From NCBI RefSeq assembly GCF_033473495.1, contig NC_088937.1:3224001-3288000 (forward strand): a DNA stretch of 64,000 nucleotides, given 5' to 3'. Under the pieces are notes generated by a model, which had not been told where the DNA came from, ran no database searches, and saw only the letters and a program-made list of their open reading frames with translations. The DNA comes from Cercospora beticola (lineage: Eukaryota > Ascomycota > Dothideomycetes > Mycosphaerellales > Mycosphaerellaceae). Made by a program: the position numbers and the translations under genes. This document shows positions 1-64,000 of this stretch, piece by piece (the stretch's first letter is position 1; each line of letters begins with the position of its first letter).

Positions 1-1801
1 CGTATACATGGTAGAGAACAACAAGATGAGACTCACAGATTTCACTAGAGGCAGGGCATACCAAGTGATGATCATCGGCTACGAGAAACTCACGAAAGTC
101 CAGAAGGAGCTCCAAGGAGCCTCGGGCATCGACATTGTCATTTGCGACGAGGGCCATCGACTCAAGTCAAGCACAAACAAAGCAGCATCTGCGATCAAGA
201 CTCTCAGCACTGAGCGTCGCGTGATTCTGAGTGGGACCCCAGTGCAGAATGACTTGGCCGAGTTTCACACGATGGTCGACTTCGTCAATCCTAACATCTT
301 GAGCAAATACACGACCTTCAAGCGGGAATTCGAAAATCCTATCGTCAAATCACGGCAACCAGGAGCAGCGAAGAATGATCTAGAGAAAGGCGAGGCCCGA
401 AGTGCCGAGCTGGCCGGGATCACTGGGAAGTTCATCTTGCGTCGTACGGCTGAAATTCTGTCCAAGTACCTGCCACCCAAGACAGAGTACGTGATCTTCT
501 GCAAGCCGACCGAAACCCAGCGTAAGATCTATCGCCATATCATTGGCACCCAGGCTGTCGCGTCCGCGCTGCGTGCAGGTGCCGGTGGCTTGGAAGGAAT
601 CACAGCTCTGAAGAAACTCTGTAACAGTCCGACGCTCTTGCAGCAGAGGACCAAGTCGGGCGAGATCAAGCGCAACGACCTTGTAGAGGGTGTACCTCCT
701 CAACTGTTGACCACTCCAGGCACAAGTGCAAAGCTCTTAGTGCTCGACGAGCTATTGGTCAAAATCAGAAACGAGTCGGATGACAAAGTTGTTCTGGTCA
801 GTCACTACACAGAGACCATGGACATGTTGGCTACATTGGTCACATCCCTTGGTATGGGGTATGTTCGCCTGGATGGCAGTGTAGCTCAATCGAAGCGCCA
901 GGATCTGATCGACCGATTCAACAACACTCCACCGAGCAAAGTCTACATATTTCTACTGTCGGCGAAGTCCGGTGGTACTGGTCTGAACCTCGTCGGCGCC
1001 TCGCGGTTGATCATGTACGACTCTGACTGGAATCCGGCACACGATTTGCAAGCCATGGCTCGCATTCACCGCGATGGACAGAAGAAGCCGTGTTATATTT
1101 ATCGCTTCGTAACTCAGGGTGTCATGGACGAGAAGATCTTTCAGCGCCAAATCACCAAGACAGGTCTCGCAGACAGTATTGTGGACGGGAAAGACGCCGC
1201 TAGCAACTTCACACAAAATGACCTGCGCGACCTGTTCTCTTTCGACGAAGAGGATGATTGCCAAACGCATCGCTTGCTCGGTTGTCAATGCGAACAGAAT
1301 GGTCTGCCGTTCTCAGAAGCTGTCGAGGACGAAGTTGCAGAGCAAGTCGGCAGGAATGATCTTGCTAAGTTGAGTGGTGGCGAGATCGAGGTGCTACATC
1401 TGGAGGACAGTGACCAAGAGGAAGTCTACGTGCCAAAGAAATGCACTACGACTTTGGGAAATGTTGATCGGGATGCTCAGGAGGCCGAGATTCTGCGCAA
1501 TGCTCGAGAAAGTCGCGACTCTGAAGGCAAGGCGAAGATGCTGAGTCTCATGCAGTACACTCACCTCGACACATCTTTGACGAGAGGAGAGGAGCCAGCG
1601 CGCCGCAAGGGCTGGGATGAAGATGACGAGGATACCAGCAACGAGGGTGATACCTCCACGATGAGTATCCTTGATGCAGCGATCGATGACGCCGCTTTGC
1701 GAAATGTCATTCGTGATGTCGGGCAGAGAATAGGCTACGTGATGACGAAAATGGGTACCTCGCGGAACGAGGAGGGAGCAGCAGAAGAAACAAAGGGATA
1801 G
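1..1801 (+). CDS. rdh54: Rdh54/Tid1-type Swi2/Snf2 DNA translocase, 5' part missing
   Basis: The frame is open from base 2 and the first ATG visible is at 8, but the protein clearly begins before the window: the helicase motifs present are only II to VI. Seen: DEGHRLKS (motif II) near visible residue 47, ILSGTPVQND (III), SAKSGGTGLNL (V) and QAMARIHRDGQ (VI). The stretch LTDFTRGRAYQVMIIGYEKL, and ILSKYLPPKTE followed by FCKPT, are closer to Rdh54/Tid1 than to Rad54. The family remodels Rad51/Dmc1 filaments in recombination and meiosis and acts in the nucleus. The tail after about residue 420 is acidic and poorly conserved. No intron is seen in the visible part. Convergent with the aldolase gene; 275 bases separate them. 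Confidence 0.9.
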   Translation, partial: VYMVENNKMRLTDFTRGRAYQVMIIGYEKLTKVQKELQGASGIDIVICDEGHRLKSSTNKAASAIKTLSTERRVILSGTPVQNDLAEFHTMVDFVNPNILSKYTTFKREFENPIVKSRQPGAAKNDLEKGEARSAELAGITGKFILRRTAEILSKYLPPKTEYVIFCKPTETQRKIYRHIIGTQAVASALRAGAGGLEGITALKKLCNSPTLLQQRTKSGEIKRNDLVEGVPPQLLTTPGTSAKLLVLDELLVKIRNESDDKVVLVSHYTETMDMLATLVTSLGMGYVRLDGSVAQSKRQDLIDRFNNTPPSKVYIFLLSAKSGGTGLNLVGASRLIMYDSDWNPAHDLQAMARIHRDGQKKPCYIYRFVTQGVMDEKIFQRQITKTGLADSIVDGKDAASNFTQNDLRDLFSFDEEDDCQTHRLLGCQCEQNGLPFSEAVEDEVAEQVGRNDLAKLSGGEIEVLHLEDSDQEEVYVPKKCTTTLGNVDRDAQEAEILRNARESRDSEGKAKMLSLMQYTHLDTSLTRGEEPARRKGWDEDDEDTSNEGDTSTMSILDAAIDDAALRNVIRDVGQRIGYVMTKMGTSRNEEGAAEETKG

Positions 1802-2076
1802 ACATAGATCATCACGGCTTCATGTGTGACGACAGAAATGGCTGTGTATACTGACGATGAATGGCTGGCTGAAAATTTGTATCTCAATGTAGACATAGAT
1901 TATGATCAGAGATGAATTGCACAATTGCCTCTAACTACACCTACTGTTGGCCACGGTTTGTGAGCCATTCGCTCGAAAACAAAAACAGCTCAATCGGCCT
2001 GCACGAATCAAGAGTCTCAGAGTGCAGACTAGCACACATTCTATGTTTATATTTCGATCTTGTTCAAGATGATGGC

Positions 2077-3129
2077 CTAAGCAAGCAAAGCATTCCCAAA
2101 TTTCGTCAACTGCGACCCATCCGTCGCCCAAGTCGTAAGCAATCGCACTACAACCCAATCCTCGCCTCTAGTCTCCCACAAATAGAACGAAAAATCCTTG
2201 CGCAGTTTCTCCACCAATGGCCTCGGCAGGATTGCAAAAACTTGGTTGGTCTCTGTCTCTGCCAGCAGAGTATAGCCAGCATCAGTAATAGATTTGGACA
2301 ATTTATTCGCAGCCACATTGGCCTGTCGGGCCAATTGAAAATATAAGTCTTCACGAAACAGCTCCGCGAATTGAGCGCCCATGATTCTGCCCTTCGCTAG
2401 GAGTGACCCATGTTGTTTGACATAAAACTCGAAATCTCGAGCTAGCGCTTTATCTTTGACCACGATGGCTTCGCCGAGAAGTGCTCCGTTCTTTGTGCCT
2501 CCGATCCAGAAAATATCGGTCAATTCCAGGACGTCGTTCCAGCTCATGTCATTCTTGTCGCTGGCTAGTGCGGTTCCGATACGAGCTCCATCAACGAAGA
2601 GAAGTAAGTCGTGTTGCTCGCATAATTGTTTGATGGCTTTAAATTCGTCCTTTGTGTAGATTGTTCCAATTTCTGTTGCGTTGGAAATGTATACCAATCG
2701 AGGCTTGGCCATGTGAGGATAATGCCAATTTTCAGCCAATGCTTTCTTGATGAGAGCTGGAGTGAGTTTGCCTGCTTCTGGGATGACATTGATGATTTTG
2801 TGACCGGCGGATTCTACAGCTCCTGTTTCGCGTGTGACAATGTGGCCAGTCGAAGGCGCGATGACACTTTCGTGTGGTCGAAGACAAGCTGCGATGGAGA
2901 TGGCGTTGGCACTTGTCCCAGAAGGTACGAAAAAGACCCCCACATCGTCGTTTCTCAGATGTCTTCTGATATGTGTTCTTGCCTCTGCGCTGTACTCATC
3001 GTTGCCATATCCGCTCTGCTGGGCATCATTGCTGGCAATTAATGCATTTAGAAGTTGTGGATGTGCGCCTTCGCTGTAATCGTCAAGGAAACTGTACTTG
3101 ATCACTTGAGGCTCGATGATTTCAGGCAT
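2077..3129 (-). CDS. Low-specificity L-threonine aldolase / beta-eliminating lyase
   Basis: 350 residues in one exon. It is a PLP fold type I enzyme of the threonine aldolase family, which cleaves L-threonine or L-allo-threonine to glycine and acetaldehyde. Seen: FVPSGTSANAI in the cofactor phosphate-binding region, FVDGARIGTAL with the PLP-contacting aspartate, and IGGTKNGAL with the likely Schiff-base lysine. Length matches the bacterial LtaE-like branch (330-350 residues). The start at MPEIIEPQ is the first in-frame ATG and leaves a complete N-terminal YSEGAHP substrate segment. Cytosolic: no targeting signal visible. Family assignment is firm; the exact substrate stereospecificity cannot be read from sequence. 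Confidence 0.9.
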   Translation of the reverse strand: MPEIIEPQVIKYSFLDDYSEGAHPQLLNALIASNDAQQSGYGNDEYSAEARTHIRRHLRNDDVGVFFVPSGTSANAISIAACLRPHESVIAPSTGHIVTRETGAVESAGHKIINVIPEAGKLTPALIKKALAENWHYPHMAKPRLVYISNATEIGTIYTKDEFKAIKQLCEQHDLLLFVDGARIGTALASDKNDMSWNDVLELTDIFWIGGTKNGALLGEAIVVKDKALARDFEFYVKQHGSLLAKGRIMGAQFAELFREDLYFQLARQANVAANKLSKSITDAGYTLLAETETNQVFAILPRPLVEKLRKDFSFYLWETRGEDWVVVRLLTTWATDGSQLTKFGNALLA

Positions 3130-3233
3130 CTTGAACGTCGCACTCTTTTTGTGATGGCGGTTGAAATTTGTGAAGCTGATTCGTGTTACTCAGACATCTA
3201 TGACTTCTAAGCCGAGTATACGCGTTGGGTTCT

Positions 3234-3737
3234 ATGGCGGCCGGTCCGGGACTATCGGAGCTCCACGAAAATATGTGTCAGGTGTGCGGAAGCGTCCACG
3301 GATCCGACACGGCATGCTGTAATGGTGCTCGAGACTCCTGGCATTGGATGAGATCTGCTATCGGTGTGTCAATGATGGAATACCATGCTGGCGCTTGCCA
3401 ATTGTGCACTTTCATCAAGCCAGGAACTTCATGTCCGAAGCTAGGGGACACTGCGCTCCTGTGCGGTTGGATTGCATGGCGAGAAAATGTCTGCAATGAA
3501 GTCACTCGTATATGGGGCCAGATGTCCAGGGGAATAATTGGTTTTATGAAGCTCGATGGCTCGTTGTCGAGCTTCTGGTTCAAGTTGACCATGGTCCTGC
3601 TGGCATCTCCTCAACGTGGCGGCCGGTACTACATCAAGCTGCCATCTGAAGTTCCGAATGCGGTGATTCACCTACAGAGTCTTGCCAGCAACTGGGACGC
3701 ACCGCTCGTGTGCACGCGGCAACCTCGAGAGCCTTAG
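3234..3737 (+). CDS. Short cysteine-rich hypothetical protein, possible degenerate HET-type N-terminus
   Basis: An ATG-started ORF of 167 residues, head-to-head with the aldolase gene about 100 bases away. It holds a CQVC pair near the start and a CQLC pair near residue 61, with a tryptophan-rich middle. This spacing loosely resembles the N-terminal cysteine clusters that precede HET (heterokaryon incompatibility) domains in fungi, but no HET core follows. It could be a gene remnant, a small real gene or a chance ORF. No splice sites were found that extend it convincingly. Confidence 0.3.
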   Translation: MAAGPGLSELHENMCQVCGSVHGSDTACCNGARDSWHWMRSAIGVSMMEYHAGACQLCTFIKPGTSCPKLGDTALLCGWIAWRENVCNEVTRIWGQMSRGIIGFMKLDGSLSSFWFKLTMVLLASPQRGGRYYIKLPSEVPNAVIHLQSLASNWDAPLVCTRQPREP

Positions 3738-4410
3738 CATTGTCAAGTCGGATCTTTATCGGCTGAGACGATAACCCAGTGATCGCCGTCGCACGCGACA
3801 TAACACATCTGGATTTCGCTCTGCCATAGTAAGTCAGCGGGTTGTGACCCCTTTCGTCGCGGTTCGAGCGTGCATTTTGTTAGTGAGGCTTCGTTGCGCA
3901 GTTGAGACAGACGAAAATGGATCGAGTGTGAATAGCACTGGCCGCTCACTTGTTCAATTTGGCTATCAAATTTGCTTGGAAATTGACGGCGCAGACTTCG
4001 ACCCTGCCAATTCATACTCGAGGAAATTACGAACCTGCGCAGAAAGGAAAGCAGGTAGACATCATGCAAGACCAATATGTAGCTTCCTGCATTTTAACAA
4101 CGTATCGAAGAAGCTGCAAGGCCTTGCAACTGAGCACGACCGCGTAGGAAGTTCACGTCTCCACATATGCCAAGAATTCTGAAGATCTGGCACCACACGA
4201 TTCATGGCTCTTCCGCGGCCAGAGCGGTAGCGCAGCCAGCGTGGTCGTAAGAGTCCTGGACACGGAATCGAAGAAGACGGTTCTCAACGTCGTATAGATA
4301 CTCCCTTCTGAGCGTATGGATGATCAGAAGGGGCCTCCTGCACCTGTTCGGACCAGCGGAAAATGAACGTAGTCTTCATATACAGCTAAAATTTACTCCT
4401 TCACATCTCA
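3738..4410. other. Gene-free stretch upstream of tRNA
   Basis: Only short ORFs on both strands without recognisable content. No transposon ends or clear repeats seen. Confidence 0.5.
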
Positions 4411-4447
4411 GGCGTTGTAGCAAAGTGGTTACTGCGATTGACTCGAA

Positions 4448-4474
4448 AGGGCTGTTCCTACAGTCGTATTCGAT
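4448..4474 (+). other. Canonical tRNA intron
   Basis: 27 nt inserted directly 3' of the purine after the anticodon, the only position the eukaryotic tRNA-splicing endonuclease normally recognises. The exact cut may shift by a base because flanking A residues are ambiguous. Confidence 0.85.
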
Positions 4475-4500
4475 ATCAATTCCCTTCGGGGGCGTAGGTT

Positions 4501-4556
4501 GTACGTTCAATTCTCAGAATTGTAGTTCAGGATAATGGATGCTAACTGTCATCCAG
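4501..4556 (+). other. Spliceosomal-intron-like insert in the tRNA T-loop
   Basis: 56 nt, begins GTACGT and ends CAG. GCTAAC at 4541-4546 fits the fungal branch-point consensus, with its branch A about 11 nt before the 3' end. Length and spacing match the protein-gene introns of this window; the precursor gene at 23268 also uses a GTACGT donor. The insert lies between tRNA positions 55 and 56. Removing exactly GT...AG restores a perfect T-loop. It is not related in sequence to the introner-like elements at 44-50 kb. Confidence 0.8.
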
Positions 4557-4585
4557 CGAATCCTGCCAACGTCGTGATACGTTTC

Positions 4586-4593
4586 TTTTTTTT
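4586..4593 (+). terminator. RNA polymerase III terminator (T8)
   Basis: Eight T residues 12 bases after the tRNA 3' end, the standard Pol III stop. It supports a once-functional, probably still transcribed tRNA gene. Confidence 0.8.
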
Positions 4594-5349
4594 GCCTTTT
4601 GCGTGAGGTTGACGGACCGAGTGGTATCCGCTCAAGCTTGCGATCTTGCGACACCACAATCGTTCTCCTTTGAGGGCTCATGTTCTGGAGACTGTAGGGC
4701 TTTGTCTTTTTTTGGTACCAGAAGGTAGCCGTTGAATGTTCGCCGTCAAATGCTGTGCCTGAGCTGCGCCTCTTCCTCTGTCTCCTGGAGCCATGCGGAT
4801 CATCAACGATCTCAGGGCTCTGCCGTATACTGTAGTGGATGAAACACGCTGCATTGAATGGCGATCCTTTGAGAGTCAGAACAGTTCCTGTTCCGTTTTC
4901 GTATTGTTACTGAGTGGGCGCAACCCGCGCGTGCTGTCGCATAGCAGAGTAGCAGTAAATTTTCGGAGCTATGTGCTGTGATCTCACGTACCAGCGAGAA
5001 TTCATCACGCGCATCTGTTAGAATGTCTATCAGCTCTCAATTGTGTCTGGTTTGAGCATCGCCGAAGGATTGCTCTTCCGGAATGTGCTTGGCAAAGAGC
5101 GATCTTCTGCCTCAAGTGGCATTCTGTGATGTACGCCCAGCTTACTGCATGAGGCTGTGCTTTGTTTGTTGCACCAATTGACATTCGATCTCGCCTACTT
5201 TGCTTCAGAGTGCTTGACCCAGATATAGTAACATAGGGCGTAACGCTGCCTGTACTCCGTTGCCAGCGCTCTCAACTTTCCTTAACTACCTAAACAGGCT
5301 CATTGCTCAGAACCGGAACAGACACCAATTATCGAATTGAGCAGGCATC
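4594..5349. other. Gene-free stretch
   Basis: No ORF with recognisable content; probably contains the promoter of the following membrane-protein gene. Confidence 0.5.
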
Positions 5350-5950
5350 ATGGCGGACACTCGCTGGCGTGGTTGGTCCTCGGGCATACGATGGGTGTTG
5401 GTGGCGATTTTCCTGATGTCTCTCGTAACATGGGCAATCGGCTGTGCATTCACAGCACGTTTTGCAAATGCTCCGATCGGGGATTCACCATACTACAGCA
5501 GGATCTCGACAGCGTAAGGAGATTGTCGAGGTTTCATTGAATATTCTCAGCTGACCAATACGCAGCGAACTTTACTTTTACGCTGCCGGCTTTCCCATGG
5601 CGACTATGCTCGCTGCGGTGATCGATTTTGTCTTGCACATGCGCGGTTGGCTGAGCCCGGTTGTTTCGATCATTTGGTCTCTAATCGCCTTCGGAGTCTG
5701 GATATGGGTTCTTCTGATGTGGGGTGTCACGGAGTGGAGTCCCGATACTGGAGGTATCCTGGATCTCTACATGTACGACTACGCCGTCAATGGGATCGAT
5801 GTGTATGGGGATGGCCTGTTCTACAGCCGAGTCTCGACCGGAAGTGTGGCAGCATTATTGACGCTTGTGCAGCTGAGCTTTGCTGCTAGAGCTGTGGACT
5901 TGGAGAGGAAGGAAAGAAAAGCCAGGGTTGGCAAGCTTGAAGGTGCATGA
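5350..5950 (+). CDS. Small four-helix membrane protein (MARVEL-like)
   Basis: Two exons, 5350-5513 and 5566-5950, giving 182 residues. The 52-nt intron has GTAAGG, a CTGAC branch point and CGCAG, and joining restores a single frame. Four hydrophobic segments are seen: about residues 13-35 (VLVAIFLMSLVTWAIGCAF), 57-78, 85-111 (tryptophan-rich) and 145-165. The tail is charged (ERKERKARVGKLEGA) and probably cytosolic. Topology and size resemble fungal MARVEL-like plasma-membrane proteins, but no diagnostic motif was recognised, so the function is unknown. Start chosen as the first ATG that gives a complete first helix. Confidence 0.75.
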
Positions 5951-6518
5951 GATGAGCATGTCAGCACAGAGGACTGAGAGCATGGATGTGGTAATGTTAA
6001 TGAAGTGATGAGCGATGAGAGAGCAAAGACTGCTAAACGCAGCACGTAATGTCTAGTACGAAGGAAGCATGCACAATGTAGAGCAGCATGGCGTCTCGTC
6101 CACTGCTTGGAACGATACTGTCTTCCATTTCTTAATTTTCATTCGGAGACTCGTGTTCAAGGTCACCAATGCCGGCAAGGTGATGTATAGGCCGTAGAAG
6201 GCGCCTAGCTTGAGCATTGGGGCTTCATCGGCGTTCTCCTTGGTCGATTCAGCTGAAAGTCCTTGTGATAAGTTGGTCATGTTGTTGTAGGAAATGCGAA
6301 GCGCCCCAGAGACTGGCGAGAACACGCCAATCCCGAAGTGTCCTAGCGCGTCTGTAACCACTTTCACACGCGACGCGTTCGTGTTTCTCGCATCCCACTT
6401 CTCCAATCTCCCTTCACGACATCTCAACGCGCCCAACTCTGACTACACGATCTGATACCCACACCGAAACCAGTACAACAGCGCATTCTGGTCCTCACGC
6501 AGCCTAGTCACCGCCGCC
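5951..6518. other. Intergenic region upstream of mcm3
   Basis: 568 bases. A minus-strand open frame here lacks an ATG start and matches nothing recognised. Presumably 3' UTR plus the mcm3 promoter. Confidence 0.5.
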
Positions 6519-9211
<2,693 letters not shown>

Positions 9212-11216
9212 TGATGCTCGACGAGGAGATTTTGTTCGTGTATTGAAATTACGGCGCACAGTGCACTGACTGGCGAAACGCATGAGCTTTGGCGCTGGAG
9301 CTTGACGAGTACTATGAATGCGATGCTTTTCCTGATCTTCCATGCTATCTCTATTGAGAGAGAATCCTTGTATCCATGCAACCGAGTCTCTGGTACTTCA
9401 GATGGAAAATGATGGTATTTTCCCTGCACAATCTCCTCGTCAGCTGCATTGCATTTCCCAGGTTGTCGGACAACACCAACACAACACGTTCTGGCCCTTC
9501 ACGTTGACACGTCTCAATTCCCGACTAGCAGCAGAAGCCCAGAAGCAGCCACACCTTCTTGTTGACTCATCGATCATCAATCATCAGTATGGCACGATGG
9601 GTATATCGGCCCTTTGACACAAACCCTCTCGGCATCTTTTGCACTTTTTTCGATGCTGAGAAATCACCACAGAACAACGATACGCTGTATCGAGGCAGAG
9701 CAGACGGGAGCAAAAGATGTGCGTGCCTCTGAATCGCTCATATCATTCGCTGTTCGAAAGTCCAGCACCGGACTAAAAAGGAAATCCAAGACCATCCCGT
9801 TCTGCACGAACTGCATGGCGCTTTATTGAAATTTAAAGCGACATGCCGTCGGTTTCTCTGTTGTAGATCCTCGCAGATCAAGATCAGCAACTTGAACTGT
9901 AAAATTAATGACATCGCTTTTTTTTTTTTTTGGTGCTTGGTGCGAAAGAAGTCGGTAACTTCCAAATTCGGTCATCGCACAGTTTCGTAGACTAAACTTA
10001 TTTTTTTTCCTTCACTTCTCGCTTTCTCTTTTCGTAGGATCTGCAGGAGCCGGATTCTCCGTGCCGTGGCTTTTTCTTCATGCTGTTCTCATTTCGATTC
10101 ATACTTTCTCCTTTGCAGTTCTTGGCGATTGTTGAGAGCTTTTGTGGCTGGCTGCCCTGATGCAGGGAACGAGCACGTTTACAATGCGAATGCGCAGTGG
10201 CTTGTCGCATCCGCTCGTGCATGTCTGGTTTGTCCGAGCCGTCTCTCGATGGTAATACAATTGTGTAACTTACTAGAAGCTTGTCGTGCAGTATGAAGCT
10301 ACAACGAACGTTTCGTATTATTTTCGGAAGGCATTTGTACGACTGATAGAGTCATGTCAGTCGGCACTGTTAAGCGCCAATGCAGGACGGTTGCCGCGCC
10401 CAATGCAAGGTCCGTCTTTGATTAGTCGCGGATTTGAGAGAAAAGCGAGCAGATCTACATGAAATGAAGCTTGGCTTACACATCAATGGCGTGATGTAAT
10501 CACACTTGCGCTGTTGGGAGAAGTGTGTTGTCAAGCCAAGAGTAGCAAAGGAATTGAAGGTTTGTGGATGCTGATGCCAAAACCTCCCCGTCTTGGCTGT
10601 GAGATTCTCCTTTCTCCACGGGTTCTTGCTCACCGACAACCATGCTGCGCTGATGATCAAGCGGACAGACAGCACATTCGAATCTTGTTGATCCCACCAA
10701 GCCCAAGTAGTCGTGGCGGCGACTTGCGCAGGAGATCCCGACTGTAGAGATCGTCGAAGCTGAGGACTGACATTGATGTGCACACTTCATCTTCTTGGCG
10801 CATGTAGGTCGACCAGATTTTCAAGGTATTCGATGTTGTCTGTTTCATGTTCAGAAAATTGCCAGCTTAGAACATGGTCAACACGCGGCAGTGAGGGGAG
10901 CCATGCGTCCATGCGTGGTCCACGTGTATCTCAATACGCCAAGACAAGTACCGTAAGCATGTGAAACCAGCCACGAATACTAGGAAGAGCTTTCTGGACA
11001 AGCTTGATCTCCGCGTAGTGAGTTAGGGCAAAGATTAGCATGTAAGTGAGACAACAACCAAGCGAGAGGGGGATTCTAGGCTGTCGTATAGGCGCACGCT
11101 GGTTCCGAGGACGGCTGTGAACCGTACTGCTGGGAATGTGATAAATTTCGCATACAGTGACGAGCCGTCGAGCCCAGTGAGAGAGAGGGAATCCAGGTTC
11201 CAGCCCTACGCACCAG
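9212..11216. other. 2-kb intergenic region between convergent genes
   Basis: Both flanking genes end here. It holds a 14-base T run at 9918-9931 and several short ORFs on both strands with no recognisable content. No tRNA, transposon or repeat was identified. The length is unusual for a convergent spacer in this dense window, so an unrecognised small or non-coding gene is possible. Confidence 0.4.
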
Positions 11217-12162
11217 CTACAGCTCCTTCTCTGGTTGGTGAGGTCCACCTGCCATTGTCGCCTCGATCAAGTCGTACCCGATGTCGTATTGCAGGCCATC
11301 GGGGCTAACAATATTTTCTATGTCAACTGTTGTGCCATCAGATTTTGTTGTACGCGTACAGCATTCCCGTGATCCTGACTTACACCATTCTTGGGTGGCC
11401 TCCGGATGCGGTCCAACCTGGCAGAATCTGTCAGAACACGCGAGGTTCCTCTAACAGGAGTCCATCGTGTCGATCGTGTTACTCACCAGGCCAACCCAAC
11501 CTTTGCCATGTCTATTGACGGAAGCAGCAACACCGCCACTCTTCGAATACCGTCCAAGGATGAAGGCGTCAGCAGAGGGACGAAAACCCTGAATCACAGC
11601 ACCTTCCTGGAAATAGATCCATCTGTCTTTTGTGGTCTGGCCAGCGTTTGGACCGGCCGACCATTTCCAATCAACTTGGATGATGGTGTCATCGTCGTTC
11701 TTTACTTGTGCGGTCTTCTGCTCGCACTCTGAATCTGTATCAGCGTGCTTGGGCAACAGACCAAACCCAGGCGTGTGCCCTGCCAAATAGGCTCCGAGGC
11801 AAAACCCAAGGTATCGGCCACCATTCGACACGAATTCGCGAATCGGTGCCCGATATTTCCGCACTTCTACAAAAGCATCGTCCAGGTCTGCGGTGGCGTC
11901 AAATCATCAGCGTCGTTCCCGCTAGCCACTGAGCATATTCTCGTGATGCCGAGAAAAGATTATTAATCATACCATCGCCCCCTGGCTGTGCGTACAAGTC
12001 GACCGCTCGTAAAGCCTCAGCAGAGATGTCGACTGCTTCGTTAGGGCCGGCGTACTGCACTTCAAAATGTCTTGGCGAGGATTCGAGCAGCTGTGCGACT
12101 GCTTCTGGTAGGCCTTCACTCGTCGCGGGACCGCGATATACGAGGGCTCGTGGTCGACTCAT
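11217..12162 (-). CDS. Biotin-protein-ligase N-terminal-domain (BPL_N) protein, class I amidotransferase-like
   Basis: Four exons: 12162-11973, 11887-11487, 11417-11384 and 11326-11217, giving 244 residues. Introns use GTATGA/CGCAG, GTGAGT/CCAG and GTAAGT/ACAG; every junction keeps frame and restores family-like text (QPGGDDLDDAF, GLVGPHPEATQEW, PDGLQYDIGYDLIEATM). The fold is a stand-alone BPL_N domain: MSRPRALVYRGPATS at the start and a class I glutamine-amidotransferase nucleophile elbow GFCLGAYLAG near residue 100. It has no biotin ligase catalytic domain, so it is not a full ligase. Function of stand-alone BPL_N proteins is not established. Divergent from the NRPS-like gene, 1.4 kb away. 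Confidence 0.85.
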
Positions 12163-13537
12163 TGTTGAACTATTGTTTCATGAGGCTTGGTCGTTGGAAA
12201 AGGTCGTTCTACAGCAGAGCATCCAGGTACCATGCCACTCGTGAGCCCCAGTCCGTTCCTGTGGCTTGCCACGTGTACCTAGTGTCACCTGCGTACCGGA
12301 GTATTGGCTTGCCGACGGAAAGTTTCAAAGCTACCCTCTGAGTAGGAGGTATTTGCGTTCTGATGCTGGTGAGAAGTGTACATCAACAGAATGATGCAAC
12401 GACTGCAGTCCGCGGCATGTGACAATTGTATTGGACAGCGTGAAAGGTCAAGAAAGGGCACCACCAGCTCGGCATCGATGTGTTGACACGGGACTAGTTG
12501 CGCAACCAAGTATGCTTACAATAATTCGGATCGAGCTTTATTCTCAGCCGCCCGTATGCGCCGTCTGCAAACTTGCATAAGGGTGCATGAAATGCTGCCG
12601 AACCCGGATCTCGGCATTGTTGCCGATCGCGTCCCGATTCGTTGTTTTTTGGAGAGTCAGGGGACGAGAACAGCTAGACACAGACGGCACTAAGACTCAC
12701 AGAGTTGGATCCAGTCGATGGGAAGAGACAAGACGGCTAGGGATCTTCCCAAAATGTCAGTCGATGCGACCGCGGACATAACGTCACGGATCCCTCCAGT
12801 CCTCTTGTTCGAACGCGGTTGAGCGACCAGGCATGCATATGCGCTGAGTGAGCTTGCATGCAGCCCACGGCTTTTGCGTCCTTTGCGAGAATGGGAGGAT
12901 CTGGAAGTCCCGAGACAGTTTCCGAGGTCATCATGGCCAGCAGTTCGAGGTACGAATCGCGTGAAGCGAGATGTCTCACCCTCATCTGACAAGTGCCTAT
13001 TCGGCCGGTGCTGCACCACGCCCTCGAGGTTGCATCACGACGTGAAACGCGAGGACTATGCCAAAGCCAGCCCAATCGCTTGAGGCTACGCTTCTCCGTC
13101 ATGCGTAGAGTGCTTGTCTCTCCCTTGGCAGTCCGCCTAGCTGCATCGATCGTAATCTTGTCCACGTTTTTAGTCTGCGACCGCATCAGTCATTTGTTTT
13201 CAAAAATATGTATGCCAAGGATCATCCGGCCTAGCCAGCGCCGCACAGCATGAGCGCGATGCAGCGGCAGCAGCGCGGCTGCACGCAGTAACGGCACGTT
13301 GGCTGCTGGGTCACCATTCCGTGAGCCAAGTTCGTGGCGTGTCACATCATCTGCCAGCAGTCCAGCTCTGACCCGCTCTTGGGGAATATTCGATGCAGTG
13401 AGAATCGACCAGATGAAGTCAATCTCATAGAGAAGGCATCATAAGTAGTAGCGCCTGTTCCCCTTTTGAGCGTATATCTCACGCATCTTGCCAATGTCCT
13501 CATCCTTCACATTCGTTTCATAGAACAGCCCTACCAG
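12163..13537. other. Divergent promoter region
   Basis: 1.4 kb between the BPL_N gene and the NRPS-like gene, transcribed away from each other. Only short uncharacterised ORFs. Includes a small upstream ORF, listed separately. Confidence 0.5.
13494..13523 (+). promoter_or_regulatory. Possible upstream ORF in NRPS-like leader
   Basis: ATG followed by eight codons and TAG, ending 14 bases before the main ATG at 13538. If the transcript starts upstream, it could lower translation of the synthetase. The transcript start is unknown. Confidence 0.4.
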
Positions 13538-16500
13538 ATGAGTTCCACGTCTTCAGAGGGGCTGGCTCCAGGTGGGAGTTGGTCTGACGTGACTGGAGCT
13601 TCCACGCCTCGGACATTTTCTGGCGCCAGCTCGGTAACATCGTTCTTCTCGGTTGACGACAGAAGTACGTTGGGCAAAGTTGAGGGTCTTGCCATTTATC
13701 CACACGTAACACCAGCATCTCCTCGAACGCTGGTACAGGTCCTGGATGCCACCATCTCTGCGCATCCCGAAGCGCTGGCTATCGACAATGGAACTTCGAG
13801 CCTCACGTACGCTGCTCTTCGAAAGGAGATTCGAACCAAAGCAGCACAACTCAGGGAGGCCGGCGTGTCGGTCGGTGATCGGGTCGGCATCAGACTGAGC
13901 TCAGGGACGATAGAACTCTACGTTGGAATCCTGAGCGTACTTTCAGTCGGCGCTGCGTATTGCCCAGTCAATGAAGACGACCCCAAGGAACGAATAGATC
14001 TGGTCTGGACTGAAGCCGATGTTGTTGCCGTGCTGACAGACGAGGGCGTTGTTGTTCGTCGCCAGAGCAAACGATCGCCAAGCGAAGCAGGCCCTACTAC
14101 CGAAGACGACGCCTGGATCATCTTCACATCAGGATCTACTGGCAAACCAAAGGGGGTAGCTGTGACGCATCGGAGTGCAGCAGCTTTCGTGGATGCGGAA
14201 GCAGATTTGTTCTTGCAACAAAAGCCACTCGGCCCGGGTGACAGAGTGCTAGCCGGCCTCTCAATCGCATTCGACGCATCCTGCGAGGAGATGTGGTTGG
14301 CTTGGAGATACGGCGCATGTCTTGTGCCTGCTCCCCGGTCTGTCGTCAAGGCTGGACCTGAGCTGGGTGCCTTCCTCATTGCACAAAGCATATCTGTGGT
14401 ATCGACAGTGCCGACTTTGGTTGCAATGTGGCCTTCAAGGGCACTGGAAAACATTCGCCTACTCATTCTTGGTGGAGAAGCTCTTCCGCCCGAGCTAGCA
14501 GATCGACTTGCATGTAGCGTCAGCGGCGAGGTGTGGAACACTTATGGCCCGACAGAGGCCACTGTAGTGAGCTGTGCTGCACAAGTGAAGCCTAAGCAGC
14601 CAGTTGCAATCGGGTTGCCGCTAGTAGGCTGGAAGCTGGCTGTGATTGGACCGAATGGCCGAGCTGTTCGGTGGGGCGAAGAGGGAGAATTGGTGATCGG
14701 AGGCATCGGAATGGCGAGATATCTGGACTCTGAGAAGGACAAAGCCAAGTTCACACCGCTCGAAGAATTCTCTGGAGAACGAGCCTACCGGAGCGGTGAT
14801 CTGGTGCGCGCAGAAAAGGAAGGCTTGTTCTTCGTCGGCCGCAATGACGAACAAATCAAATTTGGAGGCCGTCGTATCGAGCTCGGCGAGATTGATGCCG
14901 CACTCTTAATGTTGGAAGGTGTGAGCGCTGCAGCGTGCACCATTCAGCGTAGTGAGATGGGCTCGCAAGTCCTGGTCGGCTACGTTGTGAGGAGTCATGG
15001 AGATCCTGCAGCAGATCGCGAGAAGCTTCGGAATATGCTTCCCCCAAGCCAAGTACCAATGATTGCGACTGTGGACCACATACCGATACGGCCATCAGGA
15101 AAGGTTGATCGCAAAGCGTTGCCGTGGCCTTTGCCGACGTCTCTCATGTCCGACGACCAGCAGCTAGACGGTACCATTGGATATGTCGGCGAGCAATGGC
15201 GCCGAGTCCTCGGTGTAAAGCCTGCGCCGGATTCGAACTTCTTCGATCTGGGTGGCTCGAGTCTGGGAGCTGCTCAATTGGTGTCACAGTTGAGAGCCAA
15301 GGTACCATCACTCTCGGTGGCAGACGTGTACGAGCATTCCAGCTTGTGTGACATGGCTGCGCGTGTCGACGAGCTGTCCAGCGCACATCAGGAACAACGC
15401 GAGGTTGTGCCAACGCCTCGTTGGACCTTCGTCGTTCAATTGCCGTTGCTCTTCATCGAATTCCTGCTGGAAGGGCTTCGGCTGCTTGCCATCATGTTTT
15501 TGACCAAGAAGGCCTTCTCTGTGAGGTTGCAACCCACTTCTTGGGCCGCGCGGCACGATATACCATGGTGGCTAGTCGCTGTGGTGTGGTTTCTAATGAT
15601 CAGTATGCCTGGGCGGGTTATTGTCTTCACTTCGATCGTGAGGGTTCTGACTCTTCGCATTGCCCGGGGAACATACAAGCGTGGCAGCTGGACACACATT
15701 CGTCTGTGGGCGGCTGAGCGCTTCGTCGACACCGGGCGTCTTGGTGGAGTTTCCGGAACCATCTGGGCCCGTGTCTATGCTCGGCTACTTGGCAACAAGA
15801 TGGAAGGCCATGTTCAGCTGCACACGCTTCCACCAGTGACAGGCCTGGGCACTTTCGGCCGAGGGTGCGCTATCGAACCCGAAGCCGACATTGCAGGCTG
15901 GTGGCTCGACGGCGATCTGTTACACATTGGCGAAGTGAGAATCGGAGAGGGAGCTCGCGTTGGCACCCGCAGTTTGCTTATGCCAGACACAACGCTTGAG
16001 CCATATGCCACTGTCGAGCCTGGAATTTGTGCCAAGGACGTAATCAAAGGTCCTGATGCAATCTTCCCAATACACCCACAGGTTGCGAACGAGCCTTCTT
16101 TTGGGCGCAGAATCTGGACGATGGTCCGAGACACGCTGAGTCTGCTGATCCTTGACCTTCTGCCGGTGCTCACAGTTGCTCCGGTCTGGGGCATGGCTGC
16201 AGCATTGACTCCGGACTACAACAACCTCATGTCCTTGTTCGACGCGGTGCTCAAGATGATGGTGCCCGGAATAGTGCTGGGAACCTTCCTGTATGCTGTC
16301 ATTACCATAACGCTTGTGCGCCTGGCCAGCCTCGCCATCAAACCCGGTCGGCATTCATGGCATAGCAGAACAGCTTGGGCTGCATGGCTAACGCGCGGGG
16401 TCATGCTGGACGCCCGATCGACTCTCTTTCCCATTTATTCGAGCCTGTTGACGCCAGCGTGGCTACGTTTGGCAGGAGCAAAGATCGGCCGCAATGTGGA

Positions 16501-17587
16501 GATATCGACAGTGGTCCCGATCCCCAAACTCCTGCAGGTCGCAGATGACGCGTTTCTGGCAGACGACGTTCTGGTCTCTCCATACGAACTCGGCGTGGGC
16601 TATGTCCAGCTTGGCGTCACCTCCATTGGCGAGAAGTCATTTGTTGGCAACACAGGCCTTGTCAAAGCTGGAACTAGCATTCCTGGAAAGGTGCTAATCG
16701 GCGTTCACGCTACTGCACCACCCGAAGCTCAAATGGTTCCGAACTCGACCTGGCTGGGCAGACCTCCAATATCGCTCCCACGCCAAGCAGAAGAGCCAGC
16801 AAGCTCAAAGCGAACATTCAACCCACCTCGTAGGCTGAAACTTGCAAGAGCATTGGTTGAGTCTGGACGAATTGTGCCAATGCTGATTCTCGGTGCGTTG
16901 TCGACGGCGGTTTTCCTTGGCATGCTCTGGTTCTTGGACAGGTTTGGCGTAGGATGGGCAATTCTCGTGAGTCCAGGACTTGTCATTGGCGCCGCTCTCG
17001 CCGCTTGCACAATTACCACAGCTGCGAAGTGGCTGCTGACACCCAATGTGCATGCTGGCCAACAATCTCCTCTCTGGAGTCATTTTGTGTGGCGGAATGA
17101 GCTCGCCGACACCTTCGTTCAGTCGTTGGCTCTTCCGTATATTCGGCCTTGCTTCGGAACGCCGCTTTTGTCGCTCTGGCTTTGCACAATGGGTGCAAAG
17201 ATAGGTCGTGGGGCCTGGCTCGAGAGCCACCTTCTGCCAGAGACAGAGCTCTGCGTTGTCGGGGCGGGCGCGACCGTCAATCGGCAGTGCGTGCTGCAGA
17301 CGCATCTGTTTCACGATCGACTCATGCGTATGGACAAGGTGTGCTTGCAGGCCGGAGCCACGTTGGGCCCCAATGCAATCGCTCTTCTCGGGACTGACAT
17401 CGCTGCTGGCGTGACTGTTGGACCCAAGTCACTCGTAATGCGTGGAGAGCACCTTCCTGCTGGGACCGACTGGCTCGGAAACCCGGTGAGACCGTGGTCG
17501 CGGACTGTGCCAAAACGGAAGGCAGGAGGCTCGATTTCAGAGACCTCCTCAGCGAGCTTGGATGAGAAGGAAAAATTAGACGTGTAA
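13538..17587 (+). CDS. NRPS-like A-T-membrane-hexapeptide protein (poly-lysine-synthetase type)
   Basis: Single exon, 1349 residues from the ATG at 13538; the open frame before it has no ATG. Order: adenylation domain with FTSGSTGKPKG near residue 195, NTYGPTEAT near 333, GGRRIELGEID near 443 and RPSGKVDRKALP near 518; carrier domain FFDLGGSSLGA near 568 with the phosphopantetheine serine; then six membrane segments in three pairs alternating with three left-handed-beta-helix-like domains rich in GxxIG/VG repeats (LGTFGRGC, AKIGRNVEIS, AKIGRGAWLE). This is the layout of the bacterial epsilon-poly-L-lysine synthetase Pls and fungal homologues, in which the C-terminal part polymerises the activated amino acid at the membrane. 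No condensation or thioesterase domain is present. The monomer cannot be predicted by eye. Confidence 0.88.
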   Translation: MSSTSSEGLAPGGSWSDVTGASTPRTFSGASSVTSFFSVDDRSTLGKVEGLAIYPHVTPASPRTLVQVLDATISAHPEALAIDNGTSSLTYAALRKEIRTKAAQLREAGVSVGDRVGIRLSSGTIELYVGILSVLSVGAAYCPVNEDDPKERIDLVWTEADVVAVLTDEGVVVRRQSKRSPSEAGPTTEDDAWIIFTSGSTGKPKGVAVTHRSAAAFVDAEADLFLQQKPLGPGDRVLAGLSIAFDASCEEMWLAWRYGACLVPAPRSVVKAGPELGAFLIAQSISVVSTVPTLVAMWPSRALENIRLLILGGEALPPELADRLACSVSGEVWNTYGPTEATVVSCAAQVKPKQPVAIGLPLVGWKLAVIGPNGRAVRWGEEGELVIGGIGMARYLDSEKDKAKFTPLEEFSGERAYRSGDLVRAEKEGLFFVGRNDEQIKFGGRRIELGEIDAALLMLEGVSAAACTIQRSEMGSQVLVGYVVRSHGDPAADREKLRNMLPPSQVPMIATVDHIPIRPSGKVDRKALPWPLPTSLMSDDQQLDGTIGYVGEQWRRVLGVKPAPDSNFFDLGGSSLGAAQLVSQLRAKVPSLSVADVYEHSSLCDMAARVDELSSAHQEQREVVPTPRWTFVVQLPLLFIEFLLEGLRLLAIMFLTKKAFSVRLQPTSWAARHDIPWWLVAVVWFLMISMPGRVIVFTSIVRVLTLRIARGTYKRGSWTHIRLWAAERFVDTGRLGGVSGTIWARVYARLLGNKMEGHVQLHTLPPVTGLGTFGRGCAIEPEADIAGWWLDGDLLHIGEVRIGEGARVGTRSLLMPDTTLEPYATVEPGICAKDVIKGPDAIFPIHPQVANEPSFGRRIWTMVRDTLSLLILDLLPVLTVAPVWGMAAALTPDYNNLMSLFDAVLKMMVPGIVLGTFLYAVITITLVRLASLAIKPGRHSWHSRTAWAAWLTRGVMLDARSTLFPIYSSLLTPAWLRLAGAKIGRNVEISTVVPIPKLLQVADDAFLADDVLVSPYELGVGYVQLGVTSIGEKSFVGNTGLVKAGTSIPGKVLIGVHATAPPEAQMVPNSTWLGRPPISLPRQAEEPASSKRTFNPPRRLKLARALVESGRIVPMLILGALSTAVFLGMLWFLDRFGVGWAILVSPGLVIGAALAACTITTAAKWLLTPNVHAGQQSPLWSHFVWRNELADTFVQSLALPYIRPCFGTPLLSLWLCTMGAKIGRGAWLESHLLPETELCVVGAGATVNRQCVLQTHLFHDRLMRMDKVCLQAGATLGPNAIALLGTDIAAGVTVGPKSLVMRGEHLPAGTDWLGNPVRPWSRTVPKRKAGGSISETSSASLDEKEKLDV

Positions 17588-18134
17588 TGATTGATACTGT
17601 GGTCAGTCAAAAGCGAGTTCATTTTTCAGCCTGGCGGCATGCAGGATAATATATGTATCAGTCCAAATAAGGTGTGCGCCGTTCCTTATCTACCTTCCGC
17701 ACCGTCGACGATTCTCGCGCTGCAGTGTTGCGCACGAATCGACTGCTGTGCTTGCCGGCGCACGGTGCTGACGTGCAGATTGTGTTGAGAATGGAAGTTG
17801 GAAGCAGGAGATAGATAACGCACAGCCTTGTTGAGTAGCCGATGACGGGACCACATATATGTACACGTGACATCGCGTTTCGGTTCCGAAGATGTCGGCC
17901 GAAGGTGGTCGTCTTGATTCAGGTCTCTGTGGTGGCTAAGCTCATATCCAGCGACCTCCTCCTCCTCTGCAAAGAGGTTGCGCTTGGAGTAGACCCCAAT
18001 GCACAGTCTTGACATCGGTCCAGCCTAAGGATGCCCATGGTCGCAAATAGTAGATAAACCGCCGCAGATCATGAGTAAATACCATACTAGGCCGAGGAGC
18101 GATAAATCTACATATGAGACAGGGTTGGTTCCGC
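17588..18134. other. Intergenic region, convergent
   Basis: 547 bases between two convergent genes. A 109-codon minus-strand ORF at 17686-18015 has no recognisable features. Nothing else seen. Confidence 0.5.
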
Positions 18135-19937
18135 CTACAAGCTCACGCGGGACCGCTGGTGTGGATGAGCTTCCTCAGTGTCGCTGTCAGCATCCCGGCT
18201 GCCGACCTCCGACCAGCTGTCTGGCGTTGCTATCCCGTCTCCCTCCTCCGACATCATGTCAACATCACTATCGTGCGCAAGATCAATGACTTCAATACCA
18301 GAGATCTCGCTGTCAGCCCGCGACTCTGCGCGAGACATTGTGCGTGATGGCGGTGCAGATACTGATGCGAATGTCTCGGTGTCAGATTCCGTCTGGAAGC
18401 CGAAGGAAGACTGTGCTCGTGATGTCGGCGTGCGTTGACCTTCTTGAGGTGCATCCTCCGCGAGATCGACGAGCATGGTTGTGTCACGATCGAACGTAGC
18501 TGAGCTTGGTGCTGGGGATGGCTCGGCATGAGCAGAATAGAAACTGGCATCCATGACATCGGGCACAGGTTGAGATGCTGAAGAAGCAGCGGCGTCTCGT
18601 ACGGGATCGAAGGGTAGCGCTGAGCCCACTGATGGGCGTGAAGTGACAATATTCTGCTGCTCGTTGTGACTCGCCAGGCGTGCTTTCGTGAGCTCGGGTG
18701 TAAGTCGGTAGAGCTCATCAGAGGCCTCTGAAGGCGCATTGTTGCCGACAGTGTGAAGCGAGCCAGCACGTCTAGATGCGGGAACGACTGGGCTGGATAG
18801 CTGTGACCAATCTTGTCGTGGTCCGGAGGTCGTGGGCGTGGAAGGCGTCAGGTCAATCAAAACTTGTGCATCAGCTGGTATGACTCTGGGCGTCACAGGC
18901 TCAACGTTGGCAATAGCGTGTGCAGCTTGATGATGGTCCATATCCCTCAGGCTTGCGGCAATGGCAGCCTTCAGATCAAAGTCTTCCTGCTCGGGCTTTC
19001 GTTGTCTTACAGTTGCAGACGTGCTCGAAGGATCCTGTTCAGACAGAGATAGCGCTATTGCGAGCTGCTCTTCGTAACTCAGTGCAGAATGATCAATGTG
19101 TTCTGTTTGCTGTGCTGTCGGTGTTGAATCGAACGCTCCAGGTACGGAGATAGGCGGCGTTGGTGCACGGGTAAGCTCTGGTTGTTGATCCAGCTCAATC
19201 TTTGGTGGGATCGGAGGCTTCGGCGTGACACTGCGTTCCAGTTCGTACTCGTCCCCAAAAGGATTGGCGTATCGTGATCCTAGCGACCAACCACTTGACC
19301 CCGTAGATACCGCTTCATCCACAGCAATTGGGTCAACAAGGTGCCGCTCCACTTGCTTCATTTCTTGCTGTATAGTCTCAGGCAGAGGATCGACGTTGGG
19401 CACTGCTGGCAACTCCTTCTCGTTCCATAGCTCCGACTGTTTGAGGTTGCCTTCGGAATCGACGAGTTCATCGAATGTTGGAGACGGTGGTGTGGCGAGG
19501 CCATCGGCGGCAGCAGCAGCTTTCCGTCTTTGCTGCAACTCGTACAGTTGCTGGTTTCGCTTTGCCAGATATTCGCGGCCCTTCCTCCTGCGCTCTTCCG
19601 CCTCGTCCGGATCCGAAGGGCCACGAACGGGTATCCTGCGGACCGTGCTGCTGGGACTCGAAAGCCGCCTTCCAGTAGCCAACGCCGCTGCCTCTTTGCT
19701 GCCTGCACTTTCCCTCGCCAGCCCAGAATCGTTGTTGACTGTCCGCCCCTCGAATGCAAATGCTTCTGCTGCTCGTCTTGCCTGAGGGTCCAACTCTTCA
19801 CCGATCTGTCTTAGCAGTTCCGCTATCCTCTTTCGCTGCTCTTCGAGCCATGCTTGCACCTGTGGGCTTTGTGTGGCGGCTGCAGCGAGGCCGGCAATGA
19901 TGCTGAGGGATATAATGATTCCTGGAGCGTTCACCAT
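18135..19937 (-). CDS. Membrane-anchored protein with ubiquitin-interacting motifs
   Basis: 600 residues, one exon. The N-terminus APGIIISLSIIAGLAAAAT is a single hydrophobic segment, followed by a charged coiled-coil-like helix (QAWLEEQRKRIAELLRQIGEEL). A second charged helix lies near residues 113-140 (EERRRKGREYLAKRNQQLYE). Two ubiquitin-interacting-motif-like helices are seen in the middle: YEEQLAIALSLSEQD and DLKAAIAASLRDMDHH, both with the acidic-x-Ala-x-x-x-Ser pattern. The rest is disordered, Ser/Thr/Pro-rich and acidic at the C-terminus. This suggests a membrane-tethered ubiquitin adaptor; no named family was recognised. Confidence 0.7.
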   Translation of the reverse strand: MVNAPGIIISLSIIAGLAAAATQSPQVQAWLEEQRKRIAELLRQIGEELDPQARRAAEAFAFEGRTVNNDSGLARESAGSKEAAALATGRRLSSPSSTVRRIPVRGPSDPDEAEERRRKGREYLAKRNQQLYELQQRRKAAAAADGLATPPSPTFDELVDSEGNLKQSELWNEKELPAVPNVDPLPETIQQEMKQVERHLVDPIAVDEAVSTGSSGWSLGSRYANPFGDEYELERSVTPKPPIPPKIELDQQPELTRAPTPPISVPGAFDSTPTAQQTEHIDHSALSYEEQLAIALSLSEQDPSSTSATVRQRKPEQEDFDLKAAIAASLRDMDHHQAAHAIANVEPVTPRVIPADAQVLIDLTPSTPTTSGPRQDWSQLSSPVVPASRRAGSLHTVGNNAPSEASDELYRLTPELTKARLASHNEQQNIVTSRPSVGSALPFDPVRDAAASSASQPVPDVMDASFYSAHAEPSPAPSSATFDRDTTMLVDLAEDAPQEGQRTPTSRAQSSFGFQTESDTETFASVSAPPSRTMSRAESRADSEISGIEVIDLAHDSDVDMMSEEGDGIATPDSWSEVGSRDADSDTEEAHPHQRSRVSL

Positions 19938-21147
19938 TGTTAGTTGCTTGTCTCAAGAGTTGTACGATTCGAAAGACAAGTTGATTGTCGATGCACGAGA
20001 CCATCGGTCACCTGCGTCGTCGCGTGGGCGTATGCAAGCGTCGATCTTACCTTTCGCCACCGGAGCTGCCATATCTCAGGATCGTTTCGATTTCGAAAAG
20101 GTTCTGGAGTCCCCGAGCGGCACGTATACACCTCGACCCTCTCACCACGAGACTTACAAGAAGTGCAACTGAGGACTGGTGGCGACGGGCTGAGCAAGAA
20201 GCAAGGCAGCAGGGAGACTGCAACAGGTTCATGGTGTCAGAGCGTCGGCACAGCCCCGCAGCCGAAGGCGATCCGCGATAGCGATAAGACACCTCAGCCT
20301 TGGCAGTAAACCGAGACGGAGAATAACATGACTGCATTCTCGCCGACATGGGCAGAGGCGAAAACCGATAGCCATTGGACATGATGTCTCGGAAATCTCG
20401 AACAAAACACCACCAGAACTACCAATAAGAATTCATCATCAAGCAAGTCCTTCTGAAGGAGCTATACACTTGGCCAAAGAACCCGCAGCGCGTTTTCTCA
20501 ATTCTATCACAACGCAAGCATAATTCTGCATGAGCTGTGAGCAGGATTGCAGACGGTGAGCATATCCTCGCCTTCTGTGGTCATGTGCTACAATAGCGGT
20601 GTCCCCGGCTTCTAGCACGCCTGAGCCGCGCTCAATGCGAAGCCGGGCCTGCTCGCGAGCTCAGCTGCTCGGTCTGATCGGGACCCAGGATCTGCCATGT
20701 AAGGATCCAAAAGAAAGAAGAGCCATTTGTTTACATCCTCGTTTCCGGGCCAGACCCTCAAATCGCTCTTATTTTGCAATAGTCGACGAGTGAGCGGAGT
20801 CAAGCGCTGGAGCTCCAGCTTCGCTGGCCGGCAAAGCTCCGAGTAGTGTACAGTCAGTAGTGGGGTCGATCGAAGGGCAGAGAAGTAGACGGCGGAATAT
20901 ATATCTTCGCTCTCTTCCTCAGCTTCGACTTATCCATTGTCAGGCATCCCCACAAGTTACGGACTTAAGGTAAGGCCTCCGGTGTCGTGTCAATGTCAGC
21001 GTGTCGAACCATGCCCTAGTGCCACTGAGGCTGATGGGTCAATGGCTGCTGCTCGAAGTCTCAGACATATAACCGCTTGCTGGGTTCCACATCTGACAAT
21101 GCTCTAGATATTTTTGAATTCACGAGAACAGTTGCAAGCAAGCCAAA
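19938..21147. other. Divergent intergenic region
   Basis: 1.2 kb between divergent starts. Small ORFs only; no RNA gene, repeat or mobile element recognised. Confidence 0.5.
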
Positions 21148-21671
21148 ATGCCGACCAAGGGCTCCTGCGTGTGCGGCGAGTGGACTTATGAGTACGAAGG
21201 CGAGCCAGCTGGTGTTGTAAGTAGTCCAGTACTTTTCGTGGGGTGTCAACTGACCATAATCAGTCCATCTGCCACTGCATTCCGTGCCACAAGGTTGCTG
21301 GCAGCAATGGATCTTTCAATCTGATTATTCCAGAGGCCAACGTCAGTATCTTCCTCGCTTCTGCTTGCTAGTTGCAACAGCATCAACTCACAATTTCCCA
21401 GTTCAAAAAGACTGCTGGCAAAGACCATCTGTTCTCTAGGACTGGTGACTCCGGCAAGTCGGTCAACTACAAGAACTGCGCCAAATGTGCAACTGTCATG
21501 ATCGCCGACATTGATGTCATGCCAGGAGTGGTCCTTGTAAAGGGTGGAACTGTCGACGATCCTGCTGTTGACGCGAAGAATGCTCCTCAGATGGAGATTT
21601 ACCGCAAGAACGCTGCTCCGTGGTGCACAGCTTGGTCTGGAGTGGCTCAGGTCGATGGGGCACCATCGTGA
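21148..21671 (+). CDS. GFA / CENP-V domain protein (glutathione-dependent formaldehyde-activating fold)
   Basis: Three exons: 21148-21216, 21264-21341, 21402-21671; 138 residues. Introns are GTAAGT...CTGAC...TCAG and GTCAGT...CAG, both phase 0. Seen: GSCVCGEWTYEYEGEP, then SICHCIPCHKVAGSNG, and a later NCAKCATVM: the CxC, CxxC and CxxC zinc-binding cysteines of the GFA fold. The family includes Gfa of Paracoccus and many fungal proteins of unclear substrate, so a true role in formaldehyde detoxification is not implied. Size is typical for the single-domain family. Confidence 0.9.
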
Positions 21672-22027
21672 GAAGAGAAGTAGAAGACATGTAGTCAAGA
21701 TTGTCCATATACGGTAAAATAGACTGGGGCAGCTACCTTGATGGTCCACGAGTGGACTAAGCGACATCAGTAATCACGCTTCCAAGCAACATTACACTCG
21801 ATCACGCAATCTTCTACTAGACTGCAACCTCTACAAAATGTTCATCCGAGCTTAGGTCAGAGAAATCACATCGCGCATGAGTAGAAGATACAGGCACAAT
21901 CTCTCGAAGTATTTCTCTTATTTGATCTACGTCAACATGGCATTACCAAGCTCGCGAAACTATTCCAACTCGCGATATACCGTTGATCGTTTCCCATCAC
22001 GCGTGACTCAACACATAAAGATCATTC
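21672..22027. other. Convergent spacer
   Basis: 356 bases between two converging genes; nothing recognised. Confidence 0.5.
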
Positions 22028-22527
22028 TCACTGCTTCCACGATTCACAGGTCGGGCCCCGGCAACCCGGTCCTCCAGCAGGCATACCGGGAATCCGAAGC
22101 AGCGCTTTGGCCTCTGCCTCGCGCTTCTGCTTCAGAGAGACGCAATATGGACTTTTGCAACCCTTCAAGTCCAAGGCAGGCATCCCCGGAAGCCTCAAGA
22201 GAGCTTCCGCCTCTGCCTCACGCTTCTGCTTCAAAGACGCGCAAAGAGGAGAGTCACAATTCTCAGGGTTGACAAAAGGCATATCCGGGAGCTTCAATAT
22301 GGGTTTTGCCTCCGCTTCACGCTTCGCCTTCAGAGCAACGCACCACGGACTCTTGCAGTTGTCCAAGAAAGGCGTACCCGGAATGTGCATGAATGACTCT
22401 GCCTCCGCTTCACGCTTCTCATTCAAAGAAGCGCATAGGAGAGGATCATTGCACTCTTGAGTGTTCACCAGAGGCATACCCGGAAGCCTCACAATTGGTT
22501 CGGCCTCCGCCTCTGCATCCCTTTTCT
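22028..22527 (-). repeat. Five KR-EAEA cysteine-pair peptide repeats
   Basis: Coding repeats of about 31-37 residues covering residues 230-394. Conserved: KR, (E/D)A spacers, a hydrophobic-PGMP block, CX4-5C, then (S/A)LK or similar. The spacers and KR are near-invariant, while the loop between the cysteines varies. Confidence 0.85.
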
Positions 22528-23268
22528 CTGCTGGCAGTATCCACTTTGGATTCTGAGCAGTTCCAATAATTGTATCTTGGGGAAAGTGGTCCCTGAAGTG
22601 CGATAGATCCAAATCTCTCTTAACGTCTTCTGGCCCAAATCCGTAGCGGGAAAGAGCGTCGTAGAGAGAGTTCGTGGCGTCTCTTGCACTGATCTGTGGT
22701 CCGATGCCCAAAAAGTCCCTATTGCCGCCAAATTTCTGGAGTTGATCGACATCGATGGTCAAGTAGTTATTGTCGGCAGATCTTGCATTGATCTGAGGTC
22801 CGATACCCAACCAGTCCCTGTTCCCGCTGAACCTCGGAAGCTGGTCGACATCGACAGTCAAGTACCCATTGTCGGCAGATCTCTCGTTGATTTGTGGCCC
22901 AATACCAAGCCAATTCTTGTAATCATCACTAAATCTTGGAAGCTGGTCGATACTGATGACCCTGCGCTTCTCGTTCTTCAAGCCTTGCAAGCGGTTCCTG
23001 AACAGGCCGAAGGATCCTTGCTTGCGTGGATCATCGTACTGGCCCACGAATACAGCATCTCGCTTCTCGTCTAGAACTGCCTCGTCCGCCTGGGGATGAT
23101 GTCTCTGCCGTGGGAAACCAAAACGTTGGGCGGGGAGGACTGGATCTGCGACCGGCGCAGCTGAAGCTCCAATCACGACGGTGACGATGGCGCAAATAAT
23201 GTTGTCTGCGATAACAAGGTCAGTAGAATGTTCGACGCATTGTCATACTCGCGCAACGTACACTTCAT
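22028..23268 (-). CDS. Secreted Kex2-processed repeat precursor (pheromone- or RiPP-precursor-like)
   Basis: Exon 1 is only 7 nt (23268-23262); the intron GTACGT...CTGAC...CGCAG ends at 23206; exon 2 is 23205-22028. The product is 394 residues. Splicing creates a classic signal peptide, MKYNIICAIVTVVIGASAAP. Eight KR sites are seen. The C-terminal half has five units, each opened by KR plus an EAEA-type spacer (one DAEAEA), then (L/I)PGMP or a variant, then a cysteine pair: CNDPLLC, CKSPWC, CDSPLC, CKSPYC, CRGPTC. KR cutting by Kex2 and EA trimming by a Ste13-like peptidase is the known route for alpha-type pheromones; Kex2-processed repeat proteins and dikaritin RiPP precursors share it. Residues 84-177 hold another repeat class. 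The alpha-pheromone gene is one candidate identity; the cysteine spacing is shorter than in typical filamentous-fungal alpha pheromones. Confidence 0.85.
22682..22963 (-). repeat. Three VDQLPRFSGN / LGIGPQI repeats
   Basis: Residues 84-177 hold three units of 33-36 residues: (I/V)DQLxxF, then (N/D)(W/F)LGIGPQI(N/S)xR(S/D)A. Only the first is preceded by a dibasic site (KRR); single arginines lie inside the others. The repeats are too regular to be a simple pro-region. Confidence 0.8.
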
Positions 23269-23963
23269 GTTGAAAAGAGAAAAGTAAAAAGCTTCAAAGA
23301 CTAAAAAGTTGAAATCGACGAGGGAAGACCAGCTTGACCTGAAAGAAGACTTCGAACAGCACAGCCCAACGCCTTTTGTACGCAGACAACGCATCTTTCC
23401 AAAGTCCGAGAACTACCCAAGCACCCGACAAGAGTGCTTGTGATGAAGCTTGTCTCGCCGGCTGTGTTGGGCCTTGGCGAATGAAGTTGCGTTGGAAGTC
23501 GACCGAATTCGCCGAGACGATATTGTACCCACCCACCAATCTGCCCGGCGTGTCGCACAAAGGTACTACTCTTGCCCTCACCGGTGTCGGCGAAGATAAT
23601 CGAAACGACGATGTTCGTACAACTATTCCGCCATGCTATTCTTGCGGCGGGACGGCGGGGGGCGCAACGTCACTCACTTGTCATTCTCTCCAGCAACTTC
23701 TCATAGGCTCCATTGTGGTGGAAGCTAGTGCATGATTCAAGGAGCATGCCCCGAAGCGCGTGGGAGTGGCGTTTCGATGATCTTGTCTGCACGTGGTTTG
23801 TTGGCAAGCGGAGCTTGCTCCCTGTCGCATCGAGTCGAGGGCCTAGTCAGTGTCAGCAGATAGGAAGAGTGCCTCGACGCAAAAGACCGAATAGAAAGAG
23901 CTGTGAGCGCTTCTAATTATCTATCTGTTGTCTATATCAGCATACAAATATAGCAGAGCTGCG
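23269..23963. other. Intergenic region
   Basis: 695 bases between the precursor's start and the 3' end of spf1. Short overlapping ORFs, no recognisable content; the precursor promoter should be here. Confidence 0.5.
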
Positions 23964-26900
23964 CTATAATTTGCCAGCAGCCTCTTCCTTCTTGCGGTCC
24001 GCTTTCTCTTGCTCTAGTTGAAGACGCTTTCGCTCCCTCTCAAGCTGGTCAGGTCTCCTCACTGCAATGTCCTTGGGCTTAAAGTCGGAGAACAAGTTCT
24101 TGAGAATCTTCTCAAACGTCCAGCACCCCACATAGTCCAAGATCATGACCGTAACTAGCGTGATCTTGAATTCCGTTGTGAAAGGCGTGAGCTTGAGCTT
24201 CTCGTTGATCTCAGGTATGAACTCGGTGGCGCAGCTGAAAGCCACAGATGTGACAAGCACAATGCCCCAGTACATTCCCTTGTTCTCCTTGATGGATTCT
24301 CGGAATGGTCGACCTTGGTAGTTGATGGCGAACGTGGAGATCTGTTGAATGAGCTGAAGGAGGTAGATGGCAGAGTTGAGCAGCGATGGCTCGAACTCGC
24401 CCTCAAGATCGATCTCCGAGCGATCCTTGGGAGGTTCGAAGCGGTGGACAACGTCCGTGATGTAGATTAGAGTGGCGATGTGGACCGCGAACTGTGCGAG
24501 CACGGACGGGATGACATACCAGTTCCAGATGTTGTTCTGCGGTCGTTCTCGCGATAGTTGCTCGACCGGCTTGGCACGTGAGATGCTCAGGAAACAGACA
24601 CTCATGAGCATACCACTAATCGTGACTTGTCCGTCGCCAAACTTGATGCCATCCAGGTAAAGCACACTCAAGCTGTAAGCGCTGATGAGACAGTTCAGTG
24701 CCAGAATCTTGTACATCTGGATGGTGGCCACCAAGGTGCACCGTCCTTGTCGAATGATGTTGGGGATCGCAATGACGTTGGCAAGCTTGCTCGTGAATGG
24801 AGCAGCGACAGACGCATCTCCAAGTTTGATGGTCGGTGGCTCATCGTCAAGCTCGCTTTCCATCATGGACATCGACAGCTTGTCTGCCATCGCGCTTGCT
24901 GCGTTTTGAGCCCTCTCCTTCTTGAGCTCTTGCTCGGTCTTCTCGACAACAGGTGCGGTGTACTTGTCAGCAGTGCTCTCGGCTTTTTCTTCTTCAGCTG
25001 CAATCTTCTGCTCGATTATCTTCTGCTTTACCAAGCCTTCGCGCTCCATGGCCTTGTCGTAGTGTGGGTTCTTCGGTCCAGGTGCATACAGGTGAGCGAT
25101 ATGAACAGGTACAGGTGGGTCAGGCTGATTGAAGCGTTGCATCATGCCCTTTTGCTTCTCATAGATCTCCTTCATCTTCGTTTCTCGGAAGTTCTTGGCG
25201 ATCTTATCCATATCATCTTTGCTGCCGTTAAGAAGAGCAACACCGATGTGAGCCTGCTTGAGCGCGCCAACGTCGTTCGTGCCGTCTCCAGCCATGAGGG
25301 TGGTGTAGCCTTGGTCTTTGAGCCCAAGCAAGATCTCCTCTTTCTGCTTCGGCGAGACACGCGCGTAGACCCAGGTGTGGCGCAACAGTGAATGCCATTG
25401 TGCAGTGTCCCTGAACTTCGCAAGACCGTAACCGGTAACGCAGAGATCCTTGGTCTTCAGAATTTCTGGATCGATCGGCTTGCTAGGATCAACAGGAATA
25501 TTGATCTTGTCATCGACGCTTCTCCAGACCAGATTCTTCCCGCTCTCATCATGCTCAGGAGCATCAAGAATGAGCGCATCGCGATCCACAATTTCAACTT
25601 GTTTCGCAACGTGGAGTGCAGTCAGAGGGTTGTCTCCGGTGATCATCACGACACGATGACTGCTCTCGTTGAGCATGCGGACAGCCTTGAGCGCATCATC
25701 CTTGAGGGGACATTGCAAAACCAGGAAACCGGCGAATGTCAGGCCACCCTCGACGTCCTCGCGCTTGATATCGTTAATTTTCTTCTGAGGGACCTCATCA
25801 CCGGTCGAGAGATACTTGTACCCCAACGCGAGCACACGACCGCCATTTCTGCTGAAGTATTTGAAAGTCTCTTCGTACTTCGATGGCACCTCAACCAGCA
25901 TGTTTCTGATAGTCTCAGGCGCGCCCTTCACAGCGACGAACGTGCTCTTGGTCTTCTTCCCGGTTTGGCGGTCTGATGTGATTACAGTGGCAATAGAGCT
26001 TTGGCGCTTCAATGCAGAAGAAAACTGGAACCGTCTCTTGATCTGCACGAGATCTCCTGCCATGGCACCTCGCGCATTTGTTCCAGCCTTGGCCGTAAGC
26101 GTATCGTTCTTCCCGAGCGTCCATCCAAGTGATTGCAGTGTGGCTTTCTCCATCGGCTCTCCAACAACATCGCCCTCTTCAAGTTTCACGAGTGCGTGAG
26201 CCGTAGCAAGAGTCAGTGTAGTTTCCAATCCGGTGTCTGTTATCCTAGTGAGCTGGCTCTGAGCGCCGTCTGATTCTGTCTTGACCTTCGCATCTTGGCG
26301 TCCGAGGAAAAGTCCGGCAACACCCTCAACAACCAAGTCCTCTCCAGTGAGTGTACCCGTCTTGTCGAAACATGCCACATCCACACGGCCAGCAAAAGGA
26401 ATTCGGAACGGCTCTGTGCAGAAGATGGCGAGCTTGCTGAGCGCTGCCAGGGATGTGTTGACAGCGAGAGACAGCTCCATAGGTAACTCGGGCGGCACAA
26501 CAGATGTGATGATAAGAACGCAGTCCAAGAGCAATTTCGATCGCTTGCGGTCTTGCTTGACACCTTCTGTCCAGACGTACCAGGATGCCACGACAGCGAA
26601 GACTGTCAAGAAGAGAATGAAAAGCAGCGCTTCCACATTACCTGCGCCAACGCGTTCAGTAGAGAAGATCATGGTGCGAACAAGTGCTCCCTGGTTGGTT
26701 TCGAATCCAGTCTTGATAACGACGGCCAAAGCGCCTTTATCGGGTGCAGGAGGAACGCCAGAAGCCACTTGCGGAATCGTGCTAGGCGCATCGGTCGCAG
26801 CATTTCCATGCTGTACCTGCAAGACTTTGGTGCCACCCCACAGGAACGCATTTTTGTCGAGTCCCTCGGGTTCGATCTTTGCATCTGCCGGTCGGAGCTG

Positions 26901-27929
26901 TATCGAGTCCTTGAGCACAGGCGTACTCTCGCCAGAAAGCATAGCCTCGTTGACAATGGCGCTGCCCTCAACAAGCAGCATGTCACAGGCCACTCCACTG
27001 TCCTCTTTCGTCCTACCCACAGATACGAGATCGCCAGGCAGAAGCGCATCGCTCTGCACCTCAGCCCATTTGTTCTCTCTGTACACCCAGACCGCATACG
27101 GCTTGATGCTCATGCCACGGAACTCCGTCAAAGTCCGCTGCCGCTGCCACACCACAGTGCTCTCGAAAACGACCAGCATAAACAGCGTGAAGAGACTGTA
27201 GTACCAGTATTCGTCCAGCATCCACAGACCAACACAGAAGATCTGGAACACGAAGAACGGCGCGACAGCGTGCTCTTTGAAAAGCTCCGTAAATGTCGGG
27301 ACTGGGATATCAAACAGATTCTTTCCGTAGTATTGCGTCAACTTCTCAATTTCCGCGCTCTTTTGCAGTCCTTTGGAAGCCTGGAATGTACCAATCGTCG
27401 GCTTTGGCTCGTCGTCGATCGCGTAGTTGAGGGGCGCAAAACTGCCTCTAGCCTCATCGTATAGAAAGCGTCTCTTTTGGAACAAGAAGGAAACAGTTTC
27501 CCTTCCTCCAACATTGTCTCTCTCAATTTTGCAGATCTCGCTTGCGCCTGCGTTCTCCTTTGGGATCACCTTGATCAGACTGGCGTTCCTTACACTGCTC
27601 GCCGAGTTCGCGGTGAAAAGGGCGCGAATGTTGACGTTCCAAAATGTCATAAGCCATAGCAAAGACTGCACTGTGACAATGCTGCCGGCGAATACGAAAG
27701 TCCATTCCTGGCCGTTGATGTACGTATCGTAGCTCTCCTGTGGGAGGTAGTAGCTGAAGAAGAGCGGCCAGAGGAAGACGAAGGGAAGGACGTAGACGTG
27801 GAGGAGTAGCGGCCGGGCATTGTGAAGGCTGGCGGACTTGATCTCCGCCCTTTCGATCAGAGGCGGCGCCCTAATCATCATTGTCAGTGGGTTTGCGCGC
27901 TTGCCCGTGGGTGCAGAATTGCCTTACAT
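23964..27929 (-). CDS. spf1: P5A-type ATPase Spf1 (ER transmembrane helix dislocase)
   Basis: Exon 2 is 27870-23964. The best start is split by an intron: AT at 27929-27928, a 57-nt intron GTAAGG...CACTGAC...TTAG, then G, giving MAPPLIERAEIKSASLHNARP and 1302 residues. Unspliced, a start at 27881 would add a few residues instead. P5A ATPases extract mislocalised tail-anchored and other transmembrane helices from the ER membrane. Seen: two N-terminal helices before the P-type core; LSGESTPV (actuator TGE-type loop); phosphorylation motif CFDKTGTLTGEDLVVEG near residue 500; KGAPE in the nucleotide-binding domain; MITGDNPLTALHVA; MAGDGTNDVGALKQAHIGVAL. The C-terminal helices and a basic tail complete the protein. 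Length and motifs match fungal Spf1/Cod1. Confidence 0.95.
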
Positions 27930-28375
27930 GTTGGTGGTGTCGATGGGCGGGAGAAGGAACAAAAAGTGCCACCACGTAGCCAAAGTCGATGGCGTGCACA
28001 AGGGTTCAGCCCGCTCGGAGGTGGCGGTTGCAAACTCCGCACATGTTATGCACACGTTTCTCACTTCTGAAGGACCCACATTCACTCAATTGCAGGCGAA
28101 TAAGGAAGACGGACATTGTATCATTCAAGCTTCATTGCTCGCGTATGTCTCATGCTCATGCTCTATACGTAGGTTCGTCCTCCGCTGCTATCGTCACGCA
28201 GCAATCATGGCCCAATGCGAGATGAAATGAGAACGCCCACGCCTTGCTAAGCCCAACCAATCGTCGTCCCTCATGCTACCGTATATCAAGAGACCGTAGT
28301 CCCTGCCGCACCGTCCGTAACGCCGCTGTGATACTTACCTATACAGGTGGTTTTATTTTTTTGAAGATGTATGAC
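27930..28375. other. Intergenic region
   Basis: 446 bases between spf1's start and the cullin gene's 3' end. Nothing recognised; promoter region for spf1. Confidence 0.5.
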
Positions 28376-30760
28376 TTAGGCAAGATAGCCAAGATCGTCA
28401 CCATCGAGACGCTCGAGATACTCTTTCTCGATCAGGATGTCAATGCACTTCTTGATGTCTGAGACCTTTGGCGAGAATCGGTTCTTGATCTGGCCGATCG
28501 TCTCCGAAACGAGCTGGCTGTGCTTCATAGTCTTTCGTGACTTCATGATTCGCACGATAGCAGACTAGCGGACATGTTAGCAACATACGAAGCATTGCAA
28601 GATCAAGAGCCAACTTACCTGCATGAGCATCTTCCTGTCCTCTTCGATCGTCTTGTGAGTATCTTCGACTTCCTGCTTCTGCTCGGACTTGATAGCAATG
28701 TTGAGGTTGACCTTAAGCTTCTTATTCTTGAAACCATAGTTGAGAGAGTAAGAAGTTCCGCTCTGAGGTGGGGCGCCTTCCGGGCTGGCAGTAAGGACCT
28801 TGGCCTTGATCATGATTGCGATTGAAGGGTCAAGCGTTTCCTTCGCCAATGAAGTGATTTCGGCAATGTCGTCGTAGGTGACTGTATCATTGTCGTTGAA
28901 CATGAGCAGGATCGCCATTTGGTATGTAGATACCGAGAATGTGTAGGGTACCTTGTTCATCTTGGCGTAGTTGGCGCGGATCTCACCCTTGCACAAGTGC
29001 CACAGCCAGGAAAGCTTGCGGCCACCGTGCTTGTTGCTGTAAAAGGTTTGGAAGCGCTCGTAGGTCTTGACAATAACTTCGGGCGGAGCGAAAGGTGAGG
29101 TTGGGGGCTGGAGCGGCCATGATCCAGTACCCAAAATTTGGTATGTGGCATCAACTTCATCTTTCCTGTCCTCCTTATCAATGGTCTGAGCACGCCACTC
29201 CTCGTATGCGTTGTTGAGATCCTTGGAAGTCTGGACATCCTGGAACATGCGCTGCAACTTGTTCGTGTACTCGAAGCCAGAAGCATCCTTCAACTTGGAG
29301 ATCATGCTAGTCTCAGCGTCGCCAGATGCCGATGTGCCGTTGACGAGACGCTTGGCAAGGTGACGGGAGTAGAATTTCTGGAAAACGTCCTTGTCTTCGA
29401 CATACTTGAAGATTGTCATGCATTGGTCGAGCAGCTTCTCCATGTTGTCCTCCTCGGTAGCTTTGGTGCTCTTCTTGAGCACATTGTCGGAGTGCTTGGC
29501 CAACAGCTCTGGGGACTTGCTGGAGTTCTTCTCGCAGACTTTGTTGCGGTTGACATATTCTCGGCAGGCGTTGTCAAGAGACCGTACAAACTCGGACTCG
29601 CCAGCGAAAGCTTTTTGGACTAGTGCAGCATACTGAGTGTGAACTTCGAGCAGAGCATCCACATACGCCTTAGGGTCGAGGCTGTCGCCCTGTCCTGCGA
29701 CCTTCTCGACAGCGAGGTGACCTGCTTGCCGCACATGCAGCTCAAATCTGTTGCGCAGTGGATCAAGACCGTCCGGAATGCGTGCAAGAAGCTTATACAT
29801 GCGGGCCATGTCATCTTCGCGGTCATTGTTCAGCAGCAACTGGAACTCATCACGGAGCGTAGATGCATGCTTGGCAATGAGAGCTTGCTCGCAAGTTTTC
29901 ATCAGTGGACCCATTATCTCCGGCAGGAGGTAGAGAGGGACACGCTCCTTCTCCTCGTCCAGTCTCCGCTCAGCCTTCTTCATATAGTCGACCACGGAGT
30001 TCTCAGCCAAGAACTGTTGTGACTCCTTTTCGTAGTATTTCTCCGTCGCATCGAGGTATGGCTTCTCGAAGTATGTGCGGTACACGTCGAGGGTTGTCTT
30101 GGTGCTGTCGGCCTCATCGATACCCAGAGAGACGAACGAGTTGACCACATCCTTGATCTTGGACTGTTCGATAGTTTCGCCGTTGCGCTGCTTCTCAACA
30201 AGTCGCAGCACGGCATCCATAACGGCGTTCTGCGTGGTTCCAAACATGTCTTCCTTCCATCGAACCAGATGCAGAGTGTAGATGTCGTAGACGTCTTTCT
30301 TGCCCTCGTCCATCTCACGCTTAACCCAATGTCGGTTCAGATAGCGGAAGAGGTGGTTGTTGTACATGCCCGCCTGCGTGTAGCGCTTCCATTCTTTGAT
30401 GTAGTATGTGAGGAGCGCCTCGTCAGTGTGCTTGACCATTTCAGCGTGGACTGCCGCAAGATGCTGTTTGAGGTGCTCATTCAGCCGATGGTAGAGATCT
30501 TCTCCAAGCAGATGTGCGCCTCGGTGATTCGAGTTAAGATTGCTCTGGGCGCCCATGCCTACCGCCTTTTGGGCAGTGCAGAAGTTGTGGATGCTGGTGT
30601 ACAGCGACATGTACGTCTTGAGATCAACGCCATCGCTGAGGTTGAAAAGTATTCGGTCGACGCCCCACTCGAGGAAGTTCCAGGTGCCGTTGATGTCGTC
30701 CTTGGAGGTCGGTATGGGTGGCGCTGGGCGCGAGCTGGCTTTGGCAGCCATGTCGGACAT
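28376..30760 (-). CDS. cul1: Cullin-1 (SCF ubiquitin ligase scaffold)
   Basis: Exons 30760-28619 and 28564-28376, 776 residues. The intron is GTAAGT...GCTAG, phase 0; it restores the winged-helix C-terminus ending [13 protein letters not shown]. Cul1 holds Skp1/F-box substrate receptors at its N-terminus and Rbx1 at its C-terminus. Seen: cullin repeats from residue 25 ([20 protein letters not shown]), the cullin homology core near 400-620 ([41 protein letters not shown]), and the neddylation site IVRIMKSRK in the last exon. The motif set and N-terminus fit Cul1/CulA rather than Cul3 or Cul4. Start at MSDMAAKA; the second ATG three codons later is also usable. Confidence 0.95.
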
Positions 30761-31361
30761 GGCGCGTGTGGGGAGTCGAGGTGCGCGAGCTCGAAAGGAA
30801 GGTGAAGAGGAATTGAGAGTGACAAAGCGGGAAGAAGAAGCTTGCGCGCGTGGTGGTTCAGGCGCAAATGCGGTAGCGGGAGGGTGCCTGATGCAGCCGT
30901 CCGGTGAAGAGGGTAAAGGTCAGCGGCCGAAGGCAGTCGCGGGGCCGTGCGTTGTGAACGGCGCTGTGTCGGAATGGCAGCTGTTGTAAAGAAGATGGGA
31001 TGCCTGAAGAATGGTGGCGGTAATGGTTGTTGTTTAAAGGTCGAACCACACGCGCCCGTGAAGTGTCGACGAGTAGGTGGAAGGTGTGAAGCCAGACGTG
31101 ACTTGTAGAAGGCGCGGGTCAAGCTCGGTGATCCAGGCAACTCTGCGTCACGCTCGTCACTCGTTCACTACTCGTTCACTCACTTGCACGCGAGCACATG
31201 AACTAACACGAAAACGGCTGGTAGCGAGTAGAGCATCATTGTTTTGTACAGCTATAGTACATCTATGCTAGTGGTACAGCGCTCGTCTTTCAGCTCGAAT
31301 GTTCTCGGCCATGCATCGAGGGCTGCCGCAGACTCCCCCATAGGTTGGTAGCTTCCTACGT
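30761..31361. other. Intergenic region
   Basis: 601 bases upstream of cul1; no recognised feature. Probably the cul1 promoter and leader, plus the mia40 3' UTR. Confidence 0.5.
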
Positions 31362-32247
31362 CTACCGAGCGTCGTGAGCAGCCTTGGGAACTAGGTTGCC
31401 GCCCTCATCCGCTGACTGCTTGGTCGGTCCACTGCCTGGCGTCTGCTGAGCCTCATTGCTCTCGCCACCCTGGGTCTTCGCGCTTGACTGCGCATCATTT
31501 GATCGAGCCAGCGATGCCTGCGCTCGATCCTCCTCGGCTTGTGCCTCTGCAACTTCATCGTCATCTAGTTCAGCACCGTATATTTCTGGGTGCTCTCGGA
31601 AGCAATTCTGCATTGTCTTGAAGTGCTCGATACACTCCACGCCCTTAGGCTCTTCTTTCGAGTAAACGAAGCAGCTGAAAGCAGCGCGGAACTGCTCGCC
31701 ACATGGACCATGTGCCATTCCGCCTAGACACGGGCAGTCCCAGTTGATCTCTCCAGTCTCTTCGTTGAAAGCGCCCTGCTGTTCTGCCTCTTCTTCGAGT
31801 CCTTGCGGACCGCCTGCCGCGGCTTGCTCGCCATCAGCTGCGGTGACAGTCTGTTGCTGCTCGGTGGTCTGAGATTCGCTATGCCGGCTTTCGGATGATT
31901 GGATGTTGTGTCGTGCCTGTGCTCGTCGCTGTTCCGCTATTGAATCGATACTGAGATGTGTTTCTGACTCCCGCGAGGTTTCTGGTGCTGCGTGGGTAGC
32001 ATCTGCTAAAATAGTTAGTGCCGATTTAGGTACGTCGACAAGTGCGTCACGGACATTGTGGTTCTTCGGCAAATACTGAAGAGGTGTTGTAGTAATATAC
32101 CACAGCGCCAGCCGCCGTCCACCTCAACGCAGTCCCTTTCCAGCTTCCAGATCTCGTAGGGGCGGTACTTGCGAATCGTTTCCCGACATGCTGTGCTTTT
32201 GAAGCAGTGCGCGCAGTCGTTGCTGCTCTAAAAATCGGCCTGAACAT
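31362..32247 (-). CDS. mia40: Mitochondrial intermembrane space import protein Mia40/Tim40
   Basis: Exons 32247-32055 and 32005-31362, 278 residues. The 49-nt intron has an atypical GTCCGT donor, a CACTAAC branch point and TTTTAG; only this pair keeps frame. Mia40 is the disulfide relay oxidoreductase that traps cysteine-motif proteins in the intermembrane space. Seen: a basic presequence from [15 protein letters not shown], a membrane anchor near residue 45 ([10 protein letters not shown]), a disordered glutamine-rich linker, then WDCPCLGG with the redox CPC, and twin CX9C helices ([11 protein letters not shown] and [11 protein letters not shown]). The long acidic tail is typical of filamentous fungi. 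Confidence 0.95.
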
Positions 32248-32473
32248 CTTGCCCGTTGAATCGAAGAGAAAGAAACGACTGTGCTGATGAAGAGGCTCCA
32301 GGAAATGCTGCGGCGCAAAGCACGTCCAAAGGTCATCGACTTCGAATTGCTTAGAAATGTCGGTGGTCGGAGAAACTTTTCGGCTCTCTCTTTTATGCAC
32401 AGATGCATCGCGATTGCGTCAACACCATGCTCTTTGCCATACATGCGACATCCTTACACGCGTTTGACACGCG
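32248..32473. promoter_or_regulatory. Shared bidirectional promoter, mia40 and thiamine pyrophosphokinase
   Basis: Only 226 bases separate the two divergent start codons, so both promoters must share this interval. No specific site was recognised. Confidence 0.6.
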
Positions 32474-33316
32474 ATGGCTGCTCCCAATGGCAGCGCATCA
32501 CTGTCTGACACCTCAATGACAGAACTTTGGCCTGCCCAATATCTAAGTTTGACAGAAAAAGCATGTCCAACAGTGGCACTCATCATTCTGAATTGTCCTT
32601 TGGATGACCTAGATTATTTTAAGCGCCTCTACGATCATGCTTCGTACCGCCTCTGCGCGGATGGCGGGGCTAACAGAGTCCACGATCTGCTTCGCAAGCA
32701 CTACCCTAGCTCTGACTGGACCCGAGCATTGCAGCATGCTCTTCCGAGCGCGATACATGGCGATTTGGACTCCATTAGGGATGAGGTTCGACAAGAATAT
32801 GAGAAGCTTAATGTTGCCATCACGCATGATCCCGACCAGTATAGTACGGACTTTGGCAAGGCGATCAACAAAGTCGTTGCCAATCTGCCAGAGGTCACGG
32901 AGATTTTAGTCCTCGGAGGTCTGGGCGGACGGGTTGATCAAGGTCTGGGATTGCTCCACGAGATCTACCGAGAACAGAAATACTTGCATCCGTCTTTGCG
33001 CTTCTGGTTGTTCTCTGAGAGCAGTGTGAGCGTTCTGCTTCGTCCTGGTATCACTACCATTCACGCGCCGCTCAACGACGGGTTGCTGCGGCAGAACGTT
33101 GGCCTCCTACCATTGTACGGCAAGGCTGTCATATCCACCAAGGGTCTAGAGTGGGATGTGCAGGATTGGGAGACAGAAATGGGAGGTCAGGTCAGCACGA
33201 GTAACCATATCAAGGCGGACAGGGTAGTGGTACACACGGACGTTGATGTGTTGTTCACTGTGGAACGAGAGACTGTGCCTTTGCGACCAAAGATCTGGCA
33301 CGAGGAGACATTCTGA
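32474..33316 (+). CDS. thi80: Thiamine pyrophosphokinase
   Basis: 280 residues, single exon, ATG at 32474. The enzyme transfers pyrophosphate from ATP to thiamine to make the cofactor TPP in the cytosol. Seen: ALIILNCPLDD, then CADGGANRVHDLL near residue 56, AIHGDLDSIRDEVR (metal and diphosphate binding), DPDQYSTDFGKAI, and VLGGLGGRVDQGLG. The C-terminal thiamine-binding part has STKGLEWDV and STSNHI. Length fits fungal Thi80/TnrC. Confidence 0.96.
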   Translation: MAAPNGSASLSDTSMTELWPAQYLSLTEKACPTVALIILNCPLDDLDYFKRLYDHASYRLCADGGANRVHDLLRKHYPSSDWTRALQHALPSAIHGDLDSIRDEVRQEYEKLNVAITHDPDQYSTDFGKAINKVVANLPEVTEILVLGGLGGRVDQGLGLLHEIYREQKYLHPSLRFWLFSESSVSVLLRPGITTIHAPLNDGLLRQNVGLLPLYGKAVISTKGLEWDVQDWETEMGGQVSTSNHIKADRVVVHTDVDVLFTVERETVPLRPKIWHEETF

Positions 33317-34793
33317 ACGGACCACGATCTTGAACCAGTATTCGTTGAGACTACCATACGATGAGCAGCAATGGCTGCTATCGACCAGCATGGCATCACT
33401 TCCAGTGTCGGAACATGTCCGCACAGCAGAGATGTAAAAGCTCCGAGCAGCACAGGCAGTAAGATCTATTGCTGTATGCCTGATCTCACCACCTCGACCG
33501 TGGCAAGGAAGCAAATCGAGCGCAGGCAGAAGGCTCGAAAGAGAGCAATCGCATGGCTGTAGACACTTAAGGGGCCGAACCTCGCTCTTCCCTCCGAATC
33601 ATACCTCTCGGTGAGCTGGATATGGACACGAGATGGACGCATTGGATTCGGAACGCGCATCAATCTGATCAGATGGAGGCACTTGACAATGTACAGCGAA
33701 TAGTGGCTGGGTCTTGTGTATGTAGTCTAGGTAGCACATTCACTTGAATCAAAGTGAAGGCCGGCTGCACAGCATTGTCTTTCGATTTGAGTACCTGCAG
33801 CTTCGTGTAACTGTCGCAGACTCGAATGTCACTGATGGCGCCGCCGAACGCACGTGCCCAAGAACGCACGAGCTGGAATCCACGTTGTCGTCCGCGACGT
33901 CAGCAACGACTCTGATGTCGCGCAAGCAGTCCTCGCTGGCCGGGTGCTGGCCAATTATGGCACGTCGAGCTGTGTCTGTTTACGCTTTCCTTCGCTCCGT
34001 GCTGAGCAAGGCCACTACGTCACGAAGAGGTGCCGCAAGCAACCAAAATCCTGTCGCAAATGCAAGGCAGTCAGCAGACCGAGTCCATCACGGCGCAGCA
34101 TCACCAGATACGCAGACCAGCGGCGCGCCACCGAGTCCTGTCGTTGGCAGTGGAAGAATCCTCAGACGCCTCGTGCAGAAGTTGATGCTGAGGGGCGCGA
34201 GAAGTGAGGGCGAGGGGAGCAAGAATCGATAGAAATTTAGCTCGCTCCCGCGCCGCGCCTGGCAATTGCCCGCGCAGGGTCTTGGGGCAGAGGACTTCTG
34301 CTCTGCGACTCTGCCAGTGCGACCTGCTGCGGCAACACAACCTCACGACGACGTTGCTTCGAGTGCGACGATTGCACCATTGCACAGAGGCTTTTTGACA
34401 ATTCGACAACCCAGCGAGCGCGACGCCTCGACAGTGCCCGCGGCGGCTCATCAGCAGGCCGGCCACAGCCCACCTCCACCACTTTGCCCACCGCACCGAT
34501 TTCCACCGGGCTCGCAGCCATGTTACTGTAGGACGACGCGAGCAGGAGCTGCACCAAAACCACCGTCACTTCGGATCTCACTGTCAGTCGAGCCGCCGTT
34601 TGCCCCCAACTACGAGCTGCTCAGCCAATCGCATCTGTAGGACGCTGACCTCGTCCATTACCGCGACAGGCCTGATCCCGCTCCCTGATATTCGACGCTC
34701 GCCGAACCACCTTCTCGCCTTCTGCACCTCCCCTTTGCAGACCGACACACCAACACACCGCACCACACCCTGCGCCACGTCCATTGCGGCACC
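33317..34793. other. 1.5-kb intergenic region upstream of kap104
   Basis: Several overlapping short ORFs on both strands (longest 162 codons at 33744-34232) with arginine- and serine-rich text and no recognised motif. No RNA gene seen. Includes the promoter and 5' leader of kap104. Confidence 0.5.
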
Positions 34794-37662
34794 ATGGCGT
34801 GGCAGCCACAACAAGGGCCGCTCAACCAGCTGGCACAGTGCTTGCGCGACTCTCTCAGTGGCCATGACGTTCAAGCTCAAAAAAATGCCGACCAGGTGCG
34901 TGGAGTATTGCGAAAGCTTTGTACCTCGTGCTGACCTTGTCTAGATGCTGCGGCAAGCCAAAACCTCACCGGATATCAACAACTACTTAGTGTATCTCTG
35001 CACAACCCCCACCTCAAATACCGGGCTCGATCAAGCAGCATATCATGCAGCACGTAGTGCCGCCGCGATTCTGCTCAAGAACAACATCAAAACTTCATAT
35101 AAATCATTACCAGAGCCGAGCAAGGCTTATATCAAAGCGAACGTGCTGCAAGGACTCCAGGACCGCAACACGCAAATTCGAAACTACATCGGAAATGTGG
35201 TCACCGAAATCGTGCGGCAAGGTGGCATCATGGGTTGGCCGCAAGTCCTGTCTGAGCTCGTCGGAATGATCGCGAATCAAAGCGGTGAAGCCTCACAGGA
35301 AACCCAAGACGGCGCCATGAGTGCACTGTTCAAGATCTGTGAAGATAACCGCAAAGCTCTCGACAAAGAATATCAAGGCCAGCGGCCTTTGGCTTCTCTC
35401 CTACCAGAGCTGCTCAAATTCACGCGACACGACAATCCCAAGGTTCGCTCTCGAGCACTGGCCGCTGTGAATGTCTTCCTAGTCGAGCCAGTTGCGGTGA
35501 CCTTCCAGGAGAACATCAATGAGATCCTGCCAGAAATCGTTCGCCTGTCTCAAGATAGCAATGACGACGTGCGGCGATTCGTCTGTCGGTCCTTTGCACT
35601 TCTCGCGGATTCTCTACCTCATGTGCTCGTACCGCACGTGGAAGGCGTCATTGAGTATACCTTGACCCAACAGCAAGATCGACACAACCAGGAACTGGCT
35701 CTTGACGCTGCCGAGTTCTTTTTCGAGTCCAGCAGCAACGCAGTGCTTCGAGACGCGCTCGGGCCCTATCTTCCCCGCATTGTCCCCGTCCTTTTGAACT
35801 GTATGGTGTACAGTGAGGACGACCAACTCAGACTAGAAGGCGACGAAGAGGATGCTGAGCTCGAGGACGAAGAGAAGGACATCAAGCCGACCTTCGCCAA
35901 GGATAAGGCTGGTCGAGCCGACGCTTCGAACGGAGCACAAACTAATGGCCAGTCCCAGCCCGCCGTCAACGGCTTCGCTTACGAGGATGACGATCTCAGT
36001 GAAGGCGAAGTGGACGAGGATGAAGATTTTGACGAAATCGATCCCGAAGAGGAATGGAACTTACGCAAATGCTCGGCGGCTTCTCTCGATAGCCTTGCGA
36101 CACATTTCCATGGCTCTGTCTTCCAGGAAGTGCTTCCATGGCTAGTGGAAAACTTCAAGCATCAAGACTGGTCAAATCGGGAGGCGGCAGTTCTGGCCTT
36201 GGGCGCGATAGGTCCTGGCTGCATGGACAACATTACGCCACATTTGCCCGAGCTCATTCCACTTATGTTGGCATTGCTGAACGACCCTCAACCCGTTGTC
36301 AGACAGATCACTTGTTGGTCACTCAGTCGCTTTGCGTTCTGGGCAGCCCATGATCCGAATGCTCCGAGGGATCAGTTCTTCGAACCCCTTATGCAGGGTC
36401 TGCTGCAGCGCATGCTTGACCACAACAAAAAAGTACAGCAGTCCGCAGCTTCAGCTTTCGCGGCTCTGGAGGAAAAGGCCAACGCTGCCCTTGCTCCATA
36501 CTGCACGATCATTCTTCAACACTTCGTCAAATGCTTTGGCAAGTATAAGGACAAGAACATGTACATCTTGTACGACTGTGTGCAGACACTGGCTGAGCAT
36601 GCGTCCCCCAAACTTGCCGAGCCGGAGAACGTCAATCTACTTATGCCTGCTCTGATAAACCGTTGGCAGCATGTGCAGGATCAGTCGCGCGAAATGTTCC
36701 CGCTGCTGGAGTGCCTCTCATTCGTGGCCACCGCACTTGGTCCTCAATTTGCCCCATTTGCGGAGCCGCTCTTCAATCGCTGCATTAGACTCATCCAACA
36801 GAACCTGGAAGATGGTGCCAGCGCAGAGCAATCGTTCATGGACCAGCCGGACAAGGATTTCTTGGTCACGAGCCTGGACCTTCTGAGTTCGATCATTCAA
36901 GCCTTGGACGAGCAGCAAAGTGCCAGACTTGCCGGCAGCGCGCAGCCAAACATGTTCCAGATGTTGGCGTATTGCATGCAAGACTCGAGCAACGACGTCC
37001 GCCAATCGGCCTACGCCTTGCTTGGGGACTGTGCCATCTACATTTTCCCCCAGCTCCAGCAATACCTGTCCGAGGTACTCAACATTTTGATTCAGCAACT
37101 CGGGTTGAACGACGTGCAAAACGACCCAGAATCGACATTTCGTGTGATTAACAATGCTTGCTGGTCCTGCGGAGAAATTTCGATGCGGCAGAAGGAGGGC
37201 ATGGCTCCATTTGTTGACAAGCTGCTGGAGAAGCTGGCTGTCATTATTTTCAGCAACGAAGTGCCAGAATCGCTCAACGAAAACGCAGCAATAGCTCTCG
37301 GACGACTGGGACTTGGCTGCCATGAACAGCTTGCGCCCCACCTTGCCAACTTTGCGCCGGCCTTCCTCAAGTACATGCAGAAGGTGGCGTGGACAGACGA
37401 GAAGGGTCACGCGTACAAAGGCTTCTGCAAGGTCGTTTTGGACAACCCTGCCGCCCTCGAACAGTGTCTCCTGGACTTCTTTGGTGAGATCGCCAACGCC
37501 CACGGTGTATTCCTGGCTAGCATGCAGGAAGATGGGCCACTTCAAGACTTCGAGCAGGTCTTGATGAAGTACAAGCAGATGATCGGTAGCGGCTTCGACG
37601 ATTATCTGCACAATCTCCCACCAGCACAGGAGATGGCTCTTCGTCAGCTGTACTCCCTTTAG
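34794..37662 (+). CDS. kap104: Transportin / karyopherin beta-2 (Kap104)
   Basis: Exons 34794-34895 and 34945-37662, 939 residues. The 49-nt intron is GTGCGT...GCTGAC...TCTAG, phase 0, adding MAWQPQQGPLNQLAQCLRDS, the family's first HEAT helix, before MLRQAKTSPDINNYLVYL. Transportin imports cargo with PY-type nuclear localisation signals, mainly RNA-binding proteins, and releases it on RanGTP. HEAT repeats run through the protein; the long acidic insertion near residues 325-400 (EGDEEDAELEDEEKD, then SEGEVDEDEDFDEIDPEEEW) is the H8 loop that couples RanGTP to cargo release. Ends with the conserved LPPAQEMALRQLYSL. Length is normal. Confidence 0.96.
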
Positions 37663-38952
37663 GAGAGGGAGTCAGCTGTGGCGACGTTCACGGCCCCACG
37701 CTACGCCTATGCATTTGCGGGATGATAGCGCTCGGTCGCTCGAGGCTGGCGGTGCTCCAACACATCTACAACACAGCAATTTTGCTCGGCGTTGTTTGCT
37801 TACGATACCAATTTAGATAGCGAGGTCTTCGGTGTAGCGTTCTTGTTTTTTATTCTCAGCGTAGCATCTGCTCGCATTAGGCGGCAGCGTCAAAAGAATG
37901 TCATGGCACGGCGTTTGGTATGAAGACGGCGCAGTCGCATCTGGGGGCGTGGCGGCCTGAGTATTGCTGGAGGATGCAGATCGGAGACTGCGTCTACGCG
38001 GAATGACCATACGAGGAAAAGTACAGCGGGAATATATTTGCTGGGAAGTGACAGATGATGGGCTACATCCAGGCGGAGGAGGCTCTGAAGCTGCTGCGCA
38101 GGAGTAGCCGCGCGCCAGCAACGGCGCTTTTGGAAGCGTTGCGAACATGTAGATAGCGCCATAGCTCGTCAATGATGGGCTCGCAGGAGCGACGAGCAAT
38201 GAAACATGCCATCGACACTTCCAGACGCGTGTTTCACGTTCGACAGCGGCACATGGAGAGTCATGGCCAAAGTGGTACAGCAGTGATTGATCTGCAGAGC
38301 GACAGCCACGATCGACCCCACTCCGGCCAACCCTGCTTGGCATCCGTGCGGTCGTCAGCGTCAGCGGTGTTTGTCGGTGGCACAGTCGACAGGCGGCAAT
38401 GGCGATGGCGGTGGTGGTGGTGGTCGATATGCCATGAGATTCCTGTTCACGTGCTGCTATACTTCACAGCAGAACAGAACAGAACACACGCAGACTGCTG
38501 CAGCGAAGTCCGCGAAGGCACGTGTGTCCCAGGGAATTAGGCGTCGATCCACGCCCGACTGCCAATCGCAAGCGGCGGAAGGAGTCCCCATAGCGTCACT
38601 CAGGCCCAGCCAACGGACTGACCCTCTCGCTCTCACCTCACGCCGCACGCATACGCACACCCACCCACCGACGCCGTTGCATCACCCCAGCGACCGCGCT
38701 GGGAATCTTGGGAACTTGCATTCGCCGGCCATTGAGGGCGACATTGGCGATCCGCCCGGAGCATTGTCAGCCCAGCGCCTCAGGAACGCCCGCGTGTGTC
38801 CGGACGGAGGCACCACCTACCTACTTTGTTTTGGCTGCCACTGCCTTCTACCACCTCCTCCGCCAGCATATGGCCACAGCACGATAATCGCATAGCACTT
38901 ATACCACGACCACCCGCGCACACAGAACGAAGCCGCTTGCGCACGCATTCAC
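37663..38952. other. 1.3-kb intergenic region
   Basis: Upstream of the Ssh4-type gene. It holds short low-complexity stretches, such as a GGTGGT run at about 38410-38424 and AGAAC repeats near 38470, and long but uncharacterised open frames on both strands. No RNA gene recognised. Confidence 0.5.
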
Positions 38953-40623
38953 ATGCCCATGGCGCAGGCTGCGCTCGGGTATGATGGTTCGCCTTCCACA
39001 ACTCTGGCGACATCCCTCGTGGCCGCAACGACGCCTGTCATGACCACGACCGGAGTACATGTGGAAGTCGACCGACAACGATGGCATAGACATGGCGACA
39101 AGTGGGCGGAATGGAGGAATTCACATCAGACCATCCGCGCCGTCGGACTCGGCAGTACCGGTAAAGGCATACTGATAGGAATGCTGTCTGCCTTTGGCTC
39201 TGCTGCCCTGGTCGGAATTATCATTGCCATTGTCTACTTCTTCAGATACACCAGCCGTGGTCGAATCTTCCTGGATCGCATATCACGCCCAGGAGAGTTC
39301 GACGATGAGCAGAGCTTCTTGCGCGAGGAGGAAGAAGCCCTTGCCGAGATGGACGACTTACAGCGAGCGGAATACTTCAGAGCCAAAGGTGAGAGACCTG
39401 ATTTCATACGCACCTGTGGCGCATGTCGCTGACTTAGTCTCCAAACAGCATTCGTACAGCACAACCCCCCGGAATCCGTACAAACCGACATATCGTTATC
39501 ACAATTCTTGGCGATACAAGAGAAGGGAGTCTCAGCATGGGAGTTCGAGCCGGAACTGGAGATCGCCAACTGCTTCGTGGAGGCTAGGACAGAGATTGAG
39601 TTCTTTGATTCGGAGTGCAGTGTACAGAGCAACCTGCCCATTCCGAAGCAGAACGAGGTATACTACTGGGAGGCCAAGCTATACGACAAACCAGATTCGA
39701 CACTGGTGAGCATCGGGTTAACGACGAAACCCTACCCGCTCTTCCGACTCCCTGGACTGCACAAATACTCCATTGCGTATCTATCCACAGGTCAACGCAA
39801 GTTTAATCAGCCCTTCACCTCGACAAATTATGGACCTCCATTCGTGCAAGGCGACGTCGTCGGCGTTGGATACAGACCTAGGACTGGGACAATATTCTTC
39901 ACGAGGAATGGTAAGAAGTTGGAAGATGTTTGTCATGGAATGAAGCTGCACAACTTCTTCCCCACGGTTGGAGCGAACGGACCTGCAAACATCCATGTGA
40001 ACTTTGGGCAAATGGGCTTCGTCTTCATCGAGGCGAACGTAAAGAAGTGGGGTCTTGCACCAATGACTGGCAGTCTAGCGCCGCCTCCTCCATATGGTAG
40101 CGAAGCCGGCAGCATACTCCTCGAAGGCGGCCGTGAGGGCGTCAGAGAAGGAATGGGATGGGCACCTGGACATGGCAGATCACATAGTGGTGCGATCAGA
40201 TTGCAAGGCCGACCTACGAGGAGTCCAGGACCAGAGCGCTCGCCTACGGACATTTCACTTGCACAGCTCAATATTTTGGACATGCAAGATGATGTGGAAG
40301 AAGAGGAAGAAGACGTTGGAGAGGGCACGAGTGAAGCTGCAAGCAGTCAGATCTATATGAACCCTGGCCTACCATTGGAACCTGCAGACCATCCACCTCC
40401 AGACTACGAAAGCCCAGACGAGGACGAGAACGGAGACGATGACGACGACTCGGACATGACAGCCCGACCTCGTGCCGGAACAAACGCTTCAGAATACAGT
40501 GAGCGGACCAGATTGCTGCACAATTATAGCCCGCCCATTCCTACCTACGAAGCGGCAGTCAGCGATGTCGAAGCCGGTCGGGGTAGGAGTTCGACCAGAA
40601 CGCGTCCGAGAAGCGAGTCATGA
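38953..40623 (+). CDS. ssh4: Ssh4/Ear1-type SPRY-domain adaptor of Rsp5 ubiquitin ligase
   Basis: Exons 38953-39388 and 39449-40623, 536 residues. The intron GTGAGA...GCTGAC...ACAG restores RAKAFVQHNPPESVQTDISL. Seen: one membrane helix near residues 73-98 (GILIGMLSAFGSAALVGIIIA), a DDEQSFLREEEEAL stretch, then a SPRY domain about residues 150-350 (YYWEAKLYDKP, SIGLTTKPYP, GDVVGVGYRPRTGTIFFTRNGK). The cytosolic tail carries PPPY in LAPPPPYGSE, and PPDY, which suit binding to WW domains. Yeast Ssh4 works at endosomes and the vacuole, directing Rsp5 to membrane transporters for degradation; the same role is inferred here. Confidence 0.92.
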
Positions 40624-41314
40624 CACGACACACAGAAACTGAAGCAAGCGAGCATAATCCTTTAATCGAGGAAATAGTACTGTTTTCCGGGACCGGCGGG
40701 CGTTTATGGGGAAATTTTTCTCATCTTTTTTTGCATGACACATATGGGCGGAGCGCATGAGTAAAGCGTAGCAACCAGCAGCGGACCGATTCGATGAGAG
40801 AGGATATCGAAAAAGGGGATTTCTCTGAAAAGAATTGAAATTATTCGAGGATGAAAGGGAGAGACTGAGGGGAGGCAACTATACCCTGCGAAAGCTTTTG
40901 AGTTGTGTTGAGCGGCTAATGGAAGCGCTGTACCTACCAAAATTTCGCTTGAGCCTTGTCTATTGCCTCGACTCGCTTACGGCAGCTACGATGCTCCTTG
41001 AAGTGTTGCTGCGGTTTGTGGGTTGGAATGGGATAGACGGGGGCAATTTATGAATATTATGACGAATGCAAATGGAGAGACTTTTGATCGAAGCTGTCCT
41101 TTGGAGTTGGAGGCGGGCTTCAGGGTGGAGGTGTTGTCGACGATTGCTTGCTGCCAGCTGACTAGCGAATAGCTCCACGTCGACCAGCTTGGAGTTTCAG
41201 TTGAACGATATGAATGCGATCAGTGGTGTCCTAGACCCTTCCTAGCGATCCCAACGAAGGACAAATGAAGAGTGACGACACCGGCTCGCGCATAGTGTGA
41301 GCGTAGAGGCGTAC
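40624..41314. other. Intergenic region
   Basis: 691 bases, nothing recognised. Confidence 0.5.
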
Positions 41315-43132
41315 ATGAATAAGGCAAGTTGGGCGCAGTCCCTCACATCCAATCCTCAACACTCTTTCACTTCCGCCATCAATAATCACGGGTGCATCAT
41401 GACAGCTGACTGCATGACCACCTGGCGCGGGTCCGCCGACTCCGTGCTCGCTGGAGTAGCGAACGTTACTTCCGCCCCTCGACTGGGCCCGCCGCAACTA
41501 CCGCGCACTGGCGGGTTGCGTAATCCCGCTGGCAAACAAACGCCGCCAATTCCAACCTCGCTGCCTCTTCTCGACAACAACAACAACGTTCGGCGCAGCA
41601 ACAAGCTGCCATCGATCACCATGCCGTCGGCTGACGCGACACATATGAAGGACATCCTTGGTCGGCTGGCTGGCGTCAACTTGCGTGACTCGAACCCGAA
41701 AGACGAAGACTCCGGCGGTGCACCGATCGACTTCCTGACCTTCAAGCGCTCGTTGACCGCCTCTGCGTCTCCATCACTGGCAGCGTCCTCCTCTGGTGAA
41801 TCCTCTAGTGACCTGTCCGTCCAAGGCAATGTTTATTTTACAACTGCGAGACCCAGCTTGGTCTACATTCAGTCCGAGACCTCTTCCGAGATCGGCTCAC
41901 CGCAGGAGAAGTGAGTGCCTCCCAGCAAGATCGACTGTCGCATTACTGACACGCGCAGCTTCTCAAGTGCATCGCCTCTCGCTCGCTCTACTGAGCAGGT
42001 CGTGCCCTCAGATGTTCCGGCCTGTCTGGATGTCAAGTTCAGCCCGATCCTGCATCCGCCGCGCTATGGCCTGGTCATACAGAACCATGGGGTGGATATT
42101 GGTGGCGGCTTCATCAACGTGACATTCGTCAATTGCCGCTTCGACCCTCATCAGCCGACTATATTCGACAATTGCTCAATCAGAAACACTACCTTCAAGA
42201 ATTGTGATTTTCGTGAAGTCGCGCTAGAGAACGTGGCTATGGATGGCAATACGTTCACCGATTGTAGCTTCAACTGCACCTGGAAGAACCGCAAACTTGC
42301 TGTGAACTATCCTTGGACAGACGAAACGTTCAAAGACATCTCAGTCCACGATGACATAGCAGCAGAGATTGTGGCGATGAACAAAACTCGAAAAGAAGCT
42401 GAAGAAGCAAAGATTGCGAATCCGCCTCCAGAAGAGCGTCATCGCAGCGGGTGGGGCAACATCAAAGGGTTTGAGAGCGCTGCAAACGACAGCGAGAATT
42501 ATAACTTTGTGGAGCCCATCGCGATGAGCAACGAGCCGTACAGGATACCACTGGCATTGGGAAAGGGCTTGACCTTCGACAACACCCCAGCTGCTGGCTT
42601 GTTTATCACGGACGGGTCCGGTTGCAGAATCGAGAACGTGCAGTTCATCCGTTGCACCTTCAAGAATACTACATTCGACACTTGTCACCTCGTCATTGTT
42701 ATCTTCCAGGACTGCCAGTTTGACAACGCAAGCTTCAAAGAGGTCGTCATCACAGACCGGACATATCAAAAAGCATGGTTCGATGGCTGTGATTGGAAGT
42801 GGCGAGAGCTGCAGTCCAACAATGCTCCCATTTCTGGTACATATCGACAAGGAGGACTGAACGGAGTCCGTTTCCCAGAGATTATGCTCCAGTGGGCAAA
42901 GGCCCAGAAGAAGAAGGCTGCATCCCGTGATCGACAGGCACTTGTCATACGCCCTCCGACGAAGTACCAGAAGAACAAAGAGCGTCGAGATATCAGTGTG
43001 AAGAACGCTGCAGAAGTCATGCGTGAGCAGTTGGGTGCGGGTGAGATGAAGAAGACACTGGTACAGCCCCGTGCCGTGGGGAGGCGAAAGGGAGATGTCG
43101 GCACCACTTTCGTTACGGTGTCCTTTGACTAA
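41315..43132 (+). CDS. Pentapeptide-repeat-like fungal protein
   Basis: Exons 41315-41910 and 41959-43132, up to 589 residues; intron GTGAGT...ACTGAC...GCAG, phase 2. The start is uncertain: ATGs at 41315, 41399 and 41414 are all in frame. The first 200 residues are disordered and serine-rich. The second exon has two blocks of roughly five-residue periodic text with Cys/Asn/Phe: FVNCRFDPHQPTIFDNCSIRNTTFKNCDFREV..., and later FIRCTFKNTTFDTCHLVIVIFQDCQFDNASFKE. That periodicity is typical of right-handed quadrilateral beta-helix (pentapeptide) proteins. A basic helical linker (KTRKEAEEAKIANPPPEER) separates them, and the tail is basic. No function is known for such fungal proteins. Confidence 0.75.
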
Positions 43133-43435
43133 TGTCGGCGATCGTCATATGAGATCTGGATGGCTCTACTCGGTGGGACGGAATGCAATGCATTGAGAGG
43201 CAGGATACGAGCGCGAGCTCGCTCATGTGGAAGCAACACACTTTCATTGGAAGTCGGGAATTCTGCCATGATGGAAGTTGCCGATATTAGCGTGAACGAG
43301 GCTACATGAGTCTGTCGACGTTGAATTGTAGACACTCCAATAGGCTGTCAAAGACTTGTCGGTACTATACAATACGTGCATACATAAACCTCTCGATTGA
43401 GTCGCAGTCCACGTTTTCCATCATATTACATACAC
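43133..43435. other. Convergent spacer
   Basis: 303 bases between two converging stop codons; nothing recognised. Confidence 0.5.
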
Positions 43436-45362
43436 TTAATGGCGTCGTCCCCTGCTCTGGCTCCGAGCTCTGCCATCGGAGAGTGCTTGCACAAAAGAAA
43501 CTGGCGCGGTGCCATCACTGTAGATCTCTGACTTTTTCTCGTCTTCACTGCTGCTTCCGCTACTATCACTGCGAGCCTTTTCGGGCCTCACTCCGGAAGC
43601 CGGACCCAAAGTCGTAACATCACCTTCGGAGTCTTCAACTTCATTCGAGAAGCGGACATGTCGCTGATGCCATTCCGAAGCCTCGTAATCGTACGGAGTC
43701 TCTTCATCCCCAGCACCATACCAAAGTGGAAGATCCGCAGCGGCTTTCCTAACGTCTAACCAAGGTCTCGGAGAAGAATTGGCTGTGAAGAAAATGTAAT
43801 CGACTTCTTCCAAACAACGCATACTAGTCTCGGGATAGAGGAAGTAAATCATCGGTAAGATCGCAGCGTTGGTCGCGATGAAGATTATGTAGGATCTCCA
43901 GGTACTGGTTGCGAATGCCACGGGACCGACAATGACGACCATGAAATTGCCAAGCCAGTTGGCGCCTGTAGAGAGGGCGTTTGCTGGGCCACGGATTCGG
44001 AGAGGGACGATTTCGACTTGGTAGAGCCAGGAGATACCTTGCCAGCCGATTGCCCAGGCGCAGCAGAAGAGCCAGATGAAGGCTGTGCCTGCGTCGAGGG
44101 AAGGGCGGGTGTGGATTTTGAGCATGATGCAGAGGACGATCATCTGGGAGTAATAGGTGTAAGCGATAGTCACTGTCTCACAGGTGGTGGCTTGGGTAGG
44201 GGTTCCACCTATAACTTTACTCACGCAGAAGAGCATTCCGGCTGTGCCGAACATAAGAAGGGCTCGACGGCCACAAATGCGATCTATGCAGAAGACTGCG
44301 ATGAACGAGGCGAGGAAGAAGGCTGTTCCGGCTCCGGCGGCGAGGAGACGGGCTTCCCAGTCGCCCCAGAGGTATTGTTGTTGGAACATAGCGGCATAAT
44401 ATTGCGTCATCTGGCGCGATAGGTGTAAGCAATAGTCACTGTCTCACATATGGTGGCACGGTAGGGTTTCCACCTATGACTTTACTCACGAAGACTATGC
44501 CGCAGAGTTGGGAGCTGAATTGGAGGACGACGGCGAGGACTACACGATGGAAGTCGCGATAGTCGCCCATTTTGAAGAGGTTGGAGAAACTGGCTCCGGC
44601 CATTTCGATAACAGCGTCTTTGATTTGGAGGAATTCTTGGTGGACGTCGCGGGTGTTGGAGTCAGTATTGTTCAGAGCTCCGAGGATCTTGAGTGCCTGA
44701 GCTTCGCGACCTTGGAGGATGAGCCATCGTGGTGACTCAGGCATGAAGGCGACTATTCCAGCGGCGAGGAAGATGAGACCGACTTGGAGGGCGATGGGTA
44801 CTCGCCAGGCTGCTGAGCTGGGCTCTAGCCATGCGAAAGCAAAGTCCACCCAGTAGGCCATGGTCATGCCGGCAGCAGTGGTGGCACCGGCAGAGATCAT
44901 GAGAAGAGTACCTCTTCGGTGAGCTTTGGTGCATTCGGCTTGCCATGCGGGCATAGTTGCACAATTGAACCCGTTTCCGATTCCAGCGATCAGTCTTCCG
45001 GCCAGGAATTGTCCCCAAACGAAAGAAGCACATTGCATGACTTCACCGATGAGAAGAAGTGCCAACCCAATAATGACCATTTTCCTGCGCCCCACGCTGT
45101 CGCCAATGAAGACTGCAATCATTGCGGAGACGAAACAACCCAGATTCCAGGCTGCCACAGTGAAGCTGATCATTCGGACCTTGGAGAGGTCTGTCGGACT
45201 GTCGGCCAAGTCGATCCTGGGGAACTGACGGAAGAAGCCCGGCATTGTGAGAAACCCTCCCATCAGGCCTTGGTCATAGCCATAGAGGAAGAAAATGAGG
45301 CCAGTGACGAGGGCGATGGCGTGGGAGAGGCTTTGGCCTCGCAGGCCTAGGAATTCCTGCAT
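43436..45362 (-). CDS. MFS sugar-porter-type transporter
   Basis: Exons 45362-44490, 44410-44225 and 44143-43436, 588 residues, all introns phase 0. Both introns are introner-like elements. Splicing restores QLCGIVFMTQYYAAMF (helix 7 region) and GTAGMLFCMIVLCIML (helix 8). Seen: helix 1 GLIFFLYGYDQGLMGG with the sugar-porter GYDQG; SVGRRKMVIIG after helix 2; GRLIAGIGNGF; PESPRWLILQGR before the central loop; PLRIRGPANAL; FLYPETS after helix 12. These are sugar-porter signatures (hexose or polyol proton symport at the plasma membrane). The last 110 residues are an acidic, serine-rich cytosolic tail. The ATG at 45428 is an alternative start, but MQEFLGLRGQSL begins closer to family norm. Confidence 0.92.
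44144..44224 (-). repeat. Introner-like element a (MFS intron 2)
   Basis: 81 nt, GTGAGT to CAG, with CTTAC as branch candidate. It has no stop in the host frame. Internal GGTGG and CCACC can pair. Same family as elements b to e. Confidence 0.9.
44411..44489 (-). repeat. Introner-like element b (MFS intron 1)
   Basis: 79 nt, GTGAGT to CAG. Aligns to element a along its whole length with small indels. Confidence 0.9.
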
Positions 45363-47333
45363 CTTGGGGAGTTGGAAGAGAAAGCTACAAGATGAGTAGC
45401 TGGAGGGGAATGGCAGGGCGTATTTCATATGTGCAGAGTGGCACCCCGGATTGTCGGGCTGCTAGCACGGAGATCGACATCGTTGGTGGCCGCGTTGCTG
45501 CAATGTGAACCGCAACGGGCCTTGCAGAGGATGGAGTGACGCCTGCGCCAGTGAAAGTCTCCTGCCCCATGGATGAGAGAGCGCTGTAGCAGCTGGCTTG
45601 GCTACCCGAACGGGCTGGCGTCGATGGCTTTTCCTGGCTTGCGGCATGCTGTGCCTGGTCTTCGGCTGCCGGACAGCAATTCCACTGTGAGATGGGAATC
45701 GAGCGCGAAGACATGTGACATGGAGGGAGGTGGTGTGAAGTGGTTCGCTACCGCGCGGAAGGCGGTGCCTGCAGCCGGTCCGAGAAGTTCGGCGTCGATC
45801 ATCACGCCCGCCTAACTAGCGGAGGCAGGAAGGTCCATTCGAGCACACTCAAATCGCTTCCTGCACCTCCACTCTGCCATCACGAATCTTCTGCGTGCTG
45901 CTTCTGCTACCGCCGATGATGGCTCCGACGCGCAAACCAAGACTCCAGGATGGCCTCTGCGTGGCGGGACGTGGTATTTCAGACCCTGTCTGCACAATCT
46001 ACCTGCCAGCCGTTGGAAACAGTCTCTGCTCTGGAGAGCACCCTGGCGATCTGTCTCACTCCCGCCTTCCAAAATGGCCTTGAAGGTGTGTGTGACACGA
46101 AAACGCGTCAATTCTTTCTCTCTTCACTGTCGGTGCACAACCATCCGGGCTGCGATGGTGGCTCATTAGGTGATGAGCCAGATCGCGGCAATGAGAGCGT
46201 TGCCGCATGCGTTGCGGAGTCAGGATTGTGCGAGCTGCTCATGCCGTGGGAGGTCTCTCGGCTCCAGACGGATCGGCAAGCGTACCTGTGCGATTCGAGT
46301 TGGGTGATGTACTGCTCTGACTGGTACCTTAGTTGGCTGCGCTGGAGTACTGCCCTTGGCGTTCCCCTGAATTGTATCAGAGAGCAATGCTCGTTCGATA
46401 ACAAGTGGCCCATGGCCGTGCAAGCAAAGGTAATCTGCTGTCAGTGACGACCTTCAAACATCGCGAAGGGTCATTGAAGTCAATAACAAAGGCGATCAAC
46501 GATCGTGGAGAGAAATGGAAAGTCGACAGCAGAGAGCAATATGCTTACCATCAGAGACCTACGAGCAATCCAGTAGTTGACCAGGCAGATACACCAACGG
46601 CGTATCTGCCTAGTCAACTAAACCACCGAACGCCAAATGTCACACGACTCGTAGGGAAACAGCAAGAAGCTCAAGACGTACCTACCGAAGCTTTTTATCC
46701 TCGAAGCGCACGAAGAGAGTCAATTACACGCTTCCACCTCGTCGACACCGCTGGCGCCGCCAAAACCTCGGGGCCGAGCCTCAAACGAAGCATGGCTTTC
46801 TCCGGAGCATCCAGTATGTCCGTAAGCTCTCGCGGGGCTACGCTCTCACAGGCTTTATTGCTCTCCTCCACAGTTGCACGAGGGCTTGCCACGTTTCTGA
46901 CCCGAAATGTTGGGATGCAGCCAGCGGACATTGTTGCTCCGTTTCAACAATGCCTGTACTTATAAAGCCTAGAAAGGACGAAAGCATGAACCCAAGACCC
47001 TCCACAAAATGCCTAGGAATACCTGGACTTGATGCAGGCACAATCAGCACCACGGATTGCGCCAAGGCACAGAGGACAAGCGATCCCTGACTCATAGAAC
47101 ACTGAACGAAGGAAAAGAAGCTTCGCGGATGCGGGCGCAGTTCTCGAACGATTCCCGTCAGATTGGTAAGACCCTGCGCACAACAAGGCTTACTGTGTGA
47201 TGCAGGTGAAGTCTCGTGTGAAGTATGCTTGGCTATTCGTCGGTTAAGTGTCGGCTTATATTCGTGCGCTCGAATATAGCCTCGAAATCATTGTCTTCGC
47301 ACTTGTACGAACTACAGACGAACCCAACGTCTC
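45363..47333. other. 2-kb gene-poor region with hairpin
   Basis: Upstream of the MFS gene and downstream of the symporter. Short ORFs on both strands, including a minus-strand one at 46838-47095 with a hydrophobic start, none recognised. It contains the inverted repeat at 46574-46620. Confidence 0.5.
46574..46620. repeat. Near-perfect inverted repeat (19-bp arms, 9-nt loop)
   Basis: Arms 46574-46592 and 46602-46620 are reverse complements at 18 of 19 positions. The arms start TAGTTGAC and end GGCAGATAC. No coding gene spans it. Confidence 0.85.
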
Positions 47334-49529
47334 CTATCGAGGAGCCTGGTTCTCCCTCATAACGCGCTCCACCTCCTCCACAGCCTGCCCGTCTTCGCCC
47401 GCGTCCAGGTTGTCGTCTGTGATCCCGGTGACCTTTGCCATCTGGGAAGTGTAAGCGGTAGCCACTTTCTCACATGTGGTGGCTTAGGCAGTGCTTCCAC
47501 CTATCATTGTACTTACAATTCTTGCAGCGAAAATGTCGCTGCTCACATTGAGTGCCGTTCTGAAACGATCGATGAACCAATCGATAGCCACAACTACGGC
47601 GTACATTCCGGTGATCTGCGCTAGTCAATATCTCACGTTTGGTGGCTTGGATAAGGTTTCTACGCATCGCTTTACTTACAGGAATTCCAACGCTGTCCGC
47701 GATAATGACCGTCAAGACGAGCGAAGAGGAAGGAATAGGCGTGGTTGCAATCGAGGAAAGAACGCTCAGTATCACGATAAGAGCGTAATCGCCGGCATTC
47801 TGTTGTGTGCGCTCACAGTCAGCTAGCTCTCCATTTCCGAGACTCTGGGAATTTTGCTTACCAGGGTCATGCCCTGAGTGATGGCTAGGAAGACGACTAC
47901 GACAGGGAAGTAGATTGCCGTGCCCTGTGACCTTGCATGTTAGTTCCGTTCAACGAGCAATCGAGGAGAAACGTCTTCTCAACAGATGTTGTTGTTGTTG
48001 TGGTGACAACTTACGTCCATGTTGATCAGACATCCAAGCGGAGCGGTGAATTTGTACACGTTACTGGGTACTTTGTTCTTGCCCAAGCAGCGCCTAGTTG
48101 TAGTAAGTCAAGAGGTCAGCAGACGTTCCAGGCGTATCCTTTCGCGTTTGTTGACTAAGAGCGTTGTGCCCTATGATTAATCAAGCGGGGAAGAGGGCTT
48201 CTGCTTACATGGTTACCGGCAAAGTTGCGGCGGAAGATGCTGAACCCCAAGCAAGAATCCAAGCGGGTGCATGTTTGAGCCACCTGCACGGGAGGAGATT
48301 AGCCCGTGGGCCCGATAAGTTTTCTCGATCCCATGTAGACTTACCAGGTGAAGGGGTTCTGTCTTGTGAAAATCCAGAAGATTGCGGGGAGGAAGATCAG
48401 GAGGTGGATAAACTATCCAAGAAGCAGTCAGTAGAAGTTCCGCGATGTCTGAGGCAAGTTCCTCGTAAGTTGAAGATGTCTTGTGGTGATTTGATCTTAC
48501 CATTCCCGCAAGGGATGCACCGATGAGGACACCCAAGTTCTGGCCGATTGTTGCGACGTCCAAAGTCATCAAATTGCTGACGATCAAGAAGAAGACACCG
48601 ATTGGCGCCAGTTTGATCAGGAATTCGATGATGACATAGACGATTCGGTCGATTTCCTTGATTGCTCGCAGCAGAGAGGAGTTGGGCTTGAGCAGGCAGC
48701 CGACTACCACCGCTGTGACCAGCACGGCGAGTAGCTGGTCCTCTGCCAGAGCCTGGAAGACGTTCTGAGGGATAAAGCTGGTGAAGACAGTTACGACGAT
48801 GTCGTGAGGTTGTTGGCTGGCGCGCTCGTCGATGGTCTCTTGATCCTCTTCCGCTACTTCCAGGCTACCGGCATCCGCTTGCACCATGAGGTTCGACCAT
48901 ACTAAGTCCATCAAAATCATCTTTTTCGTGGTTAGTGAGCATCCCATGCGATTGAGGCTGGTCGACTGTAAAGTCGGTGGATGCAGGAATTGAGCGTGTT
49001 CGACCACGACTGTGGCAAGTACTTACGGAATGAACGACGGCTAACACGGTGGTTAAAACGTAGTACCCGATAGTCCATTTTGCTAATTTGGACCCTCCCT
49101 TTGTCATCGCTTTCAGATTCTGTACTGCTTCGTGTCAGCTTGATAACTGCGCGAACGCCCATGGCAAGGTGTCGATTCTTTGCGCATACCAGCAAGGACG
49201 ATTGCCGTAATAATGAGAGGAAGTACAGTTGCTCGCAGCGCACGAAGCCATAGGGTGCCTGGAATTTGGAGCACCACCGGGGCGGCTTCAGGAATATCAT
49301 CCACAGTGAACGACACCGCCAGCCCAATGCCCACCGCGACAAGAGCTGCGATCACGATCTGTAGAGCCGAGCCGGGGGTTTTCAGGTTGCGCAGTACCCT
49401 TGCGCCGAATTTCTCCTTCACGACCTCGCCATCTTGTCCATGTTGTGGTGTCGGACTTGTCTGCGAAGACTCCCTGGTGATATTCTCTTCAACTGGCGCG
49501 CCTTTCTCGTAGGTATCAACGGCCGTCAT
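47334..49529 (-). CDS. SLC1/DAACS-family dicarboxylate or amino-acid : cation symporter
   Basis: Ten coding exons: 49529-49190, 49124-49027, 48920-48501, 48412-48345, 48283-48209, 48093-48015, 47924-47862, 47799-47680, 47615-47517 and 47441-47334; 489 residues. All junctions were checked for GT-AG and frame. Seen: TM1 QIVIAALVAVGIGLAVSF, LRATVLPLIITAIVLAVQNL, the DIVVTVFTSFIPQNVFQALA loop, FLIKLAPIGVFFLIVSNLM, a SASSAATLPVT serine-rich re-entrant segment (HP1), NVYKFTAPLGCLINMDGTAIYFPVVVVFLA (substrate/cation core NMDGTA) and SIATTPIPSSSLVL (HP2). These are hallmark SLC1 (GltP/EAAT) motifs: secondary uptake of acidic amino acids or C4-dicarboxylates. It is far more intron-rich than its neighbours; introns 8 and 9 and the leader intron are introner-like elements. 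Confidence 0.9.
47442..47516 (-). repeat. Introner-like element c (symporter intron 9)
   Basis: 75 nt, GTAAGT to CAG; shares ATAGGTGGAAGC, AAGCCACCACATGTGAGA and CGCTTACAC blocks with elements a, b and e. Confidence 0.88.
47616..47679 (-). repeat. Introner-like element d (symporter intron 8), diverged and shortened
   Basis: 64 nt, GTAAGTAAAG to GCAG. Keeps CCAAGCCACCA and GTGAGA but has lost the CGCTTACAC block; the most diverged copy. Confidence 0.8.
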
Positions 49530-49610
49530 CTGAGAGTAACATGTGTAAGCGATGGTTACTGTCTCACATGTGGTGGCTTGGGTAGGGCTTCCACCTATGA
49601 CTTTACTCAC
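49530..49610 (-). repeat. Introner-like element e (symporter 5' UTR intron)
   Basis: 81 nt, GTGAGT to CAG. The symporter ATG starts at the very next base. By hand alignment it matches element a at 73 of 81 positions without gaps. Confidence 0.88.
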
Positions 49611-50826
49611 GTTGGGCGTTCGGTCGAGAAAGTGAGCCTTGGCAAGATAGGAAAAACAGGCGTGAAGTGGAGGAGACAACTAAGAACATATACTTATCAC
49701 GAGCAATTGCGAAAGACCGCACCTAGCCGTACCCGAAATGCGACCTCAGGCGAAGGATCTATCAGCCCAGAACTCAAGAGCGTCGAAGAACAGTGGCAAT
49801 GATAAGTCTTGCGCACGCGCGTGGTACCAAGTCCGAGGGCCAACCCAGAGCACTATGCTTGGGATTCGCTAAAGCACCTCGAGACAAGACCCCAGACGGT
49901 GAGCATGCCTCTTAGAGGCAGCTGGATGTCAACTTAAGCTCATCAATCTGGCGTAGGTGGCACCTCGCCCAGCGCCATTGGCTCAGCATCGCGCAATGGA
50001 GAGCAAATCTTTTTGCATTTCTCGCACGCGACGCCGTTCCTTTGACAGCATCCAAGATAACGTGCTTGGCCGGTGCACGCGGTCTATGGGTCTTGCTCGC
50101 ATGTCGGTGCCGTCCAAGACGGACTCCAGGCTTGGTAAATCTGGGAGGAGGCTCGGCGTTTTCGAAGCACGTCGAAGTGGGCAAGTCTGCTGCTGGAAGA
50201 GAAGGCGCTTCTGCACTTTGAGAGCCGTTCAGGAACAGCCAACAGCTAGGCCGCCGACCTAGAGACGAGTTGCTGATGGTGATGTTAGTGATGTTGGTGT
50301 GGCAGGAGTGGTGTCGTCTTAGCGCACCCTAGCGCCTGTGCTGAATAAGCACTTGGCATTCAAAAATGGTGGGAATAGACATGGGAATTGGAAGGAGAGG
50401 ACAGCGATTTCTTTGCTATGTGTACATGATCTTACACTGCATGCAAACTCTTACACCGTACAGACATAGTCGGTGATGAACAGACACCCCGCAGCTCCGT
50501 CTCACGCACTGGACTAGCTTTCCCGGCTTGCCGAGCCTCTCAGGCAAGCACTTGAACGCTCAGCTACTTGCAGTCTGATGCTCTAGGTACAATTTATTGG
50601 AAGCCGTGATCGATATCATGACAGACGGAAGACCTTAAGGGCCCACGGCGTTATTGCTCCAGCGCTGACTCGGGATTATCATTCACGGGATCGCCTGTGC
50701 AGTATCGACCATTGGAAAGGTACTTGAATTGTTGATCAAGGCTTGGGTTGTCTTTCTACTTCTGTATCTCTCTATCCTGATCCACAGCTTTGAAAAGCAT
50801 GTTCAGCTTGCTTCATATCTACACCA
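49611..50826. other. Intergenic region upstream of symporter
   Basis: About 1.2 kb: symporter leader and promoter, then the 3' side of a small gene. No recognised feature. Confidence 0.5.
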
Positions 50827-51467
50827 TTATTCCTCCTTTGGCTCTCCAAGAAGCTTCATAACCCTCACAGCCTCGGACTGGCACTTCTTCGTCTGGCCCT
50901 GGATTTCCGGCGCATATGGGTTGGTCAGAGGGTACGCTGCATCGAGCACAGAGCTGTTCGTCAAGACGGTCTTGTTGACAATCTTTCCAAGATCCTTGTT
51001 GGGCCGGAAGACATCTGCCTTCTCCTGTGCGGCTGCGATGAGTTTGTTCGAGGCGATAACGACCTGTTATTACAAGGGGAGTCAGTTTACCGAAGAAAGA
51101 AAGACGTGGAAAGCGGCACAGGAACAACGGACATCGTTCGCGGCATTCTTCAGGTCAGCCTGCGCAGACTCATCGTCGACATCGACAACATCTGTCGGCA
51201 GCTTCTTCGATTCCTTCAGAAGCTCGTCGTGGGCTTCCTTGATTTCCTGCAAGTGAGAAAGCCACCATGTTAGCATTCGGAAGCTCTGTACTCCCCGCAT
51301 TATCTCTTCTCCAAAATGGTAGTCTCTCGGACTGTCCGGGTCGGATTCAGACGTACCTTCAAGGTCTCGCTCAAATCATCCCCCTCATTTGCATTCTGAA
51401 GTGCCTGAGCAATGGTATAGGTCTTCTCGCCGAAGCCCTTGAAAGCCTGTTCCCACTGTTCTGCCAT
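50827..51467 (-). CDS. Small helical protein of unknown function
   Basis: Exons 51467-51357, 51246-51133 and 51063-50827, 153 residues, both introns phase 0 (GTACGT/GCAG and GTCCGT/ACAG). The second intron's donor is atypical; a GTAAAC donor further on would leave an intron of about 31 nt. The protein is mostly helical and soluble: MAEQWEQAFKGFGEKTYTIA, EIKEAHDELLKESKKLP, ADLKNAANDV, VVIASNKLIAAAQEKADVF. No signal peptide or membrane helix. No family was recognised. The consistent reading frame over three exons argues that it is real. Confidence 0.7.
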
Positions 51468-52025
51468 ATTGAATCTATCCGTTGTGAACGCAGTACTGGA
51501 AATGTAAGTGTCGAAGTTGGTAGTGACGCAGATCGATGAGAAGATGAATTCGGAGAAGAGAAGAGGACACGCGAGAACTAATTTATCTCTGTGCTGTCAG
51601 CTTGCGTGCTACCACTTGCTGATCTTCCAAGCTTCCAGACCATGAATGGGCCACAATCGTCATGCAAGGGAGGGGTGAAGATCTCCTGCCATATCGGGCT
51701 TGAGGAGCCATAAAGTTTGGTACTACTGCAGGAGCGTGGAATCGTGCTTGGCTTGTGAGAGATATGGACATGTGAAAAATGAACCTGGAATCGGTGTGCA
51801 AAGCTTTGAGTAGTGAGGACATCTTACAGTTCCAAAATGCTGATGCTGTACAGAACACCACTGATCCTTCAAAACGAATGCCGACAAACAACGCTGCTGT
51901 GCTCAAGTAATGCCTCAAGCGGCCAATCAATGTCATCGTAGCATCGCTCACAACATTCATGCCTTACTCAAATCCGCTGATTCGTCAAATACTTTGCAAG
52001 ACCAGAAGTGCCTGGAGGAGTTCTC
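51468..52025. other. Intergenic region
   Basis: 558 bases, nothing recognised; promoter of the 153-residue gene. Confidence 0.5.
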
Positions 52026-55000
52026 CTACTTGCGACCTCCTCGCTTCTTGCTCTGCTTGATAGCAAATCCACTACCAGTGAGATCTTCCTTCGGTGTCTC
52101 CTTGCCTGACTTCTTCGCGACCTCGCTCCAGCCTCCAGCACTAGCACCATTAGCGGGACTGGCGCTCTTGGGAATAGCAGTGTCGATAAGTCCCTTGTCG
52201 GCCAGGCGCTTGCGGCGAATGAATTCTTCAGCGAAGTGGCGCGAGTCGATTGTGCTAGACACGGCGTGGACTGCTTCGGTGATGATCTCGTTGTCTGGCG
52301 GCAGATTAAAGAGACCAGAGACGAAGTCCTCAACTGTACACGAGTTAGCAAATTTCGCAGTGAAATGTGTAAGGATGCATGACTTACCACTAATACCCTT
52401 GGCAAGGTCAGGACGAAGCTCGTTGGTTGCCCACTTCTTGAACTCATCTTGGGCATTGATGGCGGCTGCTCCCGAAGTCGTGCTCCTAACAGGCTGTCTT
52501 CGAGATGCTGCAGGCGGCTGTACAGTGGGCACGACGCCGGCACTGACAGTGCGAGCCGTCGGCGTCACAGGAGCTGGAGTCTTGACCTTGCCACTAGCTC
52601 CGACAGTAGTCCAGGCACTGTTGCCGGTGCTGATTTGAGGAGGTTGGGCATTCACTTTTCCAGCTAGGTTCGCGTAACTCTTTCCACCAGCTGGCGCAGC
52701 GACACCGGACATTGCGTTCGCGAGGGCTGCTTGCTGTTGAGCTTGAGCAGCATTCCTGCGCTTGCGGGACTCCTCCTCCTTCTGAATTTGGGCGAGTGTC
52801 TTCGAACCCGCTGCGCCGCTTGGCTTTTGAGCGGTTTTCGCCCACGCCGCGGGCGCGCCGCCAGTTGGAGTGGCGGGGGAAGGAGCGCCCCAAGTAGCTG
52901 ATGTCGGGATGCCAAGAGCTGGAGCTGCGACTTGCGCCTGCGCCTCCATCTCTTTCTGGAAAGCAGCACGGCGGGCGGCAGAAGCGAGCGCCTCTTGTTG
53001 CTCCGCCTGCCTCGCTTCAGCTTCCTGGATCTCGCGCAAGGATGGTCCCTTGGGCGCCTCTGCGGGTTCTTTTGCCCATGGCGCAACGGTGGCGCTGGGC
53101 GTGTCGACTGATGGGCTTTGTGAGAGACCACGCGAATCAGTCTGCAGCTGATCGGCGACGCTCTGCCTACCGGCACGCTGAGCAGCTGGAGCTGGAAGTG
53201 GGGACTGAGATGGTGCGGGTGGGAATGGCTGGGGCAGGCCAGGCTGCTGTGGCTGTGGGGAGTGTTTGGCAGAAGCTGCCTTTTGCACTTGCTCTGTGAG
53301 CGAGAGAGGCTCCTGTTGGCGGTCCTGTGGCGCCTGGGGCTCCGCGATTTCAGCGGCATCCTCCTCATCGGACTGAGCAGATGCAGCTGCAGCCTTGGCC
53401 TGATTCACCTGTGCTTGCTGAGCTGACTGCTGAAGTGCCTGGCCCTGCAGTTGCTGGAATTGCTCAAGACGTTCTTGTGTGGCCTGAGCCTGCTCCATCT
53501 CGTTTGCCTCATCTTTGGCATCATGCTCGGCCTGCTCCTGTTGCAATTTCGCACGATCCTGCATCAATTGCTGGACCTTGCCCTCGTGCTGCTCAGCTTG
53601 CTGCCTCGGCTGTTGCTGCAGCTGACCGGTAAACGGTTGTCCTGGTGCACCAAATTGGCCAGACTGTTGGCGATTGTCATTGACATTCATACGGTTGAGA
53701 AGATTTGGAATCTCTTCCTCTCTGATATGGCCAAGTGAAGGCGCGCCTACAGCACCAAGGCCAGCCGCCTGTGGTCTGTTGAAGGTGTTGTCAAAGAAGC
53801 CAGCCCCGCCAGCAGCACCAGTCGTTGGTCCTTGACTGGGACTTGGTTGGTAGTTTGCAGGGCTCTGGATGCTGCCGAAGCTTGGCTGAGACTGCAAGCT
53901 ATGAGCGCTGCTGTGGTGGTGCAATTGACCAGGGAGGCCGACTGCGCCTTGAGCTCCCATGTGTGACATACGCACTGACATTTGAGCTTGCGCGAGATGT
54001 TCCTTCTGTCGTGCCATGAGATACTGTTCCTCCTGCTTCCTGCGCTCAAGCGCATTCTGCTGCTCCGCAGTGAGAGTAGTACCGAAGCTTGGGAAGCTGT
54101 TTGCGAAAGGCGGCTGCGCACTGCCAGTGGCCGGATTGCCACCGGCACCTCCGCCAATCGCTCCTGCCCATGCGTTGGGACCAGATTGTGCTGCCGAGCC
54201 GTGCGGAATGCCAATTTGAGGAACCAGGAAAGGCTCACGAGAATTGCCGATGCGCCGTATAAGCTGCGCAAGTGGCTCGTAATCCTGATCTTCATACTTC
54301 TTGACGAGGAGCTCAGGTGAGAAAAAGCCAGCCTTGTACCAGTCATGCATCTCGAGACCTGACCAAGGACCCTGCGTCTGACCCTGAGGATCGCGATAAA
54401 TCCAGCGCATTCGATCAGGCATGACCATTGTGCGTTGTTGAGGTGCGGGTGGCTGGTTTGAAGCAGAGCTACCAGGCGGCTGATTCTGGCCCTGCTGCTG
54501 CGCTTGATCGTGCAATTGATGCTGGCTTTGTTGGTGATGTAGGTCCGCAGTATCATGCTGCAATTTGCCTGGCTGGCCATCGTTGAAGCCTTGATTTGCG
54601 AATGGACTCTCTGAGGATCGCCCAAAGTCACCAAGCCCGGTGAACTGCGCTGTTCGGTCGTGACTGCCATCCCGATCATGGTGACCATCGTTATGACGCA
54701 TTTGATCTTGCATCTGAGGCGGGAACATGCTGGCCATTCTGCCGCCACCGAAGCCCCCTTGCGCGCCAAACCCACCGAGACCCGCTAGACCTGGCGAACC
54801 CATATCACCCAAGGAGTTTGCGAAAATGCCTGGTCCGAAGGCGTTCATCGCTGCGTTGTGCCTCCCAGGCGTACCAAGCCCGCCTTGCGAAGCGGGCCAT
54901 GCCGATGCGCCTGGAAGTCCTCCCAATTGGCCAAGCCCACCAAACCCACCAGAGAAGCCACGCTGCGGTCCTGTACTGGAAGTCTGACTCCTGTCACTTG

Positions 55001-56840
55001 CGGGTCCCTGAGTCAGCGGACGGCCGAGGTTTGGCAATGGTCCTAGGCCGCCCAAACCGCCAAGTGGTGGTTGCGAGTGCTGCTGCGTTGGATCTGCTCC
55101 AAAATGGCCCAGTCCAGGTAGATGTGTATTGGGCACATCGCTATTATCCCCCTCGTTATTCTCGCCAGGGCGATCTGCGCCATGTTGTTCGGGGGACTTG
55201 TAAGGGTTCGTATCAGTGGGACTCATTGGTTCGTGTCCGCTAGCTTGCTGCAGACCCATACGCTGATGCGCAGGGGTCTGCTGGAATCCGTCTCGAGATC
55301 CAGCGTAGTTTTGACCGAAGCCGTGCGTATTGTCAGTAGTCATGCCAAACGCTCCGAATCCGAAATCGCCATGTGCGGCTTGGCGGCTGGGGGTGCCGAA
55401 GCCCTGGTACCCTTGTCTAGGCTGAGAATCACTGATGTCTTCATCGGCCGCGAGCGCAGCGCTGCCAGTGGGCAAGTCATCATCGTTCTGTTCTTGACTG
55501 TCGTCTGCGTGCTCGCCTCGATTTGCCGCGCGCCACGACTCATTTTCGACGACTCTGCCCAGACCGGGAATGCTAGGTTTCGGCTCCACACTTTTCGCGC
55601 CTCCATCTTCGCCTCCATCTTTGCTCAAAAGATTCTTGAACCTGCTCTCAGACCTTCCGCCCAGACCCGCTCCACCCTTGCTTCCTGGCGCAGCTTGCTG
55701 AGCAGTACTACTACTCACGCCAAAACTGCCAAAGGAGCCCATCGGAGCGAGGCCCGCGCCTTGTGGGCCAGGACCAGTGGACCAGGGAGAAGGGGAAGAG
55801 GGGCCATTGAGTCCAGCAGAGTGCGGCGCGATCGGGTTACGTCTGACCGAGCCGTATTGGGAGGCGGCAGGTTTATCGTCAGCATCCTTGTCCTCAGCTT
55901 TGTTCAAATTCTGTTCGGTCCTACGCCGCGTCAACGCCGAGGGAGGCGAAGGTGCTCGATGCTCAGTGAAGCCGCCAGGAGAAGATACATTTTGCGGGAA
56001 GGGATATGACTCGCTCGTCTCTCTACGACGGCCTGCCGCTCTCGCAACGCTTGGCGACATAGGTCCAAAGCCGCCGGGAGTGGTTGCACCAGTCGAGATA
56101 CTAATCTTTCGTCCTGTTGCACCGTTCGTTTGTTGGCCGTCTTTACTCGTGGGTTTGATGGGGTTATTGACGGAGGTCTTGAAGAGCTGTTTGCCCTGGT
56201 TAGTATGTGACGTTATTTCCCCCACACGCAATGCTCGTCTACACACCTCTCGCTCTTCGTCGTCCATCTCGACCAGTCCCAAAGGTTCGCTCGTGCCCTC
56301 TCTGTCCCACGCAAGATCTGGACCGGGTAGTGTGTCGCGGTGGTTGTCGCCTCTACCCCACCCCGCTGCGGCACCGTTTGTGATGTCGGGCTGCCAGCCA
56401 CCGACCAGATGCGTAGCCAGCCCGTCAGTTAACGCGCCCTGCTTGGACTGCAACACCTCGTATATGCCGAGCATTTCTTCCTTGGTATATTTCGTGCTCG
56501 GTGTAGTGCCGTTGGTGCGGAAGGGAGGGACATATGGCGCTGTTCGGACTGCGGCCGGGTTCTGATTCGAGTTGGGGCCATTGGTAGCGCCTGAAGGTCG
56601 CCGGAAGGTCTGCGTCGCGCCGTTCGTTCTCGGTAGTCTGTGCATTTGTATATGTCAGTACGTGGGCCTTGTTGGCAGTGTTTGGCGCATCGTGGTGGTT
56701 GGAGAGAGCACGCGCCGGCGCATCTGCTGTGGCACTCTTCCTCCCGCCCGTCTGGGGACTGCGTACCTGTCGCTGGCGGAGTCACGTGTGGAGGAGGAAT
56801 TGCCAGCCGCGGCTGATGCGAAAGAAGACGGCGGCGCCAT
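52026..56840 (-). CDS. GYF-domain protein (Smy2-like)
   Basis: Exons 56840-56767, 56637-56247, 56195-52388 and 52333-52026; 1526 residues. Introns: GTACGC...CTGAC...ACAG (129 nt), GTGTGT...ACTAACCAG (51 nt, stop-free), and GTAAGT...GCTAAC...ACAG (54 nt). The first intron gives the start MAPPSSFASAAAGNSSS; an in-frame ATG at 56645 lies inside that intron. The GYF domain is near residues 749-805: WIYRDPQGQTQGPWSGLEMHDWYKAGFF has the GPW-x4-M-x2-W-x3-GFF core that binds proline-rich PPG-phi ligands. The rest is disordered and Gly/Gln-rich, with a coiled coil near residues 1000-1090 (QDRAKLQQEQAEHDAKDEANE). Yeast relatives Smy2/Syh1 act in mRNA surveillance and COPII-linked processes; the role here is inferred. 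Confidence 0.9.
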
Positions 56841-58355
56841 TTGAAGGTGTAAATGTCGATGAGCAGTGCTTTACGCGAGATGCCAAATTCGTCGCTCGAT
56901 GCAAGAATGTCCACGAGAGATGTTGGAGTGAGCTGAAAGGATGGAGCGAGCTGAAGGTAGCGGTCGTGAATCGTAGGCGGTGTCGATGCAAGCGGAGGTG
57001 GTGGCGTATGGTGCGTGGACTCTTTGGACGAAGTGGTCGTGAGGGTCGCGTGCGAGGTGTGTGCAAATGCAAGAAGCGACACTGCCAAATTGGGCCTGCA
57101 CGGGTACTCCTGCGCTCCCAGCCTTGTCGCTAGTGCCTGCCGTGACGTTCCTGCATCATTCAGCAGAAAACCATTTTCTACGTTGATGCTCTGCCAGCAA
57201 CATGTTCTCGGCTACTACCATCATACTCTCTCCTCTCCTTCACCTTCTACTCGCCTCGATACGCCTCCATCTCGCGCAGAAGCCGCCACAATCGCGCGAA
57301 GACACGTCCGAACGCGTGCTCAGAGAGCTATGGCCCTAGCCCAGCTGTCAAACCAGTACCACCACCAACCCTCCTGACACCTTTCACAAAGGAAGCCACC
57401 ATATGCGACAGCACCTGCGAATGCTACTCTTCGCCCAAATTCCCACCGCTGATGACCAAATGGCACTCTTTCGCCTTGTCTCACCTCGTTTATTCTACCT
57501 CGGCCAAGGCGGGCACACTCAAGCCTTCGGCCGCGCCTGAGGCATGACGGGTGCTGCCGATAGAACGTGGCGCAGATCAGTGATAGTGCCACGCTCCAGG
57601 TTGCTCTGTTGACTTCTGCTGAACACGACGTTCCTAGAGTCGTGACTCCCGGCTCCAGAACCCGTGTGAACGGCACAGCGGTGAGTATTCGTGCATGCGT
57701 CGCTCTATTTGAGATGCTTGAGATGTCCAGAAATCGGAGACAGCCCAACTTCCAGGCATCTGGAAGAAGTCGCCTTGGAGCAATGGCAAGAAGGTCATGC
57801 TGCGCCGGCTAGCATTACAATTTGCTTGATAAAAGATGGAATTGCTTGAACTCCCACGCAATGCGTAACATGAAACCCCCCCGTGCGTACGACACATCAC
57901 ATCTTGACCTAAGCAAACATCCCACGGCATCTAGATCAACAAGTACTTGCAGCTTCCGATGTTCCATGGTAGAGCTCGACGGCTTCTTCATATTCCATTC
58001 GCCAAAAATCATCGAGCCGGCCCTGTAGCACCTTTTGAGCAAGCTGGTGCTGTCCATCCCGCGTTATGGGTCAAGTGAATTCATGGATAAGCTACACGAA
58101 CCAAGATGTCCAATCTGCGATGCGGCGACCGTTTGACAAGCAGCTCGAGCTCACCGATGATCGCGAAAACATCCAGCAATGATCAGAAAACTGCTGTCAT
58201 ATACTCCACGGGCCGCTCTCATGCGTTCTGAGTTCGCCCATACACCCACAGCCTCCGCGTTTCGCTTTCGACTCCAACATCCACCTTTAGTGCATCGAAG
58301 GCTGATAAATTAGGCGAAAACTTCTGATCGGCTCTCAAATCTGGCTTGCCTCAGC
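56841..58355. other. 1.5-kb intergenic region
   Basis: Divergent promoter region of the GYF gene and the next gene. A minus-strand open frame at 56429-57088 overlaps the GYF exon in another frame and has low-complexity Pro/Thr-rich text; not called. Nothing else recognised. Confidence 0.5.
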
Positions 58356-59244
58356 ATGGCCATACCAAATCATCCGTCGAACATCAAGCCTTACATGGCC
58401 GCCATGCTATTCGACCAGACTCACATGCCAACACTAGGCAGAAGAAATATGGGCCTTGGTACACGCAGTCAAATCCATAATCCTTTCAGCTACGACACTA
58501 ACGAGTCACAGGCAGTGCCTTCTTCCCGAGTGGCTCAAGACCGCCCATGCACATGATGAACCGCTTATATCCCAGCATGGCCGCTCACGGGGCATCGAAC
58601 TCTCCGTTCGGCGCTGGGCAATATCCCTATCCTCACGATCCCGTCGTCCCCAGCCCTTGGGCGATGCAACCACCACCCATGATGGGTCCTGGCTTCCCCG
58701 GGCCAAGTCCCGGAGGAATGCCGCCTCTACCACCTCCACCGCCATTCATGCCCGGTCCTACAATGGGCCCACCAGGAGCGGGCATGTTTCCACCTGGCAT
58801 GATGGGTGGAGGCGGACCCGGTTTTGGAGGCCCTATGGCACCTCCAATGGGTGGACTACCAATGGGCGGACTACCACCTGGAATGGGCGGCACACCTGAT
58901 TTCGGCAGTATGTCGTTTCCAACGCCATCCTACGCCGGCAGCAGCGTCTTTAGTTCTTCCGATGGCGACTACGATGACGACGACAGTAGCAGCGGCCTCT
59001 GGGGTCCCGATCCAGACGAAGACGATCCGCTCGTGTACTTCCACCGTGCATCGAAGAAGGGGACAAGGAAAGGCAAGAATAAAGGTAAGCTTTATTGTTC
59101 CGTTAGAGGCTCCCTCTACCTGCATTTGCTGAACGCCGCCTCCAAGCTCATCCCATGAGATATGGCTGGCAGGTCGACTTACCCTTCGACTTCACCTTCG
59201 GTCGACTACCAGATAAGAGTTGGAAGAAGACTTGGGGGTGGTAG
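58356..59244 (+). CDS. Pro/Gly/Met-rich fungal protein
   Basis: Exons 58356-58458, 58512-59084 and 59147-59244, 257 residues. Introns: GTACAC...CACTAAC...ACAG (53 nt) and GTAAGC...TGCTGAAC...CAAG (62 nt). The frame holds through all junctions and ends with a compact, conserved-looking tail: HPMRYGWQVDLPFDFTFGRL followed by PDKSWKKTWGW. The middle is low complexity (MPPLPPPPPFMPGP, MMGGGGPGFGGPM), then an acidic block (DGDYDDDDSSSGLWGPDPDEDD) and a basic lysine cluster. No known domain. The folded tail, not the repeats, is probably the functional part. An alternative last exon is possible at 59286-59413. Confidence 0.72.
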
Positions 59245-60246
59245 CTTTTAAGAATGTGCTGACCGTGTGCTGTCTGTTGAGCTAGATCATCCCAAGAACA
59301 CATTTAAGATGAACACAGCAATGTTTAGACTTCCAGGCGCGCCAATATTTATGCCGACGGGAATGGGTATGGATATGGGAATGAATATGGGCATGGGCAT
59401 GGGATGTCTATAAGGTCCTTCAGAACTGCATAACGTCTAATGACTTTTCGGTTTGTCAGTTACATGAGCTTTGACGCATCTGAGGCATTGTGTTTTGCGG
59501 TATCCGAGAGGCTGCACTGCTGTGTCTGTATCAGTGCTGGAAAGCAAGTCTTGGCACATAAAGAAGCAGCTAGTTACTGTACATGTATTTCGCACAACCG
59601 CAATCTGCCCTCTATGCTCTCACGCTGCAAGCAGTCGCATTTAAGACTTTAACCCTCATCAACAAATCGCTCGTTGTCAGCACAGCGACCTGCCTCGGCG
59701 AAGACCCTCAACCCTCCGTTGGGCACCAACAACCACAAAGATCGACACAAGTTCTCCACCTCACCTCACAACTTCATGCGCGAAACAAACGTGCACTGTC
59801 ACTGACTCAATCAATTTGAGTGGCCGCAGCGCATTTTCATTGTTGCCCAAAGTCGGCGTAATTCTGTACCAGAAAACTGTTTAGCACAAGCGGCGACGGT
59901 GCGGCCCAGTTGATCAGTGCCGTCCACCACGTGGATCGCCGGAAGTAAAATAGAGTAGATGATTATGTGGATGATTTGCACAACCATCAACTTCGAAACT
60001 TCGTCATCGTTATGGCGTTTGATATTCATACATAGGCGTAAGTCATGTTTGCAAACATACAGGTTGCGTAGAAGAATGGGTGGTGGAGACAACCTAAAAT
60101 CCGTGCCTCTATGTTTCGAGACCCTGGAAATCTTGAACTCCGATGCTCCAACTCCATTTTGTTCGATAACAGCCCAGCCAAAGTTCCCCAACGCCTCGCC
60201 AACGTGAAGTCATCAATTCAGAAAGAATGCGTGGTAGCCGAGTGGC
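59245..60246. other. Convergent intergenic region
   Basis: 1 kb. Near 59370-59405 lies an ATGGGN hexamer-like repeat, possibly an alternative exon of the upstream gene. Other ORFs have no recognised content. Confidence 0.5.
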
Positions 60247-61444
60247 TCACTCCTTGGCTATCGGCTCTGCACCTCCATCTGCACTTGCGGCAATCACAGC
60301 CGCCGGAGTGTGCTGCGGAACGGAAGTCGCTGGTGGGCTGGCCAGTGGTGAGTGTTGATGAGCATGATTCTGCCCACCAGCGCCCGTGCCACCCAGGGCT
60401 GCAATTTGATGTTCTGTGAAGTTTATCAGCATGGACGGTTCCTCTGCGATATTTGCAATCAACCTACCGAGCTCCCTGATTCTCAACTTCAGCATTTGGT
60501 TTTCTCTTGTCAAGTTCTGCGTCTCAGCCTGATAGAATGCCGTCTCGTCTCTTGTCCCTCCCAGCAAGAAGTCTTCCGTCAAAGGCCCGAGATTACTAGA
60601 CTGAGGTCGCAGAGCTGGTGAGGTTCCTCGGCTGCCTGGGGTGGAGATCAAGGCCGAGGATCTACGAGAGAGCGAGTGTGGGCGGTTGAAATGTTGTTGC
60701 GTTGGATGTGCCGGGGTCGCGTGAGACTGTGCGGGGCTCGATGCTTCAGTGACTGCTGTGCTCGTTGGCGCTGCCAGGCCGGAGGGCGGTGTGGGGAATC
60801 GAGTGTGCTCGGCAGACGAGGGAGAGACCTCTGTTGCTTGCGACTGTTGCCTGTGGATGGCAGCTAGCTGATCTTGCTGAATTCTAATCACTGTAGAAGT
60901 TAGTGGAATGTAAGCATGTGTTTCACGCATTTCTCTCGGTCGGGCACTGTTGATTGTCCAGGAGCAACTCTTCAGAGGGACACTCACTATGCAGCAATCG
61001 ATTGACCTGAGCTTCCTGTTCATTCTCAAGCTCTTGATGCAATTCTCCCAGACTGGGTTGTCTGTGGTGATGTGGATCTGCAGTGTGCAACACAAAAGAC
61101 CTTCTCCCAAGTCGCGGACTGCCGGCATTGCTCCCTTGACCGGCGTGGTTCTGCTGGAGTTCTCCTGGGCCAGGCACAGCCGGATCGTTGAGCAGTAGAT
61201 TGTTCATGAGGGACGATCTGCGGCGTTCGACGCTCGGCGAGGCACGAGAGGGCGATCTATGTAGTCCTGCGTTGATTGTGGCTGCAGCTTGCAGCGAAGA
61301 AAGAGATGGCGATCGTGGAGACGGCGGGCTTGGTCGAGCAGCTTCCTGCGTGCTGATGGAGATTCTGCGTGGGCGAGCTGCAATTGGTGATCCGGGCCCG
61401 GAAGGCGGCCTCGAAGTCGGGAGGGTGTTCAGGTCGGGCGGCAT
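60247..61444 (-). CDS. Serine/proline-rich coiled-coil protein
   Basis: Exons 61444-60988 and 60890-60247, 366 residues. The 97-nt intron is GTGAGT...CACTAAC...TACAG; splicing joins ENEQEAQVNRLLH to MIRIQQDQLAAIHRQQ. The first 120 residues are disordered and Ser/Pro-rich with basic clusters. A helical segment spans the junction (QELENEQEAQVNRLL), and a second coiled coil lies near residue 270-310 (YQAETQNLTRENQMLKLRIRE). The latter looks like a short leucine zipper, but no basic DNA-binding region precedes it, so bZIP is not called. The C-terminus is alanine/histidine-rich. Unknown function. Confidence 0.72.
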
Positions 61445-62778
61445 GATGCTTTTACGGTGCCACGTGTGCAGGCGGCAAGAGGTGAGTGCTAGGAAAAGAT
61501 ATAGGCCTTACTGCTGGGGATACCGCGTGGTGGTATGACGTGCCGCGTCGTCTGCGAGCACATGCACAGAGAGGTGACTGGTGGTGAGACCGTGTGGAGT
61601 GAGCACCGAGCGCGCCGCCGTGCTTGCCCATGCAGCCTTCCGGAAGAGGCAGGCTCGGCCCGTCGGGGTCGTTTCGTGTCCTTCGTCTCGTCTCGTCTCT
61701 CCTGCAGCAGCGTGCAGCAACATGGCACCGCCCGCTCACGCAAATCTCTCAGGCCGACATTTGCGCAGAACGGCGGGGGGCAGGGCGGATGCGACATGCA
61801 ACGCTCCTCCGCATTTCGCTGCGCGGACGAGGGGACGCTGGCCCTTTTGTTCCATCTTCGCCGCACCGCGTGCGCACGCTGCAGGATGGGCCAACAGGCT
61901 CGCTTGTTGACATCCAGGCCCCTGGAGCTGGCGTGCGCGCCAGGCGGCCGTTGGATGTGACCATCACATCCCCAGCGACGCGGCTCTCTCGCAGCGACCC
62001 TTTCTGGACAGGCAGACATCTTGCACCGACGCCACGCGTGGACGTACTGCAGCCAGTGCTGTCACGACCACGCCGGTACGAGCTTGTGTGGACAGGCTCA
62101 TCTGCGCAATTCTACAGCTCTACTGTTCCAGACGGCCTGCCAAGTCGACTGCTGATGAGAGTGCGGGCAGCTGAGGCCAACGCCTTGCTTTCGCCTTATA
62201 GTCGCCGTCTGCTATACACGCTGCGGTTGCGCGCGCAATCGATCACAATCAACACCCACGACGCTTGAATCATGAAGCTATTGTTACTAACGATTGCGGG
62301 ACCAGAGCCATAGCTCTCCCCGACGCCGCCCACCTACGCTGCCGTCTGCCACGGAAGTCTATTTCTTGCCTCTTTGGCATTGGCGCTGCACCAGCAGGCG
62401 ATCCGCTAACCTGAGCTATATGTCACGATTGGACAGTTGGGATCCAATCTTCCGCGAGTCCACCGTGCATACCCAAAAGCACTCAAAGAGCACTCGCCGG
62501 CGCGCACCCATTCTCCTCCATGGACCTGACGTTACAGACTCGCGCACTCTCTGACAACCCAGCGCGCTTCAGCACCAACCCCCAGCGCGTGCTCAATGCC
62601 CTGCCGTGCAACGCGCCATCAGCACTCATTCTGAGGCAGGCGAGGCCCGGATCTTCGTTCCGGACAGGGTACCGGACCTGCCGAGACAGCGACTGGACTT
62701 CATCCGAATCGCTAAGACCGTCCTGAATCTGCGAACTTGCTGCACTGTCGTGCCAGAGTTTTCGCTTTGCCCGATCAC
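61445..62778. other. Divergent intergenic region
   Basis: 1.3 kb, GC-rich first half with overlapping open frames on both strands that reflect composition rather than genes. A tRNA D-arm-like match on the minus strand near 62398-62420 was examined and rejected. Confidence 0.5.
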
Positions 62779-64000
62779 ATGGATCTCCTTGCAGAGTGCC
62801 CTGTGCAGTCGTCCGACACTTCAACCCAAGATGCCGACTACAAGCTCCCGGCATTATCACGATCGCAGACCACTCTCCATGTCACAGAATACCCTTCACC
62901 TGACGGCCCGCCGCTGCCCAGTCCCACGGCCTCGATTCCTGTTTCTCCTTCAATAGCCTCCCCAACGACGGACAAACGAAAAAGTCTTCGATTGCGTCCC
63001 ACTGAGAGTCTTGATCGTCAACATGCAGAACCTCTCCCACTAAGCACCAGTCCGAAGACAACAACACCCCCGGAACTGCGTCCAAGAACATCCAAGATGT
63101 CGCTCTTCCACCTTTTCAGCAAACCCAAAGTCGAAAAGCTTCGTGGTTACGCGGAGACTGGCCTGGACGCCCCACCTCGCGGGATCTCCAACAGTGATAT
63201 CAAGAGGCCTGTGCGGCCCAGCAGGCCTGATGCTCATAATGGCAAACTGCAACCCTCGCCCTCGAGAACTGTCGATACTCCGAAGATTGCAAAGCCAATG
63301 CCCGAAGTGTCAGCACTACCAGCACCAAGCGAACGATCACCAAAGATGCGTACTTTCGAGCCACCGCCATTGTTCCAAGTATGGCCCCAGGCTATCAAGT
63401 CTGCATCGTTTGAGGTCTCTACTGTCACATCAGATAACAACGCTCCAAGGTCCAAGAACCGCATGCTCGGCGCGACCCTGTTCGTACCCGGAAGCGATTT
63501 ACAATCACTGCAGATGGGTTCGCCCAAAGACGGTGCTGAACCGCGAGCATCGACATCTACCAGAGTAGCAACGCGACAATCATCTATTACGGCAAGCAGC
63601 CTACCCACTAAGCTCATCGTCCTTGTGACCTCTGGATACCTGTTGCAATATGCTGCGACCGGACCCAACGATCGATATCCCGAGAAGATGTTGCAACTAC
63701 AGAAGGAAAGTGCCGCTTTTGCGTCGGACTTGATTCCAGGTAAACATCACGTTCTACAAGTCGTGCAATCCGTCAACGAACAAGGTGTCATGGCAGCACC
63801 ATCGACGGGCTTGCTTTCGAGGCTCGGACTGCGCAGTCAAACGGCACGCCGAACGACTACCACTTTTCTATTGGTCATGCCGGGGCCCGAGGAGATGAAG
63901 AATTGGATGACTACGATCAGGCAAGAGATTGAAAGACAGGGAGGCAAACACATTAGGTCGGACTCGTCGACCAACCGCGCTGATGTGAACGCGTCGGCAA
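62779..64000 (+). CDS. PH-domain protein, 3' part beyond window
   Basis: Open from the ATG at 62779 to the window end, 407 residues so far, with no intron needed. The N-terminal 90 residues are disordered and proline-rich. A conserved-looking segment MSLFHLFSKPKVEKLRGYAE begins near residue 109, followed by another flexible region with ALFQ-like text (PPPLFQVWPQAIKSASFEVST). A pleckstrin-homology-like domain appears near residues 275-385: KLIVLVTSGYLLQYAATGP, then HHVLQVVQSV, and a final helix with the invariant tryptophan (EEMKNWMTTIRQEIERQ). PH domains usually bind phosphoinositides at membranes. An ATG at residue 109 is an alternative start. Family not named. Confidence 0.8.
   Translation, partial: MDLLAECPVQSSDTSTQDADYKLPALSRSQTTLHVTEYPSPDGPPLPSPTASIPVSPSIASPTTDKRKSLRLRPTESLDRQHAEPLPLSTSPKTTTPPELRPRTSKMSLFHLFSKPKVEKLRGYAETGLDAPPRGISNSDIKRPVRPSRPDAHNGKLQPSPSRTVDTPKIAKPMPEVSALPAPSERSPKMRTFEPPPLFQVWPQAIKSASFEVSTVTSDNNAPRSKNRMLGATLFVPGSDLQSLQMGSPKDGAEPRASTSTRVATRQSSITASSLPTKLIVLVTSGYLLQYAATGPNDRYPEKMLQLQKESAAFASDLIPGKHHVLQVVQSVNEQGVMAAPSTGLLSRLGLRSQTARRTTTTFLLVMPGPEEMKNWMTTIRQEIERQGGKHIRSDSSTNRADVNASA

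Follow-up and report, generated by a model that had tools for sequence, protein, structure and literature searches.

Candidate spliceosomal introns in tRNA-Ser(CGA) and other nuclear tRNA genes of Cercospora beticola

The tRNA-Ser(CGA) gene and its two inserts

The window, that is, the whole stretch of 64,000 nucleotides analyzed here, carries on its forward strand a tRNA-Ser(CGA) gene that is interrupted twice, once in the anticodon loop and once in the T loop. The gene and its surroundings were read as:

4377-4383, upstream of the tRNA: wider region of the ATAT-type element of tRNA-Ser(CGA)
4379-4382, + strand: TATA part of this element, a possible Pol III/TBP element, 32 nt 5' of the tRNA
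4411-4574, + strand: tRNA-Ser(CGA) gene, with acceptor stem 7/7 (one G-U), D stem 3/3, anticodon stem 5/5, T stem 5/5 (one G-U), and G73 (sequence reading)
4411-4447, + strand: exon 1, with the 5' acceptor strand, D arm, and anticodon arm to position 37, anticodon CGA (sequence, ARAGORN)
4448-4474, + strand: anticodon-loop intron of 27 nt, borders possibly shifted by one (sequence, ARAGORN as Ser(cga))
4475-4500, + strand: exon 2, with the 3' anticodon strand, variable arm, 5' T-stem strand, and T54-T55 (sequence, ARAGORN)
4501-4556, + strand: spliceosomal-type intron of 56 nt, GTACGT ... GCTAAC ... CAG (excision scans)
4542-4546, + strand: branch-point-like motif CTAAC, its A at 4545, 11 nt before the intron end
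4557-4574, + strand: exon 3, with the rest of the T loop, 3' T-stem strand, 3' acceptor strand, and G73 (sequence, ARAGORN)
4586-4593, + strand: run of eight T, a Pol III-type terminator (sequence)

The insert at 4501 to 4556 is placed between tRNA positions 55 and 56 and splits the B box, while the 27-nt intron is presumably removed by the tRNA splicing endonuclease. A preliminary description of this DNA had reported both inserts and intact stems once they are removed. The stems held on rereading (acceptor 7/7, D 3/3, anticodon 5/5, T 5/5), and the inserts of 27 and 56 nt were read again in the sequence, the shorter one being given by ARAGORN as well. The signals named for the longer insert (GTACGT, GCTAAC with its A 11 nt from the end, and CAG) were all found again, as was the T8 terminator, with eight T at 4586 to 4593.

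In its unspliced form, the window gave no tRNA with ARAGORN, whether run without introns or with anticodon-loop introns of up to 250 nt, nor with Rfam at the gathering score. When single stretches of 40 to 79 nt were excised from the 220-nt region of the gene, 16 of the 5,820 excisions yielded a junction-spanning tRNA (ARAGORN). The best of them was exactly 4501 to 4556, with a score of 107.6 (runner-up, 103.1), which is the GT-AG removal that had been claimed to rebuild the tRNA. Over the whole window and both strands, a single tRNA came from 18,896 GT-AG excisions, again tRNA-Ser(CGA), and 169,878 excisions with seven other pairs of ends returned one weaker match (102.1). Because the excision scans single out 4501 to 4556, this insert is real and beyond chance. 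A double cut in the window was rejected as an artefact, its second cut lying behind the tRNA and leaving the score unchanged.

Inserts with spliceosomal signals in other tRNA genes

The search of the genome (36.07 Mb, 10 contigs) revealed 28 GT-AG inserts outside the anticodon loop, one or two per gene, in 22 of the 53 tRNA genes read. These 53 genes are our own count, drawn from the Rfam tRNA model, tRNA-box patterns, and the reading of loci, with three AT-rich mitochondrial-like matches on contig C2 left out. The catalogue is incomplete: 62 of 905 candidates were scored in the Rfam search, 100 of 150 matches to the A-box pattern were listed, and 100 of 115 matches to the T-arm pattern were listed, fewer than half of them being read. 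Most of the T-arm matches are due to chance, since a control gave 118. At least 14 further probable tRNA genes, seen by A boxes of several types, lie outside the 53 (e.g., C5:2600935, C5:4498030, C6:1995866, and C9:409698). A DNA search with the whole window tRNA found two other genomic places, both Ser(AGA) genes.

The inserts are spread over at least a dozen sites of the tRNA, in its acceptor, D, variable, and T arms, and none of the 28 lies at position 37/38 or anywhere in the anticodon loop, the position of endonuclease-type introns. Positions and some anticodons were assigned by hand:

Ser(CGA) of the window and Leu(AAG) L080: insert at 55/56
Phe L074 and L098: insert at 53/54
Arg(CCT) L069/L082: insert at 58/59
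Ile(AAT) L044 and L053: two inserts each, in the T stem and at 68/69
Ser(TGA) L061: insert at 68/69
Ser(AGA) L029: insert in the 3' acceptor strand
Met L037 and L091: insert at 65/66, in L091 also at 4/5
Cys L073 and L079: insert at 4/5, in L079 also in the variable loop
Initiator Met L078 and L090: insert at 14/15
Val(AAC) L077 and L092: insert in the D loop
Ala(TGC) L060: two inserts, in the D stem and the 3' acceptor strand
Leu(CAA) L036: insert at 25/26
Leu(CAG) L035: insert in the variable arm
Trp in L018: insert in the 3' T-stem strand
Arg(TCT) L040: two inserts, at 4/5 and in the T stem

Many of the interrupted genes also carry ordinary anticodon-loop introns. For L036, L040, L079, L044, L053, and the Trp gene, the anticodon was read by hand, ARAGORN having placed the anticodon intron elsewhere. 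Its labels thereby differed from the hand reading: Phe(aaa) versus Ile(AAT) for L044/L053, Ala(tgc) versus Cys(GCA) for L079, Leu(cag) versus Trp(CCA) for the Trp gene, Gly(ccc) versus Leu(CAA) for L036, and Stop(tta) versus Arg(TCT) for L040. Leu(TAA) was rejected for L080, for which ARAGORN and stem pairing give Leu(AAG).

With anticodon introns of up to 60 nt allowed, ARAGORN recognized 1 of the 22 interrupted genes unspliced and all 22 spliced; the exception was Ser(AGA) L029, whose score rose from 113.5 to 117.4 on splicing. An earlier set of 19 genes with 23 introns had gone from 0 recognized before removal to 18 after it, and the one failure, Ala L060, was recognized once its second intron had been identified. 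The Rfam tRNA model scored 13 of the 22 genes at 24.7 to 50.8 bits when unspliced (8 above the cut-off), treating the introns as insertions, and ARAGORN with longer introns called other tRNAs in unspliced L035 and L036, with the introns misplaced. After removal, the acceptor stems have 7 pairs with G-U counted (e.g., Ile, Ser(TGA), Met, Cys, and Trp). The residual mismatches are one T-T in the anticodon stem of Leu L036 and one in the acceptor stem of Ala L060.

When every single excision was scanned around 22 introns (two additional rows, meant as controls, stand outside this number), the intended GT-AG cut was top or tied for top in 11, a result obtained without the GT-AG rule. It ranked second or third in another 3; in the other 8 it was not the top solution, because anticodon-loop or second introns let ARAGORN build other tRNAs. 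Two blind scans, both requiring the branch motif, covered 6,527 signal-bearing excisions over 66 partly overlapping loci (single cuts) and 259 excisions over 67 sources (double cuts); they recovered many of the known interrupted genes and added three, Trp, Arg(TCT), and Ser(AGA). Some single-cut matches were edge artefacts or chance, as where the tRNA had already been found uncut (L002, L008, L012, and L015), and those in the mitochondrial-like cluster were likewise rejected, their tRNAs being found without a cut.

All 28 inserts have GT-AG ends at exon borders that rebuild the tRNA and are 51 to 61 nt long, with YAG as the 3' end in 26 and AAG in 2. Where several cuts were equivalent, the one with GT-AG was taken, so that for some genes the ends do not count as independent evidence. 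The branch motif YTNAY, with its A 10 to 14 nt before the 3' end, is present in 28 of 28 inserts, and the stricter CTRAY in 23 (5 are without it); the background at 3,651 YAG sites of the window is 5.1% and 1.4%, respectively. The choice of motif was not blind, because it had been noticed while the first introns were being spotted, and it was formally required only in the blind scans. Branch sites of the form RCTRAY, 6 to 36 nt before the acceptor, are given for fungal introns in excerpts of PMC5832005. The one protein-gene intron of the window that we compared resembles the tRNA inserts in build:

34896-34944, + strand: intron of 49 nt in an importin beta-2/transportin-like gene, GTGCGT ... 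CTGAC ... TAG (protein homologues P0121 and P0122)

The protein encoded by this gene is 88% identical to its homolog in Septoria linicola, 79% in Pseudocercospora musae, 76% in Fulvia fulva, and 74% in Zymoseptoria brevis, which places the genome in Mycosphaerellaceae or near this family. Threonine aldolase was less informative, with a mixture of Hypocreales and other names among its matches and none that was both close and named.

Introns outside the anticodon loop are known from other lineages, which raises the alternative that the inserts are noncanonical tRNA introns of the endonuclease type and that their GT-AG ends are incidental. Ectopic introns of Cyanidioschyzon merolae, the Guillardia nucleomorph, and archaea lie, like those found here, in the D, T, and other parts of the tRNA, several per gene (PMC3978253 and PMC4090602, in the passages available). 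The genome has two matches to the tRNA endonuclease domain, and anticodon-loop introns are present in many of the same genes. The ectopic introns are ascribed to the splicing endonuclease in these sources, and those of Guillardia measure 3 to 24 nt, versus 51 to 61 nt here. A bulge-helix-bulge is described there for Cyanidioschyzon and archaea, whereas none of the inserts tested here, 23 of the final 28, forms the 4-bp (4/4) central helix of this motif at its junctions. Its absence is not decisive, since many ectopic introns of Guillardia are also without a defined motif (PMC3978253, in part). Also against an endonuclease, all 28 inserts have GT and AG ends and a branch motif whose spacing is fixed, signals that such an enzyme would not need. 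We regard this alternative as highly improbable.

A few other loci were unusual in their own right. L025, L064, L075, and L076 have anticodon-loop introns of apparently about 70 to 100 nt, far above the usual length, with approximate borders and anticodons. L011:1501-1572 and L012 are tRNAs with GAT and CAT anticodons and an organelle- or bacterial-like look on nuclear contigs, Ile(GAT) being unusual in a eukaryotic nucleus. L020, L028, and L031 (C2:3502591-3503121) form an AT-rich cluster of mitochondrial-type tRNAs inside a large contig, which is either mitochondrial DNA copied into the nucleus or a join made during assembly.

Families, drift, and transcription of the interrupted genes

Several tRNA families were found with interrupted genes only. 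The 5' half of tRNA-Phe has two matches in the genome (with up to 3 mismatches), and both genes are interrupted at 53/54. There are three 5' halves of Ile(AAT); two of the genes were read, each with two introns, and the third was judged interrupted by spacing, the distance from A box to T arm being 117 to 119 in all three. The third Ile(AAT) gene and the Met gene L091, with its two introns, are some 0.7 kb apart (C4:1793720 and C4:1794420). The 5' half of this Ile(AAT) gene on C4 and that of L044 on C1 have an identical start, 1793720, and their T arms differ by 2 nt. The Cys-type A box has two exact matches, both of them the interrupted Cys genes (2 of 2 read). One Trp gene was found, in searches not dedicated to Trp, and it is interrupted. 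The two genes matching initiator Met are both interrupted as well. A third, diverged initiator-Met-like gene (L011:938-1033, C7, + strand) has an intact D arm and no spliceosomal-type intron; its anticodon loop contains an intron of about 24 nt, its acceptor stem has one mismatch, and ARAGORN labels the gene Ser(cga).

In other families, paralogs differ in the presence of an intron. Such pairs are Ala(TGC) L060 and L072 for the D-stem intron, Val(AAC) L077 and L092 versus L013, Cys L079 and L073 in the variable loop, Met L091 and L037 in the 5' acceptor strand, and Ser(AGA) L029 and L014 in the 3' acceptor strand. In L072 (C2:4869480-4869605), which is without the D-stem intron, CTG followed by GTAGGT was seen near the end of the sequence read, so this gene probably shares the 3' acceptor intron of L060.

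The introns of the Phe pair and of both Ile pairs are 69%, 75%, and 71% identical, versus a mean of 71% after shuffling, yet GT, branch motif, and AG are preserved despite this drift, and the tRNA parts are nearly identical. The other four intron pairs are somewhat above shuffled sequence (76 to 83% alike versus 70 to 72%). By eye, the two initiator Met genes differ by changes on both sides of four pairs (7-66, 49-65, 51-63, and 52-62), the Cys genes, among their differences, by two-sided changes of two pairs (5-68 and 52-62), and the window Ser(CGA) gene from Ser(AGA) by two-sided changes of two acceptor pairs (5-68 and 6-67). Pairs 7-66, 5-68, and 6-67 bridge exons on opposite sides of an intron.

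These data bear on the question whether mobile, introner-like introns have turned the interrupted genes into pseudogenes or decaying copies while the cell relies on other, intact genes. Introner-like elements are a source of new spliceosomal introns in the related fungi Fulvia fulva, Dothistroma, and their relatives, and a possible origin of the introns described here (PMC4457414, in the portion available). Ala, Val, Cys, Met, and Ser(AGA) have paralogs that lack the respective intron, and the tRNA genes read are part of the genome's set. Moreover, insertions in the D and T arms of eukaryotic tRNA genes are mostly taken as pseudogenes, with the exception of algal nuclei and nucleomorphs, in the available part of a 2014 review (PMC4090602). 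Against decay stand the compensated stem changes between paralogs (four pairs in initiator Met, two in Cys, and two in Ser(CGA) versus Ser(AGA)) and the families in which every copy found was interrupted (Phe, 2 of 2; Cys, 2 of 2; Ile(AAT), 2 of 2 read and a third by spacing). The window insert has no genome match besides itself at E values up to 10, and the Val pair gave the only match among the 23 introns compared with one another; no recent introner-like burst is therefore visible. Unlike introner-like elements, the introns compared form no sequence family, and an introner-like family was rejected, near-identical copies being absent for the window insert genome-wide and, apart from the Val pair, no match being found among the 23 introns. 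Because the stems are compensated and essential families were found only interrupted, pseudogenes or recent mobile insertions account poorly for the data, and we consider them a very unlikely explanation.

Of the two possibilities left by the preliminary description, processing by the spliceosome is thus much better supported, by sequence signals and recurrence, and the recent landing of a mobile intron that destroyed the gene is a poor fit. The latter does not agree with an insert that has no relative in the genome while 21 other tRNA genes carry like inserts, with splice signals preserved in paralog pairs whose introns have drifted, or with Phe, Ile, and Cys families found, as far as the genome was read, only interrupted. 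An assembly or contamination artefact is next to inconceivable: the 22 genes lie on several contigs and have well-formed inserts of differing sequence, and neither splice signals nor compensated stems would arise in this way. Judging from the sequence, the 56-nt insert of the window is very probably a functional spliceosomal (U2-type) intron in a nuclear gene for tRNA-Ser(CGA). It would belong to a set of no fewer than 28 introns of this kind, spread over 22 or more tRNA genes.

The introns split the B box in Ser, Leu, Phe, and Arg genes and the A box in initiator Met and Val genes. Of 11 interrupted tRNA genes, 7 had a NATATH element at -26 to -52, as did 16 of the 24 others compared; among 32-nt stretches drawn at random from the window, 4.4% contained it. 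The element was chosen after inspection of the sequences, and L029, later found to be interrupted, is counted among the 24. The strict TATA occurred at -22 to -50 in 5 of 11 and 8 of 24 genes, respectively, and at -52 to -80 in 4 of 11 and 2 of 24. An ATAT-type element about 30 to 50 nt upstream is common to interrupted and uninterrupted tRNA genes. Runs of at least five T within 60 nt downstream were present in 7 of 11 interrupted and 19 of 24 other genes, some of the sequences ending early. In Cyanidioschyzon, an upstream TATA box is thought to replace the internal boxes (PMC3978253), and the upstream element and T runs found here would fit Pol III transcription with a TATA-like element, as proposed for that alga.

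For the spliceosomal reading, maturation could proceed as follows. Pol III would transcribe the gene with the aid of the upstream ATAT element, since the introns split the internal A or B box. The spliceosome would recognize GT, CTAAC, and AG in the pre-tRNA and excise the intron, and the tRNA splicing endonuclease and ligase would remove the ordinary anticodon-loop intron by the established pathway. The ends would then be trimmed and the cloverleaf formed.

Relation to known introns and biological meaning

By the accepted view, the introns of nuclear tRNA genes are left to the tRNA splicing endonuclease, whereas spliceosomal introns belong to Pol II transcripts, U6 and U3 being the known exceptions among small RNAs. 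Spliceosomal introns also occur in ascomycete rRNA genes. Canonical anticodon-loop introns are present in the window gene and others of the set; the inserts described here differ from them in place, in signals, and probably in machinery. A close likeness is seen with the introns of fungal U6 snRNA and U3 snoRNA, which also combine GT-AG ends with CTRAY inside small structured noncoding RNAs, and those of U3 are, as here, present in some paralogs and absent in others (PMC5832005, in part). The same paper, of 2017, states that among small structured RNAs frequent interruption by an intron was known for U3 and U6 only. In contrast to U6 and U3, the host here is a tRNA, many genes and positions are concerned, and one molecule often contains two introns of different splicing pathways. 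The main text of the 2014 review has no word beginning with "spliceosom" (PMC4090602). No report of spliceosomal introns in nuclear tRNA genes was present among the matches listed in open-licence PubMed Central (titles and openings of abstracts), and one may exist elsewhere. What appears new is the occurrence of known splicing signals in a class of host genes for which we found no precedent.

It is likely that no intron-free gene is left for Phe, and probably for Ile(AAT), Cys, and Trp, and that the spliceosome has become an obligatory machine of tRNA maturation in this lineage. Two unrelated splicing systems would then cut single pre-tRNAs, and introns would have been gained over the acceptor, D, variable, and T arms of a large share of the tRNAs. 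Since spliceosomal maturation would be obligatory, translation would depend directly on pre-mRNA splicing capacity. Standard annotation may miss or misread such tRNAs, which could explain seemingly incomplete tRNA sets in such fungi.

If true, essential tRNAs that need the spliceosome would break the division of labor between it and the endonuclease, and Pol III transcription with split internal promoters would become testable. The genes would also offer a clean record of intron gain, since the required product of the target is known to the base. Finally, the machine that splices mRNA would be necessary for making components of protein synthesis.
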